NCBI RefSeq assembly: GCF_003711515.1
Contig: NW_021167086.1
Span: forward strand, 649,285 to 713,284
Source of the DNA: Sodiomyces alkalinus F11
Taxonomy: Eukaryota; Ascomycota; Sordariomycetes; Glomerellales; Plectosphaerellaceae
Reading direction: 5' to 3'
DNA length: 64,000 nt
Under the pieces are notes generated by a model, which was not told the DNA's origin, did no database searches, and was given only the letters and a program-made list of their open reading frames with translations. Both the position numbers and the translations under genes were made by a program. Numbering within the stretch: the first letter of the stretch is position 1; each line of letters opens with the position of its first letter. This document shows, piece after piece, positions 1 through 64,000 of the stretch.

Positions 1-360
1 AGCACCCTACCTTAACCTTAGTAGAACTTGCCTCAACATCATGCACGCGTTTCCGAGTCACGAGGATGACTGATGGTTTTGTATTACCCCATTCGGAAGG
101 AAAGGGTAAGGTGAGGCGCCTACCTTGGGACGGATGTTGAGCAAGACGAAATACGACTACGAAGTATACCTCCTTCCTGTTATATTCGTACAATAACGTC
201 ACCGTTTTTCTCTCTAGAGATATTACCTTAAGGTACCTATGCAAAGGAGGGAAGCACCTGATATATGAGATAAGGTACTTACTTTACCACTTTATTTACC
301 TGCTTTCCAGGTTGACGCTCCTCCTCCGTAACAAAGTACGATGTACAAAAGTACGAATAC

Positions 361-382
361 CTACCTTAGGTACCTAGGTACC
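361..382. repeat. GGTACC-centred palindromic motif, copy 1
   Basis: The bases contain CCTTAGGTACCTAGGTACC. This is built from overlapping palindromes (CCTAGG, GGTACC, AGGTACCT). The same motif family recurs in many gene-free spacers of the window, and I saw no copy inside a coding exon. Confidence 0.6.
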
Positions 383-459
383 CCGCATTATTTCCTAAAC
401 GCAACCGGCCTATCACCAGCCAGTCCTGAAGGCTGGGAAAGGTTGGGCATCGATGACCC

Positions 460-483
460 CCCATTCCCATTCCCATTCCCATT
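460..483. repeat. CCCATT hexanucleotide microsatellite
   Basis: Four perfect tandem copies of CCCATT in gene-free sequence. Confidence 0.85.
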
Positions 484-1712
484 CCCCTTCTCCTTAGGTA
501 CACCCACTGCATCGTATCATTGCTACCCGACAGGTGACCACGAACATGCAGCGCCCATCCACTCCGCCGACCAAGCGATCGCACCAAGCTCCCATGAGCA
601 AGCTCCTCCAACCCTCATACAGACCATACAGCATACAGACCTTACAGACTCTACAGATCCCCCATACGCTATTGACCACTAAACAGCCACTGTCTTACAT
701 CCCGCGCCTCTCATAGCTCAATGACCCGTGGGATGACCAACGCCTCCTCCCAGAAATATCAGCGCCTCTAAAGATCCAGAGTGTCCCAGAGAGCAGGCTC
801 ACGAACGAAACTGAGACGTTTGTCTTTTGGGATGGGATGGTGGAGAGGATAGAGGACCTGCGTGCTATAACGACACTGGCGGCGCGGCCTCGGCGGGCTT
901 TGTCTTGGTTTCGTGATAAGGACCGCATAATTATTTGACTAACCACTCCCACAAGATACCAGCGGTGCTATTCCCGGGTGATCACCTCGGACTTGGTCCC
1001 GTGAAACGTGCTCACTTCATCAGGTGTTCTCGCCATTCTCATACTCTCTCTTACTCTCTCACCCTCGCCCACGACAAAAGTCAGAATACCAACAGGGCCG
1101 ATTTGCTCATAAAGACGTCAATCAAAGTCCAGACACGAAGAGCGAGAAATATGGTGCCTTAGTTCAGCATCAACGTGGTTATTATTCACACCACTTGGGG
1201 TAATAAGACAGGTCCAGCGGTTGGCAGTTGGCAGTTGGCCCTCATCTTTGCCGACAAACGAACGAGAGCACGAGAAACATTCTGATAATGTCACGGGTGA
1301 AGCCGGCCAGGAACCAAGAGAATCTCCGGGCCCCCCCGATTGAGGCTTTGTTTCATCGTGAGATAGTCTGGCATCTGTCAATGGTCTCAATGGTCGTTGA
1401 ACCATACCTCGGCTTACTTTTTAGTCATCATGGACAGGACAGAGCAAGAAACCAGGAACAATGGAGTTGCCGATCTCCGTTGCCCGTATAGTGCAACGTA
1501 TGAGGTTGGTTGGCAGGAGCAAATATCCGAGAGGGAGCCCACAAAGAAAGAAGAAAGAAAAAAGACATTTCGAAACATCTCCCTCCGACGGTCGCCAGGC
1601 AGAGCACCCAGGCGCTTGTATCTACGAATACTTCGTACCTTGGCTTGACCTACGGAGACACGGTGGCTGGTTGCTGCCCAATCCCGCAGCGGAGCATCGC
1701 GGCTCCCAAAGA

Positions 1713-1732
1713 CTCTCTCTCTCTCTCTCTCT
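1713..1732. repeat. (CT)n microsatellite
   Basis: Ten CT units followed directly by a C run. It lies in gene-free sequence. Confidence 0.85.
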
Positions 1733-4700
1733 CCCCCCCCGTATCCTTTCTGGACAGCTGCAAACCGCTGCCGACCACTCAGAACTGTCGTCATGGATTC
1801 GGCGCTCTCTCCACTGTGCTTCATGGCCGCATAATAGGCCGGCCGTCGCGCATTGCCATTGCTCGCCCATTCTCCGCCATCCGTCTGCGTCTCCGTCTCC
1901 AAGATCTCCGTCCGTTTTGGAGCGACATAGACTTTTGATCGTCGTTCGCCTTTTCGTTGTTCTAACCGGTCGCTGGCCTGGACACGACGTTGCCCACGAC
2001 CTTCCTTCTCTTCACGGATCTCTTCGCCTCGCGGGGCACGCGTTTCCTTAGTATCTTACGCGTCATTTGGGCCGCCGTATCGTGCCCCTTCGAAATGACT
2101 TCTCCCCAACCCCGAATTTGGGAAAGTTAACGAGACGGTCCGCGGAGGATCCCCCTTGAAGCGGCCCCGTTTCTGCTTCTCCCGCGAAGTCTTCACCGCC
2201 AATCGCTTGGACAAGGCCAGCGCAAGCTTAGTATTCGTACATTTTCTAAGGTCCCTACAGGAAATACGCACGGCCGGCTGACAGTGCAGTTCCCGCTCCG
2301 TCCAGCTGACAGACCTGCCCACTATCACTGTCTTGCTATCTTATTAGTCGGATCCTGAACTGCAACTGCACCCAAGGGCTTGGAACCTCTAACGGCGCGG
2401 TCATGAATGTCCTCTCATTTGCTTCTTCTCGTACCACGAATCTTGCATTCATCGGTATCGACTCTTAAGGCGTCGTCTCGCCATCTATCCACCCATTCGC
2501 CTCAAAAGGACGCACCCCCATCTCTGCCTCCCTCCGCCAGGCTATGGTCAATATTCCGATACTTGATCTTCCTGGGCTTCACATTTGTCTTCGCACCCCT
2601 GAATCTAACATGCATGAACGAGCGGGCTCAAGTCGATGTGGATGGGTCTCTGATTTGGCCCGGAGTTGCTCCAATCACTCCCCCAACTGGTGCGTTCAAG
2701 GCGTTTCAGGCCGCATTGGCTACTCGATAGAGAGACCCCGACTCCAGCCCAAACATCGTCGCCCAACCGGACATGCTGAGATCGAGATGCATTGGAGGGA
2801 AAGGCCGCCTTGGACCGGTCCGACCCAAGTTTCAGCGCCCCCCCAGGCTACGCGTCTCTAGTCCCGTACTCTGGCCCTAAATGGCATCCGTTATCCGAAC
2901 GTATTGGATTTGACTTCTATTTGAGTACGACCATACTGAGCTGCTTCATTCAGCTGTCACGTCTCGCCCTAGATCGTCGACCCTTGGATCGATCACTCCA
3001 AGCTGGACAGTCAGGGCTTAGTACCTTCAGCCGCTCCTGTTATGCTGTCTCCGTTGCTGGATATCGGGCGACATTGAGCATTCTCTAGTCAGGCTTCAAC
3101 TAGCGTCGCAGTTGAAGCATATCTAACTTTCCATGAGATCCAGCAGACAATGAGGCGACTCAGCAAATGCCGGCTGGAAGATGAAACAAAGTCACCGACT
3201 TGGGGCGGTCTGGCCTTGAAGACACTTGGTGTCTTCTATCATGTCCTGGGTCGAGATCCATCATCACTTCGTATCACGAGCCTCTTTCGACAGTCACTCC
3301 ACTCTAACGTGTCGTTCAGCTCATCCCAACTTGCCGAGAATGAGGCTGGATAACTTAGCGCGGGTTGAATCGCCTAGCAACCGTCTTCCAGGACCATGTC
3401 AACACGCGTTTAAGGGTCTGCGCCTAGCTCTTCTGCCTGAGTCCCGACGGTTAGATCTCGTCGGGCTCTTCCCAGCGCCTGGCTGACTACCAAATAGGGG
3501 TAGCTGAGTCGGCGAGAGTTGGCTCCCGTCTCAACACGCCCAGGACCCTTGATCTTTACGTTCATGACCTCTCTGCGTCGTGCGTACCGTTCTAAGACCT
3601 GGCTGGAAGTATCCTACGGGTGTGAGGCGTCCCTAGGGAGCAGCGGTGAGGAAGTGGTGAAGAGACTCTCGGAGAGACAGGCATCGAACATCAAACCAAG
3701 TCAGAAGGCGTCGGCGCCACCGACCGACACAGTCATTGGTCCCCGACCAGAGACCAGCAACTCTCTCTCAGACTCTGGTTACCTACAAGACCTTGATATG
3801 CGTTTCTTTGCAAGCATTCTCACCTTGGTTACCAGAGCTTGAAGTCAAGTCAAAGACAGGCGATTCGAAACAGCAACAGAATGGTTCAAACGCTCCTGCG
3901 CCGGACTGCATCGTCCCTGGGAGATGCGGATAGCCGCATGTCGATACGGTCCATGCAATGCAAAGACGGTGAAACAAGAAGCCCCATCGTACTGTATGCA
4001 AGTCTGTTTGGTTCGGATTTTTTTGGGGGATTGTGGAGAAGAGGCCCAGCTTTTTCCTCTTCACGTTGATTCGGTAGCATCTGGTCCAAAAGGGGGAGTT
4101 TGAAGTCCGCCGGATCTTGCTGAATGCCCATTTTTTGGCTGTGACTCATCGAGATCCAGGTGAAGGAAGACATTGGGCACTATTTTGCTCTAATCATCGT
4201 GTGTCCACATTCCCATTTTTCGTCATGTCCGGGCTTGGTTGCCGAGCGGTTCCATATTATTAGAACAAGAAGGCGGGTGTATTGGCGGTGAAGAAGAATG
4301 GAAGTGGCTGGGTCCCTGCACCTCTACCACCGCCTCGCCACTCCACTCACGACCGAAGCGCTCCTACTAGGCTTCCAGATGTTGACGAATCCAGTACTGA
4401 CCCTGAGAATAGGGCGAGTCATCTTTTTTCGCGATATTCCGTTGCTGCTCCACAGCCGCGCCTTTGCTGGACTTTGTGCGGGAAAACTGAAAGCACACGT
4501 TGTGTTCCGTACATTATCACATGGGGAAGGAGAGAAAGGGCTTCTCGGGTTGTTCTCGGGACGAGGGAGGAAAGCGGTAGCGTAGCGCTCCCGTGGCCGC
4601 GATGTCCACCTTTTTCCGTCCGACGGAACGTCACGTCGACTCGGGGAGACGGTCGAGAAAAGGCGGGAATCCAGCTTCATACGGTTGCTCGGGGGAACCA

Positions 4701-5416
4701 GAATCACCGTCTGCCCACATCGGGGGTGGGGATGGATGCTTTGCTGGCGATGACTGAGATGTGCGGTGAGCGAGATCCCATGGGTCTCTCCCCCCTTCAT
4801 GATGTCGAGATGGAGACTGTGAGCCACGTTGTCGGCGCCGCTTTGTTTCGCATTATGACTCAACGACGTAGTGTGTTTCCTCCTTCCCTTTTGCCCCTGG
4901 GTATTGTTGCTGTACCCATCATTCTGGGTCAGGAGTTTAGCTATCTTACTCCGTGCTTTTCCCCATGTCCGACGGGCGGGAGGACGACGCGGGCCGAGGC
5001 GGCCATGGTGCATGCCGTGTCATTGACTTGGTGCTCTAGACAAACGCTCTCTTCTGATATCTCTCTGTCTGAAACTCTGGAGATAGGATAGAGGTAACCC
5101 AGTTCTTGTTAGCTTCTACCTTGAGCCTTGGGTCATTTGTTTTCTCTGCCAGATGTTTATCCCTGGCTTCGTAGATCATCGTGATAGAGAAGACGTCTGC
5201 TGTAATGTCTTCGTTCCATGAAGAAGGCGGTGGACTTTGGAGTGTCATTCTTATGGAGGCTTCTAGCTCGTCCTTCAGCTGCCTGTCAGCTGTTTTCGCC
5301 GTGGGGGGGCACTGATTTCAGGTGTGGTAAGTCGACACGGGAGATATCACAAGCTGTGTGCTCTGAAGGGATTCTATTGCGGGAAGCTTAGCTAGGTAGC
5401 TATGTCTCTCTCTCTG

Positions 5417-5459
5417 TTTTTTTTTTTTTTTTTAAAAAAAAGAAAAAAAAAAAAAAAAA
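5417..5459. repeat. T17 joined to A-rich tract
   Basis: Seventeen T followed immediately by 26 bases of A with a single G at 5442. The two halves are complementary, so the tract could fold back on itself. It may also be a boundary left by poly(A) insertion, or a homopolymer expansion. Confidence 0.8.
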
Positions 5460-5782
5460 CCTATTCGTTGGAGTACATAGCCCGATAGACTGTTTTGCAG
5501 CCGTATAATGCAGAGGTGATGATCAGAGTAAGACAACCGAGTAAGACAACCGAGTACGACAGGACATGGAAACATAACTCGATACACCTTCCACATTGCA
5601 GCCATCAAGCACAATGGTCATGGGTCAAGCCCGTTCCTACGTGAAAACGGGGCCCATAAGCTCTTCACCTCGTATCCCTCATCTCTTCTGGGCCATCTCA
5701 CACCACGACTCCCAGGTGAAAGACAGAGATCGGAAAGAAATCCAACGGCAAGTCAGCGACACCAGCCCCCCCACCAGATGAC

Positions 5783-7341
5783 TCAGGAAGCGCCAGCAAC
5801 CTTGAGCAGATGCTCCCCAACCTTAATGTTGGCGTACTCGTAAGCCTTGCTCTCGGGGGGGAAGGTGCCGTTGGCGGCCCAGAGGTCGAGGAGCGGCTGC
5901 ATGGGCTCCAGCTCGGTGGGCTTGAGCAGGTCGAGGGCGGTGGCGGTGAGGACGAAGTGGGAGAAGCAGCTGTTGAGCTGCTTCTCGAGGTTGAGGTGGT
6001 AGAAGGGGTCGGTGAAGTGGGCCCAGTACAGGTGGGCGTAGACGCGGAACATCTGGCGGAAGATGGTCTGGCAGACGTCGACGAAGTTCTTGGGGAAGCC
6101 GGAGCGCTTGCCGACCCACTCGGGCTCGCCGGTGGGGCTGGAGAGCTGGGAGAGAGGGGTGGTGGTGATGGAGGGGTTGTGGGCGTAGGAGACGCCCGAG
6201 GGGTCGGTGGGGAAGATGTTGGTGTCGTCGATCTTGCCGGAGATCCAGCGCTGCATTAGGGTGATGTATTCGGAGGCGGGGAGTTCGACGGGCTCGCGGC
6301 GGCTGTTGAGCCAGGTGAAAGAATGGTTGCTAGGGGCGGATGAGTATGGATATCCCGGGGATATATGGGGACATGTGGGAGAGGCAGCGAATGCGAATGT
6401 CACTTACTGTCCGGCAGACATCTTGGGACAGGTGGCGCTGCTGCAGATGGACGTGCCATCATCTTCCTTTTCATGTATCACCCGGACAAAGTTCCAAAGA
6501 TTGCGATAGTGTTCGACCACTGGCCATGTTAAGCTGTCAGCGACCCTTGTGTGGTGATGGTAACAGATTATGATAAAAACAAGATTAAGGGACGAAGGGG
6601 AACATACCCTGATGAGCGATCCATTCGCCCTGCTCAACCGTCTTTGGGCGGGCGCTAAGGGTCATGAAGTTCCCCTTGACAATGTGCTTGGCATAGGCAG
6701 AGTTGAGCCACAGGGGTAACGGCCGAGGTAGTTGATAGGAGTTGAGGATATCTTCACCACTGGCCATTGACCGGTTGGCTTCATCCATGCCGATGGTCTG
6801 AGCGAGGGAGGGCGAATTGGGAAGGGGAGGGACCTTGGGGGCCTGGCTCGAGGAGGACTGGCTCGCCTGGGACAAGTCGCTCGACGAGTGGGGGGTACCG
6901 GCTCCCGCTGTGGACGAGGTTGGGCTCTTGGTTTGAGGGGATGGCTTCTGTGACGCGCCGCCTCCCCGGAAGCGGGCATTGCTGGTGAGTTGTGAGTTGG
7001 TATCTTTTGTTTAGAGGAGCATGTTGCCTTTGTAAGGGGGGGCGGGTCTCTTCCTGAAAAGAGTCTCCTCACACGAGCTCATGCCTCATTGCGTCGAGTT
7101 CCAACGGGTGAGTGACGGGAGGAGGGAGATGGGTCGTTCAGCTTCCCGAGTCGTCTTCTCTACTCGGATAAGAGACACTTGACCGGCTTGGGGGAGTGAG
7201 AGACCGAGATAGAGAAAGAGAGAGTTCATGTCGCCCCGCATTCGACGATGGTAGATATATGAAACGCAGAAGACTGCGATGCCGTGTGGAGACATAATGA
7301 GAAGACCCCGCTACTTACATTCCAGAGAAGAGATTCGACAT
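5783..7341 (-). CDS. mob2: MOB2-type NDR-kinase co-activator (Mob1/phocein family)
   Basis: Adaptor that binds and activates an NDR/LATS kinase (Cbk1/COT1 type) in polarity and morphogenesis signalling. My model has four exons: 7341-7319, 6981-6608, 6519-6408 and 6329-5783, giving 351 residues. Residues 9-75 are Ser/Thr/Pro-rich and the Mob fold follows. The zinc ligands are visible as C158-x4-C163 and H268-x4-H273. The segment ELPASEYITLMQRWI and the wording around SAG match MOB2 better than MOB1. About 30 extra residues (211-245) lie between IFPT and GFPKNF, where the yeast protein has a short loop. The first exon encodes only MSNLFSG. The gene is divergent from LEO1. The family call is firm. 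Assignment to MOB2 rather than another MOB is inference from motif wording. Confidence 0.9.
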
Positions 7342-8345
7342 GGTGACAGGGACACGGGACTCGAAGCGTCTGCGTAGGCTGAGAGAAGATAGATATAGGC
7401 CGATATAGGTACCGAGGGCGGCCGCAAGGTGGACGGACGGGCCTGGGAAGAATAAGACGAGCAAGTAGCTAGGCCAAGTGAGGGCCCGAGACAGCGCCCA
7501 ACTCCAAAGGAACAGAGATCCCAGATGATTATGACAAGAAATTGGTGTTCATGAAGCAGCGGGAGGAACAGTTGTGGCTCGAGGTAAGGCACGAAGTCGA
7601 AGTATGAAGTAGGTGGAAAGGGGCAGGGCAGAAGCTGTTTGAGGGTGACCGGTGACACGACCCTTACCTTAAGGCAGGTAGAGTGAAATGGAGCCTTGGC
7701 CCCCTTTGTCCCCCTTTTTGGCCCCCTTCCGGGGGGGGGAGGGGGGGGGGTCTTTTACTGGACTAGGGGTGAAGGAAGCGGAGAGAGAACGGAACTAATC
7801 CGAATCAAGACCGTTAAGCGAGCCATGTTCGGAAAGTGAACGGGTTTTGATGGAGAGTCACGTGATCAGACCTCCCTGTGGAAAAGACAAGATCAACTTA
7901 GCAGGATTATATAAGGAATTGTGTCAATTATAGAAATCCGTTGTACCTGTTGAGCCATCCCAAACTGAGATTGAGCCCTGGTACAGGCAGACCTACTAAT
8001 ACCGAGAGGCAGGCCGTTGAAACGTTGACGTCCAAACGGATTAAAGTAAGTCCATAGCATGGGAATGGAGTCCGTTGGAGGGCCGACCCACATTAAGGTA
8101 CCTAAGGTAATGTACCTTAGCTAGCACAATCGTGTACCAAGGTACATGGAAGGCAAGCTACCCCGTAGAAACTTTGGCAAGCTTGCAACAAGGCTGGCGC
8201 GAAACTTCAACCATCTTATCTTCCCAATCTTCCTTCCTAGACGCCTTACTCCCATCCTCTTCCATATTACTTCGACAAACTCGACTCGCCTGCCAATCGG
8301 TTTTCACAAGCCCCAAGAACGCCCATCGACTGCACGTCAGTTGCC
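7342..8345. promoter_or_regulatory. Divergent spacer between MOB2 and LEO1
   Basis: About 1 kb that must carry both promoters. It holds G runs at about 7731-7750 and a GGTACC palindrome cluster at 8093-8120. No further gene is visible and I could not define specific factor sites. Confidence 0.5.
8093..8120. repeat. GGTACC-centred palindromic motif
   Basis: AAGGTACCTAAGGTAA followed by TGTACCTTAG: two inverted arms of the recurrent intergenic motif. It lies about 225 bases upstream of the LEO1 start. Confidence 0.6.
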
Positions 8346-9741
8346 ATGTCGGATTCGGAAGAATTGAACGAGATCCCCGAAGACGCGGGCTCCGACCTCT
8401 TCGGTGAAACGGACGACGAGGATATCCTCCCGCGAAGCGAGCGTGGTGCCGGCTCTGACGAGGACGAAGCACGAGAAGGCAGGGGCGAAGCTGGTGACGA
8501 TGACGACGAGAAACGTGTCGGGTCCGATGACGATGAAGACCGTCAGTCCGTTGACGTTCAGAACAAAGTGGTCGAGTCGGTGGAAGTGCAGCGGCATAGG
8601 GTACCCAAGACCGGAGACGGCACCGTATGTTTTATTTCTGTCAAATTCGCGCTCCGGGTTATAGCAAAGCGCAAAAGACTAACCTTCCCTCTCTCTCCCC
8701 CCCTTACAGCTACGATCGTTCCGTGTACCCAAATTCATTCGCATCCTGCCCGAGCTGTACGACCGCGGCACGTTTGAACCCACGGAAGCGGACATTGCCA
8801 ACGCCAAAGCAGAGAACCCCAAGGCGGACATCCGCGTCCGCAAGGACCCCGCGACGGGCCAACTGCAGAGCAACGCCCTGCTCCACCGGTGGAGCGACGG
8901 GTCGCTGACGCTGTCGATCGGCGACGAGCACTTCGAGGTGAGCAGCAAGATGCTGGCGCCGCCGCTGGACAAGGCGTACCAGGAGCTCCAGGACGGGCAC
9001 TACTACGCGGCGGCGCCGAACCTGAGCAGCAACCACTATATGATGGTGGGGCACGTCTCGGAGCAGTACGCGGTGCGGCCCGGCAAGGAGGTGGAGGACG
9101 ACGCGCTGGCCAAGCTGGCGGAGCGCATGGCGGCGGCGTCGCGCGGCGTGCACGAGGCCGACATGATCATCAAGACGGTCAAGGACCCGGAGCTGCAGAA
9201 GAGGCAGGCCGAGCAGGCGGAGAAGGAGCGCATGAAGGCGCAGCGGAGGCGCGAGACGACCCAGGCGAGGCAGGAGGGCGGCGCGGGTGCCGGCGCGCGG
9301 TACGGACGCAGCGGCGGGGCCGGCGCGCTCTCGATCGGCGACCTGGAAGGCCGGAAGGCGGGCGGCGGGTCGCGGAAGAGGGGCGCGTCGGGCGTGGGCG
9401 CGGGGGGTAGGGCGAAGCGGAGACGGCCCGAGTATGACTCGGATGACGATCTTCCGTCGGGGGCCCGGCGCGCGGGAGACGATTACGACCTGGGAGACGA
9501 CTTTATCGCGCCCAGCGATGAAGATCTCAGCGACGAAGGGGGTGGTGATGACGACGACGACGAGGAGGAGGAGGAGGTGCTGGATGATGAGGACGAGGAT
9601 GAGGCACCGCGAAAGAAGAGGCGGCGGTCGGTGGAGTCTGAGGATGAGGACGCCGAGGGGGACCTTGACGATGAGGTTGCGGCGGAATCTACTAGTCGTG
9701 CGAGGAGGCGACCAGTCATTCATGACGAGGATGACGAGTAG
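8346..9741 (+). CDS. leo1: LEO1, subunit of the RNA polymerase II Paf1 complex
   Basis: Leo1 is a Paf1-complex subunit that travels with elongating RNA polymerase II and supports co-transcriptional histone modification. Two exons (8346-8624, 8710-9741) give 436 residues. The order is typical: an acidic Asp/Glu-rich N-terminus (about 1-60), then the conserved Leo1 core from about residue 85 to 270 containing FRVPKFIRI, LLHRWSDGSLTLSIGDEHFE and the segment ending in GHVSEQYAV. A charged helix rich in KRQAEQAEKERMKAQRR comes next, then a long acidic tail of GAC/GAT/GAG triplets ending in DEDDE. The intron has a GTATGT donor and joins in phase 0. Upstream, 1 kb of spacer separates it from divergent MOB2. 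Confidence 0.93.
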
Positions 9742-10492
9742 AGGGGTGAAGTCATGGCGTCAGGCTTCAGGACGCTTTGTTCTTTGCCATTTTCCCCTCT
9801 AGAGTATTGGAATTTCAATGCCGGGCGCGAAGCATACGTCGTAAGAAAGAGCACGGAACTAATTTGTATACTACCAGGCTTAGAGGTACGCATACAGGGG
9901 GCCAATGGGATTAGCAACAACTACAATCTGGAAATCGGATTCAGCGGCCTGCCCGTGTCTGTCCGTCTTTGTATTGGGCATTTCAGTTTTTTCTTTCTTT
10001 TTTGAGCTTGATAATGTAAGGCAATTAATTGTTGCAGTGACCTCTGTGAGGTCTTGGGATGAAGGTATGGTAGGTATTAATTAGTAAGGTATCTGTAAGT
10101 TTCTACCTTAGTAAGGTACCCATCTTCACATGTCACGCAGCTGTCGGTCGGAGTTAGCCCACTGAAGGTACTGTACAGACTAAGGTACTTACAGCAGCAC
10201 GTGCATGTGTTGGGGAGGGCGCTGCCACTGCAACGGGACGAACCCCAACATTTGCCCCGAACCCCCACCCCCACCCGCACCTCAACGGTCCCCGATCCCA
10301 TAACTTCAGTCGTCTCCTCACTCCTCACTCCGACAAGCATCTGATCAGCTTCGCAACTCTCCTCCCGCTTTCCGCCATCATATCACGCCTTCATTTCCTC
10401 GACGCAAGGTCTTTGCCAATGCTCTCCTTTGTATTGATCAAGTAGAAGTCGATTCGACTCCTCATGTTCTTCTATCAGGCAGCTCATCCAAC
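9742..10492. other. Spacer between LEO1 and patatin-like gene
   Basis: About 750 bases with T-rich sequence after LEO1, several AAGGTAC/GTACCTTA half-motifs near 10080-10190 and a C-rich stretch at about 10255-10275. No gene seen. Confidence 0.5.
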
Positions 10493-12683
10493 ATGGGGGT
10501 AGTCCTTGCACTCTGGCAAGTGGTGGTGTATGTTGTTCAGTTCTGGCAAAGGGTATGTCTCCTAGTCTCCTATGTCTCCTGTGTCTTCTCCATGCCCCTG
10601 TTCTCCATTGTGAATTCTGGATTGACATGTCAAATACGTTGCGACAAACAGAAATTCCGCGAATGGTACACCCGAAAGAGCCCCGTCGAGCTCTGGCTAG
10701 ACCTCCTCCGTAACGCCGAAACCTTTGAGGAATGGGAAGAGGCCGCCCTCCACCTCGACAACCTGCTAGGACTCGACCTCTGGAGGAATAACCCCACGTC
10801 GAAATACTATGACTACCGTCTCATCAACGAACGCTTAAACTCCCTCGTCGAGGCCCGCGAGGAGGACAACATCAACCAGCTCGTCAATCTCCTACGATCC
10901 GGCCTCGTCCGCAACCTCGGCAACATCAGTTCCCCCAAGCTTTATAACCGCGCCTTCGCCGGGACCAAGTACCTCATCGAAGAATACATCACCCAGGTCG
11001 CCGAAGCCGTCGAAGACGTGTCCGCCCTACCTACTACTCCTCCCCCTCACTCTCTCGACCACCACGCGTCCTTCGTCGCGGCTTCTCCCTCGCAGTGCCA
11101 AGGCTCCACCAGCTCGACGCAAACGGGCCGAAACACGACGCGGAACCGCCCCTCCACGGCCAGCGGCGAGACGACGACCAGTCCTACAACCCTCACAAAC
11201 CAGACCAAGCTGGACTTCCTCCACGATACCCGCCAGGCCTTCGGGCGGAGCACCCTCGTGCTGCAGGGCGGCGCCATCTTCGGCATGTGCCACCTCGGCG
11301 TCGTCAAGGCCCTCTTCCTGCGCGGCCTGCTCCCCCGCATCATCACCGGCACGGCCACGGGCGCCCTCATCGCCGCCCTCGTGGCCATCCACACCGAAGA
11401 AGAGCTCCCCAACGTCCTCAGGGGGGAGGGGATCGACCTGTCGGCGTTTGCGGGGAAGACCGAGGCGCAGGAGAACCGTGCCGACGCCGGCGACGGTAGC
11501 AATAACAATAACGATAACAATAACAACGAAGAGGGGCTGACGGCGGCGAGGAAAAAGGAACAGCAGCAGTCCTTCGCCACGAGGTGGCAGACGCTGCTAC
11601 GGCGGGCGAGACGGTTCTGGAAGGAAGGCTACTTCCTCGACGTCAAGGTGTTGGAGGATTGCGTCCGCGCCAATGTGGGGGATTTGACGTTTGAAGAAGC
11701 GTTTAATCGCAGTAAGAGGGTCTTGAACGTTACTGTGGCTACCGAGGGGCAGGGGGGCGTGCCGACGCTTCTCAACTATCTTACCGCACCCAATGTGGTA
11801 TGTTGGTTTTTTTTCTCCTTTCTTTTTTTCTTTTTTTTCTTCTTTTTTTTGGCAGCAAACAGGCCCTCCCCCCCCCCCCGAAACAAAAGAAAAAAAAGAG
11901 AAACGGGACACCGACGGGACAACGACGGACACCGAAAGTGAGCTGACATGGCAATAGTTAATCTGGACGGCGGCCGTAGCGTCAAATGGCTCCTCGCCAA
12001 GCCTGTATGGCCGCCGAGTGACCACAATCCTCTGCAAGGACGCCCAGGGCAACATCGTACCCTGGGCGCCGGCCAACATCATCGACTTCCGCCACTGGAC
12101 CCACGTGTCGTACTCGGACCGGGAGTCGCCGCTCTCGCGCATCGCCGAGCTGTTCAACGTCAACCACTTCATCGTGTCGCAGGCCCGGCCCTACCTCATC
12201 CCCTTCCTGCAGAGCGACATGCACGGCCCGTCGCTGCTGGAGACGGGGAGCCGCACCACCACGTCGGTCACGGCCTTTCTGGTGCGCATGGTGGGGCTGG
12301 AGCTGCGCCACCGCCTGCACCAGCTCGACACGCTGCGCATGCTCCCCGCGGGGATCCGCCGGTTCCTCGTCGACGAGCGCGTGCCCGCCGCGTCGATGAC
12401 GTTGGTGCCCGAGGTCACGGCGGGGGACTTTGTCAGGCTGCTGTTCGAGACGCCGACGCGCGAGGCCCTCGACTACTGGATCCTCCGAGGCGAGCGCAGC
12501 GTGTGGCCCGCCGTGGCGGCCTTGCGCGTCAGGTGCGCCGTCGAGAACGAGCTCGACCGGTCGTACCAGCGCGTGAGGCGGATTAAGGCTGGCGGGCTTA
12601 GGAGGAAGGGGTCGACGGCGTCGTCTTCGGGACCGGCGGCGGTTCTGGACCAGAAGAAGCAGAAACGACTCGGCGCGGCTTAG
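10493..12683 (+). CDS. Patatin/TGL-like protein with catalytic dyad lost (predicted pseudo-lipase)
   Basis: Belongs to the fungal Tgl3/Tgl4/Tgl5 patatin family of lipid-droplet triacylglycerol lipases. Three exons (10493-10552, 10652-11797, 11958-12683) give 643 residues. The family-specific N-terminal helical region, the patatin core and the C-terminal module (AELFNVNHFIVSQ, WILRGERSVWPAVAALRVRC) are all present. The active site is not. The oxyanion loop reads QGGAIFG instead of SGGGTFG-type. The nucleophile box reads G253-T-A-T-G257 instead of GxSxG, with Ala255 replacing Ser. The Asp-Gly of the catalytic DGS is His451-Val452. An Asn-rich insert lies near residues 304-315. The frame is intact and GC-rich, so a retained non-catalytic role is more likely than recent decay. 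The function is unknown. Confidence 0.87.

Positions 12684-12685
<2 letters not shown>

Positions 12686-12730
<45 letters not shown>
12686..12730. repeat. 45-base poly(T) run
   Basis: Uninterrupted T from the third base after the TAG of the patatin-like gene. Runs of this length are prone to slippage and length error. Confidence 0.9.
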
Positions 12731-12733
<3 letters not shown>

Positions 12734-13472
12734 TTGGATCTCGGCCCGTCGACCATCTGTACCATTCACGAAAGAGAAATGACATGCGAGTGCAAGTGGG
12801 TGATTCCCCGAGCCGAGACCCGGCCCGGGCAAGAGTTCGACCGCTTTACCGTCACGGAAGCCACGTGGACCTCCGGCCCGGCCGCTAGTGGTTCCGCCTC
12901 GTCCCGCCCTTCCCGAGGCTTCAGGCCCGGTAGCTGCCGACTCTCCTACTCTTCCCGTCTTCTTCTACTGACATTTCTGCCGTCTTGCATTTGTATCCAT
13001 GCGAGGTCAGCGTTGACATGGAAGACAAAAGAGACGAGGGCCAGAATTTGTAGAGCCCAAAGGTGAAAGGGTACTGGATTAGAAGATGGCACAGATGCCA
13101 CACCCCTTCACGTACGGCGGATTCTTCTTCCTCGACTGGCATTATCCTTCATGTTCTTTTCTTCTTTTCAATTGTTTCCCAGGGTCATCGAAATCTGCTG
13201 TACACAAGACAACCACGGTTACAGTAAGAAATGATGCCACTCAGTATGGCCCCCCGGTCCCGCCTCCGGCTGACCCTCTTGCCCTTCTGGTCCAACGCTC
13301 CGAGCTCTCCAAGCCTGGTGAATAGCGGGGGCCATTGACCACTGACGGTCCATTCGGCTGGTAGAAGTCGCGGTTCTCATTCCCATGTTTTTCCTTCAAT
13401 CGACGGTCGAGAAACGCCCCCTGTCACTCATTTAGCCTAAGATGCTGGGCTTCATCCCGACCATGTTTCCAA

Positions 13473-13500
13473 CAGTCCACAGTCCACAGTCCACAGTCCG
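13473..13500. repeat. CAGTCCA tandem repeat
   Basis: Four tandem 7-base units, the last with one change (CAGTCCG). Confidence 0.85.
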
Positions 13501-13784
13501 CACCACCGGAGACTCCACCGCTTCGGCACTTGTGGCGAGGCTTGTGAGCGTCGGAAATGGAAAATGCTGCATGACGTTGCGTTGAGAAAACATAAAATGA
13601 AGACGTTGTCCTCTTGCGACGCACATTCGGTGCGAGGCTCAGGCTTGGAGGAGAGATAATAGGCCCGGGGTTTTTCTTGAATATTCGAATCCCTTGCTTT
13701 CTGGTCCTCAACTGGCGATCGTCAATCAGCTCAGGTTCAAGTCAATTGGTGCTCCAAGGTGCTCACCTATCACCTATTTTCACC

Positions 13785-15212
13785 ATGTTCGCCGGCTTCT
13801 CCCTTCGGACGGCTTTGACGGCCTTGCTCGTCTTGGGCACAGCAACGTCCTCGGTCCTTGCGAGCGATCCCTGTGTGCCGAGAGATGAAGACAAAGATTG
13901 GGTTACGGTCTGGGGCGCCATGCCACAGCTGACTGAACCCCATAACTTGCCTCCGGTGCCCTTTGTAAGTCAATTGCTCCTGAGAAGTTCGGTCAGCGTA
14001 GACCAAGGTTAACACGACCGGCCGGGGGGGAAAAAACAGAACGAGACAGGACGCGTCTTCCACGACAGCACGATCCGCCAAACCGTCAAGGCATCGCTGG
14101 CCACATCGACTCTCCGTCTGGAGATCAGCAACGCCTTTGGCGGCTCCGACCTCCCCATCACCGCCGTCTCCGTGGCCCTCCCGGTAGACCCGTCCCGAGC
14201 CGGCGGTAGCGCCATCCAACCCAACACGGCGCAGGAGGTGACCTTCTCGGGCTCCCGCTCCATCATCGTCCCCCAGGGCGCCCTGGTGCTCTCCGACCCC
14301 ATCGACATCGCCGTCGAGTCCGAGTCGATCCTCGCCATCAGCATCTACCTCGCCGACGGCCAGACCACCAACGACCTCACCTCGCACCCGGGCAGCCGCA
14401 CCACCTCCTGGCTCGTGCACGGGAACCACGTCGCCGACGCCGACTTTAACAACGCCACCCCGTCGGACCACTGGTACCTCATCTCCGCGCTGGAAGCCCC
14501 GCTCAACACCCCCGGCGCGGACGAGGAGGCCGCCACCATCGCCATCATCGGCGACTCCCTCACCGACGGTCGTGGTTCTACCACCAACGCCAACAACCGC
14601 TGGCCCGACCAGCTCCTCGCCCGCCTCAACGCCGACAACAACGCCACCACATCGGCCCGCCGCCCGGCTATCGCGATCCTGAACCAGGGCGCCGGCGGCA
14701 ACCGCGTCCTCGCCGACGGGCTGGGCCCCAACGCCATGGCCCGCATCGACCGCGACGTCCTCTCGCACCCGGGCGTGCGCTACGTCCTCTTCTTCATCGG
14801 CGTCAACGACATCGGCACCGCCGCCGCCGAGCCGGGCCCGCAGGCCGTTGTCGGGGACCGCCTCGCGCAGGCCTTCCACCAGATGGCTACCCGGCTGCGG
14901 CGCCACGGGCTTGCCGTGTTCGGCGCGACGCTGACGCCCATGTCTGGCCCGGGCCAGGCGTACGGCCACCCGGAGCGGGAGAAGACGAGGCAGGGGCTCA
15001 ACGAGTGGATCCGCGCCGCCGAGGGGACGGTGTTCGATGCCGTGGTGGATTTTGATGCTATGGTGAGGGATCCGGAGAACCCGGAGACGTTGGCACCGCC
15101 TTACAACGAGGGGGATCACTTGCACTTGAGCCCTAGGGGGTATCAGGCTATGGCGGATGGGTTTGACTTGGAGTTGTTTGCCAGGTTTGCTGGCGCGGGG
15201 AGGAGGTTCTAA
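13785..15212 (+). CDS. Secreted SGNH (GDSL-like) hydrolase
   Basis: Predicted secreted esterase or lipase; the substrate cannot be named from sequence. Two exons (13785-13964, 14040-15212) give 450 residues. The N-terminus is a signal peptide: basic FSLRTAL, a hydrophobic stretch to about residue 27, then SDPCVPRDE. An N-terminal beta-rich domain precedes the catalytic part. SGNH blocks are complete: block I IGDSLTDGRG (nucleophile Ser233), block II Gly in GAGGNR (Asn281 nearby), block III GVND (Asn316), and block V D419-H-L-H422. N-glycosylation sequons are present, for example NET at 61. The gene is convergent with ERB1, with 246 bases between the stops. The signal peptide and catalytic residues make secretion and activity a fair inference. 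Confidence 0.9.
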
Positions 15213-15458
15213 GGGGTGGTGGAAGCGGATCGTCAGGGTCAGATTGTGCTGCTACGGCTCCAAGGGAAAACCGCATAATGCCTGCTCTTTCTTCACTTCA
15301 TCATACAAAACACTACCTAGGGGTAAAAGTTGGTTGACGTGTCTAGATTTCTTTTATTCCCAACGCCGCGCTGAAACAGGGGACGACAATATTTACAAGA
15401 GCCGTAGCCTGACCACATTCTTTTTTTTTTTTCTTTTCTTTTCTTTTTTCCCCTTTCA

Positions 15459-17940
15459 CTATGTCCACAGGATACATGTGCCATCCGCACCGGCACTGGC
15501 GCACCACGGTTCCTGAGGATGCCAGTCCACATCCATGACACCCAACTTGTTGACAACCTTGTGGCCTCTAAGCTGCTTGACCGGCACGATGGTCGGGTTC
15601 TCCATCAGGTCGCTAACCACCTTGCCATGGAAGATCTGCAGCGTGCCGTCGTCGCTCGCGTCGGCGAACAGGGGCAGCCCGCCGCGGTGGAACTTGACGG
15701 CGCGGATGGCCTCCGGGTGGAAGCGCATGGTCTTGTAGGGCCGCGTGGAGAGGTCGAGGTCGTGCCACAGCAGGCGGCGGTCGTACGAGCCGACGATGAT
15801 GTTGTCGCCGCCGGCGTGCACGTCGAAGGACGAGATCCAGCGCGCGCCCGGCTGCAGCACCTTGACCAGCTCGACCTTCTGCAGGTCGTAGCAGCGGATC
15901 TTGCGCTGCGTGGCCACGAACAGCAGCGGGCGCGACGGGTGCCACTGCGCCGTCTGCACCAGGCCCTGGAACCGCTTGAACGGGATCTGCGTGAGGTGCC
16001 GCGACAGCGTGTGGACCGCCACCGAGCTGCGCTGGCCCGTCGGGGACACGGTGCAGAGGTAGTCGCCGCGCCGTTGCCAGCTGATCGCCTTGACCGCTGC
16101 GCGCACCGTCACTTTGAGCAGCACGCCGAGGTCTTCCAGCTTGGCGCCCGGCCGGGACCACTTCGCCGGGGGCTCTTTCTTCGCGTCGGCGGCGGCAGAC
16201 GACGGCTGGGTTCCGTTGGTGGCGTAGCCGAAGCCGGCATCGAGGACGTCGCGGCTGTTCTTGTCGATGCCGTCGGCGCCGCGCGGGGGCACCGTGAGGA
16301 AGATGTCTTCCCCGGCGGCGGCGGCGAGGATGAAGGTGTCCTTGGTCGGACGCCACCGGACGGCGTTGACGGCCTCGTCGAGGCTCAGCTTGGCCATCCA
16401 TTCCTGGCGGCCGGTGCGGAGATGCCAGAGGCGGACCGTGCAGTCGTCGCCGCCGCTGGCGAGCCATTCGCCGTCCGGGCTGATGGCCAGGGACCGGACG
16501 CGGCCCTCGTGGCCGCGGAAAACGGTCTGGCAGGACGTCGGGAACGGCCTCAGCTCTTCGGGACGAGGCAGCTTGGGGAGCAGGGACGAAGGGTCGATGT
16601 TGAGCCTGTTCTTCCGAATACGGGGGGCCAGGTAGAGGTCCAGGCAACGCTCGAAGCGCTCCTTGACCAGGGAGCCGTAGGCCGGGACTTTTCGTAGCGA
16701 GTCGTATTTGGCAGGCACGTACTCCTTCTCCCTCTCTTCCGGGTCCTGCTTCTCCCATTCTTCCCTCTCGGCCTTGGTGGGGACGTACTCGGGCGGCGGG
16801 TTGTAGCTGAGGTCGAAGCCGGGCGGCGGGAGCTTGGGGGCGGCGATGTTCATGACGTTCGGCGGCTTGGCCTCTTCGTTGGCCCAGATGTCGTAGTAGG
16901 TCTCTTCCTTCTCGGCCTCCTCCTTCTCGCGCTCCTCGGGAGGCTTGTACGGCAGGATGCGGCCCTCCTTGATGGCGCGGACGAGCTTGGCGATGCGCTT
17001 GGCCTCGTACTTGGACGGGATGAAGCGACGCTTCGGCTCGGGGGCGGCACTGAGCGGCATCTTTTCCTCGACGGAGGTGAACCATTCGACCATTTCCTTG
17101 ATTATGAATGTTAGCAGTCAATGGATAAGAGATATGGAGTTGGTGAGAAAGAAGAAAAGAATAAAAGATGAAAAAAAGAAAGAAAAAAGAAAGAAAAAAA
17201 GGACTAACAGGGTATGGGTCGTAGCCCTCTTCAGGAATCTCATTCATCTGGACACGACGCAAAAGCTCGAGCTGGTCCTGAGTAAGGTTGAGCGGCTTGC
17301 CGGTAGCGGGATCGGTGAGGCCAGTCCAGCCCTTGGGAATCTCGATGGTTTCGAGGAGGGCATCAAGGGCCTCGCCCGTGGCCGGGCGCATGATCTTCTT
17401 GCCATTGATGTCGTAGCCAATATGGGGGTAGGAGTCGTAGAAGGAGAGGGGGATGTCGCCAATGGTGTTCTCGGGTCCCTGGGCGTCGGAGTCGTCGGAA
17501 TCATACACGGGGTTGATCTCTTCGTACTCGTAGCGGACACCGCCATTGGCGCCGGGAACGACTCTGTAGTTTGGCTCGTCGCCCTCGCCCTCGACTTCGT
17601 CTTCGCCAACTACGACATGGTCCGTTTTGCTGGTTTCGACAAGTTTGCGGTCGAAAGATTCAAGTCCTTCGTCGTCTGAAGGGATCTCGTCGCTTAGGAA
17701 GGCTTCGTCGTCGTCGTCATCTTCGTCCTCGTCCTCGTCGTCGACTTCGCTGTCGTCATTCAAGTCGGCGCCACTGTTCTCAGACCCTGACGTCTCAAAG
17801 TCCAAGTCATCCTCGTCATCTTCATCTTCACTCCCAGACAAGATGCCCTCCAAGGTGGCATGGGCGAGTTCATCGTCCGACACGGGATCGGCATCAGGTA
17901 GCGGTCCTTTCCGCTTCTTGGCGTTTTGTGGTGGCGCCAT
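15459..17940 (-). CDS. erb1: ERB1, ribosome biogenesis factor (BOP1 homologue)
   Basis: Erb1/BOP1 forms the PeBoW complex with Nop7 and Ytm1 and is needed for 27S pre-rRNA processing and 60S subunit assembly in the nucleolus. Two exons (17940-17209, 17096-15459) give 789 residues. A highly acidic N-terminus (about 20-105) is followed by the BOP1NT domain, including [43 protein letters not shown] and [23 protein letters not shown]-terminal WD40 propeller then runs to the end, with [12 protein letters not shown] and a last repeat ending CILWT. The intron uses a GTTAGT donor and an AAG acceptor. The gene is divergent from the Zn2Cys6 gene. Confidence 0.95.
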
Positions 17941-18836
17941 TGAAAAGGCTGAGATGGAGATAATTATGACGAAGCTGTCAATGAAGCGGTGGGAGCGAAG
18001 GATTGCTGGATGCCACGAATCAAGGCACCTGCTTCTCTGAGATGGCTGGATGGTTTTCGCTGGCGCTGGCGCTGGCTCGGTTTGGATCAATATTTTTTTT
18101 TCTTTTACTGTTCTGCCGCGAATGGACTGGGGGGGTCTTTTGACCGCTTTCTACAACGGGTCAATTGCGGGGCTTCATGACAGCCAATGGGATGGCCTCT
18201 GGGAATTCGCCAATTTCTCTGGATTTGGGGTAATTAGTGAATCCGGAGGACTCGATATCGGTACTGTAGCTGTACCGACATGCAACTTACGGAAACAAAG
18301 GAGGTGGGAGTCATCCTCAGAAATGTAAAAGTACCTCATGATTACCAACAGAACGGTCCGTTTTCGCCGTTGACCCAATGTACTGGGTACACCGTACTCC
18401 TACAGGTCGAAGTCCATTCCTCCCCCATCTCCCCCATGTCAGGTGTTCCTTTGAACGATGCCTGAACCATCCGGGTGGTTGTAGCCCTCTATGACCTGTA
18501 ACAACCCCCCCACCGGTCCCTCTTCCATTTTATCCATCTTCGTCTCATGAAATGAACCTCACTCATACGTCCAAGTACTGCTCCTTTTCTGACCACGTCT
18601 GTCCCGTTCCACACTCGGGTAAACCATCGAGTAAACCGAATAGAAGCTGAAGTGACATTTTCAGCTAGGAGACATTCCATTTATTGCCATATTTTACCGT
18701 ATTTTACTATATCCTCATAACAGAAAGAGGACGGCAAATACTTGGAAATTCGCATACCTATTTCTTCTACTGTCAATCCTACGGCCCTGACTTGTTTCCG
18801 GATACCCTCTTGTTGTCCTGCTCCCCTGCTACCAAC
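17941..18836. promoter_or_regulatory. Divergent spacer between ERB1 and Zn2Cys6 regulator
   Basis: About 900 bases serving both start sites. There is a T-rich tract near 18091-18106 and a short inverted GTACTGTAGCTGTAC-like element near 18260. No gene seen. Confidence 0.5.
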
Positions 18837-19196
18837 ATGATACGAAGTCAGCCGCCCAAGACCAAATCCGACAACGGGGTGGTGAAGCATCGAGCCTGTG
18901 ATGAGTGTCGTATGTCTTAATCCTTTGCCATCTTTTTCTCGCCCTCTTCTCCAGGCCAGCTTTCCCCGATGCCCGACTCCGGTGTCAGAAAGGAATCATG
19001 GCTGACTGTTCGACACAAGGGGCACGGAAGCTGGCCTGCTCTAAGGAGCCCGACGGCTGCTCTCGGTGTCGTCGCGAAGGGCTGAACTGCGTCTATTCGC
19101 CACAAAAGCCCATGGGGAGGCCACGAAAGCGCCGTCATCTCGAAGGGAGCGAGAGCGACGACCAACAAGTTGTCCCCAAGATGGTGGATACTACCC

Positions 19197-19228
<32 letters not shown>

Positions 19229-20680
19229 CAGGGCGCGAGTGCAGGATCGTCGATGACAGACCCTTTGCAGCTTCCGCTTCCCCTTCAGGTCCAATGTGCG
19301 GACCCCTCGAAGCAATCCGGCAGCACCACCATATCGGGGCTGGAGACTGACTTCTCCTGGTACAACGACACAGGCAAAGGCGACTTGGACGTGTTATCTT
19401 CGGCATCGTTTCTCGATACGTATTCGCATGCCAACGGAAGCATCATAGCATCTACGCTCCCCCTTGACTTTTCAACAGGCGGTCCTGATACGATGTTCGG
19501 CGAGCCGCCGTTTCCCTCCGACGACTTCCACTTTGGCGGTGCTAACCTCCTAGACGGCATCGATTTCAACGAGAGCTATTCCGCTGATAAGCCGGTGTTC
19601 CAAGACATCAGTGACGATCTCGCCGGAATCTTGTCTTCAGAGGCATTCCAAACGGCAACGCCAGCAGCAACAGCACCACCACCACTACCGTCCGCGGGAT
19701 TGGGACACACGGGCGACAGGGGCGACACGTCTGCCCTACCACTAGATCTTATTTCCGTTGCCCAAGGCCACTGCCACGGCCACGGCCACGGCGACTTCCC
19801 CAGCGACTCCTCGTCCTCCATATCCGGGGCCTCGGCTTCGGAAACTTCGCTCCAGACACCCCCTTCCGCCTGCGACTCCGTGGCCCCCGAAAACACCAGT
19901 CCCATGCACAACAAACACAACCACAAGGCTCTACCCCAGGCGTCGTGCGCCTGTCTGTCGCAGATCTACCTCTCCCTCGACGCCCTCTCTCGGCTACCAG
20001 AGGACGTCGTCCTGGCGATGGGCGTCGCACGCGCGGCAGCCAAGGCGGCCCACGACGTGGTGGTCTGCCCGGCCTGTAGCAAGCCGTTCGTCGACGACCC
20101 GGCGGTCCCGCTGCCGATCCAGTCCGTCCAGAACATGATGATGCTGGGAGCCCTGATCCCGACGACGGTCAACGCGTACATCAAGATCCTCGAGCTCGTC
20201 GACGAGGCCACGGCCCGGGCCAGGGAGAAGGGGGAGAAGATGGTCTTCCGCTTCACCGACTACGGCGGCCTCTGGGGCTGCCTGGGCGAGATGGACAAGG
20301 TCAGCTGCCGCAGTACCGTCGTCGAGATGTACGACAACCGCGTCATGGAGCCGGACCAGTGGCGCCACACGGTCCGCGCCGTGCTCAAGGTCGACCTGTA
20401 CGGCTTCCGGGTGGACGGGAGGACCACCGTCGACGAGAAGGTCGTCAGCGATGGTCACAGCCATAGTCACAGACGTAGTTATGACCACAGCTATGGCCAC
20501 CCCGGGCTCCGGGACGTCGTCACCGCCATGGAGAACCGGTCGAAGCGGCGCCACGACAATTTCGATGCCCTCGTCGCCGCCGGCCGACAGCCGATGTGTA
20601 GCCAGGGCACGAAGGACCGACCATGCTTGAAGATTGTGGAGATGGCGAGGCTGTCCCTGGAGAAGTTGGAGATTGCTTAG
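18837..20680 (+). CDS. Zn(II)2Cys6 transcription factor, AflR-like C-terminal region
   Basis: Predicted sequence-specific regulator; the targets are unknown. Two exons (18837-18909, 19020-20680) give 577 residues. The intron splits the zinc cluster after CDEC. Joined, it gives C21-x2-C24-x6-C31-x6-C38-x2-C41-x6-C48, a complete binuclear cluster, followed by a basic linker GRPRKRRH. The middle is disordered, with a poly-Thr run from an ACT microsatellite (about 19200-19227) and HGHGHG repeats. The C-terminal third (SCACLSQIYLSLDALSRLP, then a C-P-A-C motif) resembles the AflR-type regulatory domain. The intron ends in AAG. No biosynthetic cluster surrounds it, so a local cluster role is not supported. 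Confidence 0.88.
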
Positions 20681-21585
20681 GTTGTCTGAAGTACGGGAGT
20701 CCCCTCGGTAGGGAGCCGGGCAATACCGCCACTCTCAGGTCCGAGTCCGGAGTACCTACTCCGTGTACCTTACGAAACAAAATGTACAAAATGTTCCGTA
20801 CTACCTAGGTATAACACAAACTACCTTATGACTAAGTTGCCTATTCAGGGGCCATGGCCCTAAGCCTTTTATGGATCACTGGACCACTGGCCCATATAAA
20901 ATGTGTAACAGAGTGACAGCATCAAGAATTAGTGGCGTTCCTCCAAAGACCCCCAAGACCCCCCAAGAACCCCCCCCACCCTCAGCCCAACCAACAAGGC
21001 CACAAGGTGACGCCCCCCTTCACCTTCACGCACAGCCATCGTCCGTCCTTGGTTCTTCTGTCCTTATCAACTTCACCTAACCACCTATATTCCGTAAGGT
21101 CCTTTTCTTCACCTTAATCTTTTTTTCGTCTTTACAACCTTTCCTTCTCTTTCCTCTTTTCCTTCGACGGCTTCATTTACACGGGATAAAGCGTTGTCTA
21201 CCGGATTCAATATCTATCGCTCGATCCCTCGCTTACAACCATCTCCAACCGACATCTCTTCCGGATGCATCCACCGCAACGGTGATCTCCCTCTTCGTCT
21301 GGGGAAAAGCAGCCTAGCCGATCGACCCTCTCTCTGCTGCGCCACGTTCAATCCTCGTTCACTCTATCCGAACTCCTCCTGCTTGTGTCCAAGTCCATCC
21401 GTCCAACCTTTCTCCTCAATTCTCGCGACTTCGACCTACACGCACAACTCACGGCCCCACCTCCAAAACGGGCTGTCGATCGTCCCCTTGTTCGGCATCT
21501 TCGGACTTGCCCCTCCCGGTACACCTCGCCATCGCGACCGTAACCCCCTATCGACCCCGATACCATCCTCTCCACCCCGGTCAAC
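20681..21585. other. Spacer upstream of STIMATE-family gene
   Basis: About 900 bases. After the Zn2Cys6 stop come GTAC/CCTAGGTA motifs near 20755-20815. From about 20940 the + strand becomes strongly pyrimidine-rich, typical of a fungal core promoter and 5' leader. No gene seen. Confidence 0.5.
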
Positions 21586-22983
21586 ATGGCAGGCATCGTA
21601 GCCATCGTTGCCGCCGCCTCCGCCATGGCAACAGCGACAGCAACAGCAACAGCAACAGCATCATCCACACCATCAGCAACCGCCTCCGCCGCCCCCGCGA
21701 GCATGAAACCCCCGAGCGGCGGCGACTGCGAACTCCTCGGCTCCTTCGCCCTCGTCGTGCAAGCCGGCCTGGGCGGCCTGGCCCTCCTGTCGCTGGTATA
21801 CAAGAGGTGGAGGGAGCGCCCGCAGCGGCCCCTCAAGATCTGGTTCTTCGACGTGTCCAAGCAGGTGTTCGGCTCCGTCCTCGTCCACGTCGCGAATATC
21901 TTCATGTCCATGTTGACCTCGGGCCGGTTTTCTGTGCAGATGGAGCCCGTCGTTGTGGGTGGGTCGGCTACTGCTGCTACTGCTACTGCTGCTGCCGCCG
22001 CCGCTCTTGCCAGGAGGTGGTTGACAGGTCGGGATGACGGCGGCGGGGATGATGAGTATAAGCCTAACCCGTGCTCGTTCTACCTTCTCAACCTCGGCAT
22101 CGATGTACGTTGTTCTTTTCTTTTCCCTTCCCCTACCTTTTTTTATTTCCGTCTCTCTTTTCTCTTCTGTTCACTGTAATTGCTCTGGCGTGGTAGATCG
22201 AGCTAACCATCTCGCCCACAGACAACCCTCGGCATTCCCATCCTCATCGGCCTCCTCAAGCTCTTCACCATGCTCGCCGCCTACACCCCGCTCGGCAAAC
22301 CCCGCGAATCCATCCAGTCAGGCTACTACGGCAACCCGCCCAATGCGTGGTGGTGGCTCAAGCAATCCCTCATCTACTTCGTCGGCCTCTTCTGCATGAA
22401 AGTCGTCGTGCTCCTCATGTTCCTCGTCTTCCCCGGGCTCTCCCACATCGGCGACTGGGCCCTCCGCTGGACCGAAGGCAACGAGCAGCTCCAGATCGTC
22501 TTCGTCATGATGCTGTTCCCCCTCATCATGAACGCCCTCCAGTACTACATCATCGACTCCTTCATCAAGGAGAAGGCATCCCCGCACGCCCACCACGAGC
22601 GTCTCCCCGATGAGGACCCGGATTGGCCTTCTTCTTCTGCTGCTGCTGCTGCCCGGAACGAAGCCGTCGACTCGGGCCTATACGACGACGAGACTGTCCT
22701 ACTCGAAAGCGAAAGCGAAAGCGACGACGACGACGATGTCGATGATGATGCTGACAGGAGGATCGGCGCTGCTGCTTCCCGCCGCCGTCGTTCCGAGGAC
22801 GAGACGGGGTGGAAGATGGCGCCGCAGCGGCCCCACAACAAGAACCACCGCGCCGAGGGGGGCGAGGAGTACGATCCCGACTTGGACGGCGATGCGCCCA
22901 CTGTGGTGGGCAGTTCCAATACGTCCAGCCAGCGGCGCGGGTCGAAGACGTCTTTGGGCCCCGTGCTCTATCCGAAAGAGTGA
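21586..22983 (+). CDS. STIMATE-family multi-pass membrane protein (YPL162C/TMEM110-like)
   Basis: Homologue of the fungal vacuolar-membrane proteins related to animal STIMATE, which modulates ER-plasma membrane calcium contacts. A role in this fungus is not known. Two exons (21586-22104, 22222-22983) give 426 residues. Several hydrophobic segments are visible: about 48-64 (FALVVQAGLGGLALLSLVY), the FGSVLVHVANIFMSM stretch, GIPILIGLLKLFTML after the intron, the FVGLFCMKVVVLLMFLV segment, and IVFVMMLFPLIMNALQYYI. Family signatures are KIWFFDVSKQVFG and NPCSFYLLNLGIDTTLGI. The N-terminus carries an Ala/Thr repeat from an ACAGCA microsatellite and the C-terminus is acidic and disordered. The gene is convergent with the next. 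Confidence 0.88.
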
Positions 22984-23875
22984 TGGGATGGGAAGCGCCG
23001 TTTTGCTGATTGGACCTCCCTGCTTCTGACGAAAGATAACGACGTTTCTGGTTTTCTTTACACGGGGCTGTTTCCCTTGTCTTTTTTTTTTTCTTCTTCT
23101 TCTTCCTATCGGGGTTGTGTTCTCTCTTTTATGGTTGCTTTTCAAGTTGAGTATTATCACGAAACATGCGCTGGGACCACGGGCGTTTGTGTTTCTGTTG
23201 CGGAAACTCTCCACTGCCATAGAGTAAAGTATTGGCCATCTTGGGATCGGGTTGGCATTTTCTTGTTTTCCTTTCGTCCAAGCAAGTTTTTGATTTCTTC
23301 GTTCTTCTGTACACGTAGCACATGGCATATGAGAAAGGGGGAAATACTGAAGCGAATCCGCAACTCCATACGTACTTTACCGTAACACCGTGAAATGTGG
23401 AATTCAAGGCTATCCAGCCTCTACACGAGGAAGCATCATACGTTCTCTCTTATGCTTATCTCGCATACCCAGAAATTGATTTCCCAACTGGTCATTCATT
23501 CACAGGAGAAGCTACGCTATATAAATGCAATCCCGGCATCCATCCAATAAGTAGAGCCCAGCCCCAAGATAAAATCCCGTCAAAATGAAATTCCAAGATG
23601 GAAAACATATCGTAATGTGATTCTTAAGTATTTGGAACAATAAAAAAGAAGAAAAGAAAAAGAAAAGAGCTTCGAATAGAGGTACAGATCGCTGGTATAT
23701 ACGATGGTCTGGTGCCAAGCGCAAAATAGGCAGAATGACAGAAGGCGAAGAGAAACAAAACAAGAGCAACGCCGTCTAAAAACCGTACGTTAAGGGGTTC
23801 CAGTGGAAATCAAAGAAACTTTAACAAGTCGTCATGGTGAGCCTTTTTTCAGCCCCATCCACTTCCTTCGCTGCA
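22984..23875. other. Convergent 3' spacer
   Basis: About 890 bases between two convergent genes. It is T-rich on the left and A-rich toward 23640-23770, consistent with two 3' untranslated regions. No gene seen. Confidence 0.5.
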
Positions 23876-25590
23876 TCACACGCCACTCCATCCCCGCTGT
23901 GGAGTCTGGTACGCCTTGAGCCCGGCGTATCCAGTTTCCGAGCCGCTGCTGGGTGGCGGACGCTGCTGAGACACCTGTCCCTGGTCGTCGTAATCGTACT
24001 GCGGTTGCGGACGGCTGTAGCCCGAGCTGAAGTCGAAGCCGCCGTTGCTCTGCAGTCCGGGAGACGCCGGGCCAGTCAGCTGCTGTCGTTGGCGGTCCTG
24101 CGCGTACGGGGCCTGGCCGTAGGCGTCGCTTCCTCCGTGGGTATCCTGTCGCGCGTAGGCGTCGTTCTGATTATAGCCATAGTCGTTGGCCTGGGGGCCG
24201 GGCGAGCGGCGGTAACCCTGAGGCGCAGGGCTGGGTGTACTCCGAGCGGGGTGCGCGAAAGCGGATCCAGGGCCGTTGTGAGGGGGCGACCGGTGCGGCG
24301 TCGGTCCGCGGGCTACGCCAGCGCCATAGCCGTCCTGCCCATAGCCGTCCTGTCCGTAGCCATTTTGTGCATAGCCATCTTGTCCATATCCATCTTGCTG
24401 CCCATAGGGCCGGTCGTACGCCGTGTTAAAGTCCGAGTTCGGCGGGGGAGACCTCGATGAGCCGTGCCCGTGATAGCCCTGGGCACTTGGCGCGCCAAAA
24501 CTGCCGTTCCGATCTTGATGTGGCGTTCCGCGGCCTTGTGCCACGGCAGCGCCGCCATAACTTTGCCCGGGGCCGTATGCAGACGACGAAGGTTGTCCGT
24601 AAGGGTCGTTTTGATCGTAGTCGTGGCCTGGTTGGCCATAGCCCTGAACCTGACTGTCTTGTCCATAGGGATCTGCATAAGGGTCGGGAGATCTGCCAGT
24701 TCCAGCCATGTATCCGGACGAACTTCCGTGGGCATATCCATGACCATGCACATGACCATGCCCGTGACCGTAGGGCGCCCTGGCATCTTCAGGCGACATA
24801 GGGCTCGCGGGACCAGCAGTTCCGTGTGTCATGAGTGGCATGTTCGGGCTCGGTTGGATGTTCCTGGCACTCTGGCCAGCTTGGGGCTTCTTTATCGTCT
24901 CCAGCTCGACGGCGTCCTCCTCGAGAGAGACCTTCTTGGAACCAGCTCCTTCCCATGTCGGCATGGCAGGGAGAGCGTCTGCGTCGCCCTTCTTGCTCGC
25001 GTCAAACTCGGCGTATTGAGGTGGTGCTGCTGCTACGGGGGCGGCGGCCGGGGTGAACATGGGCGGATGCGGCTTATAGCCCTGGTTCGGGGCGTTATAG
25101 GGTTCGTCGAGGTACTTGCGGCGTTTACCGCCGGGAGGGTCGAAGGCGCCGCAGCAGTTGCCGCAGCACTTGAGACAGGAGAAGAACTGACAACAGCACG
25201 AGACGCCGCAGCACAGGCAGCGAGCGACACAAATGACAATGGAGAGGATGATGAGACCGCCGACGATGATCGCCGCAATGACGGGCCATCTGAGAGCACT
25301 GGTCAGCAAGAATAGCCCGAATGGTCCGTGCAATGGCGGTCGAAATGGCCATTATATCAATACATATTAAGGGAAAGAAGAGATGGGAAAATGGAAAAAT
25401 GGAAAAGGAAAAAAACTTACCGGCACCAGTCTACAGCCATGCAATTGTCCCAGCTCCCCAGCGCGGTGCCGACATCGTTTATGGTTTCAGTAATCTGCCG
25501 TGCCTGGAGATCTGAACTTATGCCTGAGACGATTGATCCCCACACTCCTCCCCGCAGGCTCCTCGCCATGGCGACATCGACGGAAGGCAT
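23876..25590 (-). CDS. 'Fibroin-3 related' single-pass membrane protein, Cys-rich, PPxY, Gln/Gly/Tyr-rich tail
   Basis: Fungal-restricted family often labelled fibroin-3 related; its function is not established. Two exons (25590-25421, 25289-23876) give 527 residues. A short N-terminal region with NCMAVDWC precedes one membrane segment (about 59-77). A dense Cys stretch (CLCCGVSCCCQFFSCLKCCGNCC read in parts, about 81-103) looks suited to palmitoylation. A basic patch and a PPQY motif (NEDD4/Rsp5-type ligand) follow. From about residue 190 to the end the tail is low complexity with tandem GYGQDGY-like units (DNA repeats at about 24315-24390) and HGHGH. The architecture parallels the RCR gene 2 kb away on the same strand. 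The exon join restores R-W-P-V in frame. Confidence 0.85.
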
Positions 25591-27733
25591 CTTGTGCTCC
25601 AAGTAGAAAGAGAGGCTTGATGGCTGTTCGAGGCTATATCTCCATTCCCCTCTGCACTTCTTTGACCTCGTCGACAAAAAGGAGAGAAGCAGGCCCCACA
25701 AGGAAGTCGACAGTCCAGCTCTTTAGAGGACCCCTGCTCCAAGCCAGTGGAACGCTCTATTTAGTTGTTGAAAAAGTAGACGGGCGGTTTCAAATCGGAC
25801 AAGATCGAAGGCGCGGGATGCAAGGTTGGTTGAGCTATGTCGACGGCGTGAATGCAGCGGAAGGATGTGGTGAGAGAGTGGGCGTAGTGAATAGGTGTCG
25901 GGAAAGCGGGAGTCAATCAGCGCCAATTCGAACAGCAGAGGATTCGCGGGGGTGACGGTCGAAGGCGCAGCAAAGCTGACAGGGGAATCGGGCAAGAATG
26001 AATGGCGGCAACAGCACAATCGGGTGTTCGTTGTAATTCGCGGAAAAGACTTGAAAGATTGTTTCTGATCCAAACAAAGATGGATCCGATTTTCTCTTTG
26101 TGGGAGTGCGAAGGCGCGGTAACAAAGTCGTATTGTGGAGAAGAGAACGACGAAAGCGAGGCGCAGCCCCTAGGGAGGAGGCAGTAAAGGAGAGCAAGAA
26201 GGGTCGACGATCAGCCTAACGACTAGGATACGGCTGGTCGATCCGAGTCTGAGGAGTTGGACGATTGACAAAGGAGGGCCAAGAAGAAAGGAATGAGCGG
26301 AGAAGGTGGGATTTTTCTTCTCGTTATTATTCTCTCCTCCCCCCAGAAGGATTCGAGGTCTGAGCGTTGAGGGTGATGACAATGTCCCTAACGCAGGTCG
26401 GCTGGGGGTAGACAGGAGGAAGAAGGAGAGATGGGAGACGAAGAAAAAAAAAAAGGCGCTCGAGGACAAAAGTTCGTGGCCATCAGGAAGGTACGACCCA
26501 ATAACGGGATGCCGGGACGGAGAAGGACGAAACGGCTAACGGAGGTGCTCATGGCCTAAGGTACGGTATGTACCTATTGACGTTGATCAACGCTGAATTT
26601 ATTAACGCCCATGCACCCTCCCTGCAAGGAACAGAAACCCCTTCAAACGGGCGGTTTGGGACTGTCATAATTAAAGGTAAGGTACCTTTACTGTACGTTG
26701 TATGGATACTTCGTGCCAAGTAACTTTCCCTGCGGTTGGATAATGGATACCAGCATCTGAGACCCCCGGTATCATGACAAGAGGTACCTTAGGTATCCAA
26801 CTGCATGTTGCCGTTATCCTGTGTACTTTATTAAATTACCTAGGTACCTATTATGCTGAATCAGGAACCCCCTTCATCTCTTCTCTTTCCCATGGAGTCC
26901 TTATTGCTTATGGCGCGTTGAGCCATGAAATGTCAACCTTATAGAGGTCGAATCCGGCTTGGCTCACGTTTAGACGTTCCTGTTCTTGGCGTTCCTGGTC
27001 TTTACCTGCCACCTAACATTATTTAGGGACGGGATTCCTTATTATTCAATTTAGCCTCCTAGGTATCACCCTATGATAACCCATCGGCTAAGCCGAGAAA
27101 AGAGAAAGAGGGAAAGGATCGTGGGAACTATTCCGAAGACGGAGGCCCAATGGGATCGGTCCTTGGCAAACCTGTCTCGAGTGGGAAAGGGGTAAAAACG
27201 TCAGAAAGAATTTCATGTTCTTTTCCGAGAGGCAGGGGAAAAAACCAGCGAGTTCGTGGTGATTACTCAGCGACAGGAGTCTCTTTCAGACAGGGTCCAT
27301 CCTCTCAATATGTTTGCTGATGCTGATCGCTATTCCACCAGGTGCATCTCAAACACATCGTCATCTCCTAGCAATAGTTCTCGATTCAAAAACGAGACTC
27401 GTTCAAAACGCTTGTAGGCATCAAATGTACTTCGTACATCACCGATGTTTCTGGTTTACCAATCTCTATTATTCATCACACAATCATGGGCAGAGAAGGA
27501 TAATAGTCCCAACTGTCCTGCTGAAAATGCATCTAAACCTGAACGCCTATTCTTACCTCAACAGACCATGCGCTCACCCCACACAGAGGTACACACACAG
27601 ACAAACAGGCAGCCACACCAATGCGCACCTTTGCAAATTCGGTCGTGAGACATGGTACTGTATAACAAAAAAACGTCCCTACTCTCATGGATCATTCCTA
27701 GGTACGGTATCCCAACAACAACCTCCACCCCGT
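25591..27733. other. Spacer between fibroin-3-like and RCR genes
   Basis: About 2.1 kb. The left part is the promoter and leader of the fibroin-3-like gene. From about 26550 to 27100 it is AT-richer with repeated GGTACC/CCTTAGG motifs (26781-26797, 26836-26850). No coding frame is supported. Confidence 0.5.
26781..26850. repeat. Two GGTACC-centred palindromic motif copies
   Basis: GAGGTACCTTAGGTATCC at 26781 and TTACCTAGGTACCTA at 26836. Both belong to the recurrent intergenic motif. Confidence 0.6.
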
Positions 27734-28431
27734 CTAAGCCTTGGCGGGAGGCGGCCCCGGCGGCGGCGAAAAGTCACCGTCGACACCGCGCGAATACGCC
27801 TGAGGCGGCTGCTGGAGCTGAATCCCGTCGTGGCCGCCATAGTACCCTTCGCCGGGGGTGAACGTCTGGCCGGTATGCTGAGGCTGCGGCGGCGGCTGGC
27901 CGTAGGCGGGGGGAGCGTTGTACTCGCCCTGGCCGTACCCGTACTGCGGCTGCTGTTGTTGGCCGTAGTGGTAGCCGCCCTGCTGCTGTTGCTGGTTGTA
28001 GCCCTGCCCGTACTGCGGCTGCTGCTGCGGCTGCTGGTGGGGGCCGCCGCCGAAACGGTTGTTCGTCATCCAGCCGGTGCCGTACATGGGTTGCCTGCCC
28101 CTCTTTCTGCGGCGGCGGGAGCTGAAACACCTTTAGTTTTTTTTAACAAAGTCGAATTTCGGTAGCGGGGTAAGAGGCAAGAAAACTTACCCTAGGCAGC
28201 AGAGGAGGAGGATAAACGCGAAAATGATCATGCCGGTCAGGACCCAGCGGCCCCACCAAGACCAGCTGCTGCGTTCGCGACAACGGCCGTTGCTGTAATA
28301 ATAACCGGAAGGGCAGTTGTAGTATTGTCTGGGTTCGGCATCATGTTAGGACCGATTTACAGAGGCGAGTGGGAAGGGGCGAGGTTCACATACCTCTTGA
28401 CGAGTTCGTCGGCGGGGAAGAGGAAGGCCAT
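27734..28431 (-). CDS. RCR-family membrane protein (Congo-red resistance / chitin deposition)
   Basis: Homologue of yeast Rcr1/Rcr2, membrane proteins that bind the ubiquitin ligase Rsp5 and affect plasma-membrane protein turnover and chitin deposition. Three exons (28431-28394, 28328-28191, 28121-27734) give 187 residues. Visible order: a short N-terminus, YYNCPSGYYYSNGRC, the family signature WSWWGRWVLTG running into one membrane segment (FAFILLLLCCLG), a basic SRRRRKRGRQP stop-transfer, then a Gln/Tyr/Gly/Pro-rich cytosolic tail with a PPAY motif. All junctions are GT-AG and keep frame. The shared layout with the preceding gene suggests related trafficking adaptors, but that is inference. 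Confidence 0.88.
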
Positions 28432-29846
28432 GATAGGCGATATAGAGGTCTGAAAAGGTCGGTGTAAAAATTTGACGGCAAAGTTATGCGGTTGATGATG
28501 AACAGAGGAGAGTAGGTGATAATAGGTGGTGGTGACAATGCGACGCAGTGTTGTTGTTGCGGCGAGGAAGAGGACAAAGGACGAGGACGAGGGCGATGAT
28601 GGGGAAAGAGCCGAGCTATCGGTAGCTACTCCGTAAGGTAGCTTCGTCGAAGTCAGATGAGTTGCTTTGTACGAATCGTCCGTATTGTCGTATAATACTA
28701 AGGTACCGGGTGAGAATAGAGTTAGTTTGGTAAAGATGATTGCCCGCGTCAGCGCCGAATCAGGGTCTTGCGTTGGGTAGATGCACCAGCCACCTCTCAA
28801 AAGTCTGATACCCCAAAGTGTTCGCAGGAACGGCGAGGAAAGGTGAAGTGGGAGAAAAGTTGGAGAACAAAGAGGGAATCTCTGGGGGGAGCAGACTGTG
28901 ACGTGGACCATATGTATTCTCCAAGCAGTCCCCTTTGCGTCAGATAACGTCGCCAAGGGATCGGTTCCACTAAGAAGACAGTAGCAGGGTTGCACCTTGT
29001 ACACGTGTAGTGTACTTGTGACATGTGGGCCGAGGGGCGAGGTTGTTCCACAGCCACTCTCAACTACCTCAAGGTACCTTAGGTAGTGTACTTGGTACTG
29101 ATGTACGCATATGTACTCTATCCGTACCTTATGTACCTAAGGTAAGGTAGACACGCTGGAATTGATACATCGATACACTGCAAACATCTCAAGGCTGCTT
29201 ATTACTAAGGTATTCACTAAGGTATTGAGTAATTAGTAGCCGTCATTATTAGCTCCCTGTCGTTTGATTATCTTTATCCATCTCAATTCCATCTCGCCTC
29301 CTCTCCTGCCCCAGTTGCTGTCGCCTTCAACGTTCATACGTTTTCTTTTGCCCTTGACCCGGGGTAACGCATGACCTGCTTTGTGTCAAATCAGTATCCG
29401 GACGCAGAAAGGTTCTGGACAACGAAACCACTTGGCGACGTCTATTCGAAAAGGTACCGTACTTTCCGCGATTGAACGTGATCCGAAGCTCAGCCACCGA
29501 GGCCACGCATTCGCCATCTCCGAATTTGCCCTCGGCTTCGAGCGTGGGCTCCGGTTCACTTAACTCACACCACACTGCTCCACACCGATTCACTGCCTAT
29601 ATCCTACGCGTATATGTTCTCATCAAAGTTCAAGTCCGCCTGCTTCGGGAAATATAATTACAGCCGCTGATATTATACGAGTAGGTAAGGCAACTAGCTG
29701 GTGCTAGAAGTGTGTTAAAGGCGTGGACGCAGCGGCTATATGTGACGCCTTGTGACTCTGTAGAGTGTCTGGTGCACGCCGAGCAAACCCAACCACAAAA
29801 TCACAGCCATCAAGGCCTTTTTTTCCCTTTTTCCTTGTCTCGCCAA
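28432..29846. promoter_or_regulatory. Divergent spacer between RCR and F-box genes
   Basis: About 1.4 kb. The densest array of GTACCTTAGGTAC-type motifs in the window lies at 29071-29150, with more near 28690 and 29205. No gene seen. Confidence 0.5.
29071..29150. repeat. Dense array of GTAC/CCTTAGG palindromic motifs
   Basis: Eighty bases with repeated AAGGTACCTTAGGTA, GTACTTGGTAC, TATGTAC and GTACCTTATGTAC elements in both orientations. It sits in the RCR/F-box divergent spacer. Confidence 0.65.
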
Positions 29847-31422
29847 ATGACCGACAGACGTGTTGATGCTGCGTCATCCTCCTGGGATTCATTGCCGTGG
29901 GAAATTCGTCTACAGATCCTAGGGCAAATCTCGCGCCAAAAGCACCGGGGATGGGCAGCTTCTTGCGCGGCTGTTTGCAAAGAATGGCAGACCTTCGTTG
30001 AACCAAGGAACTTTTACCGACTGAACTTACGGGTGTCATGTCTCGAGGAATTCAAACACATGGTGGTCCGACAAAGACACCTTGTTCAGCACGTCCGGCT
30101 GAATATTGAACTTCCGCGGTACGGCTGTCGCGCTTGTCGGTGGTACGCGTCAACGTCCTGCATGATACACCATAGCACCGTCGTCGGAGAGGCGATACAG
30201 CAACTCTTCTCTAATCTGAGCACCTGGAAGCCTACAGGCCGCCTCGTCCTAGAGCTCAACGCCTTCTCAACTAGCGATGCGGAGCACTGGTTCAAGTTCA
30301 CGGTTGATCATACGGAGCGTGGCTACGACGATGATAGAGATTCAGAGAAACCACTGAAGCGCACTCTCCAATGGCACGACCCAAGACACGGCTGGGTTTT
30401 TGGCCAGCAGGTAGAGGCGCCCTGTGATATGGCTATTACGCGGCTCTTCGACACCGTCTGCATCGATCTCCCATCATCTCTGCCCGAGGTCGAAGTAGTG
30501 ACAGGATTTATACTGCGTCGAGAGCTTCGACGGCAGATTCTCCCGCAGGCACTGGAGATCCTATTGAAGAGACTACCCCAATTGCAGAGTGTAGTCTACG
30601 AGCCATGGCGTGTTGCTTCGCGCATATTGAAGAGGGCGTGCGACATTCGTATGTTTTACTCTGCTAACCGTGACCTCCCTGATTGATGACCCGTCCGTAC
30701 TGATTTCTCGATAGTACTCGCCGAAGTCATTGAGCATACCGAGTCGCGTCAAAAGCCTATCTATCTTTGAGGATCCCAATGATCAGCTTCTGTTGGCAAT
30801 GGCCTACGAGCCGTCATATGCGGACGACATCAGCAATAACCCCAGCGCAAGTCCCATGCTGGTTAGAGCCCTCGTCTTGCGAAGCCAGGAGCTTGAACAT
30901 CTTTCGATTTCCCTCATGGTCGATGCCCGGCGGTTCTTCAACGCCTGTCGGCCGTCTCATAGCTGGCATCACCTGCGATTCTTGACGCTCACGTCGTCGA
31001 TTCTCCGAGAAACAGCCCCTCGCGAGGATATCTCTTCCTTATTACGCGACGCAGGCGTACTTGCCTCACACATGCCGCAGCTTGAAACGATGGTACTTTG
31101 GAACAGCAGACCCGGAGAAGCATGTGCGGCTATTTACCAAAGAAAGAAAGCAAGCCCAATAGCCACTCTCACATGGCGTGGAACATGGGATCTTGAGCTC
31201 AGCCCTGAGGTGGTCAAGTCTTGGGAGAAGGTTGCCTCTTCCAATTCCAGCTGCCTGTGGGTCGAGAAAGAGCAAGTGCAAGGTGTTATCGACCGTCACG
31301 GCGAAACTATGATCAACTCCCACGGCGATGCCATTCACCATTTGCGCTTGCCGGGCGGAGTCATCGATCCAGTATCGCTGTTTCAGCTACGTAGGGAGGG
31401 GACGGTAAAGCAAGTGGCCTGA
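29847..31422 (+). CDS. F-box protein, apparently frameshifted
   Basis: Fungal F-box family; such proteins recruit substrates to SCF ubiquitin ligases. Residues 12-50 carry an F-box-like SWDSLPWEIRLQILGQI. The rest matches the large fungal F-box group, with ELEHLSISLMVDARRFF and MPQLETMVLWNSRPG near the end. A good intron is visible (donor GTATGT at 30649, TACTGAT branch-like site, acceptor TAG ending 30714). Using it puts the second exon out of frame and meets a TGA within about 20 codons. The conserved downstream frame (KSLSIFEDPN to the stop at 31422) would need phase 0. Either the gene carries a frameshift near 30745, or a weak donor such as GTTGCT at 30612 is used, or the assembly has an indel. 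There is no paralogue nearby. Confidence 0.65.
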
Positions 31423-33326
31423 CCAGAGTCTCTTTGATGTCGTTGATCCGTTTTCGCAGGACAGCATGCCCGTCCTACGATCTCGTCCATTTCCCTACCT
31501 TTAAAGAGGTTGGTAAGGCCATGATCCATAACATAACAAGGACGCTCCAGTCGGTTGGAGAGACAGGGGCCATAACATAATAACCCGCGTAATTCCTCGT
31601 ATGGGCGTTGCTCTGCTTACTCCGTACAGGGCCTTCGAAATAAGGGTGAGGATAATATCCTGGCTTAACGGTTGCAATAACACTGCACTTGCACTCTTGA
31701 GATGATGCAAGTCAGGCGACCTGCCCCTGAAGCGGAGCACTATACTATATCTAAAGCTTCCTGCCTCTGTTGGAGGCTCGAAGCCAAACTCAAACATAAC
31801 AATAACAGCTCTGACAATGTCACTTATTTCAAGTGGTGGTCAGTGTGAGGCACCAGCTATTGCACTAGCTGGGCTCGATATTCCTTCTTTATTTCCTTGG
31901 ACGAAATCTTTCAAGTCTTCTGATTCCGAAGATGAATGTTACGGGGCACCGATTCATTCAGAATAGCTTGGTCGAAAACGAAGATTCTCTGTATAATGGC
32001 TTCCGAGGCATCACGACTAAATATCGGAAGATGTGTGTGCTACCCGACAGGAAGGGAATTAAGGGTGTTTTTATTGTAGGGAGAGGATTATCATTGACGG
32101 AATTGATGAGTCTTGGTACCGGGATGTGAGGGATTATAACAGATTGGAGACTTCTGCTTCTGTACGATTATGGGTATTCGCGATAGTTTCGGGGCTCGGG
32201 TCGAGCCATTAAGTCGGGCAGATTGATAGGCAGCTTTACCGACGGAATCACTGTGCTCTTTTCAAGGAGATCAGCCTATAGTAACGTGACTCTCGAGGGC
32301 CTCCACATTTCCACGCTGCTACGTCGTCGTCGTTGACATTATCAAGAGCAAATAGGCATTGATGTGGCGTTGCTGGTGGTAATCAGCTATGACGGCTGCC
32401 GACCCCTGGACTCCTGTCAGGACTCAGGATCTCCTCACCACGAGGTGAGGTGGGAGAAGACGTAGACGTTTAATATGGGTATCAACATTTGGTATCTTCA
32501 GATTGGTTCACTGTTCTCTCTCGTGCTTCATGGTGGATGCTTCTCCACATCCCTGCAGCTGATGGACACCGCGAACACCGCGACGACCACTCCATTGTCT
32601 GCTGTGACACTTCGTTTGACTCCTTGTAACAATCCTCCGCCCGTCAGGGTGATCATCGTTCGAGTGGTCATTGATACCAGTCCTTCGTCGCAACTATCCA
32701 ATGGTCAAGGTGGCAGGTTGAAAATGATCAACCTTAACGCGGGAACTGCTCATGATGCATGGGGTATACTTTCATCGCTTTAACTGTAGATGTAGAGTCT
32801 GGCTAGAAGTAAGGGAGAAGAAACCGCATGGAAACACGACCCTAACTGTGCCCGCTGAGCATATGTTCCCTAGCCTCTCTCCAACAACCATGTCGTCCAT
32901 AGGAGTACGAGCCCAAGTGCGCCGAAACAACGCCATGCCCATTGCCCCGACTCCTCAGCTCCCAATCGCATCTTCACGGATACTCCGTCCGAAAAAGATC
33001 AAGTGGTGTCATGTCCTCGTAATCCGTTCGTGCCCCGTTCCTCCATATACCAAAGACTCCGATTGCTGTTTTTTTCGTGTTTCGCAACCCGAACTCCCCG
33101 AAAACTCCTGAAGCGCCTTGGTACCACGGCCCATTAAAAAAACCGTAACCAGCCCCGCAATGTCGTGTAGTCCATCGCATAGCTAGCATAAGCCTGCCAT
33201 CCTGGTCGCGAAAAGAATTATGACCAGCCGACCCATTGGGACGGAAAATAAAAGGAAAGAAAAAGCAAGGGAAAAAAAAAAAGGGAAAAGGGAGGCTTGT
33301 CCCATGCCTCTCATCCCAAGCCAGTT
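31423..33326. other. 1.9 kb gene-free stretch with a decayed-looking frame
   Basis: No intact gene. A frame opening at 31817 (starting MSLISSGGQCEAP) runs 53 codons to a TAG and then continues with several TAA stops to about 32200. A short A-rich tract lies near 33245-33290. The frame's origin is not recognised. Confidence 0.45.
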
Positions 33327-34033
33327 TCACTTGGGATATGTATACCGCGACCCCTGACCATTCTCCCCTTCCTTCTGAGCCTGCGCCTGCTGTCGCGCCG
33401 CCAACTCCGCAATCTTCTCGCGCGCCTTCACGAGGCTCCTGTTATCCTGCTGCTTCAGCTTAGTCCGGATCTCGTAGAGCGTCATGAGGGTCGACGCGCG
33501 GTCGACGTCGCCGCTGCCGGCGGCGGCGGGGGGCTCCTCCACATCCGATCCGCGCCGCGGCGTGCCCGAGCCGGACCCCGGCGACGAGTTGGTCCGGGTC
33601 AGGGGCGGGCTCGTGAGGATGCGGCGGCCGAACTTGTCGAAGAGGGCCGGGGTGTTGTGGCCCGTGCCGCTGCGGGAGTGGTGGCGCGAGTGGCCCTGCG
33701 AGGGGGGGCTGATGCGCGACGGGTCGTCGGAGAGGTGCCTTGCGGCGAGGGAGTGCTGGTATTGCTGCTGCTGCTGCTGGTCGGTCGGGAACTGGGTCTG
33801 GTGCTGCTTCTCGGTCTTTTCGATGGTTTTGTTTGCGGTCACGAGGGCTGCGGCGGCATCGGGTTCCTGTGAGGATGGAAGGAGATTTAGCACGGTGCAG
33901 CTTGAAAGGTGGTGATGGTTTTCCTTTTTCTTTCTTTTCTTCCTTGCGCTTTAGGGAAGGGGAAAGATGGTCTTACAGCCGCGTTAAGACTGCTAAGGTC
34001 TGCGAGCATCTGCGCCAGTTGCAGAGTCTCCAT
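33327..34033 (-). CDS. Hypothetical protein with C-terminal helix
   Basis: Not assigned to a known function. Two exons (34033-33977, 33866-33327) give 198 residues, with a GTAAGA donor, a CAG acceptor and a phase 0 join reading DLSSLNAA-EPDAAAAL. The N-terminus (1-40) is an Ala/Leu-rich helix. The middle (about 45-145) is disordered, with a Gln run and Ser/Pro/His-rich sequence. The C-terminal DRASTLMTLYEIRTKLKQQD and the following KAREKIAELAARQQAQ look like a conserved amphipathic or coiled-coil helix. Codon use is GC-rich as in neighbouring genes, which argues for a real gene. I recall no named domain. Confidence 0.72.
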
Positions 34034-35327
34034 GACTGATGACAGAGAAGTTTAAAGGTTTCCTGTATAGTAGTGGCTGCTTGGCCAGATTGACACTCTG
34101 GTAAGAAGCTGTGGGCGCGCGTTGTTGCGGTTTTCTGTGTTGTGTTCTGCAAGGTGCCTTCTCGAGGTGAGGCAACAGAATAAAATAAGTATGAGATTAT
34201 GTGGTTTCCCAACGCGGCGGGAGCTTTCTACTTCGTATAAAGTTTACTTCACGTTTGGGGGAGGACAAAGTGGACGAATCTTTCCTTCTCCAGAAAAAAC
34301 GTAAGGTTCCGGGAGACGTATGGCGGTGGGTCTTTGGGGAACTTTGGCGCCACTCGCTTTCTTTCCCGGAACCCCGCAAATGCGCCCGGACCATGCCAGG
34401 AGCACCTAATAACCCCTAAGTACCTATATTGTCGTCACACCCTTAGACTCCCCGAACTGGCCTAGACTGAGCTTCATCCTACGTGTATCGTACGTACAGA
34501 CTACGCTATACGCACATCTGAACAAGCTATCCACGTAGGTACCGTAGATACCTTCTTTAATAGGAAGAGTGTGGGGTGTGGGGTGACGGAGGTGGTGTTA
34601 CTGTTACCCAAATACGTGACCTCCAAAAGTGGGGTTAATTACACACGAAGTACACTTGGGGCCAGAAGACGTGGGATGTTCCAAATCAGCCGCAAACGGG
34701 CTTTGCATGCTGACCTATTTTCCGGCCAGTTAACTAACTGTATTCTGGGGTTCCGATATCTTGTCGTTCTTGTGAAAGGTAATAATACCTGTAGTGTGCG
34801 GATGGACAATTTGATTGTCCTTGATTACCTTAGACTGCATAAACTACCTATCGAAGGTCGAATAGGGATGTGTAGATATGTAGATGTATGAGGAAGAATA
34901 TCCCTGCAGCTAAAAGGGAAGCTGTGGAGGCTAGATATATGTAGGCCCGTCAATAGGTGGTGCCTGCAGGCAGCCACGCAACATAAACCAGTGGGAATAT
35001 GAAGTATCAAGTACTTACGAAATAAGGTCGGAAGCAAATATACATATACGGCTATTGGTTTGATTATTAAGTTTGTACTTATTCGTACTGAGCTCGTGAT
35101 ACCCACCCACTTATCAGCCTCATCAAATTACACCCAACGTACCCAAGGTGGCGTTCACACTCGGGCCGAGCTCGGGCGAGATTCCGACGTTAGCAGGGCG
35201 AGCCAGGTTCAACCTCAACTCATCGGCTTACTTCCGACTCGGAACGCTAGCCGTCCTTCTCGACATTAAACACAACAACCGCCGCTGACCATCTCACAAC
35301 CCTCACCCAGAATTCATCCATCACACC
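34034..35327. promoter_or_regulatory. Divergent spacer between hypothetical gene and FAHD1-like gene
   Basis: About 1.3 kb with GTAC-rich motifs (ACGTAGGTACCGTAGATACC near 34533) and AT-richer sequence at 34690-35060. No gene seen. Confidence 0.5.
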
Positions 35328-36266
35328 ATGTCTCTTTTCTTCAGGAGAACCATGGCCTCAGCGGCTTCACTGAAACAGGCCAGTAAGGTCGTCTGCGTCG
35401 GCCGTAACTATGGGTGAGACTCGGACCCTCATCCCACGACGCGACACACACACGTGCACAACGGCTGACGAGGAAACGACAGCGATCACATCAAGGAGCT
35501 GAACAATGCACGGCCTAGGCAGCCCTTCTTCTTCCTCAAACCCCCTTCCTCCATCCTCCTCCCCGGTGCCGGGCCGGTGCTGAGGCCCAAGGGCGTTGAT
35601 ATGCATTTCGAGATTGAGCTGGCTGCCATTATTGGCAAGCAAGTCCGCAACCTCGACCCCAACGATGAAAAGGGTGCCCTCGATGCCATTAAAGGTGTGT
35701 ATCCGTCGACCCCCTTACTCAGGCGGGACAATTTTCCTCCCCGCGTTTCTATTCACGTAGAGCCGCAAAGTAGCCCCAGCATGCAGCATAAAAGCAAGAC
35801 TGACAGCTACTCCCCTTTGCGCCCTTGTCCCACTTCAGGCTATGCCATGGCCATCGACCTGACAGCCCGCAACGTCCAAAACGAGGCCAAGAAGAAGGGT
35901 CTCCCCTGGGACATCGCCAAGGGCTTCGACACGTTCCTGCCCATGAGCGACTTCATCCCGAAGAACGCCATCGCCAACCCGCACGACGTGGAGGTGTTCC
36001 TGAAGGTCAACGGCGAGACCAAGCAAGACGCCTCCACCAACCTGATGCTCTTCCAGATCCCGCGCCTGTTCAGCGACATCTCGCGCGTCATGACCCTCGA
36101 GGAGGGCGATATCGTCCTCACGGGCACGCCGGCCGGCGTGGGCCCCGCGGTTCCCGGCGACACCATCAGCGCCGGCATTCGCGTCGGGGGTAAGGAGCTT
36201 CCCGAGGGCAGGATTGAACTGGTCGTGGAGGAGTCGCCCAGCTCTTACGTCTTTGGCGAGACTTGA
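35328..36266 (+). CDS. FAHD1/FMP41-type acylpyruvase (fumarylacetoacetate hydrolase fold)
   Basis: Mitochondrial FAH-fold enzymes of this group cleave acylpyruvates and act on oxaloacetate (decarboxylation or tautomerisation). Three exons (35328-35413, 35483-35694, 35839-36266) give 241 residues. MSLFFRRTMASAASLKQ looks like a mitochondrial presequence; a second ATG at 35352 could yield a shorter cytosolic form. The order is typical: VVCVGRNYGDHIKELN, FFFLKPPSS, metal ligands Glu72 and Glu74 in HFEIEL, Asp106 in AIDLTARN, KGFDTFLP, and the C-terminal GDIVLTGTPAGVGP. The length matches single-domain FAHD1 proteins. The gene is convergent with BNA1 (460 bases between stops). Confidence 0.93.
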
Positions 36267-36726
36267 GAAGACATTTGCCGACTTGGATGGTCTCCGTGTC
36301 TACTTTTTTTTTGTGCCCCCTCCCCCTTCTGACTCACTGCGTCTCGAAACATGAAAGGTTGGTTGCCAAATGTACCTACCTTATTTAGATGTCTGGTATA
36401 GAGGATAGGTATCATTCGGTGGTTTCATGTACCTTGCCTTGTATAGCCCGACAGAGAGGCGGTATCACTCTGTCGGCACATATCGCATATGTATCCGTAT
36501 AACGTACCCAATTGAGGAGATGTACAACTTTTGACGTAATTTACTTCTCGCAAAGCGACGTCTCCCATTATCCCTCCCTCGCTTCTCAACCCCTCCAAAA
36601 GGAACTTTTTCGCGCAAACACCCGCTACCCCACCTACCAAAAAAAAAAGAAAAGAAAAGAAAAGAAAAGAAAAGACAAGAAAAGAAAAAAAGAGAGAAAC
36701 AAGACAAAAGAAAATAAAATAGATAT
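36267..36726. other. Convergent 3' spacer with AAAAG repeat
   Basis: 460 bases between two 3' ends. It contains an A run grading into AAAAG units at about 36639-36692. No gene seen. Confidence 0.6.
36639..36692. repeat. (AAAAG)n microsatellite
   Basis: An A run followed by eight or so AAAAG units with one AAGAC interruption. Confidence 0.85.
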
Positions 36727-37467
36727 TCACTCAAGATTAGGATCCCGAATACTCCCCGGCCGGGGCGCCGCCTCAGCTAGGGTACCGCACCTCGGACACG
36801 TCCTCTTCTCCTCACTCGCCTTGAACTCCTCGACGGCGGCCTTGATCTGGGTGCCGAGGTCGGTGCAGTGGAAAGCGGCCTCGTGGACGACGGTGGCGCA
36901 GCCGGGCGCGTCGCAGTACCAGCGCATGCGGTCGACGCTGGCCGCGGGGCGGCGCTGCTCGAGCACGAGGCCCACGGTGTCGGCGAAGCGGACGGGGTTG
37001 TGCGGCGTGTTGGGCGGGAGGAGGAACATGTCCCCCTCGCGGATGACAATGTCCTTGAAGGCGCCGCCGCCGTCCGAGGGGTCGACGACCTTGAGGAGCA
37101 TGGCGCCTTTGTACTGGTAGAACCACTCCGGGGTGGTGTTGATGTGGTAGTCTGTTCGGGCGTTGGGGCCGCCTACGATCTACGGGGGGGGTGTTTGTTA
37201 GGTTAGATTGGACGGGATGGGCCTTTTTTTTGGGGGGGGGGGGCTTTCTGGTTGGCAGGCGGAAAAGAGTTGTGTGGAGGTAGGGGTAATTTTGGTGTCG
37301 TACCATGACTGTAAAGTCTTCATTGTAGACGCAGTAGTTGTTGATGGGTGGTTTGAGAAGGTGGGAGTTCTCTTCGAGCCTGAGCCATGGATTAGTTTGT
37401 TGCAATCCAATAGTCGTGGCAACGTTTAGACTTACCACTTGGGCAGGTTGATGGGGTTCGACAGCAT
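36727..37467 (-). CDS. bna1: 3-hydroxyanthranilate 3,4-dioxygenase
   Basis: Non-haem iron dioxygenase that opens the ring of 3-hydroxyanthranilate in the kynurenine route to quinolinate and NAD. Three exons (37467-37436, 37379-37304, 37179-36727) give 186 residues, the usual length for fungal forms. The cupin iron ligands are present: His48 and Glu54 in [12 protein letters not shown] and His96 in [10 protein letters not shown]. The C-terminal rubredoxin-like site is also complete (Cys125 and Cys130 in CDAPGC, Cys164 and Cys167 in CPRC). All exon joins are in phase with GT-AG borders. A G run lies in the second intron (37171-37245 region). The gene is divergent from the copper transporter. Confidence 0.95.
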
Positions 37468-38289
37468 GGTTTCTAGTGTTGTTAAGGGGGGTTTGACTGA
37501 GTATGTATGCGATGCTAAGTCTGGGGGTTTGGTGATTTCAGGTTGAGATGTTGGCAATGATGAGAACGAGGTATATTAACGGGCATTCAGTTCAGCAGGC
37601 CCCAGCCGTTCTCTTTAGTAGAGGAAAACCATGCAAGATGGATCGATATGGACGGATCAGTCTAATGGTACCTCATACCTTACATTACGTCTCATCGAGC
37701 GAGTGGATGAAGGAAGAGGGATTAATGGAAGTGATTAATGGAGAGTGATTGATGAAGAACTCGTAGATACCTTATTTTACTGTAAGGCAAGCCATTGTAG
37801 TTATCGTATGGAGGGGCAACTGAAAGACACTGTGACTTGAGGCAAACCGCCCCTCTTCCCGTCTTCAGTAAGGAATACGTACTCTGAAGTATCATCCGAT
37901 CTTATTTTCGTACCTAGGTACCGCGTGGGGAATCAGTCCCAATAAGGTAAGGTGCCTAACATCGCGCGGTGAACGGTGAAGGAGTGTTCTTATCTTATCA
38001 AAAGACCCCGTCCGAGCTCGGTCCCGCCTCCGCTTGCGATGCAGCTGCCCCCATCAGTCGACCTCAGCCAGCCCCGGCCTAACGATTCCTCCATTCACCG
38101 AGAACTACCGCCTTCCTGCGCGCTTTTGAGCAGGTTTCCTCGCCTCGATTAATCCATACAATTGTTATATACTACCACACAAGCATCTTGATACTGTCCT
38201 CAGCTTCATCCAAGTTGTCTCGAACCTTGACCTACACTTTCCTGCTCCGATTCCAAGATAGCCCTCGTCCTCTCCAAAGCCTCGAGACA
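37468..38289. promoter_or_regulatory. Divergent spacer between BNA1 and copper transporter
   Basis: About 820 bases with a GGTACC palindrome at 37911-37922. No gene seen. I could not find a convincing copper-response element by eye. Confidence 0.5.
37911..37922. repeat. GGTACC-centred palindromic motif
   Basis: TACCTAGGTACC, the same motif as at 361-382, in the BNA1/CTR divergent spacer. Confidence 0.6.
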
Positions 38290-39171
38290 ATGGATCATCA
38301 CGACCACAGCCAGATGCACACCAGCGACATGGACCACGGCCACGGCGGCCACGGGGACATGGGAGGCAGCGACCAATGCAGCATGAGCGTACGTTTGTTT
38401 CAGTCCATTCCGTCGGGCGCGCCAAACCAGCCAGCAGCGACCATTACAACGTACGCCAAATTCTAAACTGCCGATATGCTGACATTCGTCTCTACTCGCA
38501 AACATTAGATGCTGTTCACCTGGGACACCAACAACCTCTGCATCGTCTTCCGCCAATGGCACATCCGCTCCACGTCCTCCCTCCTCTTCTCGCTCCTCCT
38601 CGTCGTCGCCCTCACGGCCGGCTATGAGGCTCTCCGCGCCGCCAGCCGTCGCTACGAAACCAAGGTCAACAAGAAAGTCGAATCCTTGCCCAGTATGTCT
38701 CCTGCCCATATTCCCACCGCCCTTTCCCCCTCCCTCGATATCCTCACTTTACGCAATGTTTGAACCAGGATGGCAAACAAGATTGCTAAGATGGCCTTCT
38801 TTCTCCTCCCTCTCCCGACCTCGAAGCCGATCATCGTGGTGATGCACCTACTGAGTCAACGCCTTTCCTCTGGACAGGACAGCAACAGATCGAGGCGACC
38901 AAGACGGCCCACATTATCAAAGCGGCACTGTATGCGCTGCAGAACTTTTACGCTTTTATGATTATGTGAGTAGCCTCTTTTGTATTTCCCTTTTATAATT
39001 TTATCTTTTTTTGGTGTAACTGATGGAGGCATGCTTTTCTCCCTCGTCAACAGGCTCATCTTCATGACGTACAACGGCTGGGTCATGATCGCGGTGGCCG
39101 TGGGCGCTTTTGTCGGATACGTGCTTTTCGGGAATAGCATTTCGTCGACCAAGGACAACGCATGCCATTGA
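38290..39171 (+). CDS. CTR-family copper transporter
   Basis: Trimeric Cu(I) channel of the plasma membrane or vacuole. Four exons (38290-38388, 38509-38692, 38791-38965, 39054-39171) give 191 residues. The N-terminus is Met/His-rich (MHTSDMDHGHGGHGDM), as in Cu-binding ectodomains. TM1 follows LFTWDTNNLCIVFRQWHI. TM2 carries the M-x3-M motif (FMIMLIFM), and TM3 has G-x3-G (GAFVGYVLFG). The third exon is placed by frame: only an AAG acceptor before ATGGCC keeps the frame into TKTAHIIKAALYALQNFYAF. The short loop and size fit the CTR2-like low-affinity group, but localisation is not decided by sequence. The gene is convergent with the Nudix gene. Confidence 0.9.
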
Positions 39172-39590
39172 TCCACGACGAAGACGAGGACGAAGACGAG
39201 GACGAAGACGAGGACGAAGACGAAAGCGAAGAAACAAGAAGCGAGATTTCCAATTGTAGATTCTATCCTCGGGGCCGTTTTCCGTCTCTAGCATGTCGCC
39301 TCGGATTCCAATACCGAATGACCCGCCCACGACCTACCCACCCACCTATGCTGGGAATCAACTGGATGACAAGACTTCTAGAAAGAAATAAAAAATAAAA
39401 AACGAACATGAAGTAAAAATAAAAATTGCAGGACCCCTGACTTCAGGGAGGTAGCGTGCAAAATGCAGAACAAGTTCATAGACACGTGAGAGTGACCATC
39501 TAGGAGCCTGATGTGGCCTGACCCGGGGTGGCAGGGGTGATTTGGGTCCAGACAATTCGTCTTTCTGGCCGCTCCCTTCCCTCCACCCCT
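39172..39590. other. Convergent 3' spacer with acidic-coding repeat
   Basis: 420 bases. A 12-base tandem repeat (39177-39224) begins five bases after the CTR stop, followed by AT-rich sequence around 39390-39430 that suits 3' end formation. No gene seen. Confidence 0.6.
39177..39224. repeat. GACGAAGACGAG tandem repeat after CTR stop
   Basis: About four 12-base units. In the +1 frame relative to CTR they would encode alternating Asp/Glu. Confidence 0.85.
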
Positions 39591-40237
39591 TCACATCTTC
39601 ACCGGTTCTGTCTTGCCCTTGCCCTTGCCCTTGCCCTCGCCCTCCTCTCCTCCCTCCGCCCCACGCTTCTTGTCGAACAGAAGCCCTTCAACCTCGGCCT
39701 CCGCAATGAGCCTCTCGTCTCCCAAGTGGGGATTATGCTCCATCTCCGGCTCCTCGTCGTACGCGATGCGCGCCGCGTCGAGGAGGATATGCGCCGTCAT
39801 GCCCCACACCTTGTACCTGCCCGTCTCCTTCTCCTCCTCGGCGAGTTTCCTCGCCAGCTCCTCCTGCGCGGCGGTCGTCCCGTTCTCGCCCCGCGTCTGC
39901 GGTTCTTCTTCCGGCGATGTCTTCTCCTCCTGCTGCGGCGACTGCTGCGGCTTGCTCACCTTCTGCCCGTCGACGGGGACGTGGAAATTGTGCACGCGCC
40001 ACGCCTGGTCGCGGAAGCTCAGCCACCGCCCGTCGTACCAGTGGCCCGGCGGCAGCGGACGGCGGGTCCGCTCGGGCCGCGGCTCGTCGGTCGTGAGGAG
40101 GAAGTTGTGGAACGGGGCGGTGAAGACGGCGGCTACTTCCTTGGCGTCCAGGCGGGGGATGATGGACATGTCGCCGCCGCCGTCGTCGTCGTCGTCGTCG
40201 TTGCTGGACTTGGATTTGTTGTTCTGCTGTGTTGCTG

Positions 40238-40273
<36 letters not shown>

Positions 40274-41252
40274 TTGTTGTTGTTGTTGCTGCTGATGAGG
40301 ACGATGAGGACGATGATGATGCGTCGCGGTCGATGTGGAGGAACGCCACGCACGGTCGGACGACGAGATGGGTCTGCGCCATGTTGCAGGGGAGTTCGCA
40401 GAGGGGTTCGATGCGGAAGGGCTTCGGGAGGCGGGCATCCAGCGGGAGGCCGATTTCTTCCCATGCTTCACGGCGGGCGATCTGGTCTGCGGAACGGTTG
40501 TGTGTGTTGGCGGATGGGCTCAACTACGTACAGAACAGAACAAAACAAGCAAAACAGAAAAGGGGGGGCCGTCGTTTCTTACAGGGCGTTTCATGTACGC
40601 TGTCGGCCTTCCCACCGGGGAGCGCGGCGTGGCCCGAGAAATTGCGCAGGCTGGTGGCGCGCATTGTGATGATGACGCGGAGGTCCCCGCGGCGGTCGGC
40701 GTAGAGGAGCAGGAGGACGGCGGCGCGGCGGCTGGCGGGGAGACGGTCCCAGACGGGGAATGGAGGCGGTCGGTAGGCACGCAGACGGGCTATGGCGGCC
40801 TGGAAAGAGAGGTGTCAGTCAGTGTCAGTNNNNNNNNNNNNNNNNNNNNNNNNNNNNNNNNNNNNNNNNNNNNNNNNNNNNNNNNNNNNNNNNNTCATGA
40901 TGGTCTGTAATATAAAATGTTCGGAAGTAAAAAAAAAAAAAGAAAAAAAGAAAAAAAAAAAAGATTAACCCGGACTAGAACGGACCGCGGATCTGGCATT
41001 AAGGGGCGCCATGGCACCGGCGTCCCAATAAGAAGTGGCGTGTTCGTGTCGGTCTCCTGCTTCTCCTGCTACCTCGTTTTCCTGGCCCGTGGAAGCCGAG
41101 GCTTTGCCAATGTAGGTGACGATGTCGCTGATGTCTTGTTCCGATGGCGGCGGCAGGGCGGTGTCCCGATTGTTTGGAGTGTCGGAGTCTTCGGTAACTG
41201 TGCGATGAGTGTTCGATTCGGGAGACGGGTCCGACCCGACTAGTTGGGTCAT
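39591..41252 (-). CDS. Nudix hydrolase, PCD1/NUDT7-type CoA pyrophosphatase
   Basis: Cleaves CoA and CoA derivatives to phosphopantetheine and 3',5'-ADP; yeast Pcd1 is peroxisomal. Three exons (41252-40986, 40799-40583, 40486-39591) give 459 residues, and the sum is in frame although intron 1 contains the N gap. The family motif TMRATSLRNFSGHAALPGG precedes the Nudix box (GGK from residue 151 to ARREAWEEIG). The catalytic REAWEE is complete. The domain is split by a Ser/Thr/Ala/Asp-rich insert of about 50 residues encoded by CTG/TTG-type triplets (40241-40294) and further GTC triplets. The C-terminal part is disordered and charged. No C-terminal SKL-type peroxisomal signal is present (the end is EPVKM). 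Confidence 0.87.
40241..40294. repeat. CTG/TTG trinucleotide tract inside the Nudix coding region
   Basis: Ten CTG units, then about six TTG units and further CTG. On the coding strand this is read as Ala and Thr runs. Confidence 0.9.
40830..40894. other. Assembly gap (65 N)
   Basis: Unsequenced bases inside intron 1 of the Nudix gene. A long A-rich run (about 40928-40963) lies close by and is a likely cause of the gap. Confidence 0.95.
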
Positions 41253-41881
41253 GGTGAGGTCGAGGGAAGGTAGAGTTGGGACGGAGGATGGGGGAATGAT
41301 TTATTACTGTCGGAAGAATAGTAGGGACAAAAGGGGGATCGCTCGCTGTGATGACCGAGTGACCCAATGCACGTTCACCGCGGCTTCACGCGCGGGTTGG
41401 GATCGGCGCTTGGCATGAGGCTAGACGCCGTTAGATGAACGACTTGTTCAAGTACCTAACCAAGCTAAGTGTAAGGTACTTGTCTACGCCAGTCAGCAAG
41501 TACATATACTTCATGCCAATAATGGAACCAACAGGAGAGTACCTTACGTTACGTTATTGTGCTTATCCAAGGGAAGTCATGCGAGGGCGCGGGGAGCGGG
41601 ACACTCCCGAAGCCGATCGGTTGGTTCCGCGCCGGAGCTTCGGTAGAAATGTAGACGTATACTTCTGCTTCGTTCTTACATCCAGGCCTCTGTTTGTTCA
41701 CGCTATCAACTCGGCACCATCTGATTCATGTCTCTTTCTCCCATCTCTATAAGTCGCTGCACAGCTCCGTCTAGGCCCAAGTCCATTCTCATGCCCAGTT
41801 GTGTATATATATATGAGGGAAAAAAGGGAATAAAACTCCGCCCAATGTCGAGAAATAGATATCGTCACCCATTCCGTAGTC
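41253..41881. other. Spacer upstream of the Nudix gene
   Basis: About 630 bases between two genes on the same strand. It contains GTAC-type half motifs near 41450-41560 and a short TATA repeat near 41803-41815. No gene seen. Confidence 0.5.
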
Positions 41882-43576
41882 CTAAATATCACCTCCCGCT
41901 TCATGCATCACCCGAATCCTGCCCCTCAGCGCTTCCCGTTTCTTCTCATCCCGAGGCATGACCATCGCCCCGGCCGTCTTCCTCGCCTGCGCCACCAGCC
42001 CCTGCCACTGCTCCTGCGTCTTCTGCAGCAACACGCCGTGACCAGGGCCGAAAGACGAAGGCGTATCCAACCCACCAACCCCTCGTCCGTCGCTGGAACC
42101 AGCTCGGAAGTCGGCGTCAGCAGCGGCCGCAGAACAGTCACTACTCCGCCGCCACATGGGCGACTGCTGCTGCTGCTGCTGCTGCTGCTCACCACCGCGG
42201 CTACCGCTTCCACTGCGCCGAAACACCCGCGAAAACGCCTCCGAGTACCGCCCCATCCTGCCCTTCCCCTCGTCCTCCTCAAACTGCGACCGCGTACCAG
42301 GGGACCCCAGCAGTCGGGGGGGCAGAGACAGCGCCGTGTGGGGGGGCGTAAGAACGCCGTCCTTCCCGAACGCGAAAGACGAGGGACCCAGCCCCTGCGT
42401 CGTGACGCTGCTGGGCGGGCTCTTCCTCGCCGTCTGCAGCACCCTTGTCGCGAACCCCGGGTTCCTTTTCCGAAGATGGAGGGGCAGCTGTCCCGCGCCG
42501 TTGTCGTTGCCGTTGCCGTTGCCGCTGCCTTCCTGCTTGTGGTGGTGCCCCGACCCGGTCGCTTCCAGCCAGGAAGCGATGTGCGGAGCGACGGTAAAGT
42601 CGACGTCTTTCTGAAGAGACGAAGGGCGAGACCCCAGCGGGGTACTACTCTGGGTGGACGAGGCAATCTGCGTCGCGGTGGCGTGGTACAGGTCCCGGGC
42701 GCCGACGGCGCTGTAGTCGTTGTAGTTGTCCCGCCGGGCGGGGATCGTTTCGAAGTGGTGCAGGCTCTCGGCGATGCTGACGGGGGATAGGGGGCTCGAT
42801 AATGATGTCCTGGTTACGGCCGGGTGGTCGCTGTAGCGGCACCGCCTCGCCCGGGTTCTGTCGAGCGGGAAGGCGCCGGTGTGTGGTGGGACGGGGGACG
42901 CTGGCACCCAGGTGGGGTAGTCCTCCGCGGGGCTGTAGTAGCACGGGCGGGTTAATGTGTCCTGCCCTTGTTTGGCGGCGTCGAGGGTGTCGAGAAGGCT
43001 CAGGGTTCTCGAGGGCTCGGAGACGGGGGCGGGGACGGGGACGCCGACGACGGATGGGTTCGTGCAGTCGTCGTCTTGGAACGAGTAGGTGCTGCTCGAG
43101 GTATCGTCTAGAAAGGTTGGGGAGTGGAAGCCGAGGTCGAGGTCTTTGGTGCGGATCTGAAGTCCTTCCCTGATGGGAGGATCATGGCTGGTCATCTTGT
43201 CGACGCGGCCTGAGGAGGGGTCGTTGAAATTGTTGCCTGGACTGGGCGAGCCCATGAAGGCTGACGACAGTAGGGGAGTAGAACTTCCAAGTTGAACCAT
43301 CTTTCGTGGTGTCTGCGGTTGTGACGGAGGGGAAGAGGCCGTGCTGTACTCCTCTTGCGCTGTGATGCAGAACGGTTCATTCATAGACTTGAAGTTCATC
43401 TTCTTCCTGAGAGGAACGGCGGGGAGAGGCCTGTTTTCATACCCGTCAGACGGTGCCTGAGGAGGCAGAACCTGCCGCGGAGGGACGGTAAGTTCCATCA
43501 TCTCCTGCAGGGAGTGGTGGTGGTGACCCATGGCCCTTGGACCCAATATCGCGACGGAATTTTCCAACGGGCTCAT
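41882..43576 (-). CDS. Hypothetical, largely disordered protein
   Basis: A single 564-residue open frame with no recognised domain. It is rich in Ser, Pro, Gly and Gln. Visible features are a His run (GHHHHS) near residue 17, a proline-rich PPRQVLPPQAPSDGYENRPLPAVPLRKK segment that could bind SH3 domains, a GNGNGNDNG stretch, a poly-Gln run (eight Gln) around residue 470 from a CTG microsatellite at about 42166-42187, and a C-terminal helix (about 525-560) containing TQEQWQGLVAQARKTAG and a basic end. Length and strong GC-rich third positions support a real gene, although an antisense frame of 295 codons also exists. The start at 43576 is the first ATG; an upstream exon cannot be excluded. 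Confidence 0.75.
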   Translation of the reverse strand: MSPLENSVAILGPRAMGHHHHSLQEMMELTVPPRQVLPPQAPSDGYENRPLPAVPLRKKMNFKSMNEPFCITAQEEYSTASSPPSQPQTPRKMVQLGSSTPLLSSAFMGSPSPGNNFNDPSSGRVDKMTSHDPPIREGLQIRTKDLDLGFHSPTFLDDTSSSTYSFQDDDCTNPSVVGVPVPAPVSEPSRTLSLLDTLDAAKQGQDTLTRPCYYSPAEDYPTWVPASPVPPHTGAFPLDRTRARRCRYSDHPAVTRTSLSSPLSPVSIAESLHHFETIPARRDNYNDYSAVGARDLYHATATQIASSTQSSTPLGSRPSSLQKDVDFTVAPHIASWLEATGSGHHHKQEGSGNGNGNDNGAGQLPLHLRKRNPGFATRVLQTARKSPPSSVTTQGLGPSSFAFGKDGVLTPPHTALSLPPRLLGSPGTRSQFEEDEGKGRMGRYSEAFSRVFRRSGSGSRGGEQQQQQQQQSPMWRRSSDCSAAAADADFRAGSSDGRGVGGLDTPSSFGPGHGVLLQKTQEQWQGLVAQARKTAGAMVMPRDEKKREALRGRIRVMHEAGGDI

Positions 43577-45434
43577 GAACGCTTTACGCCCCGTGTTTTC
43601 TTTTGTTGGAGTAGGAGATGAAGGAGAACTCTGTCCCGAAACGCACGCTCGCGTTGGTTGGCTATTGCTGAACTGTATGCCGAGACCATAACAAAGAAGG
43701 CATAAAGCTGAGCGGTTCGATCCAAGATGTCGGGTCTTCTTGTCCGGGATCCTCTAAGCGAAGGCGCAAGGTGCCTTTGTCGGCCGAGCGGTGACTGGAT
43801 ACGGACGGAGGGGGGACTCGGAAGCCTCCGTACACAACGCACCAAGATAGACGCCCTCGCAGACAAAGCAAGGCGAGGCAAGGCGGAGGGCCTGCAGGAC
43901 GAGAAAGCGGAAAGGATAAGAGGAGATGGTGGGTGAAAATGGGCGCACGAGAACCGAGGCTGGCGTATTATGTGTTGCTCTGATTCAGCATTTGTCACGG
44001 CGTCTTTCCTTCTGCTGGCCTCCCCTCACCCCTCCCGCCCTCGCCTCACGCTACACGAGCTGATCAACTGTTTGTTCTGCGGGCGAGTCGCCGATGATGC
44101 AACAAAACAACATCATTTGGCTGGGCGTTTCCCACCCCGGTCAGGCCAGCCATGCCAAGGCGAGCACATGGCATGTGGGCGCAAGTGTCGTGTAGTACCT
44201 GTGCTACACACCGTTGTATAAGGAGGCTTCGTGGGAGGAGAGGACTTCTTCAGCCCTCTGACCCGGCACTTCGGATGTCGTGAACCTAGTGCGCCGATGG
44301 CTCGGAATGCAAGATGAAGAGAATGAGATGTCATCTCGTTCATCTTATCGTATAACACAGTTCAACTCTTGAACTCGATGATTCCGAGTAGACCTAGGGA
44401 TTAGATCTCGTTATTGTGAGTGTTTGATCCGTCATATCTTCCAGGTCCGAGTCTATCAATGACAAACGATGGGCATAAGAGTCCACAAGCAGACAGACGA
44501 GACGCGCAGAGACAAACGCAGCGGCATCTACCGATGGCCCACGTGTGTAAGAACCGTCGTCTTCATCGCTACGGAGATCTCTCCTTGATCGGGTTCTGTT
44601 GGAAAAGGGAGACAAGAAGGACAACCCAAGACATCGATATCAATGACATGCATGCCCAGCTGCTGCTGGTAGGTCCGTTGCCTCTCCCTTGCAAACATGG
44701 CAACAAAGAAGTTTGATGGCGGTCAAGGAGAGGAAATGGCGGTAGTGTCCGTGCTATTGGAACGTGCAGATGGCTTGAAGTGTTTGGACAAACTGCGAAA
44801 AAAAAGAAGAAAAACCCCCTCGAGGAGAGTCGGGTCACCGGTCAGCCATCTACCTATCATGCTGTGTCGAATAGTGAAGCCCCGGCTCCTTCTGCGCCCG
44901 GTCCGGGGATTTGAACAACTGCATCCGGAGCTGTTCACGTCGAGGCCGTGTCGTTGTTTGTTTGGAAGTCCCGTACGAAGTTGCGAAGTTTGTGTGTGTG
45001 CGTGTGTGGAGAGAGAGAGAGAGAGAGAGAGAGTCGTCCTTGGCTGAAGGTTGAGCTAAGCTTCAGGTACATGTCTTTGTACCCGCTCGTCGCGCTAAAA
45101 CCAGAATTCAAGGTTACATCAGCAGCCCTATCAGCAGCCCTATCAGAGGACCCTGAGACCGTTTTGTATGGGGCCTGAAGGAACGGAGCTGATGGTACGT
45201 ACCCCTTATGGAATACTCGTATGAGAAGGTACTAAGATTCTGTACCAGTACGTACGAAGTAGCCCCCTAAAAGGTTAATAATGAACCCTGATGAAACACC
45301 ACCTCCTGATCCTCATGAGATAATCATGAGGCAACTGGGGGTTCAGTTTGGTTACTAATTAACTCTCCAACTCCTCGTCATGCTCTTCGCCTTATCGCGA
45401 GCCTCAACTCGACAACTGGGACCAACCCAATGAG
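43577..45434. promoter_or_regulatory. Divergent spacer upstream of hypothetical gene and mannosyltransferase
   Basis: About 1.9 kb. It holds a (GA)n tract at 45009-45033 and a duplicated ATCAGCAGCCCT unit near 45119-45141. No gene is supported. Confidence 0.5.
45009..45033. repeat. (GA)n microsatellite
   Basis: Twelve GA units in gene-free sequence upstream of the mannosyltransferase gene. Confidence 0.9.
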
Positions 45435-46834
45435 ATGGCCTCTCTCCTACGCCGCACAAAGCGAGCTCTCGGCCTCCCCAGGTGGGCCTGGGCCCTGCTC
45501 CTCCTCGCCCTCCTCGAATCCTACCTGCACTGGCGCAGCTTCCTCGTCGCCCGCCCCGCCCTCCACCTCGACAAGCCCTACCAGACCCAATGCAGGGAAC
45601 CCGACGTCGACGCCCCCCGCGAGGACGCCGTCGTCGTCATGATGGCGCGCAACTCCGAGCGCCAGGCCGCCCAGCGCGCCATCGAGTCGTTCGAGCGCCA
45701 CTTCAACCGCTGGTTCCAGTATCCCATCGTCTTCCTCAACCACGAGCCGTGGGACAAGCGGTTCATCCGGGCCTTGAGCAGGGCCACGTCGGCCGAGACG
45801 CATTTCGAGGTCATGTCCGAGTCTGATTTTGGGTATCCGGACGGGGTTGATCGGGATGCCGCCAGGGCGAGCATGGTGCGGCAGAAGCAGCTCGATTGGC
45901 CTCATGCCGGGAAGGAGGGCTACCATCATATGTGCCGGTTTTACTCGGGGTGAGTCTCTTTTTTTCCCTCGACGATGAGAGGAGAAGAAAGTGCATGGCA
46001 TAGCTTACAGACAAACCTCAGCAAGTTCTACAACATGGACATCCTAAAGAAATACAAGTGGTACTGGCGCCTCGACCCGGACACCGAGTTCTTCTGCTCC
46101 ATCACCTACGACCCCTTCGTCGAGATGGCCAAGCGCGGCCACGTCTACGGCTTCACCATGGCCATCTGGGAGGTCCTCAGCACCGTTCCCTCCCTCTTCC
46201 GCCACACCGCCGACTACAAGGACGCCGCCGGCATCCCCTCCTCGCCGCTGTGGAAGGCCATGGTCGACCCTTCGCCCCTCCCGTACCCGCTCCGCTCGCT
46301 CACGAGCCTCCTCGGCAACCGCGACAGGCACGGCGACGCCTGGAACGGCTGCCACTACTGGAGCAACTTTGAGATTGGGGACATGGACTTTTTCCGTGGG
46401 AGCCAGTATCAGGCGTATTTTGATGCCATGGACCGCCGCGGCGGCTTTTATTTTGAGCGGGTATGTTCTGTTCTGCTCCCTCGCTGTTCTGCCGCTGCCC
46501 AACACTCTCTGACACAGTGCCTTAGTGGGGCGATGCCGCCATACACTCGCTGGCGGTCGCCATGCTTCTCCACCCCTCGCAGGTCCATCACTTCGACGAC
46601 ATCGGCTACCGCCACGACGAGCTCTGGCAGTGTCCCGCCAACGCGCTGGGCGGCCAGCTCCCCGAATCCGAGGCCCTGGGGAAGAGGCCCTGGCAACCCG
46701 AGGTAGAGGGTGGCATCGGTTGCCGTTGCGAATGCAAAGGCTACAAGGAGCGGAGGAACCACCCGGCCGTTTGTCTGAATAAGCTCACCGCACCTAATAC
46801 GCCTGGCAGCCAGCCATGGCTGCCCTGGACCTGA
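45435..46834 (+). CDS. KRE2/MNT1-family alpha-1,2-mannosyltransferase (GT15)
   Basis: Golgi type II enzyme that adds alpha-1,2-mannose from GDP-mannose to O- and N-linked glycans. Three exons (45435-45949, 46022-46460, 46526-46834) give 420 residues. A short cytosolic RRTKRALGLPR precedes one signal-anchor (WAWALLLLALLESYL). The lumenal domain has family blocks in order: VVMMARNSE, FNRWFQYPIVFLNHEPW, KYKWYWRLDPDTEFFC, VYGFTMAIWEVLSTVPSLF, CHYWSNFEIGDMDFF with the conserved Glu289, and GGFYFERWGDAAIHSLAVA. The usual E-P-D/V metal motif reads L-D-P-D-T here. The C-terminus carries CRCECKGY. The gene is convergent with ERD1, 253 bases apart. Confidence 0.93.
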
Positions 46835-47087
46835 TGGCTGGGCCTGATAGCCGGACCATTGAGGCTGTTTTGGGATACCCCGTTTTTATTCCTTCCTGTA
46901 CCTAATTATAATGTCATTGGCGTTGGGCGGCGCCGATTCCATCCGCCTTGTATATTCATAATGTTGAGATACCCTCCTTATCAAGTCATGCCGTCGCTTG
47001 TACAAAAATCCGAGTCGGCGTGGTAAACAGTCGAATGATGTGATCTATTATACACAAAAAAAAAAAAAGGATAAATAATTTAATCCT

Positions 47088-48418
47088 TTACAAATCGTCG
47101 TCCTCCGAGTCCTCCTTATAGTCGCCCAGCAAGATGTCATCAACGCCCAGGCCGGCGGAAGAAGAATTCCTAATAAACTCCGCCTCGACGCGGAAGAAGA
47201 TCCAGACCCACCGCCGGAACACCTCCAGCAGCTGCAGCAGAAACAAGAACCCCTCCCGGTCGTTCAGCGGGGCGAGGCGCCCACTCAGCCTCGTGGCCCA
47301 GGTACAGCGCAAGACGAGGTCGAGAGCGATGACGGCGTAGTAAACGACCGGCTGGCGGAACGCCAAGCGACCACGCAGCCCGTAAGGGTGCTGCTCGCGC
47401 AAGCTGGTTCCCCCGCGGCGCGCCGGCGAAAACAGCGTCAGGTCCCAGTCCTTCGTGACGTCCCACCAGAGCGAGTAGAGCGAGTTGAGCAGCGCGGCGG
47501 CGGCCCAGGCGGCATCGAGGGCCGGGCTGGGCGGCGGCCCCCCCGCCGCGAGGCTGCGGTGCCGCTGCAGCGTCGCGAGAACCAAAACGGGGAAGGTGGT
47601 CGCGTACTTGGCCGCGTTGGCGAGGTGCTGGCCCCCCCAGCCGGAGGATTCCCTGTAAGGCGCCCTCTTTACGCGGAGGTACTCGATCAGACACTGGCGG
47701 AGCCGGATGGCGCTGGGGATGGCGACGACGAGGGGCACGGCGAGGAGGCCGCCGCAGCTGCGGTTCGGGGCGGCGGTGGCGGAAGCGGAGGGCGAGAAGA
47801 ACATGCATACGGCGACGAAGAGGTCGCCCAGCACCTTGCCGTAGCTGGTCAGGGCGTCGGCGAGGAGGATGTCGCCGAACTTGCCGTCGTTGGCTTCGGC
47901 GATGCCGCCGATGCTGACGCGTCGGAGAGAGGTGAGGAGGCGGCGGCGGCCGTTGCGGGCGAGGTCGCGCAGCGGGGCGAAGAAGAGGGCGGCCAGGGCG
48001 GCGAGGAAGGTCATGGGCATCCAGTCATAGCGGACGACGAGGTCGGGGACGCCGCGGGTGAAGAGCCAGAAGGTGGTGAGGGAGAAGGCGAAGAGGATGG
48101 AGAGGACGGTGGCCAGGCGGTAGGTCGAGAGGTGGTGGGGGGGTTGGGTCGGCGAGGATCGGGAGGGGTATTGGATCAGCGAGGGGGTGTTGATTTTGGC
48201 GCGTTCCAGGTATTGGAGGTTGACGCCCCAGCCCCATACACCTGGTGCGGACAGTTGTTAGCAAGAAGATATAGTGGAAGGATAAAGAGGACGGGCACTG
48301 GGTGAGATCAGAAGGGAGGGGCCGTACCGAGGATGAGGATAAAGCCGACACGGTAGGGAAGAGGGAATGTCAGGCTGAACAAGTCGAAATCCTGCCCGAC
48401 CTTGTGATCACCGGCCAT
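47088..48418 (-). CDS. erd1: ERD1-type EXS-domain Golgi membrane protein
   Basis: Yeast Erd1 is a Golgi EXS-family membrane protein needed for retention or recycling of glycosyltransferases and linked to Golgi phosphate export. Two exons (48418-48328, 48241-47088) give 414 residues, with a phase 1 join giving GVWGWGVNLQYLE. Several membrane segments are visible: YRVGFILIL at the N-terminus, TVLSILFAFSLTTFWLF, MTFLAALAALFFAPL, and later QPVVYYAVIALDLVLRC. The EXS hallmark residues include YSLWWDVTKDWDL and the C-terminal EVFRRWVWIFFRVEAE. It ends in an acidic KEDSEDDDL. There is no SPX domain, which separates it from SYG1/XPR1. Its convergent neighbour is a mannosyltransferase, a plausible client class. 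Confidence 0.92.
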
Positions 48419-49316
48419 GGCTGACGGGGTCGTCGGAAACCATCGAGGGAGGGGGGCGTAAAGGAGGGCTATGTTGGCCCGAAATGCATGAGAAAAGGTG
48501 TGTAGGAGTCGTCAAGGACGTCGTTTCCGCATTGAGTGGCGTGTGGAGTTGGAGGTCGAAGAAAGACCAAGAGACGTGTCAGCGTTGATGTAGGAATCTG
48601 GAATCTGTCCTTGAAGGGAGAAAAGGAATGAAGATGACGAGGACCTGGGGTGGTGAGGCTGTCAGCTGTCGGCAGGTGTCAGAATTCAGGGGTCTATGTG
48701 AGTTCCAGATATCAGACAGAGGACACGACTGTTGTTTGAGATTACACCGTTCACCAGGCAATAGAATTTTTTCCTTTTCTCTTTCTATTTTTTATAAACT
48801 TTATAGAACTACCAGTTTCATGTCTCAGGATTTGTCTGATTGAATGCAAGACTGACGTTAAATTGGCAGCCAGCATGCTGTGTCCGGTGGTACGAAAGAT
48901 GAACAGTCGAGATTGGCATTCGGTACGTATCCTTTGTGGACCCATTGAATAGGTACCTAGGTAGGTACAAACATCTATCTCACGTGACCTGTCAAGTGGG
49001 ACTCCACATGCCGCGGGGACTGAACTCCCGAGATCCCGAGGTCCAACCATCAACCACCAAGGCCATCTATCGGCTTCACAGCTAAAACACCAGCTCCCGA
49101 ACCCTTAACAGGGCCTCAACAGTGTACAAGTACGGATACAGACGCCTCAAGTATTGTTTCAACTCAGCAACAGCGGCATCCATAGCGACTGCCCTTGAAC
49201 CATACCCGTCAAAGTCAAGCATCCATCTACCCCGTGGCCCCAAGGCATGCGCTTCAGGTAGCATCACCACCAACATATACCCAGGCCACGGGCGGCCGCC
49301 CCCAGACGACGCCAAC
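48419..49316. promoter_or_regulatory. Divergent spacer between ERD1 and PEX10
   Basis: About 900 bases with a GGTACC palindrome cluster at 48951-48968. The PEX10 frame is open upstream to 49122, but the first well-placed start is 49317. No other gene seen. Confidence 0.5.
48951..48968. repeat. GGTACC-centred palindromic motif
   Basis: AGGTACCTAGGTAGGTAC, another copy of the recurrent intergenic motif, in the ERD1/PEX10 divergent spacer. Confidence 0.6.
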
Positions 49317-50588
49317 ATGGCCACTCCATCCGCCCTCCCATATCCCTACGCTGCCGCCCCCGACATCATCCGCGCCCACCAGAAAGACGCCTACTTCAAG
49401 GGCTCCCTCGCCAACTCCCTCTCCGATCTCCACCGTCGTCTCCTCGGCGTCCGCTCCGCCCACGCATGGTCGCGCGAATCCCGCACCTTCGCCGACGCCC
49501 TCTACCTCTGCCTCACCACCCTCGTGGGCAACCGAACCCTCGGCGAGGAATACTGCGATGTCGTCCAAGTCCACGCCCAGCCTAACAATACCGACAAAAA
49601 CAACAAACACATCATCACCACTTCCTCCTCCGACCCCCTCCCCGCCCTCAGCCGCCGCGCCGCCTACATAGCCAGCAGCGTCGTCCTTCCCTACCTCTTC
49701 AGCCGCACCCTCCCATCCCTCCGCAACCGGCTCCGCCGCCTCCTCGAAACCCGCCTCGCCCGGCTCGACGCTACCGCCACCGCTACCAACAGCCCCACAG
49801 ACGCGTCCTCCGACCCGAAAGGGACCGCCAGCAAACCCACAAGACGGATCGCAATCTACCGCTACCTCCTCGCCCACCTCCCCTCCCTCACCTCCTCCGC
49901 GCCCTTACACGCCGTGACCCTAACGACCTTCTACTTCACGGGGACCTACTACGAGCTCGCCAAGCGCCTCCTCTCCCTCCGCTACGTCTTCACCCGCGCC
50001 GTCCCCTCCACCCCGGACCGCGCCGGCTACGAGCTCCTCGGCCTGCTCCTCCTCGTCCAGCTCTCCGTCCAATCCTACCTGCACCTCCGCCACGCCCTCC
50101 TCCCGACTCTGGGCCTTCAACAACATGACCCGTCGTCGTCGGAGGAGGAGGAAGCGTCCTCCCGCCGACGCGAAAGCCTCTCACCCATCCGCGACGCAGA
50201 CGTCACCCTCAACGCCGCCGCCTACGCGACCAACACCTCCGTCCTCCTCCCGGATGAAAACCGCGCTGCTATCCCCGCGTCGGGTCGCGGCGCGCGGGTC
50301 GATCTTGCGCGCCTGACGAACACGCCCGTGCCACCGACAGATGGTGCGGGTGGCGGGGGTGGTGCGCGGTACGACTTGCGCGACGAGAGCGTCATGGCGT
50401 TCGTGGCCGGGGCGCAGCAGCGCAGGTGTACGCTTTGCTTGGAGGAGATGCGAGACCCGGCTGCCACGGCGTGCGGGCATGTGTTTTGTTGGGATTGTAT
50501 TGGGGATTGGGTAAGGGAGAAGCCGGAGTGTCCGTTGTGTAGGAGGGAGGCTACGGTGCAGCATATTTTGCCGTTGCGGGTGGGTTAG
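49317..50588 (+). CDS. pex10: PEX10, peroxisomal RING ubiquitin ligase
   Basis: With Pex2 and Pex12, Pex10 forms the peroxisomal membrane ligase that ubiquitinates the import receptor Pex5. A single exon gives 423 residues. The start at MATPSALPYPYAAAPDIIRAHQKD matches family N-termini (Pro-rich, then IIRAxQKD). The frame is also open from 49122, but those residues look non-conserved. The Pex2/10/12 domain runs from about 20 to 270 with hydrophobic segments (AAYIASSVVLPYLF, AVTLTTFYFTGTYYELAKRL, YELLGLLLLVQLSVQSYLHL). The C-terminal C3HC4 RING begins at Cys371 (CTLC, CGHVFCWDC, CPLC408). There is a Ser/Glu-rich linker near 285-300. Confidence 0.94.
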   Translation: MATPSALPYPYAAAPDIIRAHQKDAYFKGSLANSLSDLHRRLLGVRSAHAWSRESRTFADALYLCLTTLVGNRTLGEEYCDVVQVHAQPNNTDKNNKHIITTSSSDPLPALSRRAAYIASSVVLPYLFSRTLPSLRNRLRRLLETRLARLDATATATNSPTDASSDPKGTASKPTRRIAIYRYLLAHLPSLTSSAPLHAVTLTTFYFTGTYYELAKRLLSLRYVFTRAVPSTPDRAGYELLGLLLLVQLSVQSYLHLRHALLPTLGLQQHDPSSSEEEEASSRRRESLSPIRDADVTLNAAAYATNTSVLLPDENRAAIPASGRGARVDLARLTNTPVPPTDGAGGGGGARYDLRDESVMAFVAGAQQRRCTLCLEEMRDPAATACGHVFCWDCIGDWVREKPECPLCRREATVQHILPLRVG

Positions 50589-51430
50589 GATGGCCTGGGT
50601 GTGGAAGAGGTCGGCGGGGGATGTCTACTGTGTGTATACATACATATATATATATATGAGAGATCGGCGAGGCTCTGGTCGACAGTCGTCATGAGAGACA
50701 GGTGGCAATGGGAACAATTCGATCTAATTCTAGACAATACAATACACTACACCAAACGAAGGAAAATACAAAAAAAATAGTAGTCCAAAGTCCTCCCCAA
50801 AGTCGCGAGTCGTCAAGGGTAAGTAATACAGATGCCTCGTAAATCCGACAACAGAGTTCTGAGCAACCGACTGCAAAGAAAGAACCGCTGAGAGCATGTG
50901 GCATTACTCTGATTAAAAGCTCGAAGACCAGCTAGGAGCATGTCCGCCACAGGCCGAGAGGACGAAATGAAAAATAACAGTAAATCACAGATTAAACAGA
51001 ACAATTAGAAAGGAAGAAAGAAGAAAAGAAAAGAAGAAAAAAAGGAGGATAAAAGGGGGAAAAGGGGAAAAAAGAGAGAAGAAACACGGGCCCGAAAACG
51101 GACAGAAATAGCAGAACAACAATAAGACCATATGGAGCAAACCCACCTTGATTCATCCATTTTCTGACTTCCATCGCCGGCCTCAAGACCTCGTTCCAGA
51201 TTCATAGGTATCATAGGGGTTGGGTGGTTGCGAACGGAGTAATAGGAACATCGACACCCAAATAAGGAAAAATGGAACAACAAAACAGAAAAGTTCAATG
51301 GCGCTCCCCAGACTCCATCCATCCTTAGATTACCTTACCCCTTGTCCCTTCCCCCCCTTTTTTGGATATCAACAACTTCCTCCCGTACCACAACCTCGCT
51401 TCAATTCCTCTCGTCTGCTCCATGTCTCGC
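50589..51430. other. Convergent 3' spacer
   Basis: About 840 bases between PEX10 and LYAR stops. It holds an (AT)n tract at about 50643-50657 and A-rich sequence near 51005-51080. No gene seen. Confidence 0.5.
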
Positions 51431-53255
51431 TCACCCTTCTAGACCGAACAACACAATCTCGCCCCTGTCATTCTTGCGCATCCGCAAGGACCGCCACAGC
51501 TCCTTCTCCTCCATCGCCTTACCCAGGCAGTCCGAGCTCGCGTTCCGTTCGCGGTGGTAGTGCCGCAGCGCCTTCCGCATGCTGTACCCGCGCTCGCTCT
51601 CAGGTCCCCTTTCGACGTAGGAGAGGAGCAGGTCGGCGCGCGGCCGGTAGACGATCATCTGCTGATCGCCATCGCCGTGGCCGTCCTTGTCTTCGCCGCG
51701 CGACTGCGGCCGGTACTCGATCAGCTTGGGAGCCTTTTCCCTGTCGGAATGGCGGTGCTGAGAAGACGACTTCCTCGACGAGGACGAGACCTTCCTCTTC
51801 TTCGACTTGGACTTGGAGCTGCTGCCGGCGCCCATGAGGGCCAGGAGGTTGCTGCCGAGGCTGCCTTCGGACCGCTTCGAGTGCTTGGACTGCTTCGATT
51901 GCTTCTTTTTCTTCAGCTTCAGCGGGCTGCCGGGCGATGGGTCGGCGGCATCTGCATCGCCGCCCGAGTAGTCGGGCGACGGCGGGAACATGGGGGCCAT
52001 CATGCGATTGAGGCCACCGGTCAAGCCGGAATGGAGCACGGGTGGCGCGTCGGCCATGATCTGGTCGGTGTCCAGGTGGAGTCGCTTTCGCTTCTTGTCC
52101 TTCTTCAGTTCGGAGCCCGTTTTTCTCCTCTCGGTGCGAGGGGCGGGTGTCTCGTAGGGGGCTGTCGGAACGGGCCCGGTACCGTATTGGACCATGGCAT
52201 GGGGGTTATCGTCGACCATCTGACCGGATTCGTCCAGATAGGTTTCTGTCTCTGTCCCGTCTCCCTCGTAACGGACGAGCTGGGTCTCCTCGCTCGCGGC
52301 TGCTGCTGCTGCTGCTAGCTGTAGGGTCGAAGCATTCGGAGTAGCGGAAGCATCGAGGAAGTCGAAGACGTTGACGTGGCCATCGCCCGCTGGGGGTGGA
52401 GAGGGCGCTTGGGGAAGGTGGGCGCGCGACTTTCCGTCATCGCTCACATCTTCGTACTCGGCGTCGGGAACCTCCTCGACGTACGGTTGCTGCATCATGA
52501 TGTGTTCCGGCACAGACGGTGCGGTGGCGGCAGTGTCGTTGAACTCGTGGTTGTTATTGTTGTTGTTATTGTTGGTCTTGGCCTTCTTGTTCTTATAGAG
52601 CGCGCCTTGATACTTTTGATCCTCGGTTATACAACTCTGCGGCGTCTCAGTCAATGCATCACCGTCGAAAGGGGGCGGGAGCGTTCAACGTACCGTGTGC
52701 GACCGATATTCAGTGCCATAGAAGTGTACCATGCAGTCAATGCAGGTGAAAGTGGCGCCTCGACAACGGTTTCTGTGCGGGTCGAGTTTCTTTTTGGTCA
52801 AGACATCACCACAGTTCTGTAAAAGCAAAGGAAAGATTCGTTAGATGGCGGGGGTTTCGAGGTCGAAACACAATGATTGGCTTGATTGGATGCAAGGGCA
52901 GGAAAATGCTCCAAGGGGGGACGGAAAAAAGGAGAGATGCGAATGGGAAGGGAGAGTGGAGTGAGTACGGGATAGGTAAGGGTAAATATCTGAAGGGGAA
53001 AGTGTGTCGATGAAAGTGACGGCGCGTTCTTGTCAAACAAGGGATCGAATGGGGGCTGTGTGCAAGTATGGTATGTGTGCAGGTATGTGCGTCTAGGAAC
53101 GTGCGTGGAATATGATGCTGGTGGTCTCAATTTGAGAATGGGAATGGATACAGCGGGGGTACGGAGCCGAAAAGGGGAGAGATGGAATGGGAAGTAAGAG
53201 GGGGGTGCTAAGAAAAACCGGGAGATCAACGCACCTCACACGAGAAGGAAACCAT
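51431..53255 (-). CDS. LYAR-type zinc-finger nucleolar protein
   Basis: LYAR-family proteins are nucleolar factors linked to rRNA synthesis and processing. Three exons (53255-53235, 52817-52695, 52636-51431) give 449 residues. The first exon encodes only MVSFSCE. The joined N-terminus gives two zinc sites: C6-x2-C9, H21-x3-C25, then C32-x2-C35, H47-x2-C50, followed by ITEDQKYQGALYK, the LYAR signature. The rest is disordered, with an eight-Asn run from AAC/AAT triplets near residue 72, Lys/Ser-rich nuclear-localisation-like KLKKKKQSKQSKHSKRS, and a conserved-looking C-terminus (LLLSYVERGPESERGYSMRKALRHYH in parts). All joins are phase 0 with GT-AG borders. The cluster residues make the family call firm; nucleolar location is inferred. 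Confidence 0.9.
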
Positions 53256-56200
53256 GATGGCGAGGGGCGCAACGGAGGCGACAACAGGGAACCGGGATTT
53301 TTTCGTTGCTGGATGACGACGGACGCGAGAGGTATCGACGAGGGCGATGAGGGCGATGAGGGCGATGAGGGCGATGAGGGCGATGAGGGGCTCAAAATGT
53401 GCGAATATGCGAAATGTGCGTCGAAGAGTTCGATGATTGGGCACTGATGCTGCAAAGAAGAGCGTTGGGCAGATGCGTTCCCTAAGAGGGCCTGACTGGC
53501 TCGTAGGACGTGACTGGAATGACGCGGGTGGAGGGGTCTTGGATTGGAAGGGGGGGTGCTTTGGTGGGATTGGATGCAGTAGAAGAAGCTTGCAGCAGAT
53601 ACGCAATCTCTCGAGACGCCGTCGTTGGTCGGGGTCGGGATGCCGGCGGATGACGGATGACGGACGATGGGGCACAAAATGGGCTGCAGCGCCTTAGGCC
53701 CGTCTTGAACAAGACGGGAGGTGATTGTCAAAAAGGCCCAAAGGTGAAAAGGGCGATGTAAGGGACAGGGACAAGCTGAGCTAGTAAGGTTCTTGGTTCG
53801 CCAAGAGGAGCCTTTCTGCTTCTGAAAATCGAACGGTTCGTTTTTATCCGTAGCCGTGGCGGCGGTGCAGGTCCAGATGGCTTTGTAGCAGATTGATCTG
53901 GTGGATTGCAAAAGAGAAAATCGAGTTGGCGTTGGTGTTGAGTCGATGTCGATGTCGATGTCGATGTCCCTGTCTCAGAATGAACCAGGATGTGAGGGAA
54001 AGGAGAAAGCCAAAGGTATCAGGACCAGAAGAGATGGTCTATCCCTTGATGGGGACTGGCTGGATGAATTCGACGAGTCTGCCCCCGCGGCGTTTCGCGC
54101 TTCAGGAGTGAGAACCAAAGCGCCAAGTTGGTGGTCGATCCGCGACTGTAACTCTGCGACTCGGGGTCGATTCCAGGTTAAGAATAGAATCAGAAGAGAA
54201 GGAGAAGGAGCAGAATGCTGATGCGAAGACTCGGGAACGGCGAGTTCGAGTGCGGAGGGAAGAGAAGAGCTCCCAACTCCGTACGATGCACGGTTGAGTC
54301 CAAAAGAGATCTGCTACAGTAACTGAGAGCTGATTTTTCTTCCGAGCTAGTCGTCCAAGTGTGGGCCGTCTCTGATTCTCGCACTATGTTGCAATAAAAA
54401 GAGGAATAAGATGATGATGGTTAGCTCCTGGGTGGGGGGAGAAAAAAAAGAAAGAAAAAAGAATAAACAAAAACAAAACGGGGCAAGTCAGGGTTTGTGT
54501 GCCAATATTGGACGATGTCCCCACGTTCCCACACGCAAAAGCAACTATCGGATAACCATATTCGTACCTGTACGAGGCACGGATATAATCCACTCACCTA
54601 TAAGGGAGGTATGCAGTATATGGGCTTGAAAGAGAGAACGATCAGTTCTTGTCAAGTCAAAACGCTCTCATCTCCTTCCACGCCTTTGAAGACAATTAGT
54701 ACATCGAGGTACATTATAGATAGCGAGGCTTTCCTTCCTGAAATTTCTGCTTTACTCGCACTTTCCTACCCTTCTGTGAGGTAATTACACTTGTACAAGG
54801 CACCAAAAGGGAAGGGGCTATCCTCTCCACAACGGTCCAGCCCGGCAGGACGGTGGACCTAAAACACGACATTAAATGGTCTGTGCTTAGAGACACGCCT
54901 CACGTGCTACAAAAAAACCACTCCACCCCTCTCAGTACCCCTGGTTGTCACGGGGACCACCAGGATTATAAAGTGGAGGGATTTGCCGACTTGCCCCGCC
55001 ATTCAACCCAATGAATCCAAAACGCGCCCCAAACGCGTTGTCCATTGGCCCGCCTGCCTGGGTCAATTAATTTCCACCGCGAATCGGCTGCCCAACGCCA
55101 TGGTGTGCTCCTAATTATCCCTAAATATGGATGGCGTCTACCAGATGATCTCGATCCTCATAGTAGGTGTTACCGTATATAGCCTCGGGCCTTTTCGGAG
55201 ACGCATGAGGAGGCGAGAGGACGCAATTGCAAACCAGACAAATTTCCAACCTCTTTCCGGAACCCAGCGAAGATGACACTACATGTAATTACCGTACGCC
55301 TTGTCTAGGTCGCGCACTCCCTGGTATGATCACCACCGATATGATATCGGGACAGGGTAAGGTATAAGGCACGTTGTACCAGAACAGGGTACGCGGAGAT
55401 GGGGTCTCCCTACGTCATCGACCGTTCTTATGATCACTGTCTCACCATTTCCCTACTAAGACGGACGGATCCAAGGAAGCAGACAGTTAAAAGATTCTCT
55501 TCGTATGAGCGATATGAACGACGGCAGGCTCGGCAGACTACTCTACTTCATCTTGGCAAACCTTTCCCACGGAGGACAAAGACAAGGAGCGAACCGCCCA
55601 AGTCTTACACTCACCAACCTTCTCCCTCTCCATACCCAGTAGCACACCCAGAATCTCACCCAACCCAGGCTCGTTCTCTCGCATGCGGGTTCGGCGGGAA
55701 GACGCAGGTAGGTAATATCATGCATATCTGTGGCCTAAGTCATTGATGGCCGCGACTCCGCGACCAAACCAACTCGTCCCACGACGGCGTTGCCCAGTCG
55801 CCAAGATAAATGCTACCGCCCGAAAGATGTTGTGCATGTCATGAGGGTCAGTCAACCCGGTGTGCCGCCGGCGGGGTACGCGAAGTCAATACACCCTTCA
55901 GTTCTAACGTCGCACGCCAGAGCTTGCGCTTCACGCTGCTTCGTCCCCGAGTGAACCAGCTAACCGGTAAATTGACAGTTGAAGTTGGTTCACTATTTCT
56001 CTCCCCTTGATTGCGGAGCAGGAGAGTCGCAGACCGGGGATCAACGTCTTCCGATTGGAGTTTTTGGTCGTGGCAATCGCAGCAGACATGTTACTCTCCA
56101 CGACGAAGAGTGCGGAATAGATGTGTGCCGCGGGCGTAGACCGTCGAGAGTCGAGACCTCTGTGACCGGCCCTGACGAGGACCGGCATCTACGGAGCAGT

Positions 56201-57105
56201 GTGTGAGTATACCGTTCGTCCCTCTTCACCCTAACCGGCTGTAGACCATCGCGAGTCGTGTTGAAGTCGTACGCATCATCAGGACTGGGAAGAGTGCGTT
56301 GTAGTGCGTACTGAAGTCCTCTACAATGATTACTTATCGTTTTGACACTTCACATAACCAGCCATCCGACCAATCAGGCAGCAGCCTTCCATATAGCCAG
56401 AGTCAGGCAGTCTATACCTTAGACTCAATAGTGACTCTTCCGCTGTTTAGGTAAGGCATTGTTGAATGGTCCCAAATGTATCCGTACACGTACTTCGATG
56501 TACCTACTTTGCTGACTGAGCAGTGAACGGTGAGCTCCCCACTTATGCCCCCCTGAAGGACACGCCGTCCTCCGCCCTCCGCCCCCAAACCCCAACTCGA
56601 CTCGGAAATTCCCTATTCCAGAACATCTTCATACCATACGTACACCAGATAGATATTCACTGCTTTGAATTATTAACACGCAGACCCCGTTCTTCGCCTT
56701 TACTGCCCACAATCACTCATCATCTACAGTTAACAGGAACCAGAAATCAGTCTATTCATTCCGTTGTGCCGCCCACTCCCCGTCAAGTCAACGGGAACAG
56801 GGGCACGAATCCACTCTGGGCCCCCGGGAACAGGACTTCAAACGCCCGTCCTCCAACCACCTACGAGCATTTAACTACATCCCCGTCACTTCTCCATTGC
56901 TGTTTCCCCGACCGAGCCTGACCGCCAACTCTATCTGCAGCTTCGTCTGGGCTTGATACAATCAGACAAACTCACACCTCACCAACCAAGTGGCCCTTTT
57001 CTAGGGCCGGCCCGCTATCCTGCTTACTCTTTTTATTTTATTTTATATTTTTTTTACCTCTTCTTCTTTTCGGCCCCCTTCTTCCCTCCGTCGACCTGGT
57101 TCGTC
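53256..57105. promoter_or_regulatory. 3.85 kb divergent spacer between LYAR and BEM46
   Basis: No gene is supported in this long spacer. The left end is the LYAR leader, with a 9-base tandem repeat at 53341-53385 and a TCGATG repeat near 53943-53967. The middle (54600-56500) is of mixed composition with short random frames. The right end is pyrimidine-rich and is the BEM46 promoter and leader. Confidence 0.5.
53341..53385. repeat. AGGGCGATG 9-base tandem repeat
   Basis: Five perfect units, 86 bases upstream of the LYAR start codon and so probably in its 5' untranslated leader. Confidence 0.85.
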
Positions 57106-58469
57106 ATGGCGTCCTCCAACCCTCCGTCCAACTCCAATTCATTCCTTGAACAGACCGTTTCTCTTCTCAACACCGTCGGAGGATACATGAGGCTTCCTGC
57201 TCTGGCCTCCACGGTATGCACCTAGCTGCGTCCCTTCGCTTCTCTTCCCTTCACTTCCCTTCTTTCTTCTCCCTCGTTACACATGCACGCGGTCTCGTCC
57301 ACCTCTTCTACCTCCCGCCAGCTTACTCGGCAAGTTTGGTTGCGCAAGCTAATTCGTCATGTCGCCCATTCTCAGGGTGTCGCTGCCATCTTGACTTCCC
57401 TCCTATACTTTAAGCAAAAGTAAGTCACCTTCTGTTTCGCTTGCTTTGTCTTCTCTGCCGTCAGCCTCGCCTCAAGGCACAGCGTCCACTGTGCAAATCG
57501 ATATTCCACAAGAGGACCTCCCCCATTACTCGATCGCGGTCAACCCACCGGGCTGACATATTCTCCTCTGCTCTCCCTTCGCCACAGGGCTCTCATCTAC
57601 CCGTCGCACATGCCGCCGAATGCCAGGACAGAAGTCCCGAGACCCTCCCAATTCGGCATCAAAGACTTCGAGGAACTCGTCATCCCCACCACCGATGGAG
57701 AGAAGCTGTCCGCCTACTACATCCGGGGCCCCCGCGGCAACCGCAACTCCGACATCACCGTCCTCATGTTCCACGGGAACGCCGGCAACATCGGCCACCG
57801 CCTCCCCATCGCCCGCATGATCATCAACTTCATCGGCTGCAACGTCTTCATGCTCGAGTACCGCGGCTACGGCCTCTCCACCGGCGAGCCCGACGAGTCC
57901 GGCCTCTACCTCGACGCCCAGACCGCCCTCGACTACCTCCGGAACCGCGCCGAGACGAGCAACCATAAGCTGGTCGTCTACGGCCAGAGCTTGGGCGGCG
58001 CCGTCGGCATCAAGCTGGTCGCCAAGAACCAAAAGAACGGCGACATCGCCGGTCTTGTCCTCGAGAACACCTTCCTGTCTATGCGGAAGCTCATCCCCTC
58101 CGTCATCCCGCCCGCCCGATACTTTACCCTCCTCTGCCACCAGGTCTGGCCCAGCGAGTCGCTGATAAGCAGCATCTCGGTGCCCACCCTCTTCCTCTCT
58201 GGGCTGCAGGATGAGATTGTCCCGTGCGTGCTCTGACTTGTTCCCTTCGCTTTGATCTTTGTGATTCCCCAACTAATCCCGGTCTTCCCCTTAGGCCACA
58301 TCACATGCGCCAACTATACGAGCTCTCCACCGCACCGAAAATTTGGAAACCCCTACCCGGCGGCGACCACAACTCGAGCGTCGTCGAAGAAGGCTACTTC
58401 GAGTCCATCGCCGACTTCATCACCTCCGTAACAGGGGATGAGAAGATGCCGCGGCCGGAGAAATTGTAG
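57106..58469 (+). CDS. bem46: BEM46-type alpha/beta hydrolase (ABHD13-like)
   Basis: Membrane-anchored serine hydrolase conserved across eukaryotes; in Neurospora BEM46 affects hyphal growth and germination, and the substrate is unknown. Four exons (57106-57213, 57376-57419, 57588-58223, 58295-58469) give 320 residues. An N-terminal hydrophobic segment (GVAAILTSLLYF, about 37-48) is the anchor. The catalytic fold follows: oxyanion-type HGNAGNIGHR, YRGYGLSTGEP, nucleophile Ser185 in GQSLGG, Asp259 in SGLQDEIVP and His288 in GGDHNS. The triad is complete. All joins are GT-AG and in frame. The gene is convergent with FAP1. Confidence 0.94.
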
Positions 58470-59406
58470 GACAGAGACCTCCACCAATCGAAGTTGCTCT
58501 CTGCGCGACGTACCGTTCTTGAATGGAAATTGCGCCAGGGGACGACTCAGCCCATCGCGTCTGGTCATCTGGTCACCCGTCTCGCCTTTAGCGCTTGTTT
58601 CTGCCGTGCTGGGTGTGATGCGCCAGAGGAGGTCCGCATGCGTGGCACCATGAATTGTGGACGAACATGATGAGCTTCATGAACTGGATGATAGTTCAGT
58701 CACCGACAGGCGGGTTCTTGGAGAGGGGCCGCGTTCCTACGACATTTGGATGATGCAGCTCGCCCTCAGTTTGGCGACGGCACAATTTGCCATCTTTGAT
58801 ACCCTTCTTTTTTCTCGGACTTGAGGAGACCGAGATGCAACAACATTCGTCAGTTGATGATTTTTTTATTTTTATTCTTGGGGGTTCAGGCGGCTCTATG
58901 GCTTTGATCCGCGGGGTTAGGAGGAATGGCGCTGGCTTTTGGCCATCATCAACCTCTTTTTTCTTTCTTTTTTTTTTCTTCTTTCTTCTCGCCTCCTTCC
59001 TATTAGACCTTGCAGAGGGCGTACATACATTGGACGAAGTCACGACGACATTGTGTTACGTATATAGATTTATGTACTCTCAGGCGAGCAGCTTTTCATA
59101 TCCTCCGTCTGTTTGCTTTGCCCAGACATGATGAATCGAAGCGGTACAACCGGCCCCAACCTATTTCCACGCTACCTGCCTTGACATGAGAGTGTTGCTT
59201 CGCCCAAGGGTGGCTAATATATAGACGGGCAAAAGGGGGGGGGGGGGTTTCTTTTTGCATTCAGTCATGTTATTTGCCTTCTCCTGTCTCTCTAGTTGAC
59301 CCATAGCCGAGATACGGCTGTAAGGGATTCGGACTCTACGCCTTCACTAAAATGACATCTCGCTACGTGGTTGATACATCCCCACGGCCCTCCAGAACAA
59401 CCCACC
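58470..59406. other. Convergent 3' spacer
   Basis: About 940 bases with T-rich tracts near 58860-58990 and a 12-base G run at about 59236-59247. No gene seen. Confidence 0.5.
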
Positions 59407-62400
59407 TCAACCCTCGGGGTCCATCTTCTCCGCCGCAGCCTCCCAATCCTCCTCCATCTCACCCTCCTGCACAAGCTTCCTCCTGGGCGCCTTGGAAAAG
59501 CTCACGAACCCACTAGCCGGCCGACCCTCCGTCCGTAGCGCAGAGAGCGGCTTCACCTGCCGCGGCCTGGCGGCGGCACGACCCGCCACGGCGCTCCAGC
59601 CGCCGTTACTACCACTACCACTACCACCACCACCGGAATGAGGCCCCGCGTCCGTCTCGCGGCGGATGACGTTCAAGTCTGCGTCGGCATGCACGAGGGA
59701 CGCGGCGCCCGCGAGACCTTCCCTGGCGAGGGTGCGCGCGACGAGCGGCTTCAGGGCGGAGAGCGAGGCCTCGGTGGCGGCGGGGGAGGTGCCCCAGCTC
59801 GTTACCGGGGCGGCGCGGACGAGGACCTCGTCGGAGGGGAGGAAGCTGGTCGTGAAGGCGAGGGTGTTGTGCGTGGATAGGTCGGGTGCCAGGGCGGCTT
59901 CGAGCTCGTCGACCGTGAGGGCGAAGCGGGGGCTTGTGAGGAGGAGGGCGTTGAAGGGGGGTGGTGGTGGGGCTGGGGAGGCCTGGTCGGGGGCGGCGGC
60001 GGCGGTGCTAGTGCCGCTGCGCGCGGGGGCCTGGGCGTTGCGGATCTTGATGCACCGCGCGAGGGTCTTGGGAGGGGCGGCGACGAAACGGGGCGTCTTG
60101 AAGATGCACACGTGGCGGTGGGGTTCCGGGTCCTGGCTCTCGGAGTCGAAGCCATAATCCTCGGCGAGGGCGTGGAGGAAGGCGCGCTGGGCGGCCGGCA
60201 TGGGCTTGAAGCGGAGGCGCTTTTCGGCGCCGTCCGAGGCGAAGACGCGGAACTCGCGCTCCTGGGTCTCGGCCCAGCGCATGTTCTCGCGGAAGAAGCG
60301 GAGGGTGGTGTCTGAGTAGGGGATGTGGTCGTCGGTGTGGGTGGCCGGGTCGATGTTGAGGGCGGCGGCCAGGCGCTGGTTCCGCTGCAGCCGGAGGCAT
60401 TCGTCGTCGCATTTCAGCGCCTCGCGCTCCGGGTCTGGGTTCGACAGGGTGGCGAGGCATTTGACTGCCTTTTTGCGGTTCTGGCAGCTGCAGGTGATGA
60501 ACGTCTTGGACTGGCACGGCTTGTCTTCCTTGCATGCTGTAGATGTCTGTTGTCAGCACAGGTTTTCTTGGAAGATGGGAAAGGCTGATGTCGGGGGACA
60601 GGAGGAAACTCACGATAGGGGGCATGACAGGTATCCTGGTCTGCATGTCCGCATGACTTCCGAGGCTTGCCGCAAGGTTGGCCGCAGTGAGAACCTAGTA
60701 TCTGGGCATCCTCACATTGGCCCGGTCGATGACAAGTCTTCTTGCAGGTGTGGGCGCTGATGAGAATAATTGTGTTAGTATCACTTGTCACTCAACCTCT
60801 AAACAAGCGGAAAGAAAAGAAGAAGAAAAAAGAGAAAGAAAGAGAAAAAAAGAAGAAAAAAAGAAAGAAAAATGAAAAAAAAGAAGGAAAAAAAGAAGAA
60901 AAAGGCAACCTACCCGCACTTGAGCTTCTCCCCACAGGGAAGCCCGCAACGAACCTCATCAAACCAACAGGGCTGGTTCTTCAGACGCTGTTTTCCGCAG
61001 ATGCAAGATTTCTCCACCAGGAACGGACACTTGGGACACGGCACATCGTCGAGATGGCAGTTGTGCTCGACGGGAGGGTGGCCGCAGGGAGGTCGTCGCG
61101 TGCAACTGAACCGGCACTCGGGAGGTCTAGTCCCGCAGGGCTGCGGCGGCTGGAGGACGGTTCGGCCGCAGTTGCAGCTGATCTCTTCGAAGATAGCCTC
61201 GAGACAGCTCGGGCAGGGTCCCCGATGGCAGACGCGTTGGCACTGGTGGGCTCCGCATTTCAACGTCCTCCCGCAGGCGCGGATGCAGATGTGTTCGGCT
61301 TCGATATCCTCGGCGCCGGCGGCTGCGGCGGAGGCGGAGGCGGCCTGGGTTCGGTTCTTTCGTTTCGCGGCCTGTCTGTCGATGGCCTTCTTTTCACCCG
61401 GGCAGCAGTGCTTGCCGCACTGGTGCCTCCCGCAGTTCAACTGGGCCTGGCAGACCCTCGTGCACAGGGGAGGGCTCGGGTCTGCCCCTTGGCAGGGCAT
61501 CTCGTGTGTGGTACGGCCACACCTGCAGGCAATTTCCATCATTTGCTCGCAGGTTAGGCAGGGGCCGGTATGACAGGTCCTGTCGCAGTTATGGCCGCAA
61601 TCCATGAGCTTCCCGCAGACTTTCTCGCAATGGGGGATCGGGTCCTCGCAGGATTGCCTGGGCTGGTCCAGAAGCTCGTGGAGCGGCGTCTTCCCGCAGA
61701 AGCAATAGTGCACGACATGGGGAGAGAGAGGGCAGTGTGGTTGAGTCTCGTCCTGAGGGTGGCATGTCTTCTCACATTGATGGTGCCCGCAATCGTATGT
61801 CCGGCCACATACGGCGCCGCAGTCGAAGATTCCATCGAACGGCCCCAAAGGAGGAGGAGGAGGAGGAGCTTCCCCGGCCCCCGAATTCTCACTCTCGTCC
61901 TTGAGCTGGCCGTAGTTGAAGGAAGCCCGTGGTTCACCTCGTCTATCGCAGGGGATTTCCTTTCGGACCTTTCCGCAATAGCACGTGGACAGAACAGGCA
62001 CTTCGCAAGTGCCGCAGAGACCGGGATGGCATTTCTGTAAACACGGGTGGTCGCCGCAGGGGAGCAAGTCGCCGCAAGGCTCGCCACAGCCCCAACCGTT
62101 GTCGTAGTCGGTATCGACGCATCGTTTGGTGACCTCATGCTTGCCACAGAAGCAAGACTGAGCGGGTCCCATAAGTGCACAAGGAGGGCAGGGGCCGGCA
62201 TGACACTCCTCGTAGCACGGATGCGGGCAAGTGCCCCGCGGTTTCATGCAGGTCTGTCCGCAAGAGTGAGGTTGCAAGCTGGCGACCTGGGTTGGGTTGA
62301 TGTCCTTCCCACACCAGCAGTGGTACGAGCTAGGCTCTTCGGTGAGGCCGGAGTTACAACCCAGACAGCGCCATGATTTCGGGAGGTTCTGGTCTTGCTG

Positions 62401-63332
62401 TTGCTGTTGCTGCTGCTGGTCTTGCTGGTCCTTCTTCTCGATCTGACTTTTGTGCCACTTCTTGACGCAGGATAGGTGGACCACGGTCCAGCACAGGGTG
62501 CACGACCAGATGCGCGAGGAACGCAGAACCTCGCTGGAGCAGATGACGCACTCGTACTGTCCATTGTGAATGTCCTCGTGAATCCGAGTAGGCAGGTCCT
62601 CGGCGGTGGACTTGGGCGCCAAGGGATACCGAGGTTGCGGTGCCCTTTGTTTTGGTGGCGGTCTATGCCAGGGTTGTCAACAACCATGTCCAATTTTGCA
62701 TGGGGTCAAGATGTCAGGGTGCTTTGAAAATGAAGGCAAGGAGAGGGAAAGAAAAAGAAGAAAAAATAAAGAAAGAAAAAGAAAAGAAAAAGCACCACCT
62801 ACGCTTTCCGTACAACGGGCTGACCCGGAACGAATTCCGGAGCATCTGCACTCAGCCCTCCAGCGACGGACGGCCCGGCTACGGACTCCTCTGGGTTAGG
62901 TGGCTCGGAGGTCAAATGGCCACCGAAGGTCCTGCGAGTCCCGGGAATGACTGCACCAAACCTATCCGAGCCAGAGCCCGTTCCGCATTCACGCTCACGG
63001 TTGAGCCCGGGCCCTCGTCCTCTCCCTCTCCCTCGTCCCCTGCCTCCACCACTGCCTCTGCCTCTGCCTCTATCACTGCTTCCGCCTCCTCCTCGGGGTC
63101 GACCTTGTCCTCGAGAAGGGGCGTTTGATGCCGAAGCAGGGTTGTCGTTCGGTCTACTCGCTGCCGGAGCAGTCTCGGTGGTGATGGCATTACTGGCCTC
63201 TGTTCCGCGACCCTGGGATCCGCGGGCTTGGTTCCCACGGCCTCTCCGACCTCTTCCTCTCGGCTGGGATCGGTTCCCTCGGCCTTGAGCTCCTCCACCT
63301 GCTTGAGGTTGGGTTCCTCCGCTCTCCGACAT
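59407..63332 (-). CDS. fap1: FAP1, NF-X1-type zinc-finger protein
   Basis: Homologue of yeast Fap1 (an FKBP12-binding protein linked to rapamycin response) and human NFX1. Four exons (63332-62803, 62662-60914, 60756-60614, 60536-59407) give 1183 residues. The N-terminus (1-120) is Arg/Gly-rich with many RGRG units. A RING/PHD-like cluster (CVICSSEVLRSSRIWSCTLC, about 205-230) is followed by a long array of NF-X1 fingers (CGQTC-, CHxGxC- and CGHxC-type units, about 290-850), for example CHAGPCPPC and CHRGPCPSC. An R3H-like region comes next (QRAFLHALAEDYGFDSES). The C-terminal part is a family tail rich in Ala, with RLRFKPMPAAQ upstream. Every exon join is in phase. A poly-Gln run sits between the first cluster and the finger array. 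Confidence 0.93.
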
Positions 63333-63701
63333 TGTTATGGGTGGAATGTCCGGTGAAATGCTTGACTGGTTGAGATGGCAGGAAAAGGCGACGGTTGTGC
63401 GTTGTGAGGTGGTTTATGAGTTGGTTGGTGCGCTTTTTTGAAATACAGCGACTTCTTACAAATAAAAAAAAATAAAAAAAAATAATAGGAAGAGAAAAGA
63501 AGAAGAAAAGGCAGCGTGCATGAAGGGAGAGAGGGGAGAAGATTAGGTTACAAAGACCTTCCTAGTCACAAATTAATCTGAGTGTGAAGAAGTGCCACTC
63601 GGGGCGTTTGGTCCTACTTCGTGGAGATATTCTATATCGATAGAGCCTCGAGTCGGAAATAATGGCGATATGTCCGTCCAGGCAGGAAAAGTTACCGCAT
63701 G
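63333..63701. other. FAP1 upstream region
   Basis: About 370 bases, A-rich near 63455-63500. No gene seen. It ends where the AT-rich TpG-free tract begins. Confidence 0.5.
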
Positions 63702-64000
63702 CCGCAGGGGACACTATAACAACTCGAAAAAGTCCCTATAAATTTAGTAGGTACACTCTATAGGCACGAAAAAAACACCCGTACGCTATAGTATATATTC
63801 GTATATATAAATACCCTAGTAGTAAAAGAAAAGTCTATAACGTAATAACGAGCTAATAAGCTATAAGGAAAAGAATTCTACTACTATAACTATAACGCCA
63901 CCGCTAGACCTAATCTTATTTTCACTCTTTAGATAACTATAGGCTAGTAAGTTACCCCTATATCCGGTTCCGCGTAGGTAAGATCTATCTAAGGTAGTAT
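63702..64000. other. AT-rich tract with RIP signature at the right edge
   Basis: The last 299 bases contain no TpG dinucleotide at all and many TpA (runs such as TATAGTATATATTCG and ACTATAACTATAACG). CpA is also scarce. Loss of TpG/CpA with gain of TpA is the direct mark of repeat-induced point mutation, so this is probably the edge of a mutated transposon or other repeat that continues beyond the window. Confidence 0.75.

What the first reader, a model, noticed from the sequence alone, without database searches (positions are those of the whole stretch)
10493..12683. Intact patatin/TGL-like protein with oxyanion loop, nucleophile and catalytic Asp all replaced
Directly readable: the nucleophile elbow is G-T-A-T-G (Ala255, codon GCC at 11354-11356) where the family has GxSxG. 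The DGS motif is H-V-S (His451 at 12102-12104). The glycine loop reads QGGAIFG instead of GGG-type. The surrounding family blocks (for example FNVNHFIVSQ and WILRGERS) are intact over 643 residues with GC-rich third positions and clean introns. Three independent active-site losses without frame decay suggest selection for a non-catalytic function, such as scaffold or lipid-droplet binding, or regulation of the active paralogue.
Basis: partly seen in the sequence, partly recalled or inferred. Interest (0 to 1): 0.8.

Follow-up and report, generated by a model that had tools for sequence, protein, structure and literature searches.

The report
Conserved dead-site Tgl3 fungal lipase
This gene encodes a relative of fat-splitting lipases that has lost the serine and acid that do the cutting, a loss shared by nearly all relatives examined, so it probably helps a working lipase rather than cutting fat itself.

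Summary
The observation mostly holds. Window 10493-12683 (+) encodes an intact 643-aa DUF3336 + patatin protein of Sodiomyces alkalinus, with Ala255 at the nucleophile and His451 where the paralogues have the DGS Asp. The "oxyanion loss" fails: QGGAIFG keeps GG, and an intact paralogue and PlpD also have Ala next. The state is old, not decay: of 240 relatives (best 120 of 2326 and of 1581 hits), 238 have a residue at the nucleophile column and none is Ser (A 207, G 30, T 1). The family is Tgl3, with named TGL3 yeast proteins, a mucoralean and a chytrid. Two paralogues in the genome keep both motifs. Papers report that Yarrowia Tgl3 lacks a lipase motif and activates Tgl4 (passages), so partnership with the Tgl4-type paralogue is the best reading, not shown here. 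dN/dS was not testable.

The parts
10493..10552 (+). exon 1 (residues 1-20), start of a predicted N-terminal helix 2-27
   Evidence: gene model; model secondary structure
10553..10651 (+). intron 1, 99 nt, GTATGT...CAG
   Evidence: the spliced translation matches database protein P0001 over its full length
10652..11797 (+). exon 2 (residues 21-402)
11798..11957 (+). intron 2, 160 nt, GTATGT...TAG
11958..12683 (+). exon 3 (residues 403-643 and stop)
10676..11029 (+). DUF3336 domain, residues 29-146
   Evidence: Pfam PF11815 E 3.6e-39
11255..12008 (+). patatin domain as matched by Pfam, residues 222-419 (runs across intron 2)
11264..11284 (+). glycine (oxyanion) loop QGGAIFG, residues 225-231: retained, not lost
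11348..11362 (+). nucleophile elbow GTATG, residues 253-257, Ala255 (GCC 11354-11356) in place of Ser
11624..11641 (+).
12084..12131 (+). loop 445-460 with His451 (CAC 12102-12104) in place of the catalytic Asp; variable in relatives
12153..12194 (+). FNVNHFIVSQARPY, residues 468-481, strongly conserved block

Best explanation
The gene is the Tgl3-type protein of this fungus, a patatin-fold pseudolipase. The fold, the glycine loop and the elbow backbone are kept, but the Ser-Asp dyad is gone, so it should not hydrolyse triacylglycerol by the patatin mechanism (residue states, conservation and predicted fold are shown; inactivity itself is inferred). Most likely it sits on lipid droplets and acts as a positive partner of the Tgl4-type paralogue on contig C9, which keeps both motifs, binding it or lipid and raising its activity, stability or recruitment. 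That step is inferred from what papers report for Yarrowia Tgl3/Tgl4.
Against: No interaction, localisation or activity data for this protein. The Yarrowia Tgl3 sequence was not seen, and the primary paper (Dulermo 2013) is not held. Other passages call Yarrowia Tgl3 a lipase: PMC12006985, a table of PMC4815080 and a table of PMC9643831 with EC 3.1.1.3; PMC10995274 gives the roles of Tgl3 and Tgl4 the other way round. Only one Tgl4-type row was available for the tree. dN/dS was not tested.
Confidence: 0.6

Rival explanations
1. A lipid-binding or lipid-droplet scaffold or sensor that works without acting on Tgl4: the retained pocket binds acyl chains or the droplet surface and organises droplets.
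For: The elbow and glycine loop are kept although catalysis is not needed; predicted N-terminal helix 2-27.
Against: Papers report that Yarrowia Tgl3 acts through Tgl4 (passages); no direct evidence for a Tgl4-free role.
Confidence: 0.2
2. A non-canonical enzyme: an acyltransferase or hydrolase that uses other residues.
For: D350 is conserved (237 of 239).
Against: The HX4D motif is absent: Glu345 here, and His at that column in 3 of 238 and 2 of 57 relatives with a residue there (240 and 62 examined). His451 is not conserved (H in 144 of 240 rows, gaps included).
Confidence: 0.13
3. Recent pseudogenisation of an active lipase in the Sodiomyces lineage.
For: None beyond the replaced residues.
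Against: Open frame, GC3 0.84, GTATGT...AG introns; no Ser in 238 relatives with a residue there; 85% identity to S. alcalophilus and 72-80% to Verticillium.
Confidence: 0.01
4. Artefact of the gene model: another exon supplies GxSxG and DGS.
For: None.
Against: The elbow lies inside a 382-residue exon and the Asp column inside exon 3; relatives from many sources give the same states.
Confidence: 0.01

Closest known systems
Yarrowia lipolytica Tgl3 (YALI0D17534g), reported regulator of Tgl4
   Same: Named Tgl3, works beside an active Tgl4, and suggested to lack a lipase motif (passages). A Tgl3 of the same order, Sugiyamaella, lies in the family and is Ser-less.
   Different: The Yarrowia sequence was not seen here, so orthology rests on the name and on Sugiyamaella. 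Some papers call it a lipase (passages).
Saccharomyces cerevisiae Tgl3 (YMR313c)
   Same: Database proteins P0241 and P0242 (65% and 58% identical to its core, no organism given) lie in the same clade.
Tgl4-type DUF3336 lipase (paralogue on contig C9 of the same genome)
   Same: DUF3336 + patatin, 37% identical, shares FNVNHFIVSQ.
   Different: Keeps GASAG and WIDGS; SGGGTFG loop; VNPHV in place of ARPYL. That it is 'Tgl4-type' is my label.
PlpD, patatin and CapE/CapV phospholipases (solved structures)
   Different: PlpD has Ser in the elbow (GTSMG; for the others recalled); overall Foldseek TM-scores are moderate (best TMt 0.63).
CGI-58/ABHD5, activator of animal ATGL (recalled, not tested)
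   Same: A hydrolase-fold protein without its nucleophile that activates a patatin-type lipase on lipid droplets (recalled).
   Different: An alpha/beta-hydrolase, not a patatin (recalled).

Membership tests
Patatin-like (PNPLA) fold family | Patatin domain and fold | tested here: met
Patatin-like (PNPLA) catalytic lipase | GxSxG nucleophile serine | tested here: not met
   GTATG, Ala255 codon GCC
Patatin-like (PNPLA) catalytic lipase | D-G-[GAS]-type catalytic Asp | tested here: not met
   WTHVS, His451; no W-x-D-[GSA]
Patatin-like (PNPLA) catalytic lipase | Glycine-rich oxyanion loop | tested here: met
   QGGAIFG keeps GG; Ala at the next place also in paralogue C10 and in PlpD
Fungal Tgl3 orthologous group | Groups with named TGL3 proteins of yeasts apart from the Tgl4-type paralogue | tested here: met
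   root branch 100/91, but only one Tgl4-type row was available
Fungal Tgl3 orthologous group | DUF3336 N-terminal domain | tested here: met
S. cerevisiae Tgl3 as acyltransferase | HX4D motif | tested here: not met
   Glu345 at the His position
Yarrowia-type Tgl3 regulator of Tgl4 | Lacks lipase motif and has a Tgl4-type gene with both motifs in the genome | tested here: met
Yarrowia-type Tgl3 regulator of Tgl4 | Sequence orthology to YALI0D17534g itself | not tested
   its sequence was not among the hits
Yarrowia-type Tgl3 regulator of Tgl4 | Activation of Tgl4 in the cell | not testable with these tools
   needs an experiment; reported for Yarrowia in passages
Yarrowia-type Tgl3 regulator of Tgl4 | Lipid-droplet location | not testable with these tools
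   no localisation data

The most novel reading that the evidence does not exclude
Tgl3 died as an enzyme before Mucoromycota and Dikarya parted and has been kept since as a pseudolipase. The Ser of the textbook yeast lipase Tgl3 (and of Brettanomyces-type Tgl3) was regained later, twice, in a site that still lacks the patatin Asp motif. Yeast Tgl3 would then be either a resurrected enzyme with a non-canonical active site or, bolder, still mainly a partner of Tgl4 in the cell.
Probability: 0.5. Interest if true: 0.8.

Novelty: new member of a known kind. Interest (0 to 1): 0.55.

Why it matters
At least 19 of the 120 relatives listed carry the name 'triacylglycerol lipase', yet none of those 120 keeps the nucleophile. 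If the family is an old pseudolipase, such annotations, and engineering plans that rest on them, mislead, and fungi would pair an active patatin with a dead patatin, much as animals pair ATGL with the dead hydrolase CGI-58 (recalled). The inferred Ser regain in the S. cerevisiae clade makes it directly testable whether an enzyme can come back inside a pseudoenzyme family.

Tried and rejected
Rejected: recent decay and wrong gene model. Rejected: oxyanion loop as a third loss. Rejected: His451 as a conserved substitute residue (H in 144 of 240 rows). Considered: the HX4D acyltransferase motif, not present.

NCBIfam gave no match for the 4 proteins tried; its models are made for prokaryotes. Of the Fusarium graminearum lipase-knockout paper (PMC10269793) I saw 12 of 47 places and found nothing on this gene. 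Paper search for Tgl3 with pseudoenzyme, pseudolipase or pseudo-lipase found 0 papers in the held library, and Tgl3 + Tgl4 + lipid droplet + catalytically inactive + Saccharomyces found 0. This says nothing of papers not held.

One script failed on a grouping error after building its tree and its output was obtained.

Full report
What is there. The window lies in Sodiomyces alkalinus F11: the translated gene is 100% identical over its full length to a database protein of that strain (P0001; lineage). The gene has three exons (10493-10552, 10652-11797, 11958-12683) and 643 codons, with GTATGT...AG introns and GC3 0.84. Pfam finds DUF3336 (residues 29-146, E 3.6e-39) and patatin (222-419, E 1.5e-19). 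The elbow is GTATG with Ala255, codon GCC at 11354-11356; His451, codon CAC at 12102-12104, stands where the paralogue reads WIDGS.

What does not hold. The glycine loop QGGAIFG is not a lost oxyanion loop. Its Gly pair is near-invariant in relatives (231 of 232 and 232 of 232 with a residue there, of 240). Ala at the following place occurs in paralogue C10, which keeps both catalytic motifs (SGGASFA), and in the phospholipase PlpD (SGGAARG, alignment). So two catalytic residues are gone, not three elements.

Conservation. The search listed the best 120 of 2326 hits; in these the elbow is GTATG in 101, GTGTG in 15 and GIATG in 4. A shorter query listed the best 120 of 1581 hits. Of these 240, 238 have a residue at the nucleophile column: Ala 207, Gly 30, Thr 1, Ser 0. 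Names in these lists cover Sordariomycetes, Penicillium, Chlorociboria, Aureobasidium, Hortaea, Morchella, Ascodesmis and the mucoralean Phascolomyces. G253, G257, A258 and A261 are invariant in 238 of 238, while the former Asp column is at the 84th percentile of variability among 551 columns (H in 144 of 240 rows). So the elbow is held as structure while the catalytic acid loop is free to vary. This is protein-level conservation in capped lists; dN/dS was not measured.

Family. A search with its core gave 62 proteins, among them ones named TGL3 or Tgl3p in Cyberlindnera, Candida maltosa and Sugiyamaella, 'Lipase 3' of Komagataella, a Saitoella protein and one of the chytrid Phlyctochytrium. 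Of these 62, 57 have a residue at the nucleophile column: Ala 36, Thr 9, Gly 3, Ser 9 (the totals over 305 rows, less the 238 and less three Ser rows, namely the recalled Tgl3 and the two Sodiomyces paralogues). The nine Ser rows are P0241, P0242, P0274, P0275, P0279, P0298, P0299, P0300 and P0301. W-x-D-[GSA] before FNVN is found in 6 rows: the two Sodiomyces paralogues, P0298, P0299, P0301 and the Ser-less P0236; of the 305 rows scanned, 9 had no FNVN to measure from.

Tree. From the 302 proteins plus the recalled Tgl3 and the two paralogues, 68 rows were chosen by length and identity, two were dropped, and 66 rows by 458 columns, with the elbow and the acid-loop columns removed, gave an IQ-TREE tree. 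The Ser state needs 3 changes, the starred branches force 3, and none of 500 label shuffles is as low (mean 10.4). From the outgroup inwards come two rows with Ser and W-x-D-S (P0299, no organism given, and P0298 of Phlyctochytrium), then Phascolomyces (GTAVG) and P0236 (GTTVG), then Dikarya, all without Ser except P0241/P0242/recalled Tgl3 and P0274/P0275/P0279 (P0275 is Brettanomyces). If Ser could only be lost, 13 losses are needed. A two-state model with gain fits better than loss-only (-lnL 14.2 against 34.0, both rooted on Ser). The probability of Ser is 0.83 at the node that holds Phlyctochytrium and the rest, 0.02 at the Mucoromycota + Dikarya node and 7e-5 at the Dikarya node. Holding all 11 Ser rows together is rejected (p-AU 4e-58), as are the two yeast Ser clades with the chytrid-type rows (2e-35) and the two yeast Ser clades alone (0.011, the weakest); the groups were named after the tree was seen. 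Without the memory-typed row and three long rows the count is again 3, but the branch setting SodC9 and the chytrid-type rows apart has only 75/64 support. The tool warned of long outgroup rows. The chytrid part rests on two rows, and a single Tgl4-type protein was available.

Mechanism. The genome has two other DUF3336 proteins, both with the two catalytic motifs: C9 (GASAG, WIDGS) and C10 (GTSGG, WKDGS). Papers state that Yarrowia Tgl3 is a positive regulator of the active lipase Tgl4 (PMC7762315, passages; [quoted passage not shown] All three cite Dulermo 2013, which is not held. Other passages speak for a lipase or another role: PMC12006985 calls both lipases, tables of PMC4815080 and PMC9643831 list Tgl3 as a lipase, and PMC10995274 gives the roles the other way round. 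Sugiyamaella, in the same order as Yarrowia, is Ser-less (GSTVG). I commit to a pseudolipase partner of the Tgl4-type enzyme. Shown: residue states, their conservation, predicted fold, paralogues. Inferred: inactivity, droplet location, activation of Tgl4. Against it: S. cerevisiae Tgl3 is described as a lipase and acyltransferase (passages), so the family is not uniformly inactive. The HX4D motif, named for Tgl5 acyltransferase activity (passage), is absent here, and His stands at that column in only 3 of 238 and 2 of 57 relatives.

Verdict. The locus belongs to a family in which a regulator without a lipase motif has already been reported in one yeast, so it is not a new kind. What seems new is the breadth and age of the loss and the inferred regain of Ser in yeast Tgl3 without the Asp motif. 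I found no statement of this with the searches, which is a narrow check.

Noticed in passing
12686-12730: A run of 45 T begins two bases behind the stop codon; a mononucleotide repeat or an assembly-prone site.
   Followed up: no
8683-9741 (+): Upstream neighbour is a Leo1-like gene (PF04004 E 3.4e-40), a PAF1-complex subunit by recalled family name.
   Followed up: partly
14013-15212 (+): Downstream open frame with a GDSL lipase/acylhydrolase domain (PF13472 E 5.9e-24), preceded by a signal-peptide-like stretch in the frame 13596-14012 (the stretch was judged by eye).
   Followed up: partly
15459-17117 (-): Open frame with BOP1NT and WD40 domains, an Erb1/BOP1-like gene.
   Followed up: partly
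relatives P0274, P0275, P0279: Brettanomyces-type Tgl3 has Ser at the elbow (GSSIG/GSSVG) next to Ser-less Ogataea and Ambrosiozyma rows.
   Followed up: partly
relatives P0291, P0294: A long-branched yeast-type pair has further changes at the site (GAAMS elbow, RGDPLFG glycine loop).
   Followed up: no
11798-11957: Intron 2 holds T-rich runs and a 12-base C run (11868-11879).
   Followed up: no
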